Origin: Terriglobus sp. TAA 43
GTDB taxonomy: Bacteria; Acidobacteriota; Terriglobia; Terriglobales; Acidobacteriaceae
Assembly: GCF_000800015.1 (NCBI RefSeq)
Contig: NZ_JUGR01000001.1
Span: 62,001-126,000, forward strand
Reading direction: 5' to 3'
DNA length: 64,000 nucleotides
Of the stretch, positions 1 to 64,000 are shown piece after piece. A model generated the notes under the pieces. The model did no database searches and was not told where the DNA came from. It was given only the letters and a program-made list of their open reading frames with translations. The position numbers were made by a program, and so were the translations under genes. The stretch's first letter is position 1; each line of letters opens with the position of its first letter.

Positions 1-2287
1 GCTGGACGACGCCTCGCTCCTGCCCGACGACCTTCTGCGCCTTGCGGAATGGATCGCGCAGTACTACGTCGCCCCGCTGGGCGAGGTCCTGCGCGGCATG
101 CTGCCCCTCACCGCGGAAATCCGTCGTGTGTTTCTCTATCGGATTGCCGAACAGGGCCGCCGGGTTCTGTATGAGGGCGCAGAAAAAGGTTCGTCGCGCC
201 GCTCAAAGCTGTCGACGGAAGAGCAAAACCGCGAATACGCCGTGCTCAACGCGCTGGAAAGCGGCAACGCACTGAAGCTCGCGCAACTTCGTTCCGCCAC
301 AGGAGCAGGGAAGGCGCTGCTGGAAGGCATGGTCCGCAAGCGCTGGCTCTCACGCGAAGTCGAGGCCGACGAACGTGATGCACGCCGCACCGAACGTGTC
401 GCCGTCCTCGTGGAAGACGCACGCCTGCCCAAACTGAACGACAACCAGATGCGCATCCTCGCGGAACTCACTGCAGTCGGCGGCCGCATGCCGGTGCGTC
501 ATCTGCGCGACCTTCCCGTGCCCGATTCCACGTTGACCACACTCGTGCGCCGCGGTCTGGTCGTCATTGAAGACGAGCCACTCGCATTCCATCTCGGCGG
601 CGTGCATGCAGAGGGCAAGAAACACGCACACGAACACGCACTGAACGAAACGCAGATGGAAGCCCTCGCGTCCATCGCGGCATCACTAGCAGAAGGCAGC
701 TTCAAGCCGCATCTGCTCTACGGTGTCACTGGTAGCGGCAAAACAGCGGTGTACTTCGCAGCCATGCAACGAGTCCTTGCCACCGGTAAGGCCGCCTTGT
801 TACTGGTGCCTGAGATAGGCCTCACGCCCGCCATGGCAGGGCAGATGTACGCAGCCTTCGGTGACGAAGTAGCTCTGCTCCACTCGCAGCTTTCACCTGA
901 CGAACGCGCCGAACAGTGGCACCGCATCCGCCGTGGCGAAGCTCGCGTCGTTGTCGGCACCCGTTCGGCAGTCTTTGCACCCGTGCCATCACTCGGCCTC
1001 ATCATCGTTGATGAAGAGCACGACTCCAGCTACAAGCAGGAAGAAACACCGCGCTATCACGGTCGCGACGTAGCCGTCATGCGCGCCAAGCTGCTCGACA
1101 TCCCGGTCATCCTCGGCTCAGCCACACCATCATTAGAAAGCTGGAACAACGCGCAAACAGGCCGCTACACATTGCTGAAGATGGAACAGCGCGTGGCCAA
1201 TCGCCCCTTGCCCGAGGTCGAACTCGTCGACATGCGCGCAGAGTTCCAGCAAACGGGCGCAGAACATCTCTTCAGCCGCCGCCTCATCGAAGAGACACAG
1301 GCCACACTCGACCGCGGTGAACAGGCCATCATCCTGCTCAACCGTCGCGGCTACAGCTACGTGGTCATGTGCCGTTCCTGCGGCGAAAAGATCGAGTGCG
1401 AAAACTGCGCCATCTCCATGACGTTCCACAAACCGGTACACGGCACGGACCTCCACGCAGAACCCGGCGAGCGCCTCGAATGTCACTACTGCGGCTTCCG
1501 TCGCAACGTGCCGAAAGCCTGCCCCAAATGCTCCAGCGAGCACCTCTACTACATGGGAGCCGGCTCACAGCAGGGCGAGGAACGCTTGCAGGAGATCTTT
1601 CCCTCCGCGCGCATCGGCCGTATGGACCGCGATACCGTACGCGGGCGCGGCGACATGGAGCGTCTGCTTCAACGCCTCCACTCCGGCGAAATCAACCTGC
1701 TCGTAGGCACGCAAATGATCGCCAAGGGGCACGACATCCACGGCGTTACCACCGTCGGCGTCGTAGGTTGCGATCACGCGCTCGGTATGCCGGACTTCCG
1801 TGCCGCAGAGCGTGTCTTCCAGCTACTCACCCAGGTCAGTGGCCGCGCCGGTCGTGGCGAAAAGCCAGGCCGGGTCCTGGTGCAGAGTTATCACGTGGAT
1901 CACTACGCAGTCCGCTGCGCCGCCGCGCATGACTACGAAGGCTTCGTGCGCCGCGAAATGCAGTTCCGCCGCCCATTCTTCTACCCGCCCTTCGGCGTCC
2001 TGACCAACGTCTTGATCCAGTCGCAGGATATGGGCGAAGCCATGCGGTGGAGCGGGGAACTTGGCCGCTGGTTCAACACCGCATCCGTTCCGGGCGTCCG
2101 CATGCTTGGCCCAGCGGCAGCGCCGGTCTCGCGCCTGAAACGCATCTACCGCTACCACCTGCTGCTGAAGGCACAACGACGCAGCGACCTGCAGGCAGGT
2201 CTGCGCAACATGTTGCGTCATGCGGAACACAAGGGCATCCCGCGCAACGCCATCCTTGTCGATGTCGATGCGATCAGTTTGATGTGA
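1..2287 (+). CDS. priA: Primosomal protein N' (PriA helicase), 5' end outside window
   Basis: Superfamily 2 DNA helicase that reloads the replisome at stalled forks. The reading frame is open from base 2 of the window, so the N-terminal DNA-binding part is truncated by the window edge. An internal ATG at 98 is not the true start, because in-frame PriA-like sequence (an LPLGEVLRG-like stretch) precedes it. Visible motifs: Walker A GVTGSGKT encoded near 722-745, the DEEH box near 1010-1021, a GSATPS motif, and the PriA zinc-binding cysteines (CRSC, CENC, CHYC, CPKC) between about 1370 and 1540. The conserved QMIAKGHD motif and the QVSGRAGR motif VI follow. The stop is seven bases from the end of the convergent HU gene. 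Confidence 0.96.
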   Translation, partial: LDDASLLPDDLLRLAEWIAQYYVAPLGEVLRGMLPLTAEIRRVFLYRIAEQGRRVLYEGAEKGSSRRSKLSTEEQNREYAVLNALESGNALKLAQLRSATGAGKALLEGMVRKRWLSREVEADERDARRTERVAVLVEDARLPKLNDNQMRILAELTAVGGRMPVRHLRDLPVPDSTLTTLVRRGLVVIEDEPLAFHLGGVHAEGKKHAHEHALNETQMEALASIAASLAEGSFKPHLLYGVTGSGKTAVYFAAMQRVLATGKAALLLVPEIGLTPAMAGQMYAAFGDEVALLHSQLSPDERAEQWHRIRRGEARVVVGTRSAVFAPVPSLGLIIVDEEHDSSYKQEETPRYHGRDVAVMRAKLLDIPVILGSATPSLESWNNAQTGRYTLLKMEQRVANRPLPEVELVDMRAEFQQTGAEHLFSRRLIEETQATLDRGEQAIILLNRRGYSYVVMCRSCGEKIECENCAISMTFHKPVHGTDLHAEPGERLECHYCGFRRNVPKACPKCSSEHLYYMGAGSQQGEERLQEIFPSARIGRMDRDTVRGRGDMERLLQRLHSGEINLLVGTQMIAKGHDIHGVTTVGVVGCDHALGMPDFRAAERVFQLLTQVSGRAGRGEKPGRVLVQSYHVDHYAVRCAAAHDYEGFVRREMQFRRPFFYPPFGVLTNVLIQSQDMGEAMRWSGELGRWFNTASVPGVRMLGPAAAPVSRLKRIYRYHLLLKAQRRSDLQAGLRNMLRHAEHKGIPRNAILVDVDAISLM

Positions 2288-2294
2288 AGCGGAG

Positions 2295-2588
2295 CTACTC
2301 GGCCTTTGCTGCCAGTGGCTTATCCAATTCCTGCAGATCTTTGCCAGGCTTGAATCGCACGGCGCGTCCGGGCTCAATGTCCACTTCGGTTCCAGTGCGT
2401 GGATTACGGCCGATACCGGTTTTCCGAGGCTTCACTGTGAAGACGCCGAATCCGCGCAGTTCGATGCGGTCACCAGCGGTAAGCGCTTTTTTCACGCCCT
2501 TCAAAATGTCTTCCACGGCCTGTTCGGCACGTGTTCTCGGCAGACCGGTACGGTCCACGACTCGCTGAATCAGGTCCTGCTTGATCAC
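2295..2588 (-). CDS. HU/IHF-family nucleoid-associated DNA-binding protein
   Basis: A 97-residue DNA-bending protein of the HU/IHF family. The hallmark GFGVF (residues 46-50) and the beta-arm tip RNPRTG (61-66) are both present, with the usual family length of 90-100 residues. The start is GTG (bases 2588-2586 read on the minus strand), preceded by an AAGGGA-like Shine-Dalgarno sequence about ten bases away. It stands alone and is convergent with priA. The sequence alone does not tell HU from IHF-alpha. The N-terminal MIKQDLIQ would suit either. Confidence 0.93.
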   Translation of the reverse strand: MIKQDLIQRVVDRTGLPRTRAEQAVEDILKGVKKALTAGDRIELRGFGVFTVKPRKTGIGRNPRTGTEVDIEPGRAVRFKPGKDLQELDKPLAAKAE

Positions 2589-2780
2589 GGGTTTGTTTTC
2601 CCTTCCAGTGTCTGAGCGGCCATGGGCAACCGGCGCATTGTCATGATGTTAGGAACGCCTTTGGCCCCTGTCAACATTCTCCTGAAACCTTTGTCCACAA
2701 AAAAGATCAAAGTGTCCGATTGTCGTAAGATGACACAAACAGCAGAGTTACGCAGGGCGTACCCTCGCGGCAGGAGTGCA

Positions 2781-3335
2781 ATGTCGATTAAAAGCGATAA
2801 GTGGATCCGGGAGCAGGCAACAAAGCATGGCATGATTGAGCCGTTCAGCGAGAAGCAGGTGAGCAAAGGCTGCATCTCCTATGGGCTCTCGTCCTATGGC
2901 TACGACCTGCGGGTCTCCAATGAGTTCAAGATCTTCACCAATGTGAATAGCGCCATCATTGACCCCAAGGCATTCGACGAACGTTCCTTCGTCACAGTCG
3001 AGGCTGATAGCGTTATCGTTCCCCCAAATTCTTTCGCTCTTGCCCGCTCGATCGAATACTTCCGCATCCCGCGCGACGTCCTCACGATCTGCGTCGGCAA
3101 ATCCACGTATGCGCGCTGCGGCATCATCGTGAACGTCACGCCGTTTGAGCCAGAGTGGGAAGGCTACGTCACCCTCGAAATTTCCAACACAACGCCACTT
3201 CCCGCGAAGGTTTACGCAAACGAAGGCCTCTGCCAGATTCTCTTTTTCCAATCGGACGAAGTTTGTGAAACCAGCTATGCGGACCGTTCCGGCAAGTACC
3301 AGGGGCAGCAGGGAATCGTGCTGCCGAAACTGTGA
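2781..3335 (+). CDS. dcd: dCTP deaminase
   Basis: Converts dCTP to dUTP and so feeds dTMP synthesis. The ATG at 2781 is chosen over upstream in-frame codons because an AGGAG sits at 2772-2776 and because it gives 184 residues, the normal Dcd length. Family motifs seen: the nucleotide-binding KSTYAR (residues 107-112), the catalytic glutamate in TLEISN (about residue 133), and [11 protein letters not shown] (166-176). The TGA stop overlaps the GTG start of the following regulator (GTGA), which suggests translational coupling. Nothing shows whether it is a bifunctional Dcd-Dut. Confidence 0.96.
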
Positions 3336-3973
3336 ATACTTCAGACCAATCGGCAGGCGGGCGACTGCGGATTGGTGTGGTCAGTAGCGATGCCCTGCGC
3401 ATTGAGGGCCTCCGCGCGATCCTGGAGGGGACCTGCGATATCGTCCCCATGACGGCGCCGGAGACCCTCCGCGACAACGAACTGGCAATGGTCCTGATCG
3501 ACGTTCCCGAGGATGATCTCCCCGCCCTCATGTCCACCCTACGACGGGCGCGCCCTGGCCTTCGCTTGATGGTGCTTGGCACACGAAGCGACCCCGGATT
3601 CATTCAAAAAGTCGTTGCTGGTGGCGCCAAAGGATATCTCCTCCATACCGCCAACCAGAGAGAAATCACCATGGCCGTAGAGGTTGTGGCCGACGGCTCC
3701 ATCTGGGCTCCCCGCAAAGTTCTTGCCAGCCTGATCGACACGATCGCGCCGACGGAAGGCAGGGCGCCGGAGCTGCGGCTGACTCCTCGCGAACAGGAAG
3801 TGATCGAGCTTCTCATCGCGGGCCGTGCGAATCGCGAGATCGCTGCCACGCTCGGCGTTGAGACCAAGACCGTCAAAAGTCACGTAGGTCGTCTGTTGCA
3901 GAAGTTCGGCGTTCCCAATCGCGTCGCTCTCACGGTACGTGCCTTGGAAATGCAGATCGGCAAAGAGCTCTAA
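3332..3973 (+). CDS. NarL/LuxR-type response regulator with degenerate receiver
   Basis: A 213-residue protein with an N-terminal receiver-like domain (about 12-125) and a C-terminal LuxR helix-turn-helix (about 148-210, with LTPREQEV and [15 protein letters not shown]). It probably binds DNA as a dimer. The presumed phosphoacceptor D57 is in place (VLIDV). The acidic pair at the pocket reads SSD (18-20), and the invariant Lys after beta-5 is replaced by His105 (GYLLH), so conventional phosphorylation is doubtful. The GTG start overlaps the dcd stop codon. No histidine kinase gene is adjacent. Its targets cannot be told from the sequence. Confidence 0.88.
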
Positions 3974-4296
3974 AGACGCTGGAAGACTTCCTAAGAATCC
4001 CAATTTCGTTGGAGTTTTTGCAAAATCAAGATTATGTGGAGGGCTTAGGCCCTCCGTAACTTGTACATTGCTCTTGCAGACCTCATCCTAGCTTTACGTA
4101 ACACAGACCTGGGAGAAGAGGGGCTGGCGGCGCGGGTGAGAACCTGATCGACAGCCCCCATTTTTTGCTCTCTCACGGCACTCATCACCCCTTCCCATCA
4201 CTTCAAGTACAACGTTCCTTCCCATCTGTTCATCCCACTGTATGAACTGACAGTGGCGGTGGAAAGCAATAACTGCCACGGATAGGGTGGAACACT
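3974..4296. other. Intergenic region before SYLF gene
   Basis: About 320 bases without a credible gene. It holds a hairpin at 4038-4055 (arms GGAGGGC and GCCCTCC, loop TTAG) that could end the dcd-regulator transcript, although no T-tract follows. Near the SYLF start there is a 7-bp dyad, CCACTGT (4235-4241) and ACAGTGG (4250-4256). No tRNA or known riboswitch was recognised. Confidence 0.5.
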
Positions 4297-4992
4297 GTGA
4301 TCAATCGATGGAAAGCTGCAATGTGTTCGGCAATGGTGCTTGCTGTAACCATTCCGGCTATGGCTGCCGACAAGGCGAAGCTCGATGAGCGTCTAACTGA
4401 CTCCCAGAACATCATTAACGAAATTATGGCGACTCCGGACAAGTCCATTCCGAGCTCCATTCTCGGCGGCGCAAGCTGTGTTGTGGTGATTCCTGCTTAC
4501 AAAAAGGGCGCATTCATTGTTGGCGCGCAGTACGGCCAGGGTGTGGCCACTTGCCGCACGGGCCATGGTTGGAGCGCTCCGGTATTTGTGCAGCTTACAG
4601 GCGGTAGCGTGGGCTTCCAGATCGGCGGCCAGTCTACCGATCTAGTGCTAGTTGCCATGAACCAGAATGGTCTGCAGCACATGCTGGCGAACAAGTTCAA
4701 GATTGGCGCGGACGCCGCTGCATCTGCCGGCCCAGTGGGTCGCAACGCTCAGGCGGGTACCGACTGGAAGCTCAACGCGGAGTTCCTGACCTACTCGCGT
4801 TCCAAGGGCCTTTTCGCCGGAATCAACCTCGATGGAACCGTGCTCTCGCAGAATCTGGATGACACTCGCGAGTATTACGGTACGGCGACTCCGTTCAAGG
4901 CAATTCTCGGCGGCAACATCCCCACCCCGCCGGATGCCCGCCCGTTCGTCGGCACCGTCGCAAAGTACTTCGTGGCCACCCACAACAAGTAG
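4297..4992 (+). CDS. Secreted lipid-binding SYLF-domain (Ysc84-like) protein
   Basis: A 231-residue protein with a Sec signal peptide (hydrophobic stretch, then a probable cut after PAMA at about residue 23), followed by one SYLF/DUF500 domain. The family is recognised by the ILGGASCVVVIPAYKKG and FVQLTGGSVGFQIGGQ segments and a later KGLFAGINLDG motif. SYLF domains bind phosphoinositides in eukaryotes; bacterial members are exported proteins of unclear role. The GTG at 4297 has GGGTGG five bases upstream; ATG 4321 is the alternative. It is followed by a strong terminator, so it looks monocistronic. Confidence 0.88.
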   Translation: MINRWKAAMCSAMVLAVTIPAMAADKAKLDERLTDSQNIINEIMATPDKSIPSSILGGASCVVVIPAYKKGAFIVGAQYGQGVATCRTGHGWSAPVFVQLTGGSVGFQIGGQSTDLVLVAMNQNGLQHMLANKFKIGADAAASAGPVGRNAQAGTDWKLNAEFLTYSRSKGLFAGINLDGTVLSQNLDDTREYYGTATPFKAILGGNIPTPPDARPFVGTVAKYFVATHNK

Positions 4993-5005
4993 GCTTCCTT
5001 GCTAA

Positions 5006-5037
5006 ACGGCTGACGCTCACCGCGTCAGCCGTTTTTT
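5006..5037 (+). terminator. Rho-independent terminator after SYLF gene
   Basis: An 11-bp perfect stem, ACGGCTGACGC (5006-5016) and GCGTCAGCCGT (5022-5032), with a 5-base loop and a run of six Ts directly after it (5032-5037). Confidence 0.92.
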
Positions 5038-5102
5038 ATTGTCTGCGACTGTACGAAACTAAAGGGCATCCTGCATCATCTACAGAGCAGGTCCCCCTCG
5101 TT

Positions 5103-6107
5103 ATGCCGATTGCGGTTACATTCTTCGAACACTATGCGTACAGCATCCTCTTTCTCTGGGTGCTGCTGGAGCAGCTCGGCATTCCTGTGCCTTCTGTGCC
5201 TCTGCTGGTGGCTGCGGGAACACTAACGGCAACACATCGCATTCACGCGCTCCCCGTCATGGGATCCATTCTTCTGGCCTGCCTGCTTGCGGATTCGCTC
5301 TGGTATTACCTCGGTATCCGCTACGGTAGCCGGGTGGTCAAACTCGTATGCCGCATGTCGCTCGAGGCATCCACATGCGTTAAGAAGACGGAAAGTTCCT
5401 TCAGCCGTCACGGCGCCACCACGCTTCTCTTCGCCAAGTTCATCCCTGGTCTGTCCACAGTAGCGCCTCCCATCGCCGGGCAGACCGGCATGTCGTTTGT
5501 GCGGTTCGCTGCCTATGACCTCATGGGATCGGCCATCTGGGCATCGGCATACGTTTTCGGTGGGCGCTTCTTCGGCGACTTCGCAGAGAAGCACGCCATG
5601 CTCGTCCATCTGTTCACGCGGTTTGGCCTGCTGCTCTTCGTGCTGGTGGTTCTCGGCTTCGTGGCACGCCGCATCTGGTCGCAGCGTCAGTTTCTGCGTG
5701 ACCTGCAGAACTCTGCTATCACCGCAACCGAGTTGAAAAACCTCATGAACATGGCGGAAACCGGCGATGCCCGTCAGCCGTTCATCGTAGACCTGCGTCA
5801 TCCACTGGATTACCTGCCGGACCCACGTGTTCTGCCAGGCGCTCTTCGCATCAGTCCCACAGAGCTTGAAAAGCACTGCCACCTGTTGCCGCGAGACACG
5901 GATGTGGTGTTGTACTGCACCTGTCCCAACGACGAAACGTCGGCCACGCTTGCCAAGCGCCTCCAGCGTCTCGGTGTACATCGCGTGCGTCCACTGCGCG
6001 GCGGATTCGAAGGCTGGCGTGACGCTGACCTGCCGCTCGTCGCCTACGACGAACAGAAGCCCCGCGAGGCCGCGCCTGAACTCCTCGAAGCCGCTGCCAC
6101 CGCATAA
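5103..6107 (+). CDS. DedA-family membrane protein fused to a rhodanese domain
   Basis: A 334-residue two-part protein. Residues 1-190 are a DedA/SNARE-associated membrane domain with several hydrophobic helices, a re-entrant-like GIPVPSVPLL segment (27-36) and the family FIPGLST motif (113-119). Residues 205-315 form a rhodanese-like domain with DLRHPLDY and a catalytic loop containing Cys272 and Cys274 (YCTCPNDETS). DedA proteins are linked to undecaprenyl-phosphate or phospholipid flipping and membrane homeostasis; rhodaneses handle sulfane sulfur. The rhodanese part probably faces the cytoplasm. The two cysteines may matter for redox or persulfide chemistry (inference). Confidence 0.9.
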   Translation: MPIAVTFFEHYAYSILFLWVLLEQLGIPVPSVPLLVAAGTLTATHRIHALPVMGSILLACLLADSLWYYLGIRYGSRVVKLVCRMSLEASTCVKKTESSFSRHGATTLLFAKFIPGLSTVAPPIAGQTGMSFVRFAAYDLMGSAIWASAYVFGGRFFGDFAEKHAMLVHLFTRFGLLLFVLVVLGFVARRIWSQRQFLRDLQNSAITATELKNLMNMAETGDARQPFIVDLRHPLDYLPDPRVLPGALRISPTELEKHCHLLPRDTDVVLYCTCPNDETSATLAKRLQRLGVHRVRPLRGGFEGWRDADLPLVAYDEQKPREAAPELLEAAATA

Positions 6108-6264
6108 AGTCCTCTTGCGCTGCATCAGCATAGTTAGCAAACCTATCTTCCAGGGCAACACGGCGTAATCGCACGACACTGCAACGAAAATCCCAACATC
6201 CACCTTGCCGCGCAGGCTGCAAGCTGTTCTGATAAAGCCACACCCGTTTCAGGAGCAGTCCGCC

Positions 6265-8307
6265 ATGCAGCACTCCCGTGCCATGCGTCGCAGCATCATC
6301 GCTGCCGCCGTTGCCTTTACTGCCACACTTGCCCTTGCACAGCCACCCGAAGGCCAGCAGCGCCGCCCGCAAATGCCCGACACTGGCGGTCCTTCTGCTA
6401 CGTACGATCCGCTGAAAACGTTCGCGCCCTTCCAGATGCCGCAGACGGCGAACGCTTATCGCAGCGGCAATGGCGCGCCCGGACCCAGCTACTGGCAGAA
6501 CCAGGCCGACTACGAGATGCACGCCAGCATCGACACGGCCACGCAGACGCTCAGCAACGACGAGACCATCACCTACACCAACAACTCGCCGGACACGCTG
6601 AACAGCCTGTGGCTGCAGGTCGAACAGAACACCTATCGCCTCGACGCACGCGCCCGTAACTTCGCCGGTGGCAGTCGCCGCGCACCTGCCGATCAGTTCA
6701 CCGAAGGCACAGTGTTTGAGTCGGTAGAACTCATCGCCAACGCCAAGGGTGCAAAGCCTGAGAAGGCGACATACATCGTCAGCGACACACGCGCCCGCAT
6801 CGATCTGGCCACGCCGCTCGCTCGCAATGGCCAGATCAAGATCCACATCAAGTACCACTACAAGGTGCCCGGTCGCTGGGGTGGCCGTACTTCGGTCGAC
6901 AAGTCGCGTGACGGCTTCGAAATCTACGACATCGCGCAGTGGTATCCGCGCATGTGCGTCTATGACGACGTTCGTGGATGGGATACGCAGCCCTACCTCG
7001 GCAACGAGTTCTACACCGAGTTTGGCAACTACGACTACTACGTCACCGTGCCATCCAACATGCTCGTCGCGGGAAGCGGCCTCCTCGTCAACGAGAAGGA
7101 CGTGCTGACGAAGAAGCAGCAGGACCTTCTCGCCAAGGCGCGTACCTCTGACGCAACCGTCGTCATCCGGTCCGTCGACGAGATCAAGGATCCCAACAGC
7201 CGCCCGAAGAAAGACGGCACGCTGACATGGCATTACCACATGGACCGCACCCGCGACGCCGTCTTCTCGGCCTCAGCAGGCTTCGTGTGGGACGCTGCAA
7301 AGATCAACCTGCCCGCAGGTAAAACAGCTCTCTCGCAGAGCTTCTATCCCGCGGAATCCGCCGACCCTGACGCATGGCCCATGGTGACGGAATACACCAA
7401 GGACACGGTCGAAAACTTCTCGCGCGATTGGTACCCGTACCCGTGGCCTGTCATGACCAACGTCGCCGGTTTCTCTTCCGGCATGGAATACCCGGCCATG
7501 GTCTTCGACGGTATCCGCGACAAGGGCAAGGGCAGCTTCGTCGTCACCGCGCATGAAGTGGGTCACACATGGTTCCCCATGATCGTGCAGTCCAACGAAC
7601 GCCGCGACGCATGGATGGACGAAGGCTTCAACACCTTCATTGACATCTACGAGTCGGATTACTACAAGAAGGGCAAGTACGCGCCCAAGCGTGACGGCGA
7701 ATACGCTCCCGGAACCGACTCACCCGCGGACCAGATCGCCAAGGTCATCGCAGACCCGCAGGCGCCCACCATCCTCTCTCGCGCAGACGCCATCCGCGAG
7801 AAGTATCGTCACCCCGTCACTTACTTCAAGTCAGCAGAGGGCCTGTGGCTGCTGCGCGAAGACATCCTTGGCCACAACGTCTTTGATCGTGCCTTCCGCA
7901 AGTACGTCAGCGACTGGGCCTTCAAACACCCCACACCATCTGACTTCTTCCGCGAGATGGAATCAGAGGGCGGAGAAGACCTCAGCTACTTCTGGCACGG
8001 CTGGTATGAAAACAACTGGTCGCTCGACCTCGCCGCGAAGGACGTAAAGTACACCGACGCAGCCGACCCATCCAAGGGCGCAAAGGTCACCATCGAGCAG
8101 AACGGCCAACTCGTTCTACCCGCATGGGTACAGGTCAAATACGAAGACGGTACTGACCTGAAAATCAAACTGCCCGCAGAAACCTGGCTGCAAAAAGCGA
8201 AGTACGATCTGGCCCTTCCCACCACCAAGAAGATCGCCAGCGTAACCATCGACCCAGACCAGCGCATCCCGGACAGCAACCGCACCAACAACACCGCAAA
8301 GCCGTAA
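6265..8307 (+). CDS. Secreted M1-family zinc metallopeptidase (aminopeptidase)
   Basis: A gluzincin peptidase of the M1 family. The start at ATG 6265 is preferred: AGGAG lies at 6251-6255 and it opens a clear Sec signal peptide (IIAAAVAFTATLALA). The protein has 680 residues. The zinc site is HEVGH (430-434) with the third ligand Glu453 in WMDEGF. A GMEYP motif (406-410) corresponds to the M1 GAMEN substrate-binding loop. The N-terminal half is the beta-rich M1 saddle. It is probably periplasmic and trims N-terminal residues from peptides. A terminator follows, so it is likely transcribed alone. Confidence 0.93.
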   Translation: MQHSRAMRRSIIAAAVAFTATLALAQPPEGQQRRPQMPDTGGPSATYDPLKTFAPFQMPQTANAYRSGNGAPGPSYWQNQADYEMHASIDTATQTLSNDETITYTNNSPDTLNSLWLQVEQNTYRLDARARNFAGGSRRAPADQFTEGTVFESVELIANAKGAKPEKATYIVSDTRARIDLATPLARNGQIKIHIKYHYKVPGRWGGRTSVDKSRDGFEIYDIAQWYPRMCVYDDVRGWDTQPYLGNEFYTEFGNYDYYVTVPSNMLVAGSGLLVNEKDVLTKKQQDLLAKARTSDATVVIRSVDEIKDPNSRPKKDGTLTWHYHMDRTRDAVFSASAGFVWDAAKINLPAGKTALSQSFYPAESADPDAWPMVTEYTKDTVENFSRDWYPYPWPVMTNVAGFSSGMEYPAMVFDGIRDKGKGSFVVTAHEVGHTWFPMIVQSNERRDAWMDEGFNTFIDIYESDYYKKGKYAPKRDGEYAPGTDSPADQIAKVIADPQAPTILSRADAIREKYRHPVTYFKSAEGLWLLREDILGHNVFDRAFRKYVSDWAFKHPTPSDFFREMESEGGEDLSYFWHGWYENNWSLDLAAKDVKYTDAADPSKGAKVTIEQNGQLVLPAWVQVKYEDGTDLKIKLPAETWLQKAKYDLALPTTKKIASVTIDPDQRIPDSNRTNNTAKP

Positions 8308-8326
8308 CGTGCGGAAACAGAGCAAA

Positions 8327-8363
8327 GTAAAAGCCTCATCCATCTGGATGGGGCTTTACTTCT
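8327..8363 (+). terminator. Terminator after M1 peptidase
   Basis: A long imperfect hairpin: GTAAAAGCC-T-CATCCA (8327-8342) pairs with TGGATG-GGGCTTTAC (8345-8359), with a short loop and a T-rich tail. Confidence 0.75.
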
Positions 8364-8445
8364 CATTGAGAGAAGCCGACGGTTTTGTCTGAGTATGCCG
8401 GTGATACTCTGAGGGGCATCAGCAACGCAGGGAATAACGACAGCT

Positions 8446-8820
8446 GTGCACACCGGTCAATCAATGGGAAATCATGTTGGTACCACGGAACGTGTAATCG
8501 TATTAGTGGTAATCGTTCTTACCGGCGTTTTGATTGTGAAGTTCGATCTTCCCGACAAATGGCTTACAGCTGTCTTCTGCACCGTACCCACATTCGCCGG
8601 TATGTTTGATTATTTTCATCGGAGAATGCCCAGGAACGTTTTATGGAAAACAATGCTGGTCATGTTTGCTTTCCACATAGCGTTATTGTTCCTAGTGTTT
8701 GGTATCGTTTTGCGGAACTTGGTTGATGTTGGATTTTTGGTGTGCGTTCCCATGATCTTTTTAGAAGGCATCGTCTTGTATCACGGAGCCAAGTTTTTCC
8801 AACGCAAAGTTTTCGCGTAG
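8446..8820 (+). CDS. Small hypothetical integral membrane protein
   Basis: A 124-residue protein with four predicted membrane helices: VIVLVVIVLTGVLIV, a short one around LTAVFCTVPTFAGMF, MLVMFAFHIALLFLVFGIVL and VGFLVCVPMIFLEGIVLY. I do not recognise the family. The GTG at 8446 and the ATG at 8464 (MGNHVG) are both possible starts. It is more A/T-rich and uses more varied codons than its neighbours, which may mean recent acquisition. It stands between a terminator and a convergent TIGR03435 gene. Confidence 0.6.
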   Translation: MHTGQSMGNHVGTTERVIVLVVIVLTGVLIVKFDLPDKWLTAVFCTVPTFAGMFDYFHRRMPRNVLWKTMLVMFAFHIALLFLVFGIVLRNLVDVGFLVCVPMIFLEGIVLYHGAKFFQRKVFA

Positions 8821-8876
8821 GAATGTCAGTCAATGCTCAAGCAGCTACTGAATGGAAATTCAACCTGGGAGCATCA

Positions 8877-9668
8877 TCAATTCGCCGAAGGCTTCTCCGC
8901 ACTCTCAATCACCAGAACATTCGCCGGAGCCTTCACGGGCGACACCTTCAATCCAAGCTGTTCCTGAATCGCCGTAAACATCCCAGGAGGCGCATCCGCA
9001 TCCCCCGCAGGCGCTGTATCCGGCGTCCAACGCAACGAGAAATCATAGTGCCCATCCAACCCCGTCTGGTCCACCAGCGGACGATCGAACTCACTCTGCA
9101 TGCCCAACAGGAAGGTTGTCATCGTCGTGTTCTGAAACTGCATCCTGCCTTTGCCATTGCCATTCTGATTGGGCAACGCATTCGGATCGGCCTTGCTCGT
9201 CTCCAGCTTCGGCCCACCCTTGGCCACGGTCAGCGCATACACAGGAATCTCGCGTTGCTCCCGCTTGAACTTCAATCCAAAACGATCCGCCAGCAGCTTC
9301 TGCACCATCACCTGCACATCCGCCACGCTCAGTTTGCCTTCTTTATCCGCAACACCGTCAATGGTCCATCGCGCTGTATCGAACCAGTCGGGAGCATTCA
9401 CAATCTGTTTCGGATGGACTGAATAGCCAATGACGATCAGTGTCGTCACATCCTGATTCTCAATATTCACGCGGTTTCCGCTCACATGAAATCCGCGATT
9501 CCGATGCATCGGCTCAGTAGGCTTGATGGTCGCTACTTCAAACGTAGGTGCAGCTATTGCAGGCGTGGTTGCGACAGCCTGCGCATGAAACGGAACAGAG
9601 CACAGCGCGGTAAAAAGTACACACGCCGCAACAAAAGCAGATCGCCCAACATTCATCGCAAAATCCAT
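8877..9668 (-). CDS. TIGR03435-family secreted protein
   Basis: About 263 residues when started at ATG 9668, which opens a signal peptide (MNVGRSAFVAACVLFTALC). The frame is open further upstream, but without a signal-like start. The mature part shows the TIGR03435 pattern: FEVATIKPTEP near the N-terminus, a middle LLADRFGLKFKREQREIPVYAL segment, and a C-terminal GLDGHYDFSLRW plus AIQEQLGLKV. The family is abundant in soil Acidobacteria and Planctomycetes and has no settled function. A second member lies at 45060-45998. No neighbour suggests a role. Confidence 0.88.
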   Translation of the reverse strand: MDFAMNVGRSAFVAACVLFTALCSVPFHAQAVATTPAIAAPTFEVATIKPTEPMHRNRGFHVSGNRVNIENQDVTTLIVIGYSVHPKQIVNAPDWFDTARWTIDGVADKEGKLSVADVQVMVQKLLADRFGLKFKREQREIPVYALTVAKGGPKLETSKADPNALPNQNGNGKGRMQFQNTTMTTFLLGMQSEFDRPLVDQTGLDGHYDFSLRWTPDTAPAGDADAPPGMFTAIQEQLGLKVSPVKAPANVLVIESAEKPSAN

Positions 9669-9791
9669 TCCGGAAAAGAAGTCTGTATCGGGTCTTACGC
9701 ACACGTCCCACTTCCAGTTCCGTAAAACATTTCTGCCAATACAAAGCGCCGCCAAGATACTCTGGATCCGCGCTTTAGCGCACATCATCAC

Positions 9792-10208
9792 ATGCCACGC
9801 AGAAAAACCAATCCACCACGCAGCATCGTCTGCCTCTGCGTCCTCGCCGTGATTATCCCGCTGGGCTTAGCGGTTCGATACGCACCGCTCCATCTGCCAT
9901 GGTTCTGGTCAAAGTACCTCGGCTCCATGCTGTGGGCTATGGCGGTCTACTGGTTCATCGCCATGCTTCTCCCCAGACTCCGCCCAATGTCGTTAGCAAT
10001 CGTCGCGTCCGCGATCGCACTCATCACAGAGTTCTCGCGCCTCGTCCCCGAGCCACACATCGACGCCTTCCGTCTCACGCTCGCAGGACGACTTCTGCTA
10101 GGCCGCTACTTCGCATGGGCCAACATCCTCGCCTATCTCATTGCGATCGCAATCACCGCATTAGCCGACAGACAGTTCAGTTCCCGTAAGTCTTATCCAT
10201 ATAACTGA
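9792..10208 (+). CDS. DUF2809-family membrane protein
   Basis: A 138-residue membrane protein with four or five hydrophobic helices. It matches the DUF2809 pattern: an RYAPLHLPWFWSKYLGSMLW segment after helix 1, acidic/aromatic loops (ITEFSRLVPEP), and a C-terminal GRYFAWANILAYLIAIAI. The function of this family is unknown. The ATG at 9792 lacks a clear Shine-Dalgarno sequence. Its 3' end overlaps the convergent CotH-like gene by 32 bases. Confidence 0.8.
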   Translation: MPRRKTNPPRSIVCLCVLAVIIPLGLAVRYAPLHLPWFWSKYLGSMLWAMAVYWFIAMLLPRLRPMSLAIVASAIALITEFSRLVPEPHIDAFRLTLAGRLLLGRYFAWANILAYLIAIAITALADRQFSSRKSYPYN

Positions 10209-11817
10209 TGCGGCTATTGATCCACTGCTTTAGATAGGTCACTTCGCCACTGTAGCTACCCGCAGCCTCAGGATTCGGCCACACCCTTTGATACAGGTTG
10301 GGCCATCGCTGATAGTTATTGTTCGCTGCCTGCGCCAGCGTAGCAGAAGAAGTATCAATGTAATCCGGCAATCCACTTACCTGCGAGCGCATCGCAGCCC
10401 ACTCCGTCTTCACGGCTGCCTGAAACGTTGGATCGTTTTTGAACAATGCCGCATACCAGGCATGCTGTGTGCTTACCCACGCCACGCTCGGATCCTGGAT
10501 CGCGCCATAGTCATCGTTGCCACTTGAGATATCAAAATCCCATATTGGCCCAGCCACAAATGGCACATCGCCAACATCTTTGTAGAAGTATTCCGACTCG
10601 CCATTGGCATCATGGTTGCCCATCAGCTCATTTACCAGGAACCAATCCACAACGCTCGCCTCTGTCCACTTCGAACGCCATCCAGCAGTTGCATCGGAAG
10701 CGTTGGAAGCAAAGAAGGTGGCTTCTGCATTATTGACCAAAGGCTGAATGTAAGCTTCTTGTGCATCCGTAGGCGGATCTGGATCATGCGATCCCACCGG
10801 CAAGCCATGCGGCGTGGTCCAGTTAAAGGTATCTCCCAACGTATGGTCGATCTCCATCAGGTAACCATCTTGGGTGGGATCGGTGCTGGCGTCGGAATCC
10901 GCAATATCGACGCGGTTACTATCAATATCGACGCTCTCAATTAACTGATAAACACCCATATATTGCCCGTTCATTGTCATCTCAACAAAGTACGAGGCAG
11001 GAGCCCACGGAAGTCGTGTCATGTTTGAGATGTACGAAGCCACCGCATCCCGCAGCATCGTCTTGTCGTCATAGTTGGCCAACAGTACCCAATTCTTTTC
11101 ACTGTGCATCCCCATCAGTTTGGCCTTGGAATCTAGTTTGACCTTGTAAGGTTTCTTGGGCATCGCCCAAGTCGTATTGCCATGCCCTTTGATCTCCATG
11201 GTTCCGGTGTAGTTATTGCTGGATGTCATTGGATCCGTGATCGTCAGTGTCCCATCTACGTAATCATCTTCGCTCGTTACCGCAATGCCGCCATCCGTAG
11301 CGATGTTCACGACAGGAAGATAAGTCTTGGTGGGAGTGAAGCTGGGGTTCTCTAGAACGACTTCCATGCCATAGCCTTGGGTCTCAGTACCACTGCTACC
11401 CTTTGCCTGCAGTGCCAGAGAACTGTAGGAAGAAAATACTGACGCTACTCCTTGAAAGCATTCTGCTGCCAGCGCAGTGGTACTGACGAAGGTAAGGTTC
11501 GCGGTACTTCCCACTGCAGCGGTTACTGGCTGCACAGTAACCGCAGAAGGAAGGCCGGCTACAGTTATCATGACGGTCCCTGAACCCGTTCCGCCGACCG
11601 CTACAGGAACGGTCGTTGTCTGTCCGGGATAGATAGATAACGATGTCCCCGAGACAGACAGGGTATAAGCTCCATTGCTTTGATCCTCTGTCGCCACGGT
11701 CTGTGTCGTGCAGGTATTGTTCCTGGTTCCAAACCCACACCCGGTAAGACCGGAAAAGATACCAACGCACAAGACAGGAACCGCGAATCGACGTAGCAGA
11801 ACTGAGGTGATGGACAT
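10177..11817 (-). CDS. CotH-kinase-family lipoprotein
   Basis: A 546-residue lipoprotein with lipobox LTGC (24-27). An Ig-like or other beta-rich region follows (about 50-150), then the CotH kinase domain. CotH motifs seen: GHGNTTW, KKPYKVKLD, KNWVLLANYDDKTMLRD, NGQYMGVYQLIESVD and the metal-binding GPIWDFDISSGN. Bacillus CotH is a secreted protein kinase acting on coat proteins; many bacterial homologues are extracellular and of unknown target. It lies 68 bases downstream of, and on the same strand as, a Tat-exported metallophosphoesterase, so the two may be co-transcribed (inference). Confidence 0.88.
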   Translation of the reverse strand: MSITSVLLRRFAVPVLCVGIFSGLTGCGFGTRNNTCTTQTVATEDQSNGAYTLSVSGTSLSIYPGQTTTVPVAVGGTGSGTVMITVAGLPSAVTVQPVTAAVGSTANLTFVSTTALAAECFQGVASVFSSYSSLALQAKGSSGTETQGYGMEVVLENPSFTPTKTYLPVVNIATDGGIAVTSEDDYVDGTLTITDPMTSSNNYTGTMEIKGHGNTTWAMPKKPYKVKLDSKAKLMGMHSEKNWVLLANYDDKTMLRDAVASYISNMTRLPWAPASYFVEMTMNGQYMGVYQLIESVDIDSNRVDIADSDASTDPTQDGYLMEIDHTLGDTFNWTTPHGLPVGSHDPDPPTDAQEAYIQPLVNNAEATFFASNASDATAGWRSKWTEASVVDWFLVNELMGNHDANGESEYFYKDVGDVPFVAGPIWDFDISSGNDDYGAIQDPSVAWVSTQHAWYAALFKNDPTFQAAVKTEWAAMRSQVSGLPDYIDTSSATLAQAANNNYQRWPNLYQRVWPNPEAAGSYSGEVTYLKQWINSRISYMDKTYGN

Positions 11818-11885
11818 AGGACTAGCGAGGCAGACGGGCTTTCGCTCTATGTCGTTTCAGGCTGGCGTATTGTGTCGCGAATTAA

Positions 11886-12917
11886 TTAATGCAAGATAGT
11901 CACTGTCCCATCCGCTGTACGGCTGAACTTATGTAGCAACCCGCCGTCAGTTCCAAGATGCCGCAGCGTTAGCTGTTGCGCCGAAGCATGCAGATGAGTG
12001 AACCCATGCACCTCCATTCCAAACGGACCGCGTGATGAATTATCCAATGCATTCAACGTAGCGCCGCCACCACCGGATGAAACAAACGAAGTCGGATGTC
12101 CCGCAAACTCCAGGTGCTGCAAATCGTGATCATGCCCGGCTAAGTACATATCCACCTTATGCGCGCGGAACAACGGATCCCAGTCACGAATCAACGTGTT
12201 GTTATCGCCATGCGGTCCGTTGGAGTAAAGCGGATGATGCCCCACCACCACGCGGAACGTCGTCGCCTTCGGCTTATTCAATTCGGTAGTCAACCAATCA
12301 AGCTGCTCCTGCCGCTGGGCGTCGGTTGCCGTGTAGAAATTTGGGTTCGGTGGAAGGGGTTGTGCCCGTTCATTGGGCATGTTGCTATCTACGAAATAAA
12401 GCGTGACATAAGGATTCGCCGCGGGCATGGTCATGCTCCAGTACCGCGAAGGCATCGTCCATCGCGACGTTCCCAACGCTGAGTAAGCAAACTCCGCATC
12501 CACTTTCGATTCCGGCGCAAGCTCATAATCATGGTTGCCTGGCACGGCGTACACAGGGCAGTTGAAGTCGCTTGCCGGATACATCTGCTCAAAGGTGCTT
12601 TGCCAACGCGGAGAGGTCACGCCTCCCGGCATGCCGTCGTAGAAGTTGTCACCGAGCATCAGCAGGGAATCTGCCTTGAAACTCCACTTCGTCTGGTAGT
12701 TTCGCAACGCCGCAGCGACCATTGCTTGATCCGTCTGATTGCCACCCACGCCCCAATCGCCCACCATCAGCAGGTGGATAGGAACGTCTTCCACCGGATC
12801 CTGCGTGGCAGAGATTTCTGTTGGAGGTAGCCCGCAGCCTTGCAGCATTGCAGCCGCACTAAAGGCGACGGTTGTTTTCAGAAACCGTCGCCTCGAAAAT
12901 CTTCCAGAATCTGCCAT
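11886..12917 (-). CDS. Tat-exported metallophosphoesterase lipoprotein
   Basis: A 343-residue calcineurin-like phosphoesterase related to purple acid phosphatases. The N-terminus has a twin-arginine motif SRRRFLK (8-14), and the signal ends in a lipobox-like LQGC (25-28), so it may be a Tat-exported lipoprotein. Metal-site blocks: GDWG (53-56), LGDNFYDG, GNHDYE, VGHHPLYSNGPHG and AGHDHDLQH. It is a clear paralogue of the divergent gene at 13004: blocks such as HLEF-GHPTSF and a GGGG run are nearly identical. The two arose by duplication. The substrate is unknown; phosphoproteins or small phosphoesters are possible. Confidence 0.9.
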   Translation of the reverse strand: MADSGRFSRRRFLKTTVAFSAAAMLQGCGLPPTEISATQDPVEDVPIHLLMVGDWGVGGNQTDQAMVAAALRNYQTKWSFKADSLLMLGDNFYDGMPGGVTSPRWQSTFEQMYPASDFNCPVYAVPGNHDYELAPESKVDAEFAYSALGTSRWTMPSRYWSMTMPAANPYVTLYFVDSNMPNERAQPLPPNPNFYTATDAQRQEQLDWLTTELNKPKATTFRVVVGHHPLYSNGPHGDNNTLIRDWDPLFRAHKVDMYLAGHDHDLQHLEFAGHPTSFVSSGGGGATLNALDNSSRGPFGMEVHGFTHLHASAQQLTLRHLGTDGGLLHKFSRTADGTVTILH

Positions 12918-13003
12918 GTACAGTAAGACGGTGAAAACGGCTACTGGAGATTACTGCTTTTCTTCATCATTTCGCGACACCGTCACACCCGGCTGGTATA
13001 AGG

Positions 13004-14044
13004 ATGGCCAGAAGGGAAACACCGAAACCAATGGATTTGCAGATCACTCGTCGCCGCTTTCTGCGGCAGACCATCGGCTTCAGCGCCGCCGTACTCGCCT
13101 CGCAGGCAATGCCTGCTATCGCTGCAGCGCCGCATGGCGAAGCCGATCTGCTTATGGTCGGCGATTGGGGATACGCACGTCCTGCCGCCCAGGAACTTGT
13201 CGCCGCAAGCATGGTGAAGTACACGCAGGCACAGCGACTTCACCCTCAGGCGCTCCTCATGCTCGGCGATAACTGGTACGACGAGTTGCCCGGCGGCGTC
13301 GATTCGCCGCGCTGGAAGACGCACTTTGAAGACCTCTATCCCGCCAGCGTTTTTCCTGGTCCTGCATACGCCATCCTCGGCAACCACGACTACCAGATGT
13401 ACCCCACCAGCAAGGTCGAAGCGGAACTAGCCTACGCGCGCCGCGGCCATACCCGCTGGACGATGCCAGCCAAGTGGTATAGCTTCGATTTCCCCGCGAA
13501 GAAGCCACTCATCCACTTCATCGCGCTCGACAGCAACATGCCGCACGAGATCAAGCCCAACCCCGACGGCACACCGAACCGCAACTTCACACTCACCGAA
13601 GAAGAGCGCGTCGCGCAGTTTGCATGGCTTGAGAAAGAACTCGCCAAGCCGCGCCTCACGCCATTCACCATCGTCATGGCTCATCACCCGGTCTACACGG
13701 ACGGCCCACACGGCGACCACCCCATGCTCATCCGCGATTGGGATCCCTTGTTGCAGCGTTACAACGTACACGCCTATCTAGGTGGACACGATCACGATCT
13801 GCAGCACCTTGAGTTCCACGGCCACCCCACCAGCTTCTTTCTCTCCGGTGGTGGTGGCGCTGATCTTTACGACCTTAAGATCACGCCGGATCAACGCGGC
13901 CCCTGGGCACAGAAGGTCAATGGCTTCAGCCATCTTTCGGTGACTGAGAAGCTACTCACGCTGCGTCACGTCGATGCAGCAGGCAACACGCTCCACGCCT
14001 TTACGAAAACACCGGAGGGCAAAACCTCCGTGCTCTCCGCATAG
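13004..14044 (+). CDS. Tat-exported metallophosphoesterase, paralogue of 11886-12917
   Basis: Calcineurin-like phosphoesterase with a twin-arginine signal (ITRRRFLR) ending near AIAAA. Unlike its neighbour it has no lipobox cysteine, so it is probably soluble in the periplasm. Blocks seen: VGDWGY, LGDNWYDE, GNHDYQ, AHHPVYTDGPHGDH and GGHDHDLQHLEF. The start may be 13004, or ATG 13031 (MDLQITRRRF), which gives a more typical Tat leader; neither has a strong ribosome site. It is divergent from its paralogue and is followed by a very strong terminator. Confidence 0.9.
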   Translation: MARRETPKPMDLQITRRRFLRQTIGFSAAVLASQAMPAIAAAPHGEADLLMVGDWGYARPAAQELVAASMVKYTQAQRLHPQALLMLGDNWYDELPGGVDSPRWKTHFEDLYPASVFPGPAYAILGNHDYQMYPTSKVEAELAYARRGHTRWTMPAKWYSFDFPAKKPLIHFIALDSNMPHEIKPNPDGTPNRNFTLTEEERVAQFAWLEKELAKPRLTPFTIVMAHHPVYTDGPHGDHPMLIRDWDPLLQRYNVHAYLGGHDHDLQHLEFHGHPTSFFLSGGGGADLYDLKITPDQRGPWAQKVNGFSHLSVTEKLLTLRHVDAAGNTLHAFTKTPEGKTSVLSA

Positions 14045-14057
14045 ATCAGCGAACGCA

Positions 14058-14099
14058 ACAGCAGGTGCATGGCATTCTCATGCACCTGCTGTGTTTTTA
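14058..14099 (+). terminator. Strong terminator after second metallophosphoesterase
   Basis: A perfect 14-bp stem, ACAGCAGGTGCATG (14058-14071) and CATGCACCTGCTGT (14079-14092), with a 7-base loop and a T-run at 14094-14098. It lies between convergent genes. Confidence 0.93.
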
Positions 14100-15395
14100 C
14101 TAAGGCAGCGAGACCGGCTTCAAACTCAACAGAAGCTCTTTGCGTTGTGCAACGAAGTTCGCGGACGATTCCACCTTCGTCCACTGCGGTCCCGCAAACT
14201 GCTGATACTCCGCACCATTCGCAAGAAACTCCACACGCACCGGACTATCCGGAATCCTCCCGCCAAACCAATGCGGATCATCGCGCTCTGCCCACGTCAC
14301 CAGCGCCACCACGGCGCCTGCGCCATTTTGCACGGCAGCATCATTGCCATACAAAACAGAGATCGTTCGCTTCGTCGGATCGGCAAGCATCGTCATCGGC
14401 GTCCACGTCAGCGGCTGATAGGGCAGTGATGCGGGCAACATCACCGCATGGTTGTTCACGATCTCCGCGCCCGGCACAGTGGCCGCAGTCATCGGCAACG
14501 TGTACACGTTATCGTCGCCCTTCACCGGCAGATGGCAACCCGTGCACTCCTTCACAAAGCTCGCGTCTTTGCCATAAGGCTGCAGATCAAGCCCACGCCA
14601 CCGGCCCCAACCCCATCCCGCGGTCGAAGCATATTTCTTCGCGTCCTTCACCATCAACTCCATCTGGATGAAGTCTCCCGCGCGAAGCGTCCCATCGCTG
14701 TTCGCCTCCTGCTTCCATGCAATCTTCGCCAGCTTCGCGCCATCTGGCCACGGAGAAATCTTTCCCTCAGCCACTGCCTTTGTGGCAACGTCATTGCCCA
14801 GGATGAAGCGGAACGTGTGATTATCACCACGATCCGTGAAGCTGATCGGCCTCCACGTCGCAAACGTTGGCTCAAACGCAAGTCCATTCCATTCCGGCTT
14901 CACGCTGTCCAGTGCAATGCGTGTCGTCGTTGCTGCCGCACCTTTCGTATCGGTTGGAACAGGGAGAGGACCCCACGGCGACAGATAATCCTTCAGCGTC
15001 GCAAGCTCTTCCTGTGTCACTCGAGCATCACGGTGCAGCGCCAGGAAGCGCGGTAAAGGCATCGCTCCAAGCTGGATCATGTTCACCGCTTCGTACAGCG
15101 TCGCCTTCTGCACCGCATCCGGCTTGCTGCCCAGCGTGGAGAAGTTCAGATGCTCACGCGCTTCAAGAATGTCTTTCCGCACAAGCCAGTAAGCTGGCAC
15201 CGGTTCATCGAACCACGCCAACCGGCGTTCATCGGAATGGCAGCTATAGCAATCCTTGCGCAGTATCTGCCGCACATTTTCAGGCGCATGAACTTCAGCC
15301 GCCGCAGGCTGGCTCGGAATCGAAGGCCGGACCATCTGAGCAATCAAAAACAAAAATGCAAGCACGCAAACGGTCTGCACCAGTCGCTTCAACAT
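14100..15395 (-). CDS. Heme-binding domain plus cytochrome P460-like protein
   Basis: A 431-residue exported protein. ATG 15395 is chosen because AGGAGG lies a few bases upstream on the coding strand; it opens a hydrophobic anchor (about residues 5-22). The N-terminal part carries CYSCH (49-53) followed by the ERRLAWFDEPVPAYWLV pattern of the haem-binding domain family. The rest resembles cytochrome P460 and includes a second covalent heme site, CTGCH, in its middle. It probably acts in periplasmic electron transfer or oxidation. The substrate cannot be read from the sequence. Confidence 0.82.
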   Translation of the reverse strand: MLKRLVQTVCVLAFLFLIAQMVRPSIPSQPAAAEVHAPENVRQILRKDCYSCHSDERRLAWFDEPVPAYWLVRKDILEAREHLNFSTLGSKPDAVQKATLYEAVNMIQLGAMPLPRFLALHRDARVTQEELATLKDYLSPWGPLPVPTDTKGAAATTTRIALDSVKPEWNGLAFEPTFATWRPISFTDRGDNHTFRFILGNDVATKAVAEGKISPWPDGAKLAKIAWKQEANSDGTLRAGDFIQMELMVKDAKKYASTAGWGWGRWRGLDLQPYGKDASFVKECTGCHLPVKGDDNVYTLPMTAATVPGAEIVNNHAVMLPASLPYQPLTWTPMTMLADPTKRTISVLYGNDAAVQNGAGAVVALVTWAERDDPHWFGGRIPDSPVRVEFLANGAEYQQFAGPQWTKVESSANFVAQRKELLLSLKPVSLP

Positions 15396-15502
15396 AGCCC
15401 TCCTGAGGACTGCTCTTTGAGACTGTATGACACCATCGACCGCAGAGCTATGAAATAGCGCAGGTTCTCGAAACACACTCTTAGAGGGAACCGACTCTTG
15501 GC

Positions 15503-16189
15503 CTAACCATGAGGCTTGAGCCAGTCCTCGAAGTGTCCTTCCAACGCCACCCTCACCAGTTGGCCCCGAGTCCTCACACCGGTCTTATGAAACAGCTCCT
15601 GAATGCTTGCTTTCACCGCGGTTTCCGACACACCAACCACTGTTCCAATCTCTTTGTTGCTCAGGCCATCCAGGATATGGTGCAGGATCTGTCTCTGACG
15701 CGCCGTGATCGAAGGATGACTGCCCTCGGCATTTCTGTTTGTCGGCGTCGAACCTTGCCGTAGCGCGCTCTCGTCCCACCACTGATTCCCCTGGGCCACA
15801 GCGCGTATGGCATGTAACAACTGTCGAGGTTCACCATGCTTCAGCACCACGCCGGAGACCCCAGCATCCAGCGCCCGGTGCAACTCGGCCACTTCCATAC
15901 CCGCAGTGAGCAGCAGAAACCGCGGCACGTGTTGAAGACGCGCAAGTGTTTCCAGCAGTATTGGACCCACTTCGTTTTCAGGATCGTAGTCCAGCAGCAC
16001 CAGGTCTACATTCTGTGTCGTCAGGGCCCTGCGAGCTTCGGACAAGTTCGCAAACTGACCGGCAACAGCGATGTCCGGCTCATACGCCAACAACTGCATC
16101 ACGTTCTCGCGAAAGAGCGGGCGGCCGTCCACAAGCAGCAGTTGTGTGGGTCTTTTCGCCACTTCAGTCCATCCCTTGGTGCTTTTCAT
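15503..16189 (-). CDS. NarL/LuxR-type response regulator
   Basis: A 228-residue regulator: receiver domain (about 14-130) and LuxR HTH (about 160-222, with ITARQRQILHHILDGLSNKEIG and AVKASIQELF). The phosphoacceptor D67 (LLDYD) and the conserved Lys117 (VVLKH) are present, but the second acidic residue of the pocket is replaced by Gly (VDG, 20-22). Phosphorylation is therefore plausible but not certain. No sensor kinase gene is adjacent. It is divergent from the M28 peptidase, with a long intergenic region between. Confidence 0.88.
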   Translation of the reverse strand: MKSTKGWTEVAKRPTQLLLVDGRPLFRENVMQLLAYEPDIAVAGQFANLSEARRALTTQNVDLVLLDYDPENEVGPILLETLARLQHVPRFLLLTAGMEVAELHRALDAGVSGVVLKHGEPRQLLHAIRAVAQGNQWWDESALRQGSTPTNRNAEGSHPSITARQRQILHHILDGLSNKEIGTVVGVSETAVKASIQELFHKTGVRTRGQLVRVALEGHFEDWLKPHG

Positions 16190-16426
16190 TCACCGTGAGG
16201 CAAGGCTCAACCGCCTAATGCCGAACGTCTGAAGTGGCAGAGTAAAGCAAATCCGTTCCGAAGCACCACATTCTTCGCGAATTGATTGAAATGCTGTCAA
16301 GTCCTTGTTCGTGTAACTCCATTCCCATCAACAATCTGCGACTGCCGGTAATTTCCCCGAAACTTGCTACACTGGAAATGCACCCGAAAATTAAGCTGAT
16401 TTAACTTTTGCGCAACGCAAGCTAAG
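16190..16426. other. Divergent intergenic region before composite repeat
   Basis: About 240 bases between a response-regulator gene and the composite repeat. I see no gene, RNA or confident promoter here. A TTGCGCAACGCAAG dyad lies near 16408-16421 and a TACACT hexamer near 16368. Confidence 0.4.
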
Positions 16427-16548
16427 TCTTTTATTAAGACGATTTTGCCTCTAAGTCCTTGCGGTAGACGATTTTGCGGTATACCCCGCAGTTATCTCCC
16501 GTAGAATGACGATTTTGCAAAAACAGGGGGGAGGGGGGTACCCCTCCC
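16427..16548 (+). repeat. Composite dispersed repeat, copy A (three GACGATTTT motifs plus G-rich palindrome)
   Basis: Three copies of GACGATTTTG start at 16438, 16467 and 16508 (spacings 29 and 41). The first two sit in tandem 29-bp units of the form CTAAGTC, eight variable bases, AGACGATTTTGC. The element ends in a G-rich palindrome (16526-16548) centred on GGTACC. The reverse complement of 41153-41275 has the same motifs, order and spacing. The G-rich end lies about 25 bases before the M28 start codon. Confidence 0.85.
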
Positions 16549-16572
16549 GTCCCAGGGAGTGCTTCCAGAAAA

Positions 16573-18813
16573 ATGCGCCGACTCGCCGCTGCCTCGCTCG
16601 CCCTTTTGCTTCCTATCTCTGCTGTCACGCAGGAAGCTCCCAAGTCCATCCTCGGCTTCACACCGCAGAGCGCGCAGACAGAGCGACAGCTTGAGTCCAA
16701 GTTCCTCACGCTGCCGGATGCGAAGCGCATCTCCGCGAACATGCACAAGCTCGCGGGACATCCGCACAACGTTGGATCGGCAGCGCAGCGCGCCAATGCG
16801 GAATGGCTCGTCGAGCAATATAAGTCCTGGGGTTGGGACGCCAAGATCGAGTCCTTCGACGTGCTCTATCCCACGCCAAAGGTGCGCGTGCTGGAACTCC
16901 TCGGCAGCAAGCCTTATAAGGCCAAGCTGGAAGAGCCGCCCGTTCCCGAAGATCCGTACACGCAGGACAAGAGCCCCGCAATGCCGCCGTACAACATCTA
17001 CGCTGTCGACGGTGACGTAACTGCGCCGCTCGTCTACGTGAACTACGGCATGAAGGCCGACTACGAAGAGCTGGAGCGCAACGGCGTCTCCGTGAAGGGC
17101 GCCATCGTCATCTCCCGTTACGGCGGCGGCTGGCGCGGCCTCAAGCCCAAGCTCGCGTATGAGCACGGCGCTGTTGGCTGCATCATCTACTCCGATCCCG
17201 CCGATGACGGCTTCGGCCCCGGCGATGTCATCCCGACGGGTCCCATGCGTCCCGAATGGGGCGTACAGCGCGGCTCCGTCGCAGACACCACTCTCTACGC
17301 AGGTGATCCTCTTACTCCCGGTGAAGCCTCTGTCCCCGGCGTGAAGCGCCTGGCCATCAAGGACAGCAAGGTCATCATGCAGATCCCCACGATTCCTATC
17401 TCGTGGGGCGATGCCAAGCCACTGCTGGCGCAACTGGACGGCCGCACAGTGCCTGCGACATGGCGCGGCGCCTTGCCCTTCACCTACAAGTTCGGTCCCA
17501 GCAAGGACAAGGTCCACCTCAAGATCCAGTCGGACTGGGGAACCAAGCCTGTGCTCGACGTCATCGCCACACTCAAGGGGAGTGAAGAGCCAGACACATG
17601 GATCGTGCGCGGCAACCACTACGACGGCTGGGTCAACGGTGCAGACGATCCCATCAGCGGTGAGTCCGCCCTCATGGAAGAGGCTCACGCACTGGGCGAC
17701 CTGCACAAGCAGGGCTGGAGCCCCAAGCGCACCCTCGTCTACGCCGCATGGGACGGTGAAGAGCCAGGCCTCCTCGGTTCCACCGAATGGGCAGAGCGTC
17801 ACGCCGATGAGCTGACCAAACACGGCGCGGTGTACATCAACTCCGACGAGAACGGCCGTGGCTACTTCGGCGGCAGCGGCTCCCAGAGCTTCGAGCTCAT
17901 GGTGAACGACGTCACCCGCGAGATGACCGACCCTGAGACCGGCAAGAGCGTATGGGACCGCCAGAAAGCCGCAACGCAGACGGGCCGCGGTCGTCGCTCG
18001 GGTGGTGACGGCGCTGGCCGCAAGACCATCCCGTTCGGTCCCGCAGGTTCCGGTTCGGACTATGCAGGGTTCATCGATCATCTCGGTGTAGCCTCCATCA
18101 ACATCGGCTACGGTGGTGAAGACCGCGGTGGCACCTACCACTCCGCCTACGACACACCGTGGCATTGGGACCAGTTCGCCGACAAGGATCAGGTCTACGG
18201 CAAGCTGTTCGCCCAGACTGCTGGAACCATCGTCCTGCGCATCGCCAATGCGGATGTCATGCCATACAACTTCACGGAGCTGGCGCTCACGGTGAAGGAC
18301 TATGCAGACAACCTCAAGGCCGAGGTGAAGACGATGCAGGCAGAGTCCACGCAGCGTGACCGCGCCCTGAAGTCCGGCGCATTCACCCTGGCGAACGACC
18401 CAAAGAACTCCCTCGCACCGCCACCAGCACTGCCCATGCCTCCCACGTACGACTGGACTACGCTGGACGCAGCCATCACCAAGCTGTCCACTGCATCCAC
18501 GCGCTACGAGGGACTTACGGCGAAGGCTGTGACGCTGTCGCCAGCCCAACGCAAGACCCTGAACGATGGCCTGGCAGTGAGTGAGCGCAAGCTACTCTCC
18601 GACGCAGGTCTGCCGGGCCGCCCATGGGTGAAGCACCTCATCTACGCCCCCGGCACCTACACCGGCTACGGCGCCAGCACCCTGCCCGGGGTACGTGAGG
18701 CCATAGAAGCAGGCCGCTTCGACGAAGCGAAACAGCAGTTGGATGTTCTGGTAAAGAGTCTGAACGATGAAGCAGATTTCATCGATTCACTCTCTACCCA
18801 GATCGGTCAGTAG
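16573..18813 (+). CDS. Secreted M28-family peptidase (glutamate carboxypeptidase II-like)
   Basis: A 746-residue zinc peptidase with a Sec signal (LAAASLALLLPISAVTQ), a PA domain inserted at about residues 140-270, the M28 catalytic core, and a C-terminal transferrin-receptor-like dimerisation domain. Catalytic-core blocks: RGNHYDGW (first Zn ligand His), DDPISGESALMEEA, WDGEEPGLLGSTEW (the general base and Zn-ligand Glu pair), INSDENGRGYF, and SAYDTPWHW (His ligand). The length and order match glutamate carboxypeptidase II/NAALADase homologues. The ATG at 16573 follows a composite repeat, and GGGAG is 14 bases upstream. Confidence 0.94.
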   Translation: MRRLAAASLALLLPISAVTQEAPKSILGFTPQSAQTERQLESKFLTLPDAKRISANMHKLAGHPHNVGSAAQRANAEWLVEQYKSWGWDAKIESFDVLYPTPKVRVLELLGSKPYKAKLEEPPVPEDPYTQDKSPAMPPYNIYAVDGDVTAPLVYVNYGMKADYEELERNGVSVKGAIVISRYGGGWRGLKPKLAYEHGAVGCIIYSDPADDGFGPGDVIPTGPMRPEWGVQRGSVADTTLYAGDPLTPGEASVPGVKRLAIKDSKVIMQIPTIPISWGDAKPLLAQLDGRTVPATWRGALPFTYKFGPSKDKVHLKIQSDWGTKPVLDVIATLKGSEEPDTWIVRGNHYDGWVNGADDPISGESALMEEAHALGDLHKQGWSPKRTLVYAAWDGEEPGLLGSTEWAERHADELTKHGAVYINSDENGRGYFGGSGSQSFELMVNDVTREMTDPETGKSVWDRQKAATQTGRGRRSGGDGAGRKTIPFGPAGSGSDYAGFIDHLGVASINIGYGGEDRGGTYHSAYDTPWHWDQFADKDQVYGKLFAQTAGTIVLRIANADVMPYNFTELALTVKDYADNLKAEVKTMQAESTQRDRALKSGAFTLANDPKNSLAPPPALPMPPTYDWTTLDAAITKLSTASTRYEGLTAKAVTLSPAQRKTLNDGLAVSERKLLSDAGLPGRPWVKHLIYAPGTYTGYGASTLPGVREAIEAGRFDEAKQQLDVLVKSLNDEADFIDSLSTQIGQ

Positions 18814-18830
18814 GGAATCGAGCAGCATCT

Positions 18831-18891
18831 AAGCGGAGAGCGTATCGTTATCACGTAGCGGCAAGGCGTGATGAGGGAACGCTCTCCGCTT
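18831..18891 (+). terminator. Two-tier hairpin between M28 peptidase and sodC
   Basis: A perfect 13-bp outer stem, AAGCGGAGAGCGT (18831-18843) and ACGCTCTCCGCTT (18879-18891), encloses an inner hairpin ATCACG (18850-18855) and CGTGAT (18867-18872). Only two Ts follow, so it may be a terminator for the M28 gene or a structured leader of sodC. Confidence 0.6.
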
Positions 18892-18927
18892 TACCATGGA
18901 GCGAAGACTCAAAGGGAGATTCAGAGT

Positions 18928-19449
18928 ATGCAGAAGTCGTGGATGGCAACAGTGGTTTTGGGTGCATGTAGCCTGACTGCATTCGCAGTGGCGCAGAAGC
19001 CCGTGAAGGTTGAGTTGAAGGATCCCGCTGCCAAAGATGTAGGAACGGTGGAGTTTGCCAAGAAGGGTAAGACTGTCGACATGAAGGTGTCGTTGCACGA
19101 TCTTCCCGCAGGCGAACATGGCATCCACGTTCATGCTGGTGACGCCTGCACAGCGCCGGACTTCGCCAGCGCCAAGGGCCATCTGAACCCGGACAACAAG
19201 CACCACGGCTACCAGAACCCTGAAGGCCATCATGCCGGCGACTTCGCCTCCAGCGTGAAGGTGGGTGCTGATGGCAAGGGCAAGGCAACGCTGAGCAACC
19301 CTGACATCTCTCTGGACACTGCATCCATGTCGTCCATCTACGGCAAGACCGTAGTGGTACACGAACTGGTGGACGACCAGAAGACCGACCCGGCAGGTGC
19401 ATCGGGCAAGCGCATCGCCTGCGGCGTAATCCCCGCTGCTGCCATGTAA
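18928..19449 (+). CDS. sodC: Periplasmic Cu/Zn superoxide dismutase
   Basis: A 173-residue exported superoxide dismutase. The start at ATG 18928 is supported by GGGAG at about 18915 and by the Sec signal (MATVVLGACSLTAFAVAQ). Metal ligands can be placed: His67 and His69 (GIHVH), His85, His93, His102 and Asp105 (HHAGDF), and His145 (VVVHEL). The active-site Arg is 162, and Cys74 and Cys165 form the expected intramolecular disulfide. It detoxifies superoxide in the periplasm. It has its own hairpin on either side. Confidence 0.94.
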   Translation: MQKSWMATVVLGACSLTAFAVAQKPVKVELKDPAAKDVGTVEFAKKGKTVDMKVSLHDLPAGEHGIHVHAGDACTAPDFASAKGHLNPDNKHHGYQNPEGHHAGDFASSVKVGADGKGKATLSNPDISLDTASMSSIYGKTVVVHELVDDQKTDPAGASGKRIACGVIPAAAM

Positions 19450-19475
19450 GCAATAACACCCTACATTGGAACCAC

Positions 19476-19501
19476 CAACTGCGGACTTCGGTCCGCAGTT
19501 G
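19476..19501 (+). terminator. Bidirectional hairpin between sodC and FAD oxidoreductase
   Basis: An 11-bp perfect stem, CAACTGCGGAC (19476-19486) and GTCCGCAGTTG (19491-19501), with a stable TTCG tetraloop. It lies between two converging genes. The T-run is weak. Confidence 0.7.
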
Positions 19502-19505
19502 ACGT

Positions 19506-20945
19506 TTATGCCAGTCGCAGACGCGGTAGCTTCATATCCGCTACAGCGGCAGATGCCGCATGCCAACCGCACATGCCATGCACCCCGCCACCCGGAGCCG
19601 TAGACGACGAGCACAGGTACACCCCCCGTAATGGCGTGCGATGCCGCGTCCGCAACACAATCTGCTTCAGTGTCATGGCGCCGCCAGAGATGTCACCACC
19701 TAACAGGTTGGGGTTCCATCGTTCCATGTCGGAAGCGGTCCGCACATGCCGCGCAAGGATGGTGCTGCGGAAGCCTGGAGCGAACCGCTCAACCTGATCC
19801 TCAATCCGCTGAGTGAAGTCCTCCGTCGAGCTATTGGGTACATGGCAGTACCCCCACGCCGTATGCACCCCCGCAGGAGCACGCGTCGCATCGAAGAGGC
19901 TCGGCTGAGAAAGAAGAACATACGGACGATGATTCAAAGCGCCGTTCCAAGCATCACGTTCCGACGCAGCGATCTCTTCAAAGCTGCCGCCAAGATGCAC
20001 AGTGCCTGCGCGACGCGGAAGTTCAGACTGCCAAGGAATCGGCGAAGAGAGTGCCCAGTCGACCTTGCATGCACCCGGACTCAACTGAACCTCCGACAAC
20101 ATCTTCACCTCTGATTCGGAAAGCGCATCGCCGGCTAGAGATACAAACTGGCACGGTGTGACGTCCAGCAACAGCGAGTCAGCTTGTGGCAGGTCACGCA
20201 AAGTCTCAATCGGATGTTGCAGCACAATCTCCGCACCAAGCTCTTGCAACAGTGACAGCATGGCATTGGCAATGCTCTGCGAGCCACCACGTGCAATAGG
20301 CCAGCCTGTACTGTGCGCCGCTGCTGCCAGAACTAACCCTTCACCCGCACTTGCCGTCATCTCCAGTGGAACAGCGGCATGTGCAGCGAGCCCCGCGAAG
20401 AGTGTTTTGGCTCGTGTTGTCCTTAACTGATTCATAAGGTTCCGAGCAGACTGCAAAGCGTCCATTCCAAATCGAGCCATGCGGAACGGATGACGCGGTA
20501 TGCGCAACAAGGGTGATAACGCATCTGGTAGCAACGACGGCCAGGAAGTCAGTAATGGACGCATCAGTTGACTCCATCGCTGAGCGTCTTCACCCAGTAA
20601 CGATGCCGTTGCGTTGACATCATGCAACAGGGCCACCGAATGGCCATCATCGAGAGGATGCGCAACGGGAACGTCTGGCTCTATCCATGTAAGGCCATGT
20701 TGTTCCAATGGCAATGTGCAGAGGAATGGTGATGCTTTTGCCAGTGGGAAGACACCAGCACCTGCATCGTGAATGCACCCTGGCAACGTTAGTGTTTCTG
20801 AGCGCAGACAGCCACCTGCTTGCGCTGCTGCCTCGAACAAGGTGACATGAACACCGGCACGCGCAAGTGCGATGGCCGCAGCCATACCATTCGGCCCGCT
20901 GCCGACAATCACCGCACTCTTGCTTCCGTTCACGCCTCTGATCAT
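19506..20945 (-). CDS. FAD-dependent NAD(P)-binding oxidoreductase (phytoene-desaturase-like)
   Basis: A 479-residue flavoprotein. ATG 20945 precedes the dinucleotide-binding Rossmann motif VGSGPNG (14-20), followed by LFEAAAQAGGCLRS; this Gly-Gly placement after the Glu is typical of amine-oxidase/phytoene-desaturase relatives. The C-terminus carries the second FAD motif (GVYLCSSSTAPGGGVHGMCG). The substrate is not evident; no carotenoid genes are nearby. It is divergent from an ABC ATPase only 43 bases away. Confidence 0.88.
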   Translation of the reverse strand: MIRGVNGSKSAVIVGSGPNGMAAAIALARAGVHVTLFEAAAQAGGCLRSETLTLPGCIHDAGAGVFPLAKASPFLCTLPLEQHGLTWIEPDVPVAHPLDDGHSVALLHDVNATASLLGEDAQRWSQLMRPLLTSWPSLLPDALSPLLRIPRHPFRMARFGMDALQSARNLMNQLRTTRAKTLFAGLAAHAAVPLEMTASAGEGLVLAAAAHSTGWPIARGGSQSIANAMLSLLQELGAEIVLQHPIETLRDLPQADSLLLDVTPCQFVSLAGDALSESEVKMLSEVQLSPGACKVDWALSSPIPWQSELPRRAGTVHLGGSFEEIAASERDAWNGALNHRPYVLLSQPSLFDATRAPAGVHTAWGYCHVPNSSTEDFTQRIEDQVERFAPGFRSTILARHVRTASDMERWNPNLLGGDISGGAMTLKQIVLRTRHRTPLRGVYLCSSSTAPGGGVHGMCGWHAASAAVADMKLPRLRLA

Positions 20946-20988
20946 TACACTGAATCTATGAGCGCTGTTGCGCCGTATGGAGTGACTG

Positions 20989-21795
20989 TTGTCCGCTGAA
21001 GAGCTGAAGCCTTTCCTTTCGTTCCGCAACGTGAATGTGATGCGTGGCGAACGCACCATCCTTCACGATATCCATCTGGATATGCGGCGTGGCGAACGCA
21101 TCGCCATCCTTGGCCCCAACGGATGCGGCAAGAGTACGCTCATTAAGGCGATGACGTCGGAGATTTATCCGTTGGTGCAGCCAGGGATGCACATGGAGAT
21201 CTTTGGCCGTCAGCGTTGGGATCTTACGGAACTTAAGCGGAAGCTGGGTGTCGTAACGTCGGAACCGCCAAGTAAATCCGCACGCCACACGACATCGTTT
21301 GACGCTGTAGTGACGGGGTTCTTCTCATCCGCAACGTTATGGCCGAATCTCGTCGTGACTGAGGAGATGCGTGAACGTGCAACAGTTGCGATGAAGCATG
21401 TCGGCGCCGATCAGTTTGCACGGCAGGAACTTGGAACGCTCTCTGCAGGTCAGCAGAAGCGCGTGATGATTGCGCGTGCACTGGTGGGCAGCGGCGACAC
21501 TCCCGAGGAACGGATGCTGCTGATGGATGAACCGTCGAATGCACTGGACATTGCCGCACAGGCAGAGTTGCGTAACACCATGCGCAGTCTCGTGCAGCAG
21601 GGAACTGGATTGATTCTGGTAACGCATCACATCGCGGATGTCATCCCAGAGATTGATCGTGTGCTGATGATGCGCGATGGGCGCATTGTCGCGGATGGAT
21701 CGCGCGAAGAGATGATTACAGAAGACAAACTCTATGATCTGTTCGGTGTTCGGGTGAACATCACGGAGAAGGATGGTTATCTTCACGCTTGGTAG
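20989..21795 (+). CDS. Orphan ABC transporter ATP-binding protein
   Basis: A 268-residue ABC ATPase. The TTG start at 20989 is chosen because GGAG lies at 20980-20983 and the upstream ATG at 20977 runs into a stop. Motifs: Walker A GPNGCGKS, signature LSAGQQKR, Walker B MLLMDEP, D-loop SNALD, and a switch His (LVTHH). It resembles the YlmA/ModF-like single ATPases. No permease or binding protein is next to it, so its partner is elsewhere or it acts without a transporter. Confidence 0.87.
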   Translation: MSAEELKPFLSFRNVNVMRGERTILHDIHLDMRRGERIAILGPNGCGKSTLIKAMTSEIYPLVQPGMHMEIFGRQRWDLTELKRKLGVVTSEPPSKSARHTTSFDAVVTGFFSSATLWPNLVVTEEMRERATVAMKHVGADQFARQELGTLSAGQQKRVMIARALVGSGDTPEERMLLMDEPSNALDIAAQAELRNTMRSLVQQGTGLILVTHHIADVIPEIDRVLMMRDGRIVADGSREEMITEDKLYDLFGVRVNITEKDGYLHAW

Positions 21796-21811
21796 GGCGC
21801 GCAGTTAGAAG

Positions 21812-21840
21812 AAAGGCGGCCTTTGCGGGCCGCCTTTGCT
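21812..21840. terminator. Bidirectional terminator between ABC ATPase and arginine operon
   Basis: A 10-bp perfect stem, AAAGGCGGCC (21812-21821) and GGCCGCCTTT (21828-21837), with a 6-base loop. A- and T-flanks suit termination from both sides of the convergent pair. Confidence 0.85.
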
Positions 21841-21841
21841 A

Positions 21842-22396
21842 TTAGTGGTCGGTGCCAGTGAAGGCAATCTGTAAGGGAACCAGTTCGGGCTGCTTAATCT
21901 TGGCGGGCCCAAGCACTGCAACGCGAGGCACGGGACCGCGTAACATCGCGACTTCGTCACATGCGTGCAGACGCGGGCACTTCTGGCAGTCCTTGTAGAT
22001 CTTGTCAGGCAACGCCGTGCGATCCATGGTCGTACGGAAACCGTAGCGGAAGAAGAAGTCTGGAATGCGTGTGAACAGGCAGACGGTTTGCACGCCATGG
22101 TCTTCCGCTTCCTGCAGGAGCGCCTTCAGCAGCAAGCCGCCCGCGCCCTGTCCCTTGGCTTCGGGCTTCATCACGATGGAGCGCACTTCTGCCAAGTGTG
22201 GACCGTACAGGTGTAGCGCGCCGCAGCCGAGGAAGACACCGCCTTCGCTCTCGGCAACATAGAAGTCACGTACGTTTTCGCAGATCTCAGCATATTGACG
22301 ACGCAGTAGCGTACCGTCGCCGGAAAGCGAGTTGACCAGTTCGAAGATGTTGGCCGCGTCCTGCAGGCGCGCCTTTCGAACACTAGCCGAGGGCAT
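21842..22396 (-). CDS. argA: GNAT N-acetyltransferase, probable N-acetylglutamate synthase
   Basis: A 184-residue GNAT-fold acetyltransferase starting at ATG 22396, inside the last codons of argH (14-base overlap). The acetyl-CoA-binding loop is KGQGAGG. It resembles the short ArgA-type amino-acid N-acetyltransferases: ARLQDAANIFELV at the N-terminus, VRSIVMKPEAKGQG, and a late CPRLHACDEVAM segment. As the last gene of the arginine operon it most likely makes N-acetylglutamate, the first step of the linear pathway. The position is strong support, but enzyme activity is inferred; a different acetyl acceptor is possible. Confidence 0.82.
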   Translation of the reverse strand: MPSASVRKARLQDAANIFELVNSLSGDGTLLRRQYAEICENVRDFYVAESEGGVFLGCGALHLYGPHLAEVRSIVMKPEAKGQGAGGLLLKALLQEAEDHGVQTVCLFTRIPDFFFRYGFRTTMDRTALPDKIYKDCQKCPRLHACDEVAMLRGPVPRVAVLGPAKIKQPELVPLQIAFTGTDH

Positions 22397-23810
22397 GTTC
22401 TGTCTCCATCTGGCGCTTGAGTTCTTCAAGCCTCTTTTGCGCCGAAGCGAGTGATTCTCTTACCTGGTGGATCGCCGTGCCGCCAATAACGTCGTGGCAG
22501 TCCAATGTTGCTTCCAGCGTGATGGCTTGCTGGAAATCATCGCCAAACTCTTCACCGAACTGCTTTAACTCTTCCACACTCAGATCGTTCAGTTCGCGAT
22601 TCGTATCAAGGGCGAAACGAACTGCATTGCCGGTCTTCTCATGTGCCGTGCGGAAGGGAACACCCTTGTAAACGAGGTACGTTGCTGCAGCCATCGCATT
22701 CAGATAACCGTGCGTTGCGGCATTCTCCATACGGTCGAAACGGAACTGAAGCGCCGCAGTGAAGGGAGCGAGCAATGGCAGCATTCCATCGAGTGTTTCC
22801 GCAACTTCAAAGGTCGCTTCCTGCGTCTCCTGCATGTCCTTGTTGTAGGCCAGCGGAAGTCCTTTGATGATGGTTGCAAAAGTGGTGGCTGCGCCAAGCA
22901 GACGTCCGCTCTTGCCGCGTACCAGTTCGGTCAGATCGGGATTCTTCTTCTGCGGCATAGCGGATGAGCCGGTGCTGAATGCTTCGGGGAGTTCGATGAA
23001 TCCGAACTCCGCGGTTGCATGCAGCGTGATCTCTTCTGCGAAGCGCGAAAGATGCAGACCGATGGTTGCCGCTATTTGTGAAAACTCCAGCGCGAAGTCA
23101 CGGTCACTGGTTGCATCCATGCTGTTCGCAGTCGGAGCCGTGAAGCCGAGTTCCTTTGCGGCGATGGTGCGGTCCAGCTTGAGCGTTGCGCCCGCGATCG
23201 GGCCGGAGCCGAGCGGACAGAAGTTCATGCGCACGCGTGCATCCTGCAGACGCGTGATGTCGCGCATGGCCATTTCAAAGTAAGCCATGAGCCAATGCGC
23301 AACTAGAACAGGTTCTGCACGCTGCAGATGCGTGTAACTCGGCATTGCGTGTTCGCCCGCAGATTGAGCGAGCGCAAGAAGGGAAGTCGCCCATGCTGCA
23401 AGGTTCGCTATGGCGCGTTCGATCGTATCGCGCACATACAGACGCAGGTCAGTAGCGATCTGTTCGTTGCGGCTACGGCCGGTGTGCAGCTTCAGCGCAA
23501 CGATGCCGATGCGTTCCTTCAGTTCGAGTTCCACGAAGTGATGAATGTCTTCGGGAACATCGCTCTTCAGGTTCAGACGCTCGTTTGCGAAGTCATCCGC
23601 GAGTGAGTCGAGTCCATTCACGATGGACTGCAACTCAGCATCGGTGAGGATGCCTGCCGCGGCGATGGTCTTCGCATGCGCCTTACTGGCTGCGGCTTCC
23701 TGTGGCAACAAGCGCCAATCAAACGGGAAAGAACGCTGCCATTGCTCGAATGCTTTGTTCAACGGCTCGCGGAAGCGGCCTGACCACATTTTGTTTGCTT
23801 CGTTCGCCAT
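22383..23810 (-). CDS. argH: Argininosuccinate lyase
   Basis: A 475-residue lyase that splits argininosuccinate into arginine and fumarate, the last step of arginine synthesis. The family signature SSAMPQKKNPD is present at about residues 277-287, with the N-terminal WSGRF block (9-13), HTGRSRNEQ and TYLQRAEP-like TLQRAEPVL. The ATG is directly after the argG stop (zero-base gap), and its 3' end overlaps the acetyltransferase. Full length for the family. Confidence 0.97.
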   Translation of the reverse strand: MANEANKMWSGRFREPLNKAFEQWQRSFPFDWRLLPQEAAASKAHAKTIAAAGILTDAELQSIVNGLDSLADDFANERLNLKSDVPEDIHHFVELELKERIGIVALKLHTGRSRNEQIATDLRLYVRDTIERAIANLAAWATSLLALAQSAGEHAMPSYTHLQRAEPVLVAHWLMAYFEMAMRDITRLQDARVRMNFCPLGSGPIAGATLKLDRTIAAKELGFTAPTANSMDATSDRDFALEFSQIAATIGLHLSRFAEEITLHATAEFGFIELPEAFSTGSSAMPQKKNPDLTELVRGKSGRLLGAATTFATIIKGLPLAYNKDMQETQEATFEVAETLDGMLPLLAPFTAALQFRFDRMENAATHGYLNAMAAATYLVYKGVPFRTAHEKTGNAVRFALDTNRELNDLSVEELKQFGEEFGDDFQQAITLEATLDCHDVIGGTAIHQVRESLASAQKRLEELKRQMETEHALG

Positions 23811-25272
<1,462 letters not shown>

Positions 25273-25279
25273 CTGAGGT

Positions 25280-26380
25280 CTATGCGAGGGTACGGCGACG
25301 CTTGCCGTTTACACCACGGTCGCGAGGGATACGCTTCGCTCCGCCCAACAGCATCAGCAGTAGCGATTTCTGTGCGTGCATACGGTTTTCCGCCTGATCG
25401 AATACCACCGACTGTTCGCTGTCGATAACGGCATCTGTTACTTCCTGACCGCGGTGTGCGGGCAGGCAGTGCATAAAGATGGTGTGATCCGTAGCATGCG
25501 CCATCAGAGCTTCGTTCACCTGGTAAGGCTTGAAGATCGGCGTGCGCTTGGTGGTTTCGTTTTCCTGGCCCATGGAGATGCAGACGTCGGTGTAGATTGC
25601 GTCGGCGCCCTCTACGGCCTTGATGGGATCATGCGTCAGCGTGATGGTCGCGCCGGTATCTTCGGCTATGGCCATCGTCTTGTGAATGATCTCCAACTTC
25701 GGTTCGTAGCCTTTGGGAGTTGCGATGGTCATGTGCGCACCCAGCAGGGCACCACAGAGCATCAGCGAGTTGCACACGTTATTGCCGTCGCCAACGTAGG
25801 TGAACTTCACGCCTTCTGCCGTGCCGAAGCGCTCTTCAATGGTCATGAAGTCGGTAATGGCCTGGCAGGGATGCTCGTAATCGCTGAGTGCATTGATTAC
25901 AGGAACCTTGCTGATGTCGGCGATCTCGGTGACTGTCTCGTGCGCATAGGTACGCAGCACGATGACGTTCATCCAGCGTTCCAGGTTGTGCGCAACGTCC
26001 GACAGCGATTCACGCTCACCCAGCGGCGACTGCGTCTGGTCGTAGAAAATCGCGTTGCCGCCAAGCGTGTTGATGGCTGCTTCAAAAGTAAGGCGCGTAC
26101 GTAGCGACGCCTTTTCAAAGATCAGCACCATCTGCTTGCCATCCAGAGCGTGCTTAAAGTCTTCTGGATGTGCTTTGACTGCGTGAGCTAGTTCCATGAG
26201 GGCGGCCAGTTCCTGTACGGAAAGGTCGCTCATGGAACAGAGATCGCGGCCGCGCAGGCTCTTCGCTGCTTCGGTGAAACCCGCATCGGATTGAATGCCA
26301 AGCGCAACCTTCGGCTTTGGCATATCGAGTACTTCAGAAGCGCCTGACGCGCTTCCCATAACAACTGTCTTGCTACCCAT
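25280..26380 (-). CDS. argF: Ornithine carbamoyltransferase
   Basis: A 366-residue enzyme making citrulline from ornithine and carbamoyl phosphate. ATG 26380 overlaps the argD stop by eight bases. Conserved blocks: FEKASLRTRLTFE (carbamoyl phosphate), HPCQAITDF, DVCISMGQENE and HCLPAHRG. About 40 N-terminal residues precede the usual family start (LRGRDLC) and are poorly conserved; ATG at MPKPKVALG is an alternative. The SMG and HCLP motifs fit ornithine rather than acetylornithine as substrate. Confidence 0.95.
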   Translation of the reverse strand: MGSKTVVMGSASGASEVLDMPKPKVALGIQSDAGFTEAAKSLRGRDLCSMSDLSVQELAALMELAHAVKAHPEDFKHALDGKQMVLIFEKASLRTRLTFEAAINTLGGNAIFYDQTQSPLGERESLSDVAHNLERWMNVIVLRTYAHETVTEIADISKVPVINALSDYEHPCQAITDFMTIEERFGTAEGVKFTYVGDGNNVCNSLMLCGALLGAHMTIATPKGYEPKLEIIHKTMAIAEDTGATITLTHDPIKAVEGADAIYTDVCISMGQENETTKRTPIFKPYQVNEALMAHATDHTIFMHCLPAHRGQEVTDAVIDSEQSVVFDQAENRMHAQKSLLLMLLGGAKRIPRDRGVNGKRRRTLA

Positions 26381-27677
26381 GGACCTGTTCCTCTGCGAGT
26401 GCGGCCTGCGCCGTCTCAGCATCTGCAATGAGGCTGCTCAATGCAGCAATCGTTTCGTCAACATCCGCCTTCGTTATCAGATAGGGAGGAAGGAAGCGCA
26501 GTACGGTTTCGCTGGTGCGGTTGATCAGAATGTGCCGTTCAAACAGCATCTTGTCCGCAACCTCTTTTGCGATTTCCGCAGACTTCATCTCAACACCAAT
26601 CATGAAGCCAGCGCCGCGTACTTCAATGATACTGTCGTGTTCTGAAGCCAGCGAGCGAAGCTGCGCGATGAAATAATCGCCCACTTCGGTTACATGTGCG
26701 AGAAGACGTGACTCCTGAATCTCGTCAATCACAGCAATCGCAACGGCGCAGGCCAAGGGACCACCACCAAACGTGGTGCCGTGCATGCCGGGAGTAATGG
26801 CGCGTGCTGCTTCTTCCGTGCACAGCATGGCACCCATGGGCAGCCCACCCGCAATGGGCTTCGCCAGCGTGGTCACGTCTGGCTGGATGCCGTAGTGCTG
26901 ATACATCGTCCACTTGCCGGTACGTCCCATGCCACTCTGAATTTCGTCGCAGAGCAGCAGGGCGCCGCTGTTGTCACACAGTTCGCGCGCAGCTGCGAAG
27001 AACTCCTTCGAGACAGCATGAATACCACCCTCGCCCTGCAGGCACTCCAACGCAATGGCGCACACGTTCTCATCGAAGGCGGCGCGCAGTGCGTCGACGT
27101 CGTTGAATGGAACGAAGATCACGTCCGGCATCACCGGGTTAAACGGTTCGCGATACTTCTGCTTGTGCGTGGTTGCAACGGAGCCCATGGTGCGGCCGTG
27201 GAAGCTGTGTTCCATGGCGATGAAACGCGTGCCGATGGTCTTTCCTTCTGTGCGTAAAACACCTGCATGAGCACGCGCCAGCTTCAGCGCAGCTTCCCAT
27301 GCTTCCGTGCCGCTGTTGCAGAAGAAAACGCGGTCCATGCCGGTAATCTCCGTCAGCTTGACGGCAAGCGTGGCAGTGCCCTGGTGATAGAAGAGGTTTG
27401 ACGTATGCAGCAGCGTTGCAGCCTGCTCATGGATGGCCTTCGTGATCGCAGGATGGCCATAGCCAAGCGCAGAGACGCCGATGCCACTCAGCAAATCCAA
27501 ATATCGGTGCCCAGCATCATCGAACAGGTGCACGCCTTCGCCGCGCGTCAAGAGAATCGGGTGACGGTCATAGGTCTGAAGCAGGAGCTTCTTCTCCGCG
27601 GCCTGGGTAGCAACAAGGTTCATGTCTGCTGCGCCTCCGTTGATGATTGAGTTGTCGTGCTGATTGAAATTGTTCAT
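26373..27677 (-). CDS. argD: Acetylornithine aminotransferase
   Basis: A 434-residue class III PLP aminotransferase. Blocks: SGIGVSALGYGHP near the start, NSGTEAWEAALKLAR, FHGRTMGS, DEIQSGMGRTG, and the PLP lysine in TLAKPIAGGLPMGA (about residue 270). The ATG at 27677 overlaps the argB stop (ATGA). A second ATG at 27623 has GGAGG about nine bases upstream and gives a more typical N-terminus, so the start is uncertain by 18 residues. Confidence 0.95.
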   Translation of the reverse strand: MNNFNQHDNSIINGGAADMNLVATQAAEKKLLLQTYDRHPILLTRGEGVHLFDDAGHRYLDLLSGIGVSALGYGHPAITKAIHEQAATLLHTSNLFYHQGTATLAVKLTEITGMDRVFFCNSGTEAWEAALKLARAHAGVLRTEGKTIGTRFIAMEHSFHGRTMGSVATTHKQKYREPFNPVMPDVIFVPFNDVDALRAAFDENVCAIALECLQGEGGIHAVSKEFFAAARELCDNSGALLLCDEIQSGMGRTGKWTMYQHYGIQPDVTTLAKPIAGGLPMGAMLCTEEAARAITPGMHGTTFGGGPLACAVAIAVIDEIQESRLLAHVTEVGDYFIAQLRSLASEHDSIIEVRGAGFMIGVEMKSAEIAKEVADKMLFERHILINRTSETVLRFLPPYLITKADVDETIAALSSLIADAETAQAALAEEQVHG

Positions 27678-28456
27678 GCGACCATAACCTCCGTTCCGTC
27701 GTTCACGCGCGAACTGATTAGGTCCGGCAGTACCTTTGCCGCCTCGGCAGGTAAGATGCGAACGCGTTTAACGCCGCCCAACAGGGCGTCGCGGCAGGCA
27801 TTCAGCTTTGGCAGCATCCCGCCTGAAATGATGGCTTGTTTCTCAAGCTGCGGGATTTCCTTCAGTGACAACCAACGCATCACCTGGCCATCCGCACCCT
27901 TCACTCCCGGAACGTCGGTGAGGAAGACCAACGCATCGGCTTTCGTTGCGACTGCCGTGGCGCTCGCCATTTCATCGGCGTTGATGTTGTAGTACTCGCC
28001 GTCGAAGCCAAGCGCAATGGAACTGATGACGGGCACAGCGCCCATCTTCCAGATAGCATCCAGCCAGCGTGGATCGGTTGCTGCGATTTCGCCAACAAAA
28101 CCGAGGTCTGGCGTGGTCTGCTTCTTGCGTGCGCGGAACACGTGTCCGTCGCCACCGCAGATGCCCACCGCAGCCTGTCCCTGCTGGCCCAGCGACGCGA
28201 CCAATGATTTATTCACGCGGCCTGCCAACACCATCAACGCAGCGTCACGCGTTTCCGCGTCAGTCACACGCAGACCGCTGATGAATTCACTCTTCTTACC
28301 CAATGCCTGCAGCGTCTTCGTTAACTGAACGCCACCACCGTGCACGATTGCCACCTGATGCCCGTCCGCAACCAGCTCCGCGATGGCCTTGCCAATCGCG
28401 TGAAGTAGTTCCGGCTTCTCCAGAGCGGCACCCCCAAGTTTCACGACATACTTCAC
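27674..28456 (-). CDS. argB: Acetylglutamate kinase
   Basis: A 260-residue kinase of the amino-acid kinase family. The start is GTG 28456, which overlaps the argC TGA (GTGA) and has GGAGGG nine bases upstream. An in-frame ATG further up would eat into argC. Blocks: VVKLGGAA, VHGGGVQLT, NKSLVASLGQQGQAAVGI, ASATAVATKADALVFLTDVPGV and GGMLPKLNAC. It phosphorylates N-acetylglutamate, the classic feedback point of the pathway. The N-terminal arginine-sensing helix seen in some family members appears absent (inference from length). Confidence 0.96.
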   Translation of the reverse strand: MKYVVKLGGAALEKPELLHAIGKAIAELVADGHQVAIVHGGGVQLTKTLQALGKKSEFISGLRVTDAETRDAALMVLAGRVNKSLVASLGQQGQAAVGICGGDGHVFRARKKQTTPDLGFVGEIAATDPRWLDAIWKMGAVPVISSIALGFDGEYYNINADEMASATAVATKADALVFLTDVPGVKGADGQVMRWLSLKEIPQLEKQAIISGGMLPKLNACRDALLGGVKRVRILPAEAAKVLPDLISSRVNDGTEVMVA

Positions 28457-29562
28457 AGGAGTCCCTCCGATTCCTTCCAACCACACATCACATTCAAGTT
28501 CTGTACAGCCTGTCCTGACGCACCCTTGAGCAGGTTGTCCAGGCAGGAAACAACAACGAGCCGCTTACCATCCGGCGCAAGCTCAAATCCGATATCGCAA
28601 TAGTTCGTACGTGCCACATGTTGAATCTGCGGAAGATCACCTGCACGATGCACTCGTACCATCGGGCTACCCGCATAGAAATTGCGCAGGACAGCTTCTA
28701 GCTCCGCCGCGGATTTCTTCTCATTCAGTCGCAGATAAATGGTCGACAGAATGCCGCGTGGAATCGGCAGCAGATGCGGTGTGAACTGAATCTGATCACT
28801 GCTCAATCCAAGTTGTTCCAGCATTTCGCCGGTGTGCCGATGTCCGAAGACTGCATACGCCGAAAGATTGTCCGCAGCAGACATGAAGTGTGTCTTTGCA
28901 GTCGGTGCTTTGCCCGCGCCGCTGACGCCACTCTTCGCATCGCACACAATGCCGTGTTCCACGTCGACGATTCCAGCGCGGATGAAAGGCGCAAGCGCAA
29001 GGATGATGCTGGTGGAATAGCAGCCTGGATTCGCTACAAGGCGTGCCTCACGAATCTCATTCCGATGCAGTTCCGGATTGCCGTACACAGCTTCTTCCTG
29101 CAGCTTTGCAGCGAGTACAGGATCAGCATCGTGCAGCTTGTACACGGCAGCATTGGCTGTGTTGTGCAGGCGCCATGCGCCGGAAAGATCAATCACGCGG
29201 ATGCCAGCTTCCAACGCGAAGGGAACCCACTCGCGCGACTGTTCATGCGGCGTTGCAAGAAACAGGATTTCGGTGCCGCTGTCGCGTAGCGTTTCCCATG
29301 TGAAGGGAACAACCGCGGGCGCGCCAATTTCGTTATGCGCAATGTGCGGATGCAGATCGTAGACCGTGGTGCCGTCAGCCTCAGAGCCCATGCGGCCGAG
29401 GAAGATGGGCTGCGTTTCACGCAGGCGCGGATGATTCAGCAGCAAACGTGCGAGTTCCCCACCGGCATAGCCAGTGACACCTGCAACGGCGGTGCGAACG
29501 GTAGAACGTGGGAGCTTCGCCAGCGTGGCCAGCGGTTCCGTTTCATACAGTGCTGTGCTCAT
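28453..29562 (-). CDS. argC: N-acetyl-gamma-glutamyl-phosphate reductase
   Basis: A 369-residue NADPH-dependent reductase. ATG 29562 overlaps the argR stop (ATGA). The NADP-binding motif GVTGYAGGE lies near residue 27-35 and the catalytic Cys is in ANPGCYSTS. HLLPIPRGIL and the C-terminal DNLLKGASGQAVQNLN block match the family. It is the second gene of the operon and is translationally coupled to argR upstream and argB downstream. Confidence 0.96.
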   Translation of the reverse strand: MSTALYETEPLATLAKLPRSTVRTAVAGVTGYAGGELARLLLNHPRLRETQPIFLGRMGSEADGTTVYDLHPHIAHNEIGAPAVVPFTWETLRDSGTEILFLATPHEQSREWVPFALEAGIRVIDLSGAWRLHNTANAAVYKLHDADPVLAAKLQEEAVYGNPELHRNEIREARLVANPGCYSTSIILALAPFIRAGIVDVEHGIVCDAKSGVSGAGKAPTAKTHFMSAADNLSAYAVFGHRHTGEMLEQLGLSSDQIQFTPHLLPIPRGILSTIYLRLNEKKSAAELEAVLRNFYAGSPMVRVHRAGDLPQIQHVARTNYCDIGFELAPDGKRLVVVSCLDNLLKGASGQAVQNLNVMCGWKESEGLL

Positions 29563-29996
29563 CCGATCAACTCTTCCATGCGCGTTTTCAGCGCGGCAGC
29601 GCCTTTGGAGTCGGCGCAGATAACAAGGACCGTGTCGTCGCCGGCAATCGTGCCCAGCATCTCCGGCCAATCTTCGTAATCCAGTGCGGCGGCTACGGGC
29701 TGCGCTCCACTGGTGCGTGTGATGAGAACGAGAAGATTTTGAGCCTGTTTTACTTCCAGGCCAAAGTTGAACAGTGTTTCCTTGATGCCGGGATCGTCGT
29801 CCTCTTCGTCCAGATCGCCGGGGAGCGCATATCCATTCGGTCCCTTGTATACGCGAAGTTCATGGAAATCGCGCGATAAAGTCGCCTGCGTCACGGTAAA
29901 CCCGCGCTTCTGCAGCTTCTTGCGCAGCTCATCCTGGCTGACGATTGCGGTCAACACCAGAAGCTCGCGAATTGCTGATTGGCGCTGCTGTTTCAT
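29559..29996 (-). CDS. argR: Arginine repressor
   Basis: A 145-residue ArgR. The N-terminal winged helix carries the operator-contacting TVTQATLSRDFHELRV (about 34-49). The C-terminal oligomerisation/arginine-binding domain contains LLVLITRTSGAQPVAAALD and GTIAGDDTVLVI. It heads the eight-gene arginine operon and probably represses its own operon through the palindromes at 30114-30147 upstream. Confidence 0.95.
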   Translation of the reverse strand: MKQQRQSAIRELLVLTAIVSQDELRKKLQKRGFTVTQATLSRDFHELRVYKGPNGYALPGDLDEEDDDPGIKETLFNFGLEVKQAQNLLVLITRTSGAQPVAAALDYEDWPEMLGTIAGDDTVLVICADSKGAAALKTRMEELIG

Positions 29997-30113
29997 GAAG
30001 ATGCCTCACACCCGAAGAAGATAGCTGCCGTTGACCTTTGGTGGGGGCGGTAGCGAGAGAAATTCAGAGCCGTCTCCCGGCTATGCATTGGATGCATGGC
30101 GTAAATTCGCCGA

Positions 30114-30147
30114 TGCATAAGTATGCATAAACATGTATAAATATACA
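30114..30147. promoter_or_regulatory. Tandem ARG-box-like palindromes in argR-gltB divergent region
   Basis: Two 14-bp near-palindromes, TGCATAAGTATGCA (30114-30127) and TGTATAAATATACA (30134-30147), have centres 20 bp apart, so they lie on one face of the helix, as ArgR box pairs do. A weaker TGCATTGGATGCA lies at 30085-30097. They are about 120 bases upstream of argR and 125 bases upstream of gltB. Confidence 0.72.
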
Positions 30148-30271
30148 GAGCCCTGCCAGTCAAGATTCCCGTTGTGCATTTCTGCCGCTTACGCGGGAAA
30201 TGGTTAGGCACCCTTACAAGAAAGACTGCGTTTCCGCTATCCGGCGGTGTTTTCGCGCAGTAGAATGAGCT

Positions 30272-33200
30272 ATGGCTACCCAGTTTTTGCCGACCCGTTC
30301 TGAGGTCACGAGTGCCTGTCGTCCCGTGCGCTCGCTTGTCGATCCTCGCTTTGACCACGACTCCTGTGGTGTTGGATTTGTTGCGGATTCCGGAAATAAA
30401 CCGTCGCACAAGGTGCTTACAGACGCACTGACGGCACTTGCTCGCCTGGCTCATCGTGGCGCTGTGGCTGCGGACGGTAAGAGCTCCGACGGTGTTGGCA
30501 TCATGACGGCGGTTCCCCGCGCGCTCCTGCTGGATGCAACCGGCGTGACGCTTGCCGAAGAGAAGCCGCTGGGCGTTGGCGTGGTGTTCGTCAATGAAAA
30601 AGGTGCCAATACCTGCGATGTCCTGGAAGCATGCCTAGTAGAGCAGGGTCTGACGATTCTGGCGTGGCGCGATGTGCCGGTGAAGCCGGAAGTTCTGGGT
30701 GAGATTGCGCTTGGCACCATGCCGGAGATTCGCCATGTCTTGGTGACGGCGGATGTTGTGGATCTGGAGCGCAGCCTGTACCTGGCGCGCAAAAGCTTTG
30801 AGCGGAAGTTTGAGGCGGGCGAGACGTCCGGTTATGTCGCTTCGCTTTCAACGAACAAGATCGTTTACAAGTCGATGTGCAGCGGACGTCTGCTACCGGA
30901 GTTCTTTCCTGACCTGCAGGACGCCGCGTACGTGACTCCGTATGCTCTGTTCCATCAGCGTTATGCGACGAACACGACACCCGCATGGCATCGTGCACAG
31001 CCGGGTCGTATGCTGGCGCACAATGGCGAAATCAATACTGTGTGGGGCAATCGCGCACGCATGGAAGCGCGCTATTCCACGCTGCCCGCGGAGTGCCAAC
31101 CCATCCTGACGCAGGATGGCACGGATTCCACCTCGCTGGATGAGACCGTGGAACTTCTGACTCGTAATGGCTATTCCATTGCTGAGGCAGTTCGCGTTCT
31201 GCTGCCGCCTGCGGTGACAAACCGTGAATCGGCGTTCCTGAAATATCACCGCGACACCATGGAGCCGTGGGACGGTCCTGCTGCGCTGGGATTTGCTGAT
31301 GGCCGTTATGTAGGCGCGGCGCTGGACCGCAATGGTTTGCGGCCCAGCCGTTATGCGATCACGACGGATGGCCTCGTCGTTGCTGGTTCGGAAGCTGGTC
31401 TGGTGGATATCGATCCAGAAACGGTGCTGCACAGCGGCCGCCTTGGCCCTGGCCAGATGTTAGTGGTCGACCTTGAAGCCAAGAAGATCTATGAGAACGA
31501 TCAACTGCTTGACCTGTTCGATGAGGACGGTTCGTACGCGGCACTGATCGACGATCTGACGATTTCGGCAGAGTGGGTAGACCTGCCCCCGACGGATTTC
31601 GACGCCATTGCGCGTGCGCAGAAGAGCTTCGGTTACACGAAGGAAGATGTGCGCATGATCCTGACGCCAATGGCGGCGGACGGCAAAGACGCTGTGTGGT
31701 CCATGGGCGACGATACACCGCTGGCTCCGCTGGCGCGCACACCGCGTCCTATCTACGCATACTTCCGCCAGCGCTTTGCGCAGGTGACGAATCCAGCGAT
31801 CGACCCTCTGCGTGAGGCCATCGTTGTCTCCCTGCACACACGCCTCGGACCGTGGTCGCACATGCTGGACAAGCACGCTACGCTGCCCGGCATGTCGCTG
31901 GTGTCGCCGTTTCTTTCGGTAGGCAAGTTGGATGCTCTGCGTCAGGGTAAGTATCCGCATAGCGATACGCTTCGGCTGCGCGAGTTGAAGTGTGTTTTCA
32001 ACAAGGATTTCTCGCTGCAGATTGGCATTGAAGCGCTCTGTGCCAACGCGGTGGAGTTGGTTGGTTCCGGTGTTGAGATTCTGCTGTTGAGCGATCGCAG
32101 CGCCGATGCAGATAACCTGCCGATTCCTATGGCTATTGCAGTCAGCGTAGTACATCACGCACTGGTGAAGGCTGGCCTGCGCACTGCTACTGGTATTGCC
32201 GTGGAGGCAGGTGATGTACGCGATGTGCATCATGCCGCTGTACTCATCGGTTATGGTGCGGGTGCGGTATGCCCGTGGCTGGCGTTGGAAACAGCCCGTG
32301 CAACGGCCGGTGCCGATGGCGACCCGAAGGTGCCTGAAGTAAAGATGCTGAAGGCCTTCGATGCTGGTCTGGCAAAGATCATGTCGAAGATGGGCGTTAG
32401 CGTGGTGGACAGCTATCGCGGCGCGTATCCGTTCGACATTCTGGGGCTGGGCAACGAGGTTGTAGACCGCTGTTTCCCGAACACTCCTGCACCCATTGGC
32501 GGCATTGGATTTGCGCAGATTGAGCACACCATTCGTCAGAACTGGGGAGCACCTGTATCTGACGAGCTTCAAGCGAAGATTGACCTGCCTGACTACGGCT
32601 GGGTGAAGTTCCGCAAGGCAGAGCTGGCAGAGCCGCACGCATGGGCACCGTCGCATGTAAAGGCGTTGCAGTCTGTGGTGGGATCGGCCCGTAATGTGGC
32701 TCTTCCGGAAGACCCGGCGAAGGCGTTCCAGATTTACTCGTCCGCCGTGGATTCCAGCAATGAACCCACGGTGCTTCGTGAACTGTTGGAAATCTCTCCG
32801 GCCGGCGCGGAACTGCCGCTGGATAAGGTGGAGCAGCCTTCTTCGATGTACCACCGCTTTATCGCTTCGGCGATGTCGCTTGGTTCTCTGAGTCCCGAGG
32901 CGCATACCACCATCACTATTGCGATGAATACGCTCGGCGGTAAGAGCAATACGGGTGAAGGCGGTGAGGATTCGGATGTCTACCGTACGCATCCTGGCAA
33001 TCGCCGCGTGCCGCAGCCCGGCGAGGCAGCTTCGTTCGTGAACAAGCCTGCGCAGGGCGGCGTTGCGGTTGCTGAGCCGATGGTTGAGGCTCCTGCAATC
33101 CACTCGCTGCTGAACAATCGCATTAAGCAGGTGGCCAGCGGACGCTTCGGTGTTACGGCGGAATACCTGGCGCATGCTGAGGAGATTGAAATCAAGGTGG

Positions 33201-34801
33201 CGCAGGGAGCCAAGCCCGGTGAGGGTGGTCAGCTTCCTGGCCATAAGGTTTCTGGCCTCATCGCGCGTCTACGTCATGCCCAGCCGGGCGTGCCGCTGAT
33301 CTCGCCGCCACCGCATCACGACATTTACTCCATTGAGGATCTGGCGGAGCTGATCCACGACCTGAAGCGCGTCAACAAGCGCGCCGCGGTGGGTGTGAAG
33401 CTGGTTTCGAGCTGCGGCGTAGGTACGGTTGCAGCGGGTGTCGCGAAGGCTTATGCCGATTACGTGGTGATCGCCGGAAACGTCGGTGGCACGGGCGCTG
33501 CGGCGCTGTCCTCTATCAAGTACGCAGGCAATCCGTGGGAGCTTGGACTGGCCGAAGCACAGCAGACGCTGATGGCGAACGGCATGCGTGGACGCATACG
33601 TCTTCGTACGGACGGTGGCCTGTCCACGGCGCGTGATGTCCTGATCGCGGCGCTGCTCGGTGCTGACGAATATGCATTCGGTACTGCTGTCCTGGTCGTA
33701 ATGGGCTGTGACATGGCGCGTCAGTGCCACTTGAACACCTGCCCCACCGGCATTGCCACACAGAAGCCAGAACTTCGCGCTCGTTTCCGCGGCAAGCCTG
33801 AGCATGTGGTTCGCTTCTTCCAGCAGCTTGCAGGCGATCTGCAGCAGCTGTTGGCTCGCTATGGCCTCGCATCGATCGAGGACGCCATTGGACGTGTCGA
33901 CCTGCTGCAGCAGGTCCGTGCTGATGGTGGTCTGGATCTATCGCCGATGTTGGCACAGGTGGGCGAAGGTCCGCGCAAGTGGGCCGGGATCCGCAATGAT
34001 CGTCCGGAGAGCCGTCCGGCCCTCGACGAGCCGTGGGTGGAACCTGCACTGGCGGCAGTTGTGGAAGGCAAGCCCTACGAGGTTCAGGACATCATCGCCA
34101 ATCGCGACCGCGCCGTAGGCGCTCGTATCGCAGGTGAGATTTCTGTGCTGCGTGCAAAGGCGGAATCGCCAATGCCGGTGCCGGAGATCAACATTAACCT
34201 GGCAGGCACTGCGGGTCAGAGCTTTGGCGCGTTCGCCGTCGAAGGCATGCACCTGACGCTGACCGGCGAGGCAAACGACTTCGTTGGAAAGGGCCTGAGC
34301 GGTGGCGAAATAGTCATCCGTGCACGCGGCATGGCGGTTGGCAGTGGTGGTCATCACGTGGTGCTGGGCAACGTAGCTTTGTACGGTGCAACGGCAGGCA
34401 AGCTGTTTGCTGCGGGGTACGCAGGCGAGCGCTTCGCAGTGCGTAACTCCGGCGCAACGGCCGTGGTTGCAGGCGTGGGTGACCACGGCTGTGAGTACAT
34501 GACTGGCGGTACCGTTGTCGTTCTCGGTGAGATCGGTATGAACTTCGGTGCAGGTATGACTGGCGGCATCGCGTGGATCTATGACGTGGACGACACTGTT
34601 CTCGCGCAGACGCGTTACCACGCGGAATTCCTTCAGGCAGTTCCGTTTGCTGAGACCGACGAGGCAGCTCAGGCAGAACTGAAGGCTCTGCTGGAAGAGC
34701 ATGCCGAGAAGGCGGGCAGCACACGTGCAGCGCGCATGCTGGCGGATTGGCCGGCTTACTCTCCGCGATTCCTGCGCATGGTGCCTTTGCCGCAGGCCTG
34801 A
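30272..34801 (+). CDS. gltB: Glutamate synthase large subunit
   Basis: A 1509-residue enzyme that makes glutamate from glutamine and 2-oxoglutarate. Layout: propeptide 1-31, catalytic Cys32 of the class II glutaminase domain (DHDSCGVGF), central domain, FMN/synthase domain (GEGGEDSDV, KPGEGGQLPGHK, KLVSSCGVGTVAAGVAKAYAD), the 3Fe-4S cysteines CDMARQCHLNTC (about 1147-1158), and the C-terminal beta-helix with repeated glycines. It is divergent from the arginine operon. The partner gltD is not adjacent. A terminator follows directly. Confidence 0.97.
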   Translation: MATQFLPTRSEVTSACRPVRSLVDPRFDHDSCGVGFVADSGNKPSHKVLTDALTALARLAHRGAVAADGKSSDGVGIMTAVPRALLLDATGVTLAEEKPLGVGVVFVNEKGANTCDVLEACLVEQGLTILAWRDVPVKPEVLGEIALGTMPEIRHVLVTADVVDLERSLYLARKSFERKFEAGETSGYVASLSTNKIVYKSMCSGRLLPEFFPDLQDAAYVTPYALFHQRYATNTTPAWHRAQPGRMLAHNGEINTVWGNRARMEARYSTLPAECQPILTQDGTDSTSLDETVELLTRNGYSIAEAVRVLLPPAVTNRESAFLKYHRDTMEPWDGPAALGFADGRYVGAALDRNGLRPSRYAITTDGLVVAGSEAGLVDIDPETVLHSGRLGPGQMLVVDLEAKKIYENDQLLDLFDEDGSYAALIDDLTISAEWVDLPPTDFDAIARAQKSFGYTKEDVRMILTPMAADGKDAVWSMGDDTPLAPLARTPRPIYAYFRQRFAQVTNPAIDPLREAIVVSLHTRLGPWSHMLDKHATLPGMSLVSPFLSVGKLDALRQGKYPHSDTLRLRELKCVFNKDFSLQIGIEALCANAVELVGSGVEILLLSDRSADADNLPIPMAIAVSVVHHALVKAGLRTATGIAVEAGDVRDVHHAAVLIGYGAGAVCPWLALETARATAGADGDPKVPEVKMLKAFDAGLAKIMSKMGVSVVDSYRGAYPFDILGLGNEVVDRCFPNTPAPIGGIGFAQIEHTIRQNWGAPVSDELQAKIDLPDYGWVKFRKAELAEPHAWAPSHVKALQSVVGSARNVALPEDPAKAFQIYSSAVDSSNEPTVLRELLEISPAGAELPLDKVEQPSSMYHRFIASAMSLGSLSPEAHTTITIAMNTLGGKSNTGEGGEDSDVYRTHPGNRRVPQPGEAASFVNKPAQGGVAVAEPMVEAPAIHSLLNNRIKQVASGRFGVTAEYLAHAEEIEIKVAQGAKPGEGGQLPGHKVSGLIARLRHAQPGVPLISPPPHHDIYSIEDLAELIHDLKRVNKRAAVGVKLVSSCGVGTVAAGVAKAYADYVVIAGNVGGTGAAALSSIKYAGNPWELGLAEAQQTLMANGMRGRIRLRTDGGLSTARDVLIAALLGADEYAFGTAVLVVMGCDMARQCHLNTCPTGIATQKPELRARFRGKPEHVVRFFQQLAGDLQQLLARYGLASIEDAIGRVDLLQQVRADGGLDLSPMLAQVGEGPRKWAGIRNDRPESRPALDEPWVEPALAAVVEGKPYEVQDIIANRDRAVGARIAGEISVLRAKAESPMPVPEININLAGTAGQSFGAFAVEGMHLTLTGEANDFVGKGLSGGEIVIRARGMAVGSGGHHVVLGNVALYGATAGKLFAAGYAGERFAVRNSGATAVVAGVGDHGCEYMTGGTVVVLGEIGMNFGAGMTGGIAWIYDVDDTVLAQTRYHAEFLQAVPFAETDEAAQAELKALLEEHAEKAGSTRAARMLADWPAYSPRFLRMVPLPQA

Positions 34802-34821
34802 GTCACGATCACCAACAACAA

Positions 34822-34856
34822 AATGGATCCGGTTATACCGGGTCCATTTTTCTTTT
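34822..34856 (+). terminator. Rho-independent terminator after gltB
   Basis: An 11-bp stem, AATGGATCCGG (34822-34832) and CCGGGTCCATT (34838-34848), contains one G-T pair. The loop is TTATA, and a T-rich tail reaches 34856. Confidence 0.9.
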
Positions 34857-35002
34857 CGGAAAAGGCTTTGATGAGGTTGAAGGGATGGTGTCATCCGTCT
34901 TGCCGCATGGTCACGGTGAGATTTCTCATCCAACGCAATCGATAGTTTTCTGCTTCCATGTAGGATGACCGTTGGGCTGGTACATACCCTGTTGGGAGTC
35001 TC

Positions 35003-36763
35003 ATGGAACTGCGTACGCTGAACGATGTTTTCCGGAACGCCACCTCCCGTGGCAGTGAGCGCGCCATTCTTACACCCGTTGGTGAACGGTGGGAGGCCAT
35101 CTCCTGCGACGCGCTCTATTGGCGTACGCGACGCCTGGCTGCATGGATGCAGTCGCAGGGCATTGCGAAGGGTGATCGAGTTGGGCTCATCGCTGAAAAC
35201 CGTTGGGAATGGGCAGTGACAGACTTTGCGTCGCTCGCCATTGGCGCTGTTGACGTTCCCATGTTTCCAACGCTGACGCCGGACCAGACGCGCGCGCAAC
35301 TCGCAGACAGCGGCGCGAAGATTGTCTTCGTTTCTACGCAGGATGTTGCGAAGAAAGTTCTTGGGACAGGATTTGAGGGAACGATTGTCGCGATGGACAG
35401 TGGCGAAATCGGCCTTCCTTTTTCGGACCTCGTTGCCGGTGAGGATTCTTCCGGACGTGATGCAGCATTCGATCAGGCTGTGGCATCGGTGCAGCCTGAA
35501 GATACTGCAACCATCATCTACACCTCTGGCACCACGGGCGACGCCAAAGGCGTGGTGCTGTCGCATGGCAACGTTGCATCCAATCTGTCGATGACGACAG
35601 AGCTGTTTCGCTTCGGAGCGGATGACCTGATGGTGTCGTTCCTGCCGTTGTCGCACGTGACGGCGCGCCACATTGACTATCTGTTTTACGCGGAGAATGT
35701 CACGCTCGCGTATGTCAGCCGTCCGGAGCGTGTTCTTCCTGCGATGGCTGTAGTCAAGCCGACGATTTTCGTCGCGGTACCGCGTGTCTACGAACGTGTG
35801 CGTCAGTCCGCAGAGGGTAAGGCGTTGAAGGCTGGTGGTCTGAAAGCGAAGATCTTCCAATGGGCCATCAAGACCGGTGCAAAGCATCGGGATGAAGTGG
35901 CGCAGATGCTGGGCGAGCCTTCTTCGCTGTCATGGAAGATCGCGAACAAGCTGGTGTACAGCAAGCTGCGTGAAGCTTTTGGCGGACGGGTGAAGGTATT
36001 CGTAGCTGGTGGTGCCCCACTTGGCATCGATTTGGCGCAGTGGTTCGCTTCGGCGGGTATCTCGATTCTCGAAGGCTACGGGCTTACGGAAACCTCTCCT
36101 GTCATTGCCGTAAACCTGCCCGGTCGCAACAAACTCGGAACCATCGGACCGAAGCTGAAGAACATCGACGTGCGGTTTGCAGAGGATGGGGAGTTGGAAG
36201 TGCGCGGTCCCAGCATCTTTCAGGGTTATTGGCAGAAATCTGAACAGACGTCCGAAGTGATGGACGGCGAGTGGTTCAAGACCGGCGATATCGGGAAGAT
36301 CGACTCCGAAGGTTTCCTCTCCATCACTGATCGGAAGAAGGAACTGATCAAGACGGTTGGCGGTAAATTCATTGCACCGCAGCCCATTGAGAACAAGCTC
36401 AAGGTTTCTTCTCTGATTGGTTTTGTGGCATTGCAGGGTGATAGACGAAAGTACGTCGCCGCTATTGTCTCGCCGAATTTCCCCGTGCTTGAAGAGTGGG
36501 CGAAGGAGCAGGGAATTGCGGCATCAGACCGCAAAGCCTTGGTTCATGATGAGAGGGTGATTGAGCGGTATCAGAAAGAATTTGATCGCGTGAATCAAGA
36601 AGCCTCGCCGTGGGAAAAGGTAAAGCGCTTCCGTTTGGTGCCCGATGAATGGACGGTGGATGGAGGCGAAGTCACGCCCAGTCTTAAGTTAAAGCGGCGT
36701 GTGGTGGCCACTAACTACGCGAAGGAGATTGAGGCAATGTATAGCGGTGCGGACGCCGAATGA
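35003..36763 (+). CDS. fadD: AMP-forming long-chain acyl-CoA synthetase
   Basis: A 586-residue ANL-superfamily ligase activating fatty acids to acyl-CoA. The AMP-binding P-loop IIYTSGTTGDAKG lies near residue 170, then YGLTETSP, the FKTGDIG motif and the hinge lysine/aspartate region ITDRKKELIKT. It resembles the eukaryote-like (FAA1) long-chain branch, with a long C-terminus. The ATG at 35003 has GGGAG at 34995. The short intergenic segment before it carries only the gltB terminator. Chain-length specificity is not visible. Confidence 0.9.
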   Translation: MELRTLNDVFRNATSRGSERAILTPVGERWEAISCDALYWRTRRLAAWMQSQGIAKGDRVGLIAENRWEWAVTDFASLAIGAVDVPMFPTLTPDQTRAQLADSGAKIVFVSTQDVAKKVLGTGFEGTIVAMDSGEIGLPFSDLVAGEDSSGRDAAFDQAVASVQPEDTATIIYTSGTTGDAKGVVLSHGNVASNLSMTTELFRFGADDLMVSFLPLSHVTARHIDYLFYAENVTLAYVSRPERVLPAMAVVKPTIFVAVPRVYERVRQSAEGKALKAGGLKAKIFQWAIKTGAKHRDEVAQMLGEPSSLSWKIANKLVYSKLREAFGGRVKVFVAGGAPLGIDLAQWFASAGISILEGYGLTETSPVIAVNLPGRNKLGTIGPKLKNIDVRFAEDGELEVRGPSIFQGYWQKSEQTSEVMDGEWFKTGDIGKIDSEGFLSITDRKKELIKTVGGKFIAPQPIENKLKVSSLIGFVALQGDRRKYVAAIVSPNFPVLEEWAKEQGIAASDRKALVHDERVIERYQKEFDRVNQEASPWEKVKRFRLVPDEWTVDGGEVTPSLKLKRRVVATNYAKEIEAMYSGADAE

Positions 36764-36819
36764 AAAGGCCAGTCGTTCTTGCCTCGAACCCCGGTAACCG
36801 ACACAGCTAAAAGAATTTG

Positions 36820-36849
36820 CTTGTACCTGACCGGGGAAAGGGGTACAAG
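36820..36849. repeat. Inverted repeat before excisionase-like gene
   Basis: Arms CTTGTACC (36820-36827) and GGTACAAG (36842-36849) are perfect complements around a 14-base centre. TTGTAC and TACAAG are also spaced 17 bp apart, like a weak -35/-10 pair, so this could be an operator covering a promoter. Confidence 0.5.
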
Positions 36850-36904
36850 TATGGGGCTGGGAAGGTGCGATTTCCCACGAATCCTAAACCCCTGGGAAGA
36901 AACC

Positions 36905-37159
36905 ATGCCGAACGCCGCAGAAATAGCCATTCGCGAAGTCATGGATATCCGCCAGGCTGCTGGATATCTGGGAATCAGCAGCGACACGCTGTACCGCTAC
37001 GCCTCAGAAGGATTTGTACCCGCTTTCAAGCTGGGAAATCGATGGCGGTTCAAGAAGACCCTGCTGGACACCTGGATGGATCATCAGTCGGGAGCGGCGA
37101 TGCCGGAAACCGTTGTTGCCAAGCCCGAAAGCAAGAAGCCCGCGCGCTCAGCGAAGTAG
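36905..37159 (+). CDS. Excisionase-like helix-turn-helix DNA-binding protein
   Basis: An 84-residue protein of the excisionase/MerR-like family. A winged helix spans about 13-60 (MDIRQAAGYLGISSDTLYRY, then VPAFKLGNRWRFKK), with a lysine-rich tail. ATG 36905 follows a GGGAAGAA ribosome site. Stand-alone proteins of this type can be transcription regulators as well as phage excisionases; no integrase or att site is seen here, so regulation is more likely (inference). It lies downstream of an inverted repeat and converges with a metallophosphoesterase. Confidence 0.82.
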   Translation: MPNAAEIAIREVMDIRQAAGYLGISSDTLYRYASEGFVPAFKLGNRWRFKKTLLDTWMDHQSGAAMPETVVAKPESKKPARSAK

Positions 37160-37160
37160 C

Positions 37161-38033
37161 TCAGGCAGGTTGCAACGTAAGCAGGGTTAGTTCTGGTGGG
37201 CAATTGAATCGGAACGGAAGATGCATGCAGCCGAGCCCACGATTTACATAGACCTGCATCCCAGAACTGCCCACCGTGTGCAGACCCTCGACATATTTCT
37301 CACCCATAGCAGGCAGAAGGATCGGCGGTAGGAAGGGAAGCCGCACCTGTCCTCCGTGCGTATGTCCTGCCAACATCAGATCGACATAGTAGTTCTGAGA
37401 GGCGATCGTATCGGCAAAATCCGGTTCATGTCCCAATAGGACGATCGGTTCGTCCGTTTTCCTTTTCGGCATAGCGAGTGCGAGATTGGGCACGTCAAAG
37501 TAAGCATCAGCTATGCCGGAGACCCATATTCTTTCGCCTCGTTTCTCCAGCGTGGTGAACTGATTCATTAAGAGCGTGAGGCCATTGCGTCGTAACGCAT
37601 CCGCTACATCAGCCTTAATCGATACATCATGATTGCCGAGAGAGCAGAAGCGTACCGGGCATTTAATCTCACGCAGTATTTCGGCGCAAGCATAGGCATC
37701 GGGTACAGCCTGGCGATGTTCGTCTTTGCTCGTCGTGATGAAATCGCCAGTGAGAGCGACCATATCTGGCGCAAGCTCATTCACTTTTTGAATGGCGTGG
37801 CGGACAAAGAACGATTCGTCATAGTCATGAAAGTGAAAGTCGCTGAGTTGCGCAATCCGGAAGCCGTGAAAAGGGGCAGGCAGGTTGCGGATGTGAATTG
37901 TGCGTTCCACGGTCATGAGGACGTGCCGTTCTATCTCGCCCGAGTATAGGGCCAGACCTCCGGCGGTAAGCGTGGCTCCCGCAAGAAAGCGCCGTCGCGT
38001 AAGGTTTCCTGTTGCGCTCTTCCGCGAGGACAT
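37161..38033 (-). CDS. YkuE-like metallophosphoesterase with Tat signal
   Basis: A 290-residue phosphoesterase with an N-terminal twin-arginine motif (LTRRRFLAG, 11-19) before a hydrophobic segment. Binuclear metal-site blocks: SDFHFH (64-69, with Asp65 and His67), GDF (96-98), GNHD (133-136), GHEPD, and GHTHGGQ near residue 228. It belongs to the YkuE/LpxG-type branch, not to the PAP-like pair at 11886-14044. It is divergent from the M24 peptidase 22 bases away. A lipid or cell-envelope phosphoester is a plausible substrate; not proven. Confidence 0.9.
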   Translation of the reverse strand: MSSRKSATGNLTRRRFLAGATLTAGGLALYSGEIERHVLMTVERTIHIRNLPAPFHGFRIAQLSDFHFHDYDESFFVRHAIQKVNELAPDMVALTGDFITTSKDEHRQAVPDAYACAEILREIKCPVRFCSLGNHDVSIKADVADALRRNGLTLLMNQFTTLEKRGERIWVSGIADAYFDVPNLALAMPKRKTDEPIVLLGHEPDFADTIASQNYYVDLMLAGHTHGGQVRLPFLPPILLPAMGEKYVEGLHTVGSSGMQVYVNRGLGCMHLPFRFNCPPELTLLTLQPA

Positions 38034-38055
38034 ACGTCATGATACTGGCTTGGCC

Positions 38056-39210
38056 ATGCGACAGGGAAACGCGCGTCGTCGTATCCTGTTAAAGATGATG
38101 CATCGCGGACGTATCCGCCACCTTGCGCAGGAGTTGCGACGCCGGTCCATACCGTCGCTTCTGATTACGCACCTTCCCGACGTCCGTTATCTAACGGGCT
38201 TTACCGGATCGAATGCCGCACTGGTCGTAGTGGCGGAGCCACGGCTGACTTCGCGCCTGTTTACCGATGGTCGGTATACCGTCCAGGCAAAACGTGAAGT
38301 GCAGAGCGCGAGCGTACGCATTGCCCCTAAATCAGCAGTTGTAGAGGCATGTATATGGGCCGAACAACATGCGTCCCAGTGTGGCTTTGACCGTACACAA
38401 ACCACGGTGGCCACTCTGGCTGCCATGAAGAAAGCAGCAGGGAAAAGAGGCTTCTTCGTCCCCGCCGATGGCTTGGTCGCAGCGTTGCGAGTGATCAAAG
38501 ACGCTACCGAAGTGGAATCCATGCGCCGCGCGGCCTCGTTGACCTGTTCGCTTTACGAAGGTCTACTCGGATGGATTGAGCCGGGGATGAGGGAACGCGA
38601 TATCGCCGGCGAGCTGGAGCATCGCGCACGCATGGCCGGTGCTGAGTCTATGAGCTTTGAGACGATTGTTGCCGCAGGTGAGCGAGGCAGCCAGCCGCAT
38701 GCTCGCGCCACAGAAGCGCGCATCCAACCTGGTGACCTGGTCACATTGGACTTCGGTATTGTCTTGGATGGTTACTGCTCTGATATGACTCGCACCTTCG
38801 CGATTGGATACGGTGAAAAATCTGTTCCCTCCCGCTGGAAACAGCGGTGGGCGGAGCAGCGTGATGTCTTTGAAGCCGTTCTTGCTGCGCAGCAGGCGGC
38901 CGTTAACGCTGTTCATGAGGGCGCTAGTTGCGGTGAGGTGGATCTTGCGGCACGTTCGACTCTGGAGGCGGTGGGGTATGGGAAATACTTCACCCATTCC
39001 ACCGGGCACGGAGTCGGATTGGAAATTCATGAGGTTCCTCGAGTGGGGAAAGACAGTAAAGACGTTCTGAAGGCCGGAACCGTGATTACAATCGAACCCG
39101 GGGTGTATCTGCCCGGACGCTTCGGCGTGCGCATCGAAGACTCTGTACTGGTCACGGAAGATGGCGCCGAGGTGCTGACCCCGGTGCACAAAGGCTGGAT
39201 GGAACTGTAG
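38056..39210 (+). CDS. M24-family aminopeptidase P/Xaa-Pro peptidase
   Basis: About 384 residues, counted from ATG 38056; ATGs at 38095 and 38098 are alternatives and no ribosome site decides. The pita-bread fold ligands are recognisable: Asp in [13 protein letters not shown], the second Asp in SDMTRTF, His in [12 protein letters not shown], Glu in TIEPGVY, and Glu in RIEDSV. It is a cytoplasmic proline peptidase. It stands 42 bases upstream of accB-accC; clusters of this peptidase with acc genes and efp are common, although efp is missing here. Confidence 0.9.
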
Positions 39211-39252
39211 CGCGGCATTGAATGCCGAGAGCGCAAGGCAGGCATAAGGAAG

Positions 39253-39747
39253 ATGATGGAACAGAACGATTTGCAGGAACTTCGCGAGCTTGTCTCCTTC
39301 TTGAAGGACAACGGCATCGCTGAATTTGATCTTCACCGCGGCGAGCAACATGTCCGCATCAAGTTTGCGCAGCCCGCTGCGCCCATTGCATTTGATCCGA
39401 CGCATTTTGCGCACCTCGCGGCGGCTCCGCATGTGGCCCCGGCACCGGTCGCTGCCGCTCCGCTGGCTGCTCCTGCGCCTGCAGCGGCGGCTGCCCCGGC
39501 AGAGGTGCTGCACGAGGTGAAGTCGCCCATCGTGGGTACTTTCTATGAGAGCTCCGCTCCTGGTTCTGCGCCGTTCGTGAAGGTGGGTGACACCATCTCT
39601 GTTGGCCAGGTGGTTTGCATCGTGGAAGCCATGAAGCTGATGAACGAGATCGAGAGCGACGTCGCCGGTGAAGTGGTGAAGCTGCTGACCGAGAATGGCA
39701 AGCCTGTCGAGTATGGCCAGCCGCTGTTCGCGGTACGGCCGCGGTAA
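39253..39747 (+). CDS. accB: Biotin carboxyl carrier protein of acetyl-CoA carboxylase
   Basis: A 164-residue BCCP. Biotin is attached at Lys128 in EAMKLMNE (125-132), in the normal C-terminal position. A long Ala/Pro linker (about 55-85) separates it from the N-terminal domain. It carries CO2 between AccC and the carboxyltransferase in fatty-acid synthesis. It is followed four bases later by accC. Confidence 0.96.
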
Positions 39748-39751
39748 GGAC

Positions 39752-41149
39752 ATGGGCATGTTCAAGAAGGTCCTGATCGCGAACCGTGGCGAGATTGCAC
39801 TGCGGGTTATCTCGGCTTGCCGGGAGCTTGGCATCCGTACTGTGGCCGTATACTCCGAGGCCGACCGTAACAGCCTCCACGTCCGCTTTGCGGATGAGGC
39901 TATCTGCATTGGCCCTCCGCGCTCCGCGGAGAGCTATCTCAACGTTCCGGCGGTTATCTCTGCCGCAGAGATCGCGGATGTGGACGCGATTCATCCCGGT
40001 TACGGACTGCTGAGCGAGAACGCCAACTTCGCCGAGGTGTGCCGCGCGAGCAACATCAAGTTCATCGGACCGCGCCCTGAAGTGACGCGGATGATGGGTG
40101 AGAAGTCCACCGCCCGGCAGACTATGAAGGCGGCTAATGTGCCTATCCTGCCGGGGTCCGATGGTGTTATCGGGTCGGTGGAAGAGGCGCTGCAGTGGGC
40201 TGCGGATGTGCGTTATCCGGTGATCCTGAAGGCTGTGGCTGGCGGCGGCGGACGCGGTATGCGTATCGTCCGTTCGGCAGAGGAGCTTCCCGGTTTGTAC
40301 AACCAGGCATCGACCGAGGCGCTGAACGCCTTCGGCAATGGCGACCTGTACATGGAGAAGTTCATCGAGCGTCCTCGTCACATTGAGTTCCAGGTGTTGG
40401 CTGACGAGCATGGCAACGTGATGTCGCTGGGCGAGCGTGAATGCTCTATTCAGCGTCGTCACCAGAAGCTGATCGAGGAAGCTCCGTCGCTGCAGATTAC
40501 GCCGGAGATTCGTACGCGTCTTGGCGGCGTGATTGAGCGTTCGCTGCGTGAGATCGGTTACTGGAACGCTGGCACGATCGAGTTCCTGATGGATGAAGAT
40601 GGCGAGATCTACTTCATCGAGATGAACACGCGTATCCAGGTGGAGCATCCGGTGACGGAGTTGATTACGGGCATCGACCTGGTGAAGGCGCAGTTGCGCA
40701 TTGCCGCTGGTGAGAAGCTGCCGGACATCGTTCCGGTTCGTCCGTCGATCAACGGTCATGCGATCGAGTGCCGCATCAACGCGGAGCATCCGGAGAAGTT
40801 CACGCCTTCCGCAGGCAAGATCACGGCATGGAATGTGCCGGGCGGAAATGGTGTTCGTGTAGATACGAACCAGTACCAGGAAGGCGTTGTTCCGCCTTAC
40901 TACGACAGCATGATCGCCAAGGTCATCTGCCATGGCAAGGACCGCGAAGAGGCAATGAGCAAGATGCAGCGCGCTCTGAGCCAGTTTGTGGTGGAAGGTA
41001 TTCACACGACGATTCCGCTACAGCAGAAGATCTTCTCCGATCCTGACTTCCGCAAGGGTGACTTCGATACGAAGTTCATGGAACGCTTCTTTGAAAAGGA
41101 AGCTGCGCGCAAGAAGGTGGAAGCCGAGAACGAACCAACAGGGGCATAA
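39752..41149 (+). CDS. accC: Biotin carboxylase subunit of acetyl-CoA carboxylase
   Basis: A 465-residue ATP-grasp carboxylase that charges biotin on AccB. ATG 39752 (or 39758, [12 protein letters not shown]) starts the subunit. Blocks: [20 protein letters not shown], the ATP-binding [24 protein letters not shown], and [15 protein letters not shown]. The arginine and glutamate active-site residues of this last block are present. It forms an operon with accB. The stop codon is immediately followed by the G-rich end of repeat copy B. Confidence 0.97.
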
Positions 41150-41152
41150 GCA

Positions 41153-41275
41153 GGGAGGGTACCCCCTCCCCCCGGTTTTTCTAAAATCGTCTTTCTATTG
41201 GGTTTACGGTTTTGGTGGCTGTAAAATCGTCTGCCCATTGGAGTTAGAGGCAAAATCGTCTTTCTAAACGAGTTA
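41153..41275 (-). repeat. Composite dispersed repeat, copy B (inverted relative to copy A)
   Basis: Reading on the minus strand, GACGATTTT motifs occur at 41260, 41231 and 41191 (spacings 29 and 40). The first two are in CTAACTC-N8-AGACGATTTT units. The G-rich palindrome (41153-41173) centres on GGTACC and begins three bases after the accC stop. The order and spacing equal copy A at 16427-16548. Confidence 0.85.
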
Positions 41276-41301
41276 GGGCCACGCGGAAGCGTGGCCCTTT
41301 T
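41276..41301 (+). terminator. Terminator downstream of accC and repeat copy B
   Basis: A 9-bp perfect stem, GGGCCACGC (41276-41284) and GCGTGGCCC (41289-41297), with loop GGAA and then TTTT. Confidence 0.85.
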
Positions 41302-41444
41302 GTCTCTGGTTCTATTTTAGCGGTTTGAAGGAAATATCATGCCAACTCTATTTCCTGTGGTTTGTTGGGTTTAAGTAGCTTGAGGGCTTGACAGAATCAA
41401 TCTCGTTTTCAGCCAGGCTCGGATGCGGGCTTTTCATTTTTGTC

Positions 41445-42869
41445 TCATTTTGCAGGCACCGGCCGCATCTGTGGTTTCCTCCAGGTCCCATTCATAACCG
41501 TATCGCCGGGAAGATAGACACGGAAAACGCCATAGAACGGCCCGTCGGGTGCGGGAAGCCAGTTCGCCTGTCTTACCGGGCCGGGGTTCTCGCGCGAGAC
41601 ATAGAGTGTCAACGATCCATCAGGGCCGAACTTATACGACTTCAACATGGTCGAGTTGAGCAGATAGCGCTTCAGAGGATTTGCCACTAGCAACTGCGTC
41701 TTGCCGTCGTACATGGTGAGAGACCAGAACGCTTTGGTGGGCGGCAGATCACCCTTCGAAAAGTGAAGCTCGTAGTTCGACTTTGATGCATCAAGCGGCT
41801 GGTGGTTCGCGTCGACGAAGTAGCCGAAGTAGAGCGCGTCTTGTTTTGAGTTGCCGTAAAGCCCCAGTTTCGCGCCCGCATAGCGGTACAGATAGTTGTC
41901 CTTGAGGAAGTCGCGAGTTCCGAACATCTCTCCGCTGGAGATCTGATCGGTATTGATCTTCTTCATGACTGTGCCCAGATCAGCGTCCGAGTCCTTAACT
42001 CCGTCTTTAATCGCTTGCTGGATCTCCGGTGAAAACCTGCTCATATCGAACGTCTGCCCCGGACCGATGTTCAACTTGGCAAACCGCGCAAGCAACGCAC
42101 TCTCACTGGGATTCGGCGGACAGAACTGGAAGAGAAAGTTGACGTAAGGAAACACATCCACGCCCGCAGGCAGGTCGCCAATCTTCGGCCAGCTTACCGG
42201 TGGCGCAGTTGCAGGTGCGGGTTGTTTCAAAAATGCGCTGAGTGTTTGTGCCTGATATCCCGCCTGAACCTTGTTTACCTTTGGCAAATCGGCTGCGTTG
42301 AACAGCTGGGTACGAAAGATGATGTAGGCGAACTGCGTTTCTGAGCGAACGACCGCTTTCACTCCGGCGGGCGTTGCTCCGTTCCATCCGGGACCGGCAA
42401 CCAGAAAGGTTCCGCCATCGTTCCCGTAAGCGCGTGTGCCAAGGTAGGCAAAGTTGTATGTGTACAGATCCACCATTTGCCCGGTGTAGTAACGATTCGG
42501 CTCAATCTTCGGCACCGTCACCACCAGCGGCTCCGCGCGCAAATCCATCCACAGATACGAGTACGGCGTATCAGAGTTCGGCGTCACCACGAACTTATCT
42601 TCGGGCGTGGCCACTGACTTCGAGCTATGAAGGGTGTTGAATGGCCCTTGATAGTCATGGTTGGTAGTGTCGATCGCCTGCTTGTACATCGTCTGGTAGT
42701 TCGCAGCCATCGGAAAGCCGTAGATGTAGGCTTCCTTTGCAATGGTCCGTGCATCAGCGGCGGAGATGCCGTTCTGTTCCGTGATCTTCGCCTGATTGCA
42801 TCCCGTCGCAAAAAGCAAACCTGCTGCCAGAACAACTCCTGACATCCTGCAAAGCACAGTTGCCATCAT
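41445..42869 (-). CDS. DUF1254-domain lipoprotein (copy 2)
   Basis: A 474-residue exported lipoprotein. ATG 42869 has AAGGAG upstream and opens a signal ending in lipobox ATGC, near residue 22. The DUF1254 domain comes first (KEAYIYGFPMAANYQTM, VVTPNSDTPYSY, MVDLYTYNFAYLG), followed by DUF1214 (KAFWSLTMYDGKTQLL, YVSRENPGPVRQANWLPAP). It is a close paralogue of the gene at 42913-44334, in the same order. Family function is unknown; one strand of literature links members to cell-envelope integrity, but nothing here tells the role. Confidence 0.87.
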   Translation of the reverse strand: MMATVLCRMSGVVLAAGLLFATGCNQAKITEQNGISAADARTIAKEAYIYGFPMAANYQTMYKQAIDTTNHDYQGPFNTLHSSKSVATPEDKFVVTPNSDTPYSYLWMDLRAEPLVVTVPKIEPNRYYTGQMVDLYTYNFAYLGTRAYGNDGGTFLVAGPGWNGATPAGVKAVVRSETQFAYIIFRTQLFNAADLPKVNKVQAGYQAQTLSAFLKQPAPATAPPVSWPKIGDLPAGVDVFPYVNFLFQFCPPNPSESALLARFAKLNIGPGQTFDMSRFSPEIQQAIKDGVKDSDADLGTVMKKINTDQISSGEMFGTRDFLKDNYLYRYAGAKLGLYGNSKQDALYFGYFVDANHQPLDASKSNYELHFSKGDLPPTKAFWSLTMYDGKTQLLVANPLKRYLLNSTMLKSYKFGPDGSLTLYVSRENPGPVRQANWLPAPDGPFYGVFRVYLPGDTVMNGTWRKPQMRPVPAK

Positions 42870-42912
42870 CAGAGCTCCTTCGTTCGAACGGTTGCTGTGT
42901 TGTGTATGCCTG

Positions 42913-44334
42913 CTACTTCGCCCGCTCAACTATAGGAGATTTCCAGTCGCCGCTAAGCAGTTCCGGCTTGGGCCAGTAATAGCGAACCGCCATCATGAAT
43001 GGGCCTTTCGGCGCAGGAAGCCAGTTCGCCTGTTTCGCGCCTCCCGGAGAATCAGCCTGGATATACAGAGTGAGTCCGCCATCCGGATCGAGTTTCAGCT
43101 GGGGCAGCATCGGCGAGTTGATGAGGTAGCGATTGATCGGATTCTTCACCAGTAGCTGACTCGGAAGGTCATACATGGTCAACGACCAGAACGCATTTAC
43201 TGGCGGAAACTGTCCCTTGGCAAAGTGCAACGTGTACTTGCCCTTGCTGCCATCAAGCGGCTGACCATCCGCATCCTTATCCAGAATCGGATACAGAGCT
43301 TCATCGCGCGAGTTAGCGCCAATACCCATCTGCGTGCCAGTCGCGCGTGCAAGGAAGTTGTTCTTCAAATACTCACGCGACCCGAACAGTGTGTCTGTCT
43401 TGCCGCCAGTAGCCGCGCGGTTGGTATCAATCGCCTTTTGCCCATCGGCAATACCTGTCTTCATAGCCGCTTGAACCTCAGGCGAAAACGCAGACGCGTC
43501 AAAAGGCTTGCCCGGCACGATTCCAATCTTTGCAAAGCTCTGCCGCAACTCTGCCTCACTGGGGTGCGGTGGCATACAGAACTGCAAAAGGAATGCCATC
43601 TGATTGAAGAATGCGAGCGATGTCTGTTCCGCTGGCGAGATAGGTGTCGGCCAGTTGATGGGCGGTGCAGGAGGAGGTGGTGCCGTGTGAGCAAATTCGT
43701 GCAGCGGCTCAATCTTGTAGCCAGCCTGGATCTTCTTCACATTCGGCAGATCGGCAGGATTGAACAGCTGCGTGCGGCCCACCACGGACACAAACTCCGT
43801 CTCAGCGTTGAACGTCTTCGTGATGTTCTTCGGCACCTCGCCCTTCCATTCCGGGCCGGCAATCAGAAAGGTGCCTCCATCATTCCCAGTAGTGCGGCTG
43901 CCAATGTATGCAAAGTTGAAGGTGTACAAATCCATCAACTGGAAGACGAAGTAGCGATTCTTTTCCATCTTCGGGATGGTGATCACCATCGGCTCAGCCC
44001 GCAGATCAAGGCCGCTGAAGGAATAAGGCGTGTCAGAGTTGGGCGTGACAAACGCCGTGTCCGCAGGCGTGAAAACACGCGCAATATTCAGCACGGAGTT
44101 GAATGGTCCCTTGTACTGCGGATTGCTCTTATCCACTGAGAAGGCATACATCGTCTTGTACTGCGCAACCATGGGCACGCCGTACACATAGGCATCCTTC
44201 GCAATCGATTGCGCCTCTGCCGGAGCAACGCCACTCTCCGCCGGCTTCTTCGCGCTATCGCATCCCGCCGCAGTAAACAAGATCAAAGCGGACAATCCAG
44301 CCCACAATGCTCCACGCGCATGCCCTATCAGCAT
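42913..44334 (-). CDS. DUF1254-domain lipoprotein (copy 1)
   Basis: A 473-residue paralogue of the next downstream gene, with lipobox TAAGC after an N-terminal hydrophobic stretch. ATG 44334 (MLIGHARG) is preceded by AGAGG. It shows the same blocks: KDAYVYGVPMVAQYKTM, FVTPNSDTPYS, LMDLYTFNFAYIG, and the DUF1214-like NAFWSLTMYDLPSQLL with PGGAKQANWLPAP. The two copies have almost the same length and are separated by 43 bases, which points to tandem duplication and probably co-transcription. Confidence 0.87.
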   Translation of the reverse strand: MLIGHARGALWAGLSALILFTAAGCDSAKKPAESGVAPAEAQSIAKDAYVYGVPMVAQYKTMYAFSVDKSNPQYKGPFNSVLNIARVFTPADTAFVTPNSDTPYSFSGLDLRAEPMVITIPKMEKNRYFVFQLMDLYTFNFAYIGSRTTGNDGGTFLIAGPEWKGEVPKNITKTFNAETEFVSVVGRTQLFNPADLPNVKKIQAGYKIEPLHEFAHTAPPPPAPPINWPTPISPAEQTSLAFFNQMAFLLQFCMPPHPSEAELRQSFAKIGIVPGKPFDASAFSPEVQAAMKTGIADGQKAIDTNRAATGGKTDTLFGSREYLKNNFLARATGTQMGIGANSRDEALYPILDKDADGQPLDGSKGKYTLHFAKGQFPPVNAFWSLTMYDLPSQLLVKNPINRYLINSPMLPQLKLDPDGGLTLYIQADSPGGAKQANWLPAPKGPFMMAVRYYWPKPELLSGDWKSPIVERAK

Positions 44335-44463
44335 CAGTGACCTCTCTTGAGAGGCCAAAGATAGAACATTGCGAGGTAACTTCAACCTGTTGGTTCTGAC
44401 AGGGAGAGAGGATTGATCGAGAATCACGGAGATGCATTGATCGGTGAAAACGGGCCAATGTAC

Positions 44464-44889
44464 TCATTGAGAGAGCGAGCGCTTTCGCTTGTCTTCCGCG
44501 AAGAGCCTGGGGCCGACCTCTATTAGTCTTGGCATCATTTTGTGTAGGCTGACGCGATCCCACGGAGCGTTGGTTCGCGTTCGCAGTCCTTTTTCATTGA
44601 GGTCGCTGACGATTTGGGAATAGGAAAAATCCTGGCTCAGCAGATCCATCATCTGCTTCAAGACTGCATTCTCGTAGGGGTCGATCTCGAGGCGCATGCA
44701 ATCGTCGGAGAGTCGGAGACCGTAAGGAATCTCTTCTGCGTGTTCCGGTTCGTGAGGTGTTTCGGATTCCGGAAGTTCTCGACGCCACTCGATCGAGACC
44801 AACTGCCATCCGGCCTTCTGGCGGTCGGCGATGAGAGTTGGGCTGAAGGGGCCGGAGAACCTGTCCTTGACTCGTTCAAAGTAAGGCAT
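44464..44889 (-). CDS. Recombinase-tail-like protein without catalytic domain
   Basis: A 141-residue protein. Residues about 53-115 resemble the helical 'Recombinase' region of large serine recombinases: PYGLRLSDDCMRLEIDP, then AVLKQMMDLLSQ, SYSQIVSDLNEKGLRTRTN, and a late PWDRVSLHKMM. The catalytic serine domain is entirely missing and the N-terminal 50 residues are unrelated. It is intact, so it may be a domesticated DNA-binding protein instead of debris. It lies upstream of the DUF1254 pair on the same strand. I do not know a function. Confidence 0.65.
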   Translation of the reverse strand: MPYFERVKDRFSGPFSPTLIADRQKAGWQLVSIEWRRELPESETPHEPEHAEEIPYGLRLSDDCMRLEIDPYENAVLKQMMDLLSQDFSYSQIVSDLNEKGLRTRTNAPWDRVSLHKMMPRLIEVGPRLFAEDKRKRSLSQ

Positions 44890-45059
44890 GTGTTTCCTCC
44901 AACGTTTGGACCAGCAATCGCCGCGCCAAAGTGTTTTGCTGAAGAATCAAGCGGTTGATGCGGAAGGGGTTTGAGAAAGCTGTGCGTCTTTGGACGGAGC
45001 TGTTCGCATGCGGACAAATTTCGAAATTCCACTTAGTGTGCCGTGGAGGCTTGTTGGCG

Positions 45060-45998
45060 TCAGTCCGGTGTGGGTTCAGAGATGTGATCGATCACTACGA
45101 TCCTGACTGGTCCTGTTGCGCTTTCTAATCGCACACCGAGTTGTTGCGCGACTGCCTGGATGAGCGTTGGGCCGCCATTGTCATCAGCTTCCGGAGTGAT
45201 GCGAGGACTTCCGCTGTCGGGGCGAAACTCGAGCGTTAGGTCGTACTTTCCGGTTAGTTCTGTACCGTCCACGATTGGCTTGGTGTCGAGGCCGGGAACT
45301 CCGGTCCCTGCCAGAGCCCGCACCCCGTCAACCAAGGTTGTGTTCGTTATACCAACGTGTAGCAAACCTCCTGATGTGTAGTACCAACTAAATCCGCAGT
45401 TCGTGACTGGTGGCGTTGAAGAATCAGGTGCTTTGCCAACGGAAGCATCCCCTTGCGTTGAACAACTGGCTCCGTCTGGATGTGGCCTGATGTTGGGTCC
45501 GAGTACACCGGGCTTGCTCAGGACAACTTTGTTCACCGCGCCCTCTTTGGTGAAGTCATGAATCTCCAGGGCGAATCGATCTGCCAACATGGTGCGGATC
45601 ATCTCACGCACCTGATCGCTGGTGCGCTGGCCTTCGATTCGAAAGGTCTCTCTATAGATCCGCTTTTTCACCCAGGCAGGCTGCTTTTCGAATGCGGCTT
45701 TGGCCTCACTTATCTGCAATCGATAGGCATAAGAAATTGTCAGCCAAACTGGTCCTGCCATCGTTTGCAGGCCGAAGACTGGTGCTGTTTTGTCGCGCAT
45801 GAATGCTGGTATGAATGGGAGCGAACCTGGAGGCGCGGGCTTTATCGACACTGTCTCAAAGGCCAGCGGAGCTGCGGTTGTAGCCGTTGTTTCTTGTTTT
45901 GGCTGTGAGGGCTGAGGCGCTTGTCCTTGAAGGTTGCCGATGGCGCATGCCACAAGCAACAGCGTTGCTGCCGTTTCTTTTCCTGTCATACCGTTCAT
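45060..45998 (-). CDS. TIGR03435-family secreted protein (second copy)
   Basis: About 312 residues starting at ATG 45998 (or 45989), which opens a short signal (TAATLLLVACAIGNLQG). Family blocks: FETVSIKPAPPGS, a TLADRFALEIHDFT-like middle segment, and a C-terminal GTELTGKYDLTLEF and LIQAVAQQLGV. It is more diverged than the copy at 8877. The open frame continues about 65 codons upstream, overlapping the LysR gene, but without a signal. Its role is unknown. Confidence 0.86.
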   Translation of the reverse strand: MNGMTGKETAATLLLVACAIGNLQGQAPQPSQPKQETTATTAAPLAFETVSIKPAPPGSLPFIPAFMRDKTAPVFGLQTMAGPVWLTISYAYRLQISEAKAAFEKQPAWVKKRIYRETFRIEGQRTSDQVREMIRTMLADRFALEIHDFTKEGAVNKVVLSKPGVLGPNIRPHPDGASCSTQGDASVGKAPDSSTPPVTNCGFSWYYTSGGLLHVGITNTTLVDGVRALAGTGVPGLDTKPIVDGTELTGKYDLTLEFRPDSGSPRITPEADDNGGPTLIQAVAQQLGVRLESATGPVRIVVIDHISEPTPD

Positions 45999-46098
45999 CC
46001 CGTTTTGCAGTCGGTTTACTAAGTGCCAGTACTGACCTATTGACGAACGACTGCCGGGTTTGTAAACGCGGGAATGGGAGGCGTGGTTGATGGATTTT

Positions 46099-47058
46099 CT
46101 ATCGGCCCCGTCTTCGCCGAGGGGCTTCGGCGGTTGATTCAGTAACGCCGAGAGGACGTGCAACGACGCTGGATTCGCGAGAGGCATGTTCATCGGCCCA
46201 CTGCAGGAACTTTTTGAGTAGTGGGGAAGTGTTGGACTTGTTGTAGCCCATGACGAGGTCGATGGTTGGGACTTCGCCGTGCAGAGGTCTGGCGACTACG
46301 GAGGGGATGAGGGCGTTTTGCACGTAGGACGGCAGCAGGGTGAAGCCGCCGGTGGATGCTACGAGCGACATGCCGCCTGAGAGAGTTTCGGCGTCGTAGA
46401 TTTGCTTGAGTTTGATGCCGACTCTTGCGGCGTATTCCTCGATGACAGTTTTGAGCACGGGGGCGGCTCGTGCTGTGCTGATGAAGTCTTCACGACAGAC
46501 GTCTTCCGGGCGTATGGTTTTATGCCTAGCAAGACGATGACGAGCAGGCAGGATCGCTACAAGAGGTTCGCGGGTTAGTAGTTTGAAATCGAGGCCTACT
46601 GTTTTGGTTTCGCGGCGTAGCAGGGCTACATCGATCTCGCCCTGCATTAATGCGTTCGCGAGTTCTGGTGATGATTTTGTTGTGATGGTGAGGTCGGCGC
46701 CGGATGCGTCGTCACGTAAGACGCGTAGAGCTTCGGTTAGCCATATGACTTCCTGACCTGGAAGGAAGCCCAGACTGAAGCCTGGTTTGTGGGGGCGTTC
46801 TGTGTTTCGCGCAGCTTCGCAGGCGACGTCGATCTGCATGAGTGCGAGTCTTGCATGGTCGAGAAAGACTCGACCTGCGGCGGTGAGTTCAATGCCACGC
46901 GCTTTGCGTTCGAGGAGCTTTACGCCGAGTTCCATTTCGAGATCGCGGATCTGTCGACTGAGTGATGGTTGCGCGGTATGGAGTCGACGCTCGGCGGCCT
47001 GTAAGAGACTGCCTTCTTCAGCTACGGCAATGAAGTAACGCAGATGGCGAAGTTCCAT
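46099..47058 (-). CDS. LysR-family transcription regulator
   Basis: A 319-residue LysR regulator: winged HTH at 1-60 (ELRHLRYFIAVAEEGSLLQAAERRLHTAQPSLSRQI split by convention), then an effector domain about 90-290. It resembles the HcaR/CynR-like branch. It is divergent from an alpha/beta hydrolase; a perfect T-N11-A dyad lies 14 bases upstream of its start, so it probably controls the hydrolase and itself. Effector unknown. Confidence 0.9.
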   Translation of the reverse strand: MELRHLRYFIAVAEEGSLLQAAERRLHTAQPSLSRQIRDLEMELGVKLLERKARGIELTAAGRVFLDHARLALMQIDVACEAARNTERPHKPGFSLGFLPGQEVIWLTEALRVLRDDASGADLTITTKSSPELANALMQGEIDVALLRRETKTVGLDFKLLTREPLVAILPARHRLARHKTIRPEDVCREDFISTARAAPVLKTVIEEYAARVGIKLKQIYDAETLSGGMSLVASTGGFTLLPSYVQNALIPSVVARPLHGEVPTIDLVMGYNKSNTSPLLKKFLQWADEHASRESSVVARPLGVTESTAEAPRRRRGR

Positions 47059-47071
47059 TGAGAGACCCTCT

Positions 47072-47094
47072 AGCTATGCGCAATAAGCATAGCT
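47072..47094. promoter_or_regulatory. LysR-type operator (T-N11-A dyad)
   Basis: Perfect 8-bp arms, AGCTATGC (47072-47079) and GCATAGCT (47087-47094), flank GCAATAA. The inner ATGC/GCAT has exactly the T-N11-A spacing expected of LysR binding sites. It lies between the LysR gene and the divergent hydrolase. Confidence 0.7.
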
Positions 47095-47197
47095 CAAGCA
47101 ATCAAAGTATTTGTGCGCGTGATTGCGGAGGACGACTCTATGGCTAACGGGGAACGCGTCGCGTGTTCTTCGGAATTTCAACCTGAGGAGTTACACC

Positions 47198-47899
47198 ATG
47201 TCAGCACAACAGAAAGTCGCTATCGTTTTTTGTCACGGGATATGGGCCGATGGCTCGTGTTTCAGCAAGGTCATTCCCGCACTGCAGAAGGACGGCCATG
47301 AAGTGATTGCAGCGCAGTATGGCCTGGACTCGTATGAAGGGGACGTGGCTGCTATCAAGCGCACGCTGAATCGTGTGGGAAGTCCAGTTCTGCTTGTGGG
47401 GCATTCCTATGGCGGCGCTACGATTACGGCTGCCGGCGTGGATGAACGTGTGGCGGGATTGGTTTATATCTCGGCCGTTGCACCGGATGCAGGTGAGACG
47501 GTGCAGAACCAACTGGACAAATATCCTTCCGACATCTTTTCGCGTGTGGCGGTGGCGGATGGGCGCGCATGGTTGCTTCCGAACGGAACGGAGTTCTTTT
47601 GCGGAGACTTGTCCGCTGAAGAACAGAAGCTGGTTTGGGCAACGCACTATGCTCCTGTTGCTGATTTGTTCCAGCAACAGAAGCTTGATGCCAACGGCGT
47701 TGCGTGGAGAACGAAGCCGAGCTGGTATGTTCTGGCGAAGCAGGACCACACCGTTCATCCTGATCTGCAGCGGTGGGTGTCAAAACGTATGGGCGCAACA
47801 GTGACGGAGGTGGAGAGCAGCCATGTGCCGATGCTCTCTATGCCTGATGTTGTGATTGATGTGATTCGCAAGGCTGCGAAATCACTGGAAGGGAAGTAA
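47198..47899 (+). CDS. Alpha/beta hydrolase
   Basis: A 233-residue hydrolase. ATG 47198 is chosen: GAGGAG is upstream at about 47184, and the frame's earlier start codons lack one. Oxyanion/GxSxG features: FCHGIWADGS (11-20) and GHSYGG with nucleophile Ser70; a candidate acid Asp in AKQDHTVHP and His in SSHVPM complete the triad. It is a small esterase/lipase of the EstC/methylesterase-like type. The LysR gene beside it suggests inducible expression. Substrate unknown. Confidence 0.88.
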   Translation: MSAQQKVAIVFCHGIWADGSCFSKVIPALQKDGHEVIAAQYGLDSYEGDVAAIKRTLNRVGSPVLLVGHSYGGATITAAGVDERVAGLVYISAVAPDAGETVQNQLDKYPSDIFSRVAVADGRAWLLPNGTEFFCGDLSAEEQKLVWATHYAPVADLFQQQKLDANGVAWRTKPSWYVLAKQDHTVHPDLQRWVSKRMGATVTEVESSHVPMLSMPDVVIDVIRKAAKSLEGK

Positions 47900-47929
47900 A
47901 TCTTCTTAGAAGCTTTAAGGCTTCATGAC

Positions 47930-47965
47930 TACGACAGACCGCCACATGACGGTCTGTCGTATTTG
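47930..47965. terminator. Hairpin between convergent hydrolase and VOC genes
   Basis: A 12-bp perfect stem, TACGACAGACCG (47930-47941) and CGGTCTGTCGTA (47950-47961), with an 8-base loop and TTT after it. Confidence 0.8.
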
Positions 47966-47974
47966 GACTTGATG

Positions 47975-48424
47975 CTAGCCATACATGACGCCTGCGTGGC
48001 TTTGGCCTACTTCAATGAGATAGCCGTCTGGGTCGCGGATGTAGCAGCGTATCTCGCCGTATTTATCGATGGGTTCTGTAAGGAAATCGGCTCCGCGGCT
48101 TTTCCATAGCTGATACGACGCCTGCATGTCGGCTACGCGAAAGTTCATGAAGCTGTTGATGTGGTCGGGGTCGGGAGTGCTTAGTGTCACTGTTGGTTTG
48201 TCTGGTGTGGGGCCGCCGCCGACGTTCAGGATCATCCAGATATTTGCGAGTTGAAGGTAGCAGGGTGCGTTGCCATCGCCAAGCGTAAGGATGCGAGCGC
48301 CGAAGACTTTTTCGTAGTAGCGGGCGGATCGCTCAATGTCACTCACGGTAAGAAAATGTGCGATGCTGAGGCCCTCTTTGGGAGGCATCTCAAAACTGTC
48401 TTGTCCGACTTGTATGTCGCTCAT
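47975..48424 (-). CDS. VOC-family (glyoxalase/bleomycin-resistance fold) protein
   Basis: A 149-residue single VOC domain. It shows SIAHFLTVSDIERSARYYEKVFG with the first metal His, NFRVADMQASYQLWKSRGADF, and the C-terminal RDPDGYLIEVGQ with the metal Glu. It could be a glyoxalase, dioxygenase or resistance protein; the sequence does not decide. It lies 13 bases after the aldo/keto reductase and is probably in one operon with it. Confidence 0.88.
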   Translation of the reverse strand: MSDIQVGQDSFEMPPKEGLSIAHFLTVSDIERSARYYEKVFGARILTLGDGNAPCYLQLANIWMILNVGGGPTPDKPTVTLSTPDPDHINSFMNFRVADMQASYQLWKSRGADFLTEPIDKYGEIRCYIRDPDGYLIEVGQSHAGVMYG

Positions 48425-48437
48425 GGACTGTTCCTTT

Positions 48438-49379
48438 TCATGCTGAGGGTTTGCGTGGAATGAACCCCGGCACGCCGGTATTGACTACGTTGTTGAGGCG
48501 TTCTCTTGTCTCGATGCGATTGATTTCGTCGAGGGCTTCTTGTGGAAGAGGAGAGATGTTGAAGTTCTCTTGTGCGCGGTCTGCGGATTTTGGGGTGGTG
48601 AGTAACGCGGTGCCGCGTTGAATGGCCCATGCGAGCAATACCTGTGCAGGTGTTTTGCCTACGCGTGTGGCGATCTGCGTGATGACTGGATCTTCAAGCG
48701 GGCCGGGTCTTGCGCCGTGGCCTAAGGGAGCGAAGGCGAGGAGGATGATGCTTTTCTCTTTGCAGAATTGGAGGAGTTCGTCTTCCGGCAGGTATGGATG
48801 CGATTCCACTTGTACGACGGCGGGTTTGATTCTTGCCGCGTCGTAGAGCGGCGCTAGTTTTTCAAGCGTGATGTCTGAGAGGCCGATGGCGTTGCATCTG
48901 CCTTGGTCGACAAGACTCTCAAGGGCTTTCCATGTATCGACCAAGGTGATGTCGGTGTCGTAGATGACATTGCCGGATGCGTCGCGCGGATCCTGGTTAT
49001 CGCCGGGCTGAAATGCGTATGGCGTGTGGATGAGGTAGAGATCGAGATGAGTTAGCTTGAGCCTTTCAAGGCTGGCTTCAAATGCGGGGCGGACGCGTTC
49101 TGGTCGATGATTGCTGTTCCAGAGTTTTGTGGTGACGAAGATGTCTTCTCGCTTGAGACCGAGCGCAGCCATGCCGTCTTGTAGCGCTTCGCCAACCTGG
49201 CTTTCATTGCGATAGCGCTCGGCGGCGTCGAAGTGTCGAAAGCCGGCTTGCAGTGCGTCGCGGGTGGCACTTACCGTCAGGTTTAAGTCGGGTATGAGAG
49301 TCCCAAAGCCCAGAGCCGGCATGAGGCCGCTTCCATCGCGCAGGGGTAATTTCGTCGTCCGAAATTCAGCGTCGGTCAC
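48438..49379 (-). CDS. Aldo/keto reductase
   Basis: A 313-residue NADPH-dependent carbonyl reductase. The catalytic tetrad can be placed: Asp51 and Tyr56 (FDAAERY), Lys85 (FVTTKLW) and His118 (LIHTPYA). The barrel is of normal length. It begins the operon with the VOC gene and is divergent from a porin. Substrate not evident. Confidence 0.92.
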   Translation of the reverse strand: MTDAEFRTTKLPLRDGSGLMPALGFGTLIPDLNLTVSATRDALQAGFRHFDAAERYRNESQVGEALQDGMAALGLKREDIFVTTKLWNSNHRPERVRPAFEASLERLKLTHLDLYLIHTPYAFQPGDNQDPRDASGNVIYDTDITLVDTWKALESLVDQGRCNAIGLSDITLEKLAPLYDAARIKPAVVQVESHPYLPEDELLQFCKEKSIILLAFAPLGHGARPGPLEDPVITQIATRVGKTPAQVLLAWAIQRGTALLTTPKSADRAQENFNISPLPQEALDEINRIETRERLNNVVNTGVPGFIPRKPSA

Positions 49380-49590
49380 GTGTCCACCTCGGTGGCCAGG
49401 GATTCAGGATTTGGCCAAAGTCTACGCTTGGAAGATGTGAAATCGGACGGGAAGAATGTAAATCTCCCGCCAAGTCGTGCCAAGCTGTTCTGCGAAAGCT
49501 GCTATGACGTGCTTCCGTATGGTTGTGGCCGCGGTGTAAGCTTGTTCTCTCTTCACAAAGCATTCATTTTTGGCTGTAAGGACTCAACGC

Positions 49591-51075
49591 ATGAAGTCTG
49601 GCAGGACCCGGACGCTGCATGTCGGGGCTTTTGCCTTTGCCAGCGTCATGATGGGCGGAGTGTACGCTCAGCAACCGAAAACCGATGCGCCTGTGCCGCA
49701 AACGCAGGCGAGCCCTGGTGCCAACGATTCCAAGAGCAGTCTGCCGGATGCGCAGACGGTGATTCACGGAAATTTTGTGCAACGGCTAGGACGCTTTTAT
49801 TGGGCGGACTGGCGTGGCAAACTTCCTGCTGGGCCGACTCCTGCGCGGCGCGCCTTCGATGCGCCGCTGGATAGTCCGCCATATCCTGCTGGCGACTGGA
49901 GCTATGGTGGATCGCCGACGATTGGCGTGCCGGATACGACGACGTATCCGCTGATGACGGCGTTGAAGATGGAGAACAGACGGACGAAGATTTATGGGTG
50001 GGCGAAGGGCACATATAACCAGAGCACCAGCCATGACAGCAACTATCCGCTGACGTTTGCTTCGACACCGAACGCCGCGCGCCTGCACCAGGTGGTGACG
50101 TTTATTGAACGGTTGCCGGATACGGTGCAGAACACGCACTTTGACTGGGGATACCACATTACCGCGCTGTACTACGGCGTGGACTATCGGTTTACGACAA
50201 CCAAGGGATACCTGAGCGATCAGCTATTGAACGAAGGGCGCACGTATGGCTTTGATCCTTTGATGGAGTATGCGGATCTGTATTTTCCGGTGAAGGATGG
50301 TTTGAATATCCGTGTGGGGCGGTTTCTTTCACTGCCTGGACTCGATTCACCGCTGGCTCCGAATAACTACACGATGACGCGTTCGCTTGTGTACACGGCG
50401 GCTCCTGTAACGGAGACGGGAGCAGTGGCCACGTTGAAGTTGAATAAGCAGTGGCTGGTGCAGCTTGGTATGTCGGCGGGGCATGATGTGTCGCCGTGGT
50501 CGAGTGACCATAAGCCTTCACTGATTGCATGTGTGAACTATTCGACGGCGACGAATCATGACAACGTCTACGTCTGCGCGAATGGCATTAACGATGGCAA
50601 GTATGCCTATAACAATGTGCAACAGTATGACGCGGTCTGGGCGCACAAGTTCAATGCGAAATGGCACATGGCAACGGAAGCGTGGGTGATGTATCAGCGC
50701 GATGTGCCGAACATTGCGAACGATGTTGAAAATGCGCCGCCCCCGGAGAGTGGTTCATTAGGCGCCGTGTGCGCGCCGGGTATGTTGCGGTGTTTTACAT
50801 CTGAATATGCAATCGTTAACTATCTTAACCGTGAGATCAGCCCGTCGTTAACGGTTGGATTCCGTTCGGATCTGTTGAATGACAAGAAGGGGCAACGCAC
50901 TGGCACTGCTACGAAGTACACAGAGAACACGCTGTACGTGAACCGGTATTTTGGCAGCACGTTCCTGATGCAGTCGGACCTGCGGTTTGATCACTCGTGG
51001 GATAAGCTCGGCTATAACAATGGCAAGGCGCGGAACCAGTTGGTGTGGGGTGTCAGCCTTGTGTATCGCTATTGA
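49591..51075 (+). CDS. Outer-membrane beta-barrel porin-like protein
   Basis: A 494-residue outer-membrane protein. ATG 49591 (MKSGRTRT) follows AAGGA at 49578-49582 and opens a signal (VGAFAFASVMMGGVYA). It has many alternating aromatic strands and loops (KIYGWAKGTYNQ, FTTTKGYLSDQ, NIRVGRFLSLPG, KWHMATEAWVMYQR) and ends with an aromatic strand terminus (GVSLVYRY). It matches the putative beta-barrel porin-2 type. It is followed directly by thiE, so these may be co-transcribed by read-through. Solute unknown. Confidence 0.85.
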   Translation: MKSGRTRTLHVGAFAFASVMMGGVYAQQPKTDAPVPQTQASPGANDSKSSLPDAQTVIHGNFVQRLGRFYWADWRGKLPAGPTPARRAFDAPLDSPPYPAGDWSYGGSPTIGVPDTTTYPLMTALKMENRRTKIYGWAKGTYNQSTSHDSNYPLTFASTPNAARLHQVVTFIERLPDTVQNTHFDWGYHITALYYGVDYRFTTTKGYLSDQLLNEGRTYGFDPLMEYADLYFPVKDGLNIRVGRFLSLPGLDSPLAPNNYTMTRSLVYTAAPVTETGAVATLKLNKQWLVQLGMSAGHDVSPWSSDHKPSLIACVNYSTATNHDNVYVCANGINDGKYAYNNVQQYDAVWAHKFNAKWHMATEAWVMYQRDVPNIANDVENAPPPESGSLGAVCAPGMLRCFTSEYAIVNYLNREISPSLTVGFRSDLLNDKKGQRTGTATKYTENTLYVNRYFGSTFLMQSDLRFDHSWDKLGYNNGKARNQLVWGVSLVYRY

Positions 51076-51702
51076 ATGGAGTTTCAAGGGATGACGCAGT
51101 TGCCGCGGCTGTACGCGATTCTGGATGCGGAGAGTTGTGCGCGGCGTGGGCTGTCTTTGCTGGAGACTGCGAGGGCCTGGCGCGATGCGGGTGTGACCCT
51201 GTTGCAGTATCGCGATAAGGTGGCGTCGGATCTGGGTGTTTTGCGGAATGCTGCGTTGTTGCGCGAAGTGTTTGGTGGCTTAGAGGCCACGCTGATCTTG
51301 AATGATCGCGTGCACTTGTTTGCTGATTCAGGATTTGATGGTGTGCATGTGGGGCAGGGAGATGCTTCGGTTGCCGCTGTTCGCGCGGTGATTGGGCCGG
51401 ATGCGGTGTTGGGTGTTTCCACGCATAATCCTGCGCAGGTTTCTGCAGCGGATTTACTGTCGGTTTCTTATGTGGCGGTGGGGCCGGTGTTTGCTACGTC
51501 GACGAAGTTGGATACGGAGCCGGTGGTGGGGTTGGATGGAGTTGCGCTGGCTCGTTCGTTGACGCGGAAACCGCTGGTGGCGATTGGTGGGATTACGCAG
51601 GCGAATGCGGCGGCGGTTCTTGAGGCTGGTGCGGATTCTGTGGCGGTGATTTCCGGATTGTTGGATGGGGATGTTCGCGGCTTTGTTGCGGCTCATCGTT
51701 AG
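51076..51702 (+). CDS. thiE: Thiamine phosphate synthase
   Basis: A 208-residue TIM-barrel enzyme that joins the pyrimidine and thiazole halves of thiamine. Blocks: LLQYRDK, ILNDRVHLF, DGVHVGQGD, and YVAVGPVFATSTK with GGIT later. It has the normal length. ATG 51076 abuts the porin stop; ATG 51091 has AAGGG closer and is an alternative. No other thi gene and no recognisable TPP riboswitch is seen nearby. Confidence 0.92.
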   Translation: MEFQGMTQLPRLYAILDAESCARRGLSLLETARAWRDAGVTLLQYRDKVASDLGVLRNAALLREVFGGLEATLILNDRVHLFADSGFDGVHVGQGDASVAAVRAVIGPDAVLGVSTHNPAQVSAADLLSVSYVAVGPVFATSTKLDTEPVVGLDGVALARSLTRKPLVAIGGITQANAAAVLEAGADSVAVISGLLDGDVRGFVAAHR

Positions 51703-51792
51703 ACAAATGATTGTTCATAGGAGCGCTGTGCATTGGCTAGTCAAGCTGTGAGATGTGAGTGTTACCGGCATGATCCAAAGACATTCGACCGC

Positions 51793-52206
51793 ATGGAACT
51801 CTTTCTTCCTTTGGCTGTGGTGATGTTTGTTGGTCTTTGGACGGCGTTGATCATTGATTCCTTCGTCACGACTCTGATGGCAACAGCTATCTGCTACACA
51901 GCATTCATTGGGTTAATGACGTTCAGCGCGTATCGCGGGCAACAACCTTTTTTCTTTGGCTGTCCATATACAGAGTCGGTTTTACCGAAGTTGTTTCTGC
52001 GACATGGTGCATATCTCGCAGCGGTTCTGCTGCTGGAACTCGTGGCATTCTTAATTCGCGGTTACCTGCCTGCGGCGTTTGTCGTCGCAAGGGGCAAAAC
52101 TCCTCCAGTGTTAGGAGCAACGCTCTTTTCTCTGACTGTAGTGCTTGCTTTAGTTCAGGCTCTTACAAATCGCCAACTACTTGCACGCGCGCACCATGAG
52201 CCTTAG
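51793..52206 (+). CDS. Hypothetical four-helix membrane protein
   Basis: About 137 residues from ATG 51793; the frame is open upstream to 51733 but with charged, non-membrane sequence. It has four hydrophobic helices (LPLAVVMFVGLWTALIIDSF, MATAICYTAFIGLMTF, LAAVLLLELVAFLIRGYL, LGATLFSLTVVLALVQAL). I do not recognise the family. A strong hairpin follows, shared with the convergent acetamidase gene. Confidence 0.65.
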   Translation: MELFLPLAVVMFVGLWTALIIDSFVTTLMATAICYTAFIGLMTFSAYRGQQPFFFGCPYTESVLPKLFLRHGAYLAAVLLLELVAFLIRGYLPAAFVVARGKTPPVLGATLFSLTVVLALVQALTNRQLLARAHHEP

Positions 52207-52224
52207 GCATCGTCCATGGAACAT

Positions 52225-52260
52225 GAAGCGAAGCAGGCTTCTCTGCTTCGCTTCCTTTCA
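52225..52260. terminator. Bidirectional terminator between membrane protein and acetamidase genes
   Basis: A perfect 12-bp stem, GAAGCGAAGCAG (52225-52236) and CTGCTTCGCTTC (52243-52254), with a 6-base loop and a CTTTCATT tail. Confidence 0.85.
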
Positions 52261-52298
52261 TTGCGCACGCAATTGGTTCTTAATGCTGAAAAGGAATG

Positions 52299-53621
52299 CT
52301 ACGGTGTTGCTGGTTTGGTGAGCGTTGCTAGTTTGCTTTTGGCCATTTTCAGCACGACGCCTGCGTTGCGGTCGGCGGCTTCGCTGATCTTGTATTCGGC
52401 GGCGGTGCCGAGGACCATGGCGAATTCCTGCGGTGTGAGTTTGTATTCCTGTTCGAGGTAGGCGGACATGGTTTCTGTGGCGTCGGCGAAGGCCTGGTCG
52501 ATGGAGCCATCGAGGCCTACGGCCATGATGTGAGTGTCGGTGTCGACGAAGACTCCGGGGATGCGTTTGCCTTTGAGCACCTCTACCTGGACGGTGACGT
52601 CGAGCGAGGTTTCGAGGGCGTCGCCTGTGGTTTCGCCGTCGCCCTGAACCGCGTGGCCGTCGCCGAAGAAGAGCAGAGCACCGGGGACGCGAACGGGCAG
52701 GAGTACGGTTGCGCCTTCGTTGACTTCATTGAAATCCATGTTGCCGCCGAAGCCACCGCTGTCGCCGGTGCGAATGCCGGGGCCTGAGGCATCACCGGGA
52801 GCGACGGCGACGCAGCCGAGCATGGGTCGTACGGGGACGCTGTAATGCTGCATGTGTGGGCCGGGTTTTTCCGGGGTAGCAATGTTGTTGGCGAGGTCGA
52901 GATGCCAACGGACGGTGTCTACCTTGTTCTGCGATTTGGCTGCGAGTGCTGGCGTGTTGGCGCGGGGAACGATGCCGTTGGTGCTCATGGCCCAGTCGCG
53001 GTTGAGGCGGAGTTTGCGAATGTGGACGACGAGGGTGTCGCCGGGCATGGCGCCGTTCACGTAGAACGGGCCGGTCTGCGGATTGCCGCCGAGCGAGCGC
53101 GGTGTGCCGCTGGGGTCATTGCCTCCGGCGTCGACGGTCCATGTGTGGAGCGTGTCGCCAGGGTTGATGGTGAGTACTGGTTTGTACGCGCTGGAGTACT
53201 GGCGTTGGAAGACGGTAGGCGTGAACTCATGTGTCCTGGGCGGCGCGGAGGATGCGCTTGACGAGACGTTGCGGACAGCCTTGAACGTGTGCGTGGTGGG
53301 GTGATTCACAGTCATGTTCTGTGCCCAGATCATGGTGCCGGTGATGGTATCGCCCGAGATGGTCGCGGTTACGTCCTCGTAGCCATCGCCGCCGGGATCC
53401 TTTGCGTGGAAGGTGAGCTTACCGTCCTTGAGGGTGCCTTCGAGTTTGTCGCCTGCGTAGTTGCCGGTGATGTGGTCGCCCTGCTGCTCCACCGTGAGGG
53501 GCCAGGTGGTGGGCGTGCCGAATGTGTCTAGCGTGATGGTCCACTTACCGGCGATATTGGGCTGCTGGGCGAGAGCGGGGAGGGAGATAAGCGACAGGAA
53601 AACGAGGCTGGCGACTTTCAT
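52299..53621 (-). CDS. Secreted acetamidase/formamidase with N-terminal extra domain
   Basis: A 440-residue protein. ATG 53621 has GGAG nine bases upstream and opens a signal (FLSLISLPALA). Residues about 22-105 form a beta-rich, lipocalin-like module (AGKWTITLDTFG...), which is unusual. The rest is an acetamidase/formamidase domain: NPGDTLHTWTVDAGG, MPGDTLVVHI, GGFGGNMDFNE, VPGALLFFGDGHAVQGDGE. The enzyme releases ammonia from short amides. The extra module may bind polymer or lipid, or help anchor the protein (inference). Confidence 0.87.
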   Translation of the reverse strand: MKVASLVFLSLISLPALAQQPNIAGKWTITLDTFGTPTTWPLTVEQQGDHITGNYAGDKLEGTLKDGKLTFHAKDPGGDGYEDVTATISGDTITGTMIWAQNMTVNHPTTHTFKAVRNVSSSASSAPPRTHEFTPTVFQRQYSSAYKPVLTINPGDTLHTWTVDAGGNDPSGTPRSLGGNPQTGPFYVNGAMPGDTLVVHIRKLRLNRDWAMSTNGIVPRANTPALAAKSQNKVDTVRWHLDLANNIATPEKPGPHMQHYSVPVRPMLGCVAVAPGDASGPGIRTGDSGGFGGNMDFNEVNEGATVLLPVRVPGALLFFGDGHAVQGDGETTGDALETSLDVTVQVEVLKGKRIPGVFVDTDTHIMAVGLDGSIDQAFADATETMSAYLEQEYKLTPQEFAMVLGTAAEYKISEAADRNAGVVLKMAKSKLATLTKPATP

Positions 53622-53831
53622 AGGAGCTCCGTTGGAATTCATTACTCATAGCTACGGAAACAAGGGTAATTTTGCCGAGATTTTCTTCGTTATTTTTACG
53701 CCTCGTTGCAGGGCGAGTTAATCCTCCACGAGCCCTAGGTCCACGGGTATCTCCGGCTTAGTCCTTCATGATGAATGGGATGGGGATATGCGAAGTGAAG
53801 CTACGCAAAGTAAACGGGCGATGAACGCGAC

Positions 53832-53860
53832 TTGACCAAACTGCGCAACCGGACTATATT
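53832..53860 (+). promoter_or_regulatory. Sigma-70-type promoter of initiator tRNA
   Basis: TTGACC (-35, 53832-53837) and TATATT (-10, 53855-53860) are separated by exactly 17 bases. The -10 box ends six bases before the first tRNA base. Confidence 0.85.
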
Positions 53861-53866
53861 CATAAG

Positions 53867-54256
<390 letters not shown>

Positions 54257-57200
54257 TCAGAAGGAATATCTGAGCGCGAACTGCATTGATCGAGGACTGT
54301 TGGTTTGAGATGTTGCTACGCCCAACGTTGGTGAGGTGATGCCGCCTCCTCCTGTGCTGAAGAGTGGATGGTTGAACAGGTTAAACGCCTCAGCACGGAA
54401 CTGAAGCTGGTGTTCTCCAATGATCTGGAAGTTCTTGATGACGGAAAGATTCGTTTGGAAAATCCAGGGCTGCCAACCTACAGAACGCGTGGTGCCATAC
54501 TGGCCGGCGGCAGGTTGTGCGAAGCATGCGGGGTTGAAGATGTTGAATCGTGTGCGATGGAATCCCTGCATGGGATTGCAAGTGAGATTCGCGTAAACGG
54601 AATGGTAAGGACTGGTATCCGCGTTATTGTTTGCGGTTACGGTGATCGGTTGGCCCGAGGCCAAGTACTGGAGGCCCGCAAGCTCCCAACCGCCAATGAT
54701 CATGCGGTTGATGATGTTGTCTGAGTTCAGGAAGCTTTTGCCGGGACCGAAGGGAAGGTAATAGATCGGGCTGATGTCGATGTCGTTTTTGCGGTTGAAG
54801 CTGGCAGGACCATAGGTCAGTTCTGGATGGTAGATCGACTGAATGTCGCTGTTGTCGCCATCGATGCTGTTCAACGCCTTTTGGAACGTATAAGCGACCA
54901 GAAGCTGGAAGTCTCTGGAAAGTCTCCGGTCGAGCTTCACCCCTAACGCATGGTAGTTCGCGCTGTAGGCATTGAGTTGGCCGTCGATGGGACCGCCGCT
55001 GGGATAGGGACGGACGTCGAGTTTGCCGGACGTATTTCCTGCAGAGAGCGCTATTGGCTGGTTCAAGTCAGCGCGTGCAGACTGGTGACGAGTCACGTTG
55101 CCGAGGTACTGCACCGTGAGCATCGTGCTACTTCCAAGCGTTCGTTCGACGTTCAGGTTCCATTGTTGGGTGGATGTGTCCTTGAGCGTGGGAGTGATGG
55201 AGTAACCGCCCTGGCCCGGTACCGACGGTGGGTTGGCGATGAATAAATTCTGAATGTTCACCGGCGACTGAATGTTCAGGCTGTAGCTCTGTGCCACCAC
55301 GTTGGGGGAGTAGAGCAGCATGAACTGCAAGTTGTTGTAGAGGATGGGCGCGTAGTAAATGCCATAACCACCGCGGATGGCAGTGTGATCTGAGGCCTTG
55401 TACGAGAAGCCCACGCGCGGTCCCCAGTCGTTATAGTTTGCGTTCCATGCACCGGAGCGATTGGAGTTTGTTGCAAGCAAATAGAGCGCGCCGCGGCCGT
55501 TCTTGTCCGTGGGCGGGTTGATGTAGTCGTAGCGCAGACCGAAGTTCAGCGTCAGGCGCTGTGAAGCTCGCCAATCATCCTGAACAAATCCGGAGACGTC
55601 GAATTCGCGGAACGCCCCGGCGGAGTTGCCAGTCAGACCGCTGCCTCTGACAGGGAATCCGAGTTCGAGATCGGCTAACGCATTGCCCTGATCCGATGCG
55701 CTGCGCTTGCCAGCGACGTACTGTGATGTTGCTGTTCCATCGAAGGTGTAGTTGCCATTGTTCGTGACGACCCAATCGCCATTGAACTGAACACGGATGA
55801 ATTCGCCACCGAAGCTGATGGTGTGATTCCCGTGTGTCCAGGTCACTTGATCCGTGAACTGGTACCGGTTCTGGATAGCGCCCTGCGGAGAGTAAGGGTC
55901 GCCGAGCGAGGTGTAGTTTGATACTGCAATCGCGGGCGGTGTTGATTGCTCCAGTAGAGGATTGAGATTGTTCAATCCGTAGAAGGCGGCGTAGTTTTTT
56001 GCACCTGTTCCTTGTTGTGTGCGGAACAGATTGCTGCGGTTGTAGCCGACTCTGAACGCGTTAACGATGCGGTCGTTGAAGATCTGCGTGTCAGTGATGG
56101 AAGCGTTCGTACCTGTGAGGGGAACACTGATACCGAACAGGCCGGGAGTGATGGTGGTTCCGCCGCCTGAGTGGCTGTTACGAGCGACCGTGCCGAAGAG
56201 TTGGTTCTTCGGCGAGATGTTCCAGTCGCCTCGAGCAAGGTACTCGTCATAGTTGCTGCTTGACGGGAGATTGATCCGATAGTTGATGTTGTTCACGAGC
56301 GGTGCGTTCGGCAGCGGATAGTTTTGCAGCCATTGTTGCGCGAACGCGCTGATCGCAGGAATCCTGTTACCCGGAAATGGGTTGGAGGTGCCGGTTGCCG
56401 CGTTGTAGGTGGAGGGATCGTAAATGGTTGGATCCGCCGAGAAGTCTCCGCCACGTTCTGCCAACGTGGGAACGCGATTCTGTGAGAGGCCCGAGGAGTG
56501 GCTGCGCAGACCGGAGTAGTCGAAGAAGCCGAAGATCTTGTTGCGATAGATGGGGCCACCGATGTTGCCGCCGAAGAGGTTGTAGCGCAGTGGTGCTTTG
56601 GTGGTCGCAAACCAGTTCTTTGCGTTCGCTGCGTCGTTCTGCAGGAAGTCGTACACGGTGCCATGGAATTTGTTGGAACCGCTCTTCGTGATGACGTTGA
56701 CGACGGCGGGTTGCCGGAAGATGGCAGGAGCGTTGCTGTAAAGCGTGTTGACTTCTTTCGCCGCTTCTACGGACGCAAGGATGTTTGCCGTTTGTGTCAG
56801 AAGGTTGGTGTTATCGATACCGTCCTGAAGAAACTGCGTCTGGTTCGGACCCAAACCGGAGAGGATGACCGCGTTGCTTGTCTGGCTGTAGAAGCTCTGG
56901 TCACCGGCTGATGTGGAAGCGTCTGTGCCTGCCTGGGAAGCTGGCCCCAGCGTTGCGATGCTGAGAATGCTGCGTCCACCATTGGGAAGTGTGGTTAACT
57001 GCACGCTGTCTACGGACGTAGCCAACTCATGGCTGTCTGTTTGCAGAGCGACCGATCCTGAGGAACTGGTTACAGTGACCTCGTCCGAAACGTTGCCAAC
57101 CTTCAGGTGAACGTCCAGGTTGAGGCCGCCGAGAGTCAGCGAGGCCGGAAGCACCGTTTTGGAGAAGCCTTGCACGGCGACCGTTACGCGGTACGAGCCG

Positions 57201-57526
57201 ACAGTTAACGAGGGTGCAGTATAGAAGCCGTTCGCGTCTGTCGTGACCACTCGTGTCGCCGTGGTTTCCACGTTCTGAATGCTGACAGGAACGTTTGGCA
57301 TCGCAGCGCCCGAGGCGTCCGTTACGGCTCCTGAGAGGGTGGCGAGGTTTGTCTGTGCGTATGCCTGTCGCTGGGGAATTACCAGAACGCATGCTGAAAC
57401 CAGAGTTGGAAAAACAAAGCCGGCAAGTGTCGCCACTCTTCGCCGTTCCGCACACCGCATCTGTGCCGTTTTCTTTTCGCCGTCCGCTACCGGCCGCATC
57501 ACTTCCGAAATGAACCAGGGTCGCAT
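54257..57526 (-). CDS. TonB-dependent outer-membrane receptor (Oar-like)
   Basis: A 1089-residue receptor. ATG 57526 is chosen because GGAGGT lies five bases upstream. The signal ends near AYA. A carboxypeptidase-regulatory-like domain follows (about 60-150: LSGAVTDASGAAMPNV), then a plug domain and a 22-strand-type barrel, ending with the terminal aromatic (ALRYSF). No TonB box can be confirmed. The architecture is the acidobacterial Oar/SusC-like form, probably importing an oligosaccharide or peptide. It follows, on the same strand, a membrane-anchored regulator gene. Confidence 0.93.
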   Translation of the reverse strand: MRPWFISEVMRPVADGEKKTAQMRCAERRRVATLAGFVFPTLVSACVLVIPQRQAYAQTNLATLSGAVTDASGAAMPNVPVSIQNVETTATRVVTTDANGFYTAPSLTVGSYRVTVAVQGFSKTVLPASLTLGGLNLDVHLKVGNVSDEVTVTSSSGSVALQTDSHELATSVDSVQLTTLPNGGRSILSIATLGPASQAGTDASTSAGDQSFYSQTSNAVILSGLGPNQTQFLQDGIDNTNLLTQTANILASVEAAKEVNTLYSNAPAIFRQPAVVNVITKSGSNKFHGTVYDFLQNDAANAKNWFATTKAPLRYNLFGGNIGGPIYRNKIFGFFDYSGLRSHSSGLSQNRVPTLAERGGDFSADPTIYDPSTYNAATGTSNPFPGNRIPAISAFAQQWLQNYPLPNAPLVNNINYRINLPSSSNYDEYLARGDWNISPKNQLFGTVARNSHSGGGTTITPGLFGISVPLTGTNASITDTQIFNDRIVNAFRVGYNRSNLFRTQQGTGAKNYAAFYGLNNLNPLLEQSTPPAIAVSNYTSLGDPYSPQGAIQNRYQFTDQVTWTHGNHTISFGGEFIRVQFNGDWVVTNNGNYTFDGTATSQYVAGKRSASDQGNALADLELGFPVRGSGLTGNSAGAFREFDVSGFVQDDWRASQRLTLNFGLRYDYINPPTDKNGRGALYLLATNSNRSGAWNANYNDWGPRVGFSYKASDHTAIRGGYGIYYAPILYNNLQFMLLYSPNVVAQSYSLNIQSPVNIQNLFIANPPSVPGQGGYSITPTLKDTSTQQWNLNVERTLGSSTMLTVQYLGNVTRHQSARADLNQPIALSAGNTSGKLDVRPYPSGGPIDGQLNAYSANYHALGVKLDRRLSRDFQLLVAYTFQKALNSIDGDNSDIQSIYHPELTYGPASFNRKNDIDISPIYYLPFGPGKSFLNSDNIINRMIIGGWELAGLQYLASGQPITVTANNNADTSPYHSVYANLTCNPMQGFHRTRFNIFNPACFAQPAAGQYGTTRSVGWQPWIFQTNLSVIKNFQIIGEHQLQFRAEAFNLFNHPLFSTGGGGITSPTLGVATSQTNSPRSMQFALRYSF

Positions 57527-57776
57527 CTTTACCTCCAAATCACAGCAACTGTGAAAGACCTTTTTTATTGCTTCGGCAAGCTCTAAGGTCCGTCTGAATC
57601 GACTGTCAATGTTCAGGAGGTGTGGTGTAGGTACGGTGCTGTACGGACGTGTTCCCTATGTTCGTCAGTACCTTACGAGGTGAGGCGTGCTCCGCCGTTA
57701 CGGCAAGCTTCGGCCATTCGCGGAGGTGAAATTACGTTTTGAAGCAGAAGCAGCCCAGTGTCAGAGACGGCGACAG

Positions 57777-59144
57777 CTACCAGACTTTGCTGGCAATGAC
57801 CTGGACTGAGGTGGGGGCGCAGTTCACCAGCGAGGTGTGGAGGACGAGTTCGATGTTCTTGCTCAGAAGGTCTGACTTGGGAATGCCGGATAGCGCCTTC
57901 ATCTGTACGGGATCGGTGACGAAGTCCGCAACCGCATGTGTTCCGCAGGTGGAAAGGCCGGCAATGGCCAGGACCGGCGCTCCAGCTTTCGAGTCCATCA
58001 CGCGGAATACAAGAGCGTAGTCATCCATCATCCGAGGCGTCATTTCTGCTTTCAGTGGGTTATGCCAGCGCCGGTGAGCGCCCGCGCGTTCGCGGATTCC
58101 AAAGCCCCGGTCGAAATAAAACGGAAGACTCTCATTCATGACCCGTGTCCAGTAGTTGTCGAAGGATCCGATCAAGATGAGCGGCGACCCTTTCAGGTCC
58201 ATGTAAGGGAGATCTGGACCTGATCGCATCACCGGAGTCCGGTTGTACTTGCTTAGAAATGCGGAGACTCGGATATCGGCGTACACCGAACCGGTGAGCA
58301 TACCTTCGCCATACGAGAAGACCTGATTCGGCCCCATCTTCGGCAAATCTGCCGTGGGAGGTTCCGGTACGCGTATCGGCCAGTAAAGGTCTGCGGGGGA
58401 TGAAGCTTCGTCAGCCGGCGATTCGGGTTCATAGACAGGCATTGTCCCCGTGTAGATATAGACGGGCTGCTTGCCCTTTATGATCGGAGTCCACAGCGCA
58501 TCCATTTCCTGCTGTTGGGGCCGTAGGAAGAACCACCATGCTCCCACTAGAACTATGGCAAGCACCGCTGCGATGGACGCCACCTGAAAGGCTAGTTTTC
58601 TCCTGGAAGTGGAGGGGACAGCCGTCGCGGAATCCGACTGCGGGACTATATGCTGTGGTGTTTCGATTGCCGGGACGATGTTCGTGATCACCGGAATGGA
58701 CATGGAGGCGGGTTTCGTCCCGTCGTGAACCGACTGCGAGCGCTTACCCTTCGTGACCGGCCGGGATACGAATGCGGGACGATAGGTTCCGTTTGGGATC
58801 ACAATCTGGATGGGGGACTGCTCTGCAGTTGCACCCTCGTAATACTGAGCAAGTCGTTTCCTGAGAAGGCCCATTCGGGAACGAACGATTGGATCTTCGG
58901 TCGTGTCGTAATCGGGGCGGCGGCCGAAGACGTAGATCCCAATCATCCTCTCCTTAAGGGTTTCGTCATTCCCCTTAATCGTCTCTTCGACTACGTATCG
59001 CAAGAGGGTCTGCAACTGCTGGCTGTCTTTGAAACGCGTGCTGCGGAGGATCTGATCTAACGTTTCCGCAATCTGTTCAGAGGAGTGATGAACTTCGCCC
59101 TGCGACCGTTCGCAGGTGGCTTCGATCTCGTTTATGGCAAGCAT
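57777..59144 (-). CDS. Membrane-anchored winged-helix-like regulator
   Basis: A 455-residue protein. Residues 25-125 form a domain of the kind found in acidobacterial regulators (LRYVVEETIKG, LKERMIGIYVFGRRPDYD, EDPIVRSRMGLLRKRLAQYY, IPNGTYRPAF). One membrane helix follows (about 185-207), then a periplasmic part of about 250 residues. The layout recalls ToxR/CadC one-component regulators. It ends 250 bases upstream of the TonB receptor and is co-oriented with it, so it may control receptor synthesis (inference). Confidence 0.75.
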   Translation of the reverse strand: MLAINEIEATCERSQGEVHHSSEQIAETLDQILRSTRFKDSQQLQTLLRYVVEETIKGNDETLKERMIGIYVFGRRPDYDTTEDPIVRSRMGLLRKRLAQYYEGATAEQSPIQIVIPNGTYRPAFVSRPVTKGKRSQSVHDGTKPASMSIPVITNIVPAIETPQHIVPQSDSATAVPSTSRRKLAFQVASIAAVLAIVLVGAWWFFLRPQQQEMDALWTPIIKGKQPVYIYTGTMPVYEPESPADEASSPADLYWPIRVPEPPTADLPKMGPNQVFSYGEGMLTGSVYADIRVSAFLSKYNRTPVMRSGPDLPYMDLKGSPLILIGSFDNYWTRVMNESLPFYFDRGFGIRERAGAHRRWHNPLKAEMTPRMMDDYALVFRVMDSKAGAPVLAIAGLSTCGTHAVADFVTDPVQMKALSGIPKSDLLSKNIELVLHTSLVNCAPTSVQVIASKVW

Positions 59145-59439
59145 CGCTTCACCTCGAATTCCGTCTATTTCTCGGCAGCCACCGGAAGACGTTGAATCGT
59201 TTCAGAGGAGCCATGATACAGCACCGCACCTGCACTGTTCCGGCAGGACGTTGACAGCATGAAGGTGCCTGTCTGAGGGTGGGAGTGGCTACAGGGCGAA
59301 ACAAAACTGCCACAGTGTGCGGTGAAAGGTTTCTATTTCATCCTTGCCCTCCTCAGCCGGGCAGGAGGGAATTCGACACACATCCCGTGACACCAGCTAT
59401 TGAAACGAATCAATCAGAAGCGCCAAACGAAGGAGTTTT

Positions 59440-60654
59440 GTGCATCGTCGGGAATTCATCACCACGGCTGGCGCCACGCTGTTGCATGGAGGATTGATGG
59501 GAACTCCAGCCGCCATAACGCCACCAAAGACGGATGCTTGCATCACCGCGGCGTACTACTTCGGAAATTTCCATGTAGACCCTCGGAATGAGGAGGCTCA
59601 CGGCAAGGGATGGACGGAATGGAACCTGGTCAAAGCTGCCACGCCGCGGTTCGCTGGTCATCATCAGCCAAAAGTGCCGCAGTGGGGCTACGCTGACGAG
59701 TCCACCCCGGAGGCCTTCCGACAAAAGATTGATGCAGCAAGCCAACATGGTGTCGACGCTCTGCTCTTCGACTGGTACTGGTATGAGGATGGGCCGTTCC
59801 TCAATGGCGCGTTGGATAAGGGCTATCTGATGGCCCCAAACAACCGCGATGTTCAGTTTGCGCTGATGTGGGCCAATCATGATTGGATCGATCTGCATCC
59901 AGCCAAGCTGGACAGTCTCGGCAAGGTCCAGTTTCGCGGTGGGATTTCACGCAAAGCCTTCGACAGGATGTGCGATCGTGTCGTCCAACTGTTCCAGCAT
60001 CCCTCATACCTCAAGCTGGATGGCGAGCCTTATTTTTCTATCTACGAACTCTTTCGATTTATCGAAGGTATGGGGGGTGTCTCACAGGCGGCACTTGCAC
60101 TGGATGCTCTCCGCCAAAAGGCGCGTGCTGCAGGTTTTCCCGGCGTCCACATCAATGCAGTGACGTGGGGTGTGAAGCTTCTGCCGGGCGAAACGGAAGT
60201 ACACAATCTGCCACAACTCCTGAAGCAATTGCGAATCGACAGCACCACGTCTTACGTATGGATTCACCACGCCCAGCTTTCAAAAGAATTCCAAACGGAA
60301 TATGAAGACGTGCGGCGGCAGTATGAGAAGTACCGCGACAATGCCTCTGACGACTTGGGTTGTATGTACTTTCCGAATGTAACGGTCGGCTGGGATGCCT
60401 CGCCTCGCACATGCCAGACCGATAATTTTCGTGTGAGCGGCTACCCCTTTACATCGGTAGTCGTAAACAACTCTCCGCAGGCCTTTGAAGATTCTCTCCG
60501 TTCAGCTAAGAAATTTGCTGTGGAGCATCTGCCCGCAGGCAAGCGGTTGGTCACGCTCAATTCATGGAACGAGTGGACGGAGGGTAGTTATCTGGAGCCT
60601 GACATGGACCACGGGACTGCTTATCTGGATGCCGTCCATAATGTATTCGGATAA
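59440..60654 (+). CDS. GH99-like (WbsX-type) glycosyl-hydrolase-fold protein
   Basis: A 404-residue exported protein. The GTG start at 59440 is supported by AAGGAG nine bases upstream and gives a Tat-like leader (HRREFITTAGA). The body fits the GH99-like/WbsX family: ITAAYYFGNFHVDP, HGVDALLFDWYWYEDGP, FALMWANHDW, YFSIYELFRFIEGMGG, and the C-terminal NSWNEWTEGSYLEPD. GH99 enzymes act on alpha-mannosides, and WbsX proteins occur in polysaccharide loci. It is divergent from the regulator and TonB receptor, which suggests a carbohydrate-use neighbourhood. Confidence 0.85.
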   Translation: MHRREFITTAGATLLHGGLMGTPAAITPPKTDACITAAYYFGNFHVDPRNEEAHGKGWTEWNLVKAATPRFAGHHQPKVPQWGYADESTPEAFRQKIDAASQHGVDALLFDWYWYEDGPFLNGALDKGYLMAPNNRDVQFALMWANHDWIDLHPAKLDSLGKVQFRGGISRKAFDRMCDRVVQLFQHPSYLKLDGEPYFSIYELFRFIEGMGGVSQAALALDALRQKARAAGFPGVHINAVTWGVKLLPGETEVHNLPQLLKQLRIDSTTSYVWIHHAQLSKEFQTEYEDVRRQYEKYRDNASDDLGCMYFPNVTVGWDASPRTCQTDNFRVSGYPFTSVVVNNSPQAFEDSLRSAKKFAVEHLPAGKRLVTLNSWNEWTEGSYLEPDMDHGTAYLDAVHNVFG

Positions 60655-60738
60655 GCCTGATCCATGCCGCCGCCCTAGCATTTCCTAATTGGGGTTAGAG
60701 CATTTCTATAGTGGCGATGGACTGTTCAGCGTCGAAGA

Positions 60739-61218
60739 TCACTTTGCCTTCCGATACACTCCGACGTTCGTTACGGCGTTTCCAGCGGAGTCGTAGGAGA
60801 CGGTTGTGATGGTCATGGTGTGGTCGTGATCTGACAGGACTCGTTGGCTTGTCGCCGCGATTTGGAATGCGTTGCGGTAGGTTGCAATCACCGCATCGCC
60901 TTTGCGCTGCAAGCTTACGGGTAGCAGGATGCCTTTGCTGCCGGTCACGATGGCTGGTTTGCCATCGTAATCGGCTGTGTACTCCACGTCGAATGCTTCA
61001 CCTACTGCTGGTTCGGTATGCGACTGGTAGTGGACGCCGCGCTGTGCCTGCGTCATCTCGATGGTCATGGACTTGGGACATGTTTTTGCTGCGTAATGAG
61101 ACGTGCGCACATCTAATACCCATCGGCCTAAGAATGGGTCCGCAGTGGTGCTTGCGCCCCAGAGGTAAGCAGGAAAGAGGGCGATGCAGAACGGAATAAT
61201 TGTGCGCAGCGTCTTCAT
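60739..61218 (-). CDS. Small secreted beta-rich hypothetical protein
   Basis: A 159-residue protein with a signal peptide (IIPFCIALFPAYLWGAS) and a mature, beta-strand-rich part (DPFLGRWVLDVRTSHY, TIEMTQAQRGVHYQSH, DVEYTADYDGKP, VIATYRNAFQIAATS). The start of the mature part recalls lipocalin-like secreted proteins of Acidobacteria, but I do not recognise a named family. It lies 27 bases after the di-heme oxidoreductase and is probably co-transcribed. Confidence 0.7.
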   Translation of the reverse strand: MKTLRTIIPFCIALFPAYLWGASTTADPFLGRWVLDVRTSHYAAKTCPKSMTIEMTQAQRGVHYQSHTEPAVGEAFDVEYTADYDGKPAIVTGSKGILLPVSLQRKGDAVIATYRNAFQIAATSQRVLSDHDHTMTITTVSYDSAGNAVTNVGVYRKAK

Positions 61219-61245
61219 TCGGTAAGAGTCCCAACTCTGCTGCCG

Positions 61246-62775
61246 TTAAAGCGACCGAAGAAATTCGAGGATGGATTGTTTATCGATTTCTGACAGTCGA
61301 TTGAATCGGCTCACGGTGGCGTTCGCCTCTGAGAATCCATACTTCTGCGAGTCGCGATCCTTGGCGGGGTTGTCGCCGCCGTCGAAGCCGGGAAACGAGA
61401 AGTGATCCTGGATGGCGGTCATCAGGTCTGACGTTCGACCGTCGTGCAGGAAGTAGATGCGCTGTCCAAGGCCCCACAGAGGCGTTGTGCGGAATTCGTC
61501 GGGGCCGGCATCACCCTGCACTACGTTGTCAGCTAGCGTGGCGCCCATGTGATGGATTAGGAGATCGGAATAGAGGTTGACCGTTTGACCACGTAACGCC
61601 ACGGTCTTTGCTCCTACCTCGTCCCACTGTCCTGCGGGGTTTGCCGTGCCGGGTGTCTTCATGGAAGGCGTATGGCAGAACGCGCAGCCCACCTCTGCAA
61701 ATAGCTCCTTGCCGCGTCGGGCTGAAGCTGACATAGGCGCAGGCTGCGGGGCATCCACGAAGCGCATGAACTCCGTAAACATCAGCCATGCTGGCATGAT
61801 TTTCAGCGGATTGTCGTACGACAGAGAGTCGGTCCGAGGCACATCGAATGGTTGATACGCCTTATTGCATTCCGGGTTCTCGTTGCGACTGGTGGGGAAA
61901 AGGTCATTACTGATGCCCATCTCAACGTTGTAGGCTTCGCCAGCGAAGACCGTGAGAGATGCGTTTTGTGCTTTCCAGCCGAAGCGGCTGATGGTGCCTG
62001 TATTGGGATTGATGTTGGGACGGCCTTCAATACCCAGCGCTCGTTTCTGGTCTCGGTCGGCGCGCATGTTGTCGCGAATCTCGGAGTCCTGAATGGATTC
62101 GATCAGGCCCAGACCAAAGAGTTGCAGCGGGATGCGATAGGCCAGGTTGCGCTCACGCAACTCCTTTTCAAAATCGGGCTGCTCCACACGGCAGGATGCA
62201 GGTACGTCAGAACGGCCGGCGACGGTGAACAGGCTATGGACACCACCATCTCGCTTTCCGTTCTTGTCGAACTTGAAACGGACCTCGCGGAAGGCTCCAT
62301 TGCGCTCTTCGAAGCTGGGAATCTTGTTGTGGGCTCCCATTCTGTTTGCAACTTCGTATGCAGCATTGGCGCGAGTAGCGCTGCCGCCGATGGTCGGTTG
62401 GAAATGGCAGGTGAAGCACTGGTCTGCATTGAACACAGGACCCATGCCCGCGGAATTGATGAGCTTCTTCGGCGAGAACGGATTCTGTGGATCCGGATCG
62501 ATGGGGGAGACACCCTGCGGCTGTTGCACACAGGTGTCGCAGGTGCCTTCCAGCTCTGAAACGCGCAGCAGGCTCTCGGTGAACAGAGCGATCTCATTCG
62601 CATTCAGGTTCGGCACCGGACTGGGGATGGTGCTCTTGGGATTGGGCCGTGGGCCGGGATCACGCGCACGCATCCACGGTGGGCCAAACTGCTGCGCAGT
62701 GGCTGTCTGAGCGATCAGAACGAGAAATAACGAAAGCAGAGTCAACCGACGGAGGCAGTAGGGGAAAGGCTTCAA
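61246..62775 (-). CDS. Di-heme oxidoreductase (DUF1111) cytochrome c
   Basis: A 509-residue periplasmic protein with a signal (LTLLSLFLVLIAQTATA) and two clear CXXCH heme sites, CFTCH (120-124) and CAFCH near residue 373. The pattern (GVSPIDPDPQNPF, NADQCFTCHFQPTIGG, PLWGLGQRIYFLHDGRTSDL, and a C-terminal EIDKQSILEFLRSL) matches the di-heme oxidoredictase family, related to MauG/CcP-type enzymes. A third CDTC motif (79-82) lacks the histidine and is not a heme site. The electron acceptor is not evident. Confidence 0.9.
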   Translation of the reverse strand: MKPFPYCLRRLTLLSLFLVLIAQTATAQQFGPPWMRARDPGPRPNPKSTIPSPVPNLNANEIALFTESLLRVSELEGTCDTCVQQPQGVSPIDPDPQNPFSPKKLINSAGMGPVFNADQCFTCHFQPTIGGSATRANAAYEVANRMGAHNKIPSFEERNGAFREVRFKFDKNGKRDGGVHSLFTVAGRSDVPASCRVEQPDFEKELRERNLAYRIPLQLFGLGLIESIQDSEIRDNMRADRDQKRALGIEGRPNINPNTGTISRFGWKAQNASLTVFAGEAYNVEMGISNDLFPTSRNENPECNKAYQPFDVPRTDSLSYDNPLKIMPAWLMFTEFMRFVDAPQPAPMSASARRGKELFAEVGCAFCHTPSMKTPGTANPAGQWDEVGAKTVALRGQTVNLYSDLLIHHMGATLADNVVQGDAGPDEFRTTPLWGLGQRIYFLHDGRTSDLMTAIQDHFSFPGFDGGDNPAKDRDSQKYGFSEANATVSRFNRLSEIDKQSILEFLRSL

Positions 62776-62973
62776 GGGGCAATCTCCTCAAGAACTCCCG
62801 AGAGGAACTGAACGAGCGCAGCCCAATAACGCAGAATCCCTGCGCCCGTTCACCATTCCATCGGGGGTGGGAGAACTATGCATTGGCGCGATGGCAAATG
62901 TGTCTTAGGAATGCGCTGTGTTTCTGTGATGGTTTTCTTAGGGTCTGTAAGTCTCTCAGACGTAGGAGCTTAG

Positions 62974-64000
62974 TTACATTCCTGTTCGGAGTGTTTGCAC
63001 GCTGCGCAGCGGCGAAAAGTTCGCGTCAGCACCATTCCACTTCCTGAGGACGGTTTCCAAGGCGGTTTTCGCACCGGCTTTATCCCCAATCTGGAGGTCG
63101 GCCTTGGCGAGATTAATCTGCGCGAGGCAGAGAAGTGGGTCATTCAGAACGAGGCCTGGGCTAGCTACGATCTTGTGGAACTCGGCTGCAGCGCGAGCGC
63201 CTTGTCCCAGGGACAGGTAGGCTTCCCCACGCAGGAAGACCGGATACAACGGCAAGCTGAGTTCGAACTGCGCGGCTTCTTGGAGCAGGTCGAGTGCTTG
63301 TTGTGGATGCTTGTTCGCGAGAGCGATGGCCGCACGAACGGTGGGGACGTAGCTGTAACGGACGATGGTGTCTTCGGGAAACTTGTGCGCAAGTGCGTCC
63401 GCAATGTGAGCGGCTTCTGTTGTGTGCCCGGTTATGGCCAGAGCCGTTGCTGCGGCATACATTACATATCTGCCGGACGACAGCTGAAGGGCAGAGCGTG
63501 CCTGACGGACCGCGTCGTCTGAGAAACCGTACAGCGCGTTGGTCAGTGATGCGTTCACCAACAAGTCAGCTTCCATGTCGCGCCGGTTTCCGTGCCGTGC
63601 GAGCTGCAGGGTTTGCTCGTGTAGCGCGCGCGCCTGCGCCAGTCTTGCGCTCTGAGCAAGTGTCGCCGATTGATAGAACAACAGCCACGGGTTGGTGGGC
63701 GCAGCGTCCGCGGCCCGTTTCATCCCATCGGTGTCGCCTCGTAAAAATGCGATGCGATATCGGTCCGTGACAAAGCTGGCGAGGTACAGGTTTCGCTGCG
63801 AAGCCTGAGCCAACACCTGCTCTGCTTCCGTGGGCCTGTTCAGAGCAATGAGATTCGTCGCTGCGTTGCGATAGCCGACAACGAAGTCTGGATCAATCTC
63901 AATTGCAGCTTTTGCTTCCGCCAATGCTTTCTCATGCTGACCGTAGGCGGGATACACCAGGGCAGAAAGAAAGTTCCGTGGGTACACGTCACGCGGGTAC
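62974..64000 (-). CDS. TPR-repeat protein, 5' end outside window
   Basis: C-terminal 342 residues of a larger protein; the frame is open to the window edge, and a GTG at 63987 is internal. Several TPR-like helix pairs are visible (QHEKALAEAKAAIEIDPDFVVGYRNAATNLI, then RLAQARALHEQTLQLARHG, and a late LAKADLQIGDKAGAKTALETVL). Such tails follow protein kinase or winged-helix domains in many acidobacterial regulators. The N-terminal half, which would decide the role, is not in the window. Confidence 0.8.
   Translation of the reverse strand, partial: YPRDVYPRNFLSALVYPAYGQHEKALAEAKAAIEIDPDFVVGYRNAATNLIALNRPTEAEQVLAQASQRNLYLASFVTDRYRIAFLRGDTDGMKRAADAAPTNPWLLFYQSATLAQSARLAQARALHEQTLQLARHGNRRDMEADLLVNASLTNALYGFSDDAVRQARSALQLSSGRYVMYAAATALAITGHTTEAAHIADALAHKFPEDTIVRYSYVPTVRAAIALANKHPQQALDLLQEAAQFELSLPLYPVFLRGEAYLSLGQGARAAAEFHKIVASPGLVLNDPLLCLAQINLAKADLQIGDKAGAKTALETVLRKWNGADANFSPLRSVQTLRTGM

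Follow-up and report, generated by a model that had tools for sequence, protein, structure and literature searches.

A dispersed intergenic element kept by selection in Terriglobus, with units that seem related to the boxA motif of rRNA transcription

Results and discussion

A repeat of 240 base pairs in 48 copies

The window analysed here, 64,000 nucleotides of the soil bacterium Terriglobus sp. TAA 43 (C1:62001-126000 of the 4.95 Mb host genome, labeled G000), contains two copies of an intergenic element that occurs in 48 good copies in the genome. Individual copies are kept by selection and linked to the gene on their right-hand side, and their relatives in other genera are enriched in boxA motifs and in -35 promoter signals on the sense strand. 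The motif of the element seems related to a motif of rRNA transcription, and the repeat family hints at an unrecognised control system.

The initial annotation described a dispersed composite element with conserved spacing, in two inverted copies, and this description stands. The paired motif GACGATTTTN{15,40}GACGATTTT has 75 matches in the genome versus 0 for the reversed control, and a sequence-only model built from 12 copies, R1, has 49: the 48 good copies and one weak partial match, which was dropped. These numbers exceed by far the handful of matches below which the annotation would have been abandoned, and the spacing is conserved. Since the single motif, with one mismatch allowed, is not enriched in the window (17 occurrences for 13.2 expected), it is the spacing that carries the signal. 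Three exact GACGATTTT motifs are found in 32 of the 48 copies.

The repeat is larger than first reported. Its full length is about 240 bp, from CTGTCAAG through GGTACC, and an alignment of 15 copies is conserved over this whole span; the positions first given for copy A, 16427-16548, cover its right half, while the copy runs from 16294 to 16544. From left to right, a copy contains CTGTCAAGCCC, an A-rich stretch, TTGGCA, 20 bp, TANAAT, a hairpin in some copies, three units, an A-rich link and GGGGGGAGGGGGGTACC. The wider unit consists of TAA, a boxA-like core and GATTTTGC, and successive units are spaced by 29 and then 40-41 bp. In copy A, the GACGATTTT motifs are at 16438, 16467 and 16508 on the + strand (spacing 29 + 41), and in copy B, at 41252-41260, 41223-41231 and 41183-41191 on the - strand (29 + 40). 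Both copies have the CTAASTC starts reported with these spacings, and the third unit also has a start, TAA in copy B and TAT in copy A. The variable centre announced within the units exists, with a length of nine bases rather than eight. The features of both copies and their neighbours, in positions of the window, are listed below; units, G-rich ends and the inverted repeat of copy A are delimited by their sequence.

16294..16544, + strand: copy A, whole element, a divergent form delimited by its sequence, from left edge CTGTCAAG to right edge GGTACCCC; matching copies lie at the same right-hand gene in genomes G003 and G008 (for G008, by the right flank)
16364..16375, + strand: copy A, TTGCTACACTGG, candidate -10 region with a putative promoter role; the form is also found in other genera, for example as TGCTATTCTGGAAATAG
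16408..16420, + strand: copy A, short inverted repeat TTGCG-CAA-CGCAA at the hairpin position; it is not the minimum-energy fold of the stretch that was folded
16423..16448, + strand: copy A, unit 1 (TAAGTC...GACGATTTTGC)
16452..16477, + strand: copy A, unit 2
16493..16518, + strand: copy A, unit 3
16526..16542, + strand: copy A, G-rich end GGGGGGAGGGGGGTACC, with its first G at 16526
16573..18813, + strand: M28 family peptidase of 746 aa, right of copy A; its start codon is 28 bp from the element
15503..16189, - strand: response regulator with a LuxR-type domain, left of copy A and divergent
41157..41394, - strand: copy B, whole element
41384..41394, - strand: copy B, left edge CTGTCAAGCCC, a string present at 31 places of the genome, of which 30 belong to the 48 copies
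41340..41345, - strand: copy B, TTGGCA, candidate -35, 20 bp from TAAAAT; 3.1% divergence between orthologues
41314..41319, - strand: copy B, TAAAAT, candidate -10, from its sequence and the comparison of orthologues
41276..41297, - strand: copy B, hairpin GGGCCACGC-TTCC-GCGTGGCCC, from its sequence and folding
41250..41275, - strand: copy B, unit 1
41221..41246, - strand: copy B, unit 2
41181..41206, - strand: copy B, unit 3
41158..41173, - strand: copy B, G-rich end GGGGGGAGGGGGTACC
39695..41149, + strand: biotin carboxylase (accC), right of copy B and facing it; the stop codon and the element are about 7 bp apart
41445..42929, - strand: DUF1254/DUF1214 protein, left of copy B

The element was also said to be closed by a G-rich palindrome around GGTACC. 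A G-rich GGTACC end is indeed present in copies A and B, and GGTACC terminates 38 of the 48 copies, but GGGGTACCCC ends only 23 of them: the wider palindrome is not constant. Variants of a second short repeat, GCCGAAGGCGTCGAGAACGGCACGAAGTG, stand directly outside the left edge of several host copies (C1:625160, 691019, 841376, 2959274, 1868126 and 1950774), and sometimes near the right edge.

Single copies are under purifying selection

In the sister genome G003, which is from another species, 43 of the host copies have a readable orthologue, and the divergence of these pairs can be computed column by column. Over the whole element, 14.1% of the aligned bases differ, while the three GACGATTTT blocks diverge by 3.1, 1.6 and 2.8%: we conclude that single copies are under purifying selection. 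TTGGCA diverges by 3.1%, CTGTCAAGCCC by 6.0%, the first two TAAC starts by 1.7 and 3.5%, and the third start by 6.5%. The G-rich end reaches 16%, a value that comes in part from the alignment of runs of G.

The hairpin behaves differently from the units: its arms diverge by 30 and 22%, and in many copies it is absent or replaced, with the units retained. The sequence ahead of unit 1 reaches a folding energy of -11 kcal/mol or lower in both orthologues of 25 pairs, in one only of 7, and in neither of 11; in several pairs, it is replaced by unrelated sequence in one genome. Two variant copies were seen in G003: L153 has four units, with the 29-bp step repeated, and L136 has its promoter half and its units about 285 bp apart, split at the place of the hairpin.

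Copies are linked to the right-hand gene

Genes were called with a simple hexamer scorer rather than a gene finder, and two sets of calls differ in their counts of orientations. By these simple calls the 48 copies are intergenic, with flanking genes in orientations +- (15), -+ (12), ++ (11) and -- (10), or 14, 10, 14 and 10 in the other set; in one set a called ORF overlaps 10 of the 48 copies, nine times with a short and low-scoring ORF and once with a right-hand gene that reaches 21 bp into the element. Right-hand genes face the element at 25 copies, 12 of them with a stop within 10 bp of it, and point away at 23. The 74 loci of other genera described below have 31 right-hand genes facing, 32 pointing away and 11 unclear, and those that bear a boxA have 13, 11 and 7: there is no preference.

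The right flank of 45 of the 48 copies is homologous to the right flank of an element of G003, and in 44 of them the homology comes to within 60 bp of the edge. On the left, 33 copies match at that same element, some of them by short matches, and 23 do so within 60 bp. Discordant flanks are all of one kind, 12 right-only and 0 left-only (sign test, p=0.0005), and 5 of these 12 have a left flank that matches another element of G003. Copies are thus linked to their right-hand gene, although part of the asymmetry may come from the often smaller gap on that side. Three copies have no right match in this synteny comparison, and one of them, C1:279596, had one in a less strict comparison on either strand.

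Of the 19 genomes of the genus searched, two with fragments only were left out; among the remaining 17, the element downstream of accC is present in G000, G003 and G008, and was not found within up to 1.2 kb after the gene in the other 14. Genomes of the same genus that do not carry this copy indicate that copies are gained or lost over time.

Promoter signals, hairpin and folding

In the 14 of 15 aligned copies that have both TTGGCA and TANAAT, the two are always 26 bp apart, start to start, and most other copies are alike. The spacer of this promoter-like pair, TTGGCA-N20-TANAAT, exceeds the textbook length by 3 bp, and the pair is conserved between orthologues; copy A retains the TTGCTACACTGGAAATG form, like sequences of other genera. 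In genome G067, a TTGACA-N16/17-TANNNT promoter precedes unit 1 by 52-74 nt in 4 of 5 copies. A strict scan for both hexamers over the 74 loci finds 8 on the sense strand and 2 on the antisense strand, for 2 in 290 flank windows and 2 in 370 shuffled sequences. The -35 string CTTGAC alone is enriched on the sense strand, with 20 of 74 loci, compared with 7 of 74 antisense and 8 of 290 flank windows (p=1.2e-9, sense versus flanks).

On the + strand, TTTT (41298-41301) comes right after the hairpin of copy B, which in this direction resembles an intrinsic terminator for accC, a role that its sequence suggests. As a general rule, a terminator hairpin tied to facing genes was rejected: the hairpin is present at 17 of 25 facing and 13 of 23 away genes (p=0.55).

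RNAalifold on 12 copies gives 18 pairs, of which one has changes on both sides. Seven pieces folded alone have z values from -4.0 to +0.9, five at -2 or lower and two near or above zero, and the stem before unit 1 explains part of the low values. Given these results, we do not claim a structured RNA for the units. At gathering scores, Rfam finds one tRNA only in the whole window; for copy B with its flanks (701 bases), a search at E<=5 has five matches, all below their gathering scores. A sigma-54 reading of TTGGCATGGTATTT was dropped: the -12 part of the sigma-54 consensus is not conserved. The string AACTCCAATAG resembles a mycobacterial NusA site, and was given no weight; a literature search pairing this string with NusA had no match.

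A boxA link in other genera

The relation to boxA was examined at 74 distinct loci in 30 genomes outside the host genus, chosen by model score and not by boxA content; earlier loci L098, L100-L102 and L104-L110, several of which are the same places, are outside this set. Within 150 nt upstream of unit 1, these 74 loci have 25 occurrences of the string [CT]TCTTTGA, for 0.39 expected, a value derived from 8 matches in 225,498 nt of flanks on both strands. Inside the elements there are 6 further occurrences, and the complementary strand of the stretches examined has 0. The agreement with boxA extends beyond the bases that were searched for: among the 25, a G comes before in 23, an A stands two positions after in 25, and a C is found in 18. 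Canonical boxA is thus present at 31 of 74 loci and in 12 of 30 genomes; genome G073 accounts for 21 of the loci and 14 of the 31 with boxA, and most of the 18 genomes in which it is absent have one to four loci. In four of the 25 (L199, L230-L232), the boxA is held by an extra upstream unit of the same make.

In the host genome, canonical boxA is found in 0 of the 48 copies. CTCTTT is present on the sense strand of 11 copies and on the antisense strand of 6, and in 4 of 96 flank windows. TAA[CG]TCCTTTG, the consensus of the units, is one or two bases away from GYTCTTTG, and the perfect core is reached by unit 2 in 8 of 68 cases, by unit 1 in 1 of 70 and by unit 3 in 1 of 52. Units 1 and 2 are best read as relatives of boxA; for unit 3, which fits boxA poorly (20 of 52 match 3 of 8 positions), this would be an extension of that reading. 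The gamma-proteobacterial consensus is GYTCTTTAANA in the sections of PMC5725501 cited here, and the host belongs to the Acidobacteriota. A 16S-based search for rRNA leaders in five relatives found one, in G138: by reading, the leaders of this genome and of the host have GATCTTTGACAAC, with an A in place of Y.

Taxonomic spread

Of 61 genomes searched for the exact pattern, 3 contain it, and all of these belong to the genus, which is represented by 19 genomes in the sample. Among 150 genomes of the family, R1 has matches in 19, and model R2, built from 14 diverse sequences, in 64, belonging to 41 of 79 genera (E<=0.001). The positive genomes have a common design, with three units, the 29 and 40-41 spacing, and the G-rich end. 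In a sample of the phylum, R2 matches 18 of 297 genomes, all 18 from the same family (E<=0.0001). Searches of more than 40 genomes use stricter filters, and weak copies are lost in them.

The boxA-type unit TAAGYTCTTTGANATCNNGATTTTG is found in 39 stretches among 84,980 species genomes, in records titled Acidobacteriaceae, Terriglobia, Acidobacteria, Acidobacteriales or, once, Bryobacterales. A profile made from A2 overlaps all 39, though the unit itself contributes to the score, and 30 of the 39 reach at least 25 bits; the Bryobacterales stretch scores 16.5 bits. A search of plasmid sequences for the element found none. In several genera (L186, L188, L190, L191, L193, L200 and L201), a CATGATTCCAA-like sequence takes the place of the third unit ahead of the G-rich end.

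A possible Nus-loading leader and its rivals

The initial annotation proposed two readings, an element of the REP or MITE type and a regulatory array bound by a protein recognising GACGATTTT. The second is compatible with the data, but the promoter and boxA signals of the relatives point rather, without proving it, to an RNA read by Nus factors. The reading we favour, with somewhat less than even confidence, is that a leader driven by the promoter of the element loads Nus factors onto the RNA polymerase travelling rightward. Each copy would be a self-contained, non-coding transcription module: RNA polymerase would initiate at the promoter of the left half and head for the G-rich end, and the nascent RNA would display a 5' hairpin, in part of the copies, followed by the three tandem units of TAA, boxA-like core and GATTTTGC at their fixed spacing. 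These units, together with the separate canonical boxA of many relatives, could recruit NusB/S10 and other Nus factors, and the polymerase would exit the element resistant to termination and read into the right-hand gene, giving an mRNA leader if the gene points away and an antisense RNA if it faces the element. Transcription in the host, binding of Nus factors to non-canonical units, antitermination and its purpose are all steps that we infer.

The absence of preference between facing and away genes, copies with boxA included, is not what a simple mRNA leader predicts, and what is most puzzling is that half of the right-hand genes lie antisense to the element. In the sections of PMC4807359 cited here, the main role of the Nus complex in E. 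coli rRNA is maturation and not stopping Rho, although in a reporter boxA protects a long non-coding leader from Rho; the former, with the poor fit of unit 3, lowers our confidence in a Nus-loading leader. At suhB, according to the parts of PMC5725501 used here, a boxA beside the Shine-Dalgarno sequence represses translation. From its sequence alone, the element could act as a Nus-loading leader, in RNA maturation, as a translational repressor or as a decoy. As a decoy, it would act in trans: the boxA-like units of a short RNA would draw off NusB/S10, or a different RNA-binding protein, and so tune rRNA synthesis, with genomic position mattering little. Many copies with three sites each and no preferred orientation would suit this, as would the G-rich end as a possible 3' end, and the sections of PMC4807359 cited here mention that a lambda Nut site on RNA made at a high level titrates Nus factors. 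A decoy needs neither rigid spacing nor linkage to the right-hand gene, and no terminator is recognised by eye at the G-rich end; we hold this explanation to be unlikely.

The near-invariant units with fixed spacing in the host genus, two spacings that differ by about one helical turn, and the little conserved pairing inside units would also fit an operator array, in which a transcription factor recognises the three GACGATTTT units as DNA and regulates the gene next to them. The units themselves fit RNA or DNA sites, but they lie downstream of the candidate promoter, the relatives have canonical boxA on the sense strand only, and half of the right-hand genes end, rather than begin, at the element, which makes such an operator array rather improbable. 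On the opposite strand, where a C-rich tract leads into three AAAATCGTC motifs and then a possible intrinsic terminator, the element could instead serve as a dispersed 3'-end cassette for facing genes, as the hairpin and TTTT after accC and the close stops of facing genes suggest. We consider this quite improbable as well: 23 of 48 right-hand genes point away, the hairpin is not tied to gene direction, and it is lost or replaced in many copies that keep their units. If the element were a REP/BIME or MITE, selfish or neutral and mobilised by a transposase acting in trans, this would explain the many copies and sharp edges, the 14 of 17 genomes in which nothing was found after accC, and the variation of the hairpin between orthologous copies. 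REP/BIME and MITE elements are likewise dispersed, intergenic and present in tens of copies, and of the REP or MITE reading it is only the repeated, intergenic character that fits. REP/BIME units are short palindromes that often come with a RAYT transposase, and MITEs have terminal inverted repeats and target-site duplications. The element has one hairpin, in part of its copies, its edges are not, by eye, inverted repeats of each other, it has promoter signals of its own, the right flank is kept at 45 of 48 copies, and the same geometry is found across genera. The contrast between conserved sites and the rest of the element holds copy by copy in orthologues, which is not what a repeat that was copied and then drifted would show. 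This last explanation is very improbable.

Relation to known systems

The element shares with rRNA-leader boxA and lambda nut sites (NusB/S10) the sense-strand GYTCTTTGANA of many family members, promoter signals upstream and, in part of the copies, a hairpin before a boxA-like unit, as in the order boxB-boxA of rrn leaders. It differs from them by its ordinary protein-gene neighbours, its three tandem boxA-like units, each with GATTTTGC, at fixed spacing, its G-rich end, its 48 copies in one genome, and the absence of canonical boxA from the host copies. CsrB-type sponge RNAs are also short RNAs with a repeated protein-binding motif, but the element has a constant number of motifs at constant spacing, and dozens of loci.

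Beyond rRNA and phages, boxA regulation is described at particular genes in the sections of PMC5725501 cited here, which count 407 putative boxA sites in 940 gamma-proteobacterial genomes. These non-ribosomal sites, at suhB and other genes, resemble the element in that boxA lies in the 5' region of a protein-coding gene and close to a G-rich tract of Shine-Dalgarno type; they are single sites, whereas the element is a repeat family with half of its neighbours antisense. Searches of the open-licence literature, by titles and beginnings of abstracts, for acidobacterial repeats and RNAs and for the text of the motif did not find the element in print.

If the Nus-loading reading is true, a family of intergenic boxA-like repeats, kept by selection and found in 64 of 150 genomes of the family, would be a new use of Nus factors, and one would have to ask why a cell would protect antisense transcripts from termination. 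We are more doubtful of the wider proposal, according to which such modules, with their own promoter and tandem boxA-derived sites, would be dispersed through the whole family at tens per genome, as a genome-wide antitermination or antisense network that re-uses the rRNA machinery.

Other observations

In four genera (G000 C1:3472294, L185, L193 and L243), the right-hand gene opens with the pattern C-H...NG..C.SP......C.FH. Compared with Pfam, three of these gene beginnings give two weak matches below the cut-off (zf-primase and DUF5763) and one case with no match. In the window, one exact GACGATTTT stands at 35761 with no partner nearby. At 41445-44427, on the - strand, two adjoining ORFs, the first of which is the DUF1254/DUF1214 protein, have common repeats 1462 bp apart, and are probably a tandem duplication.
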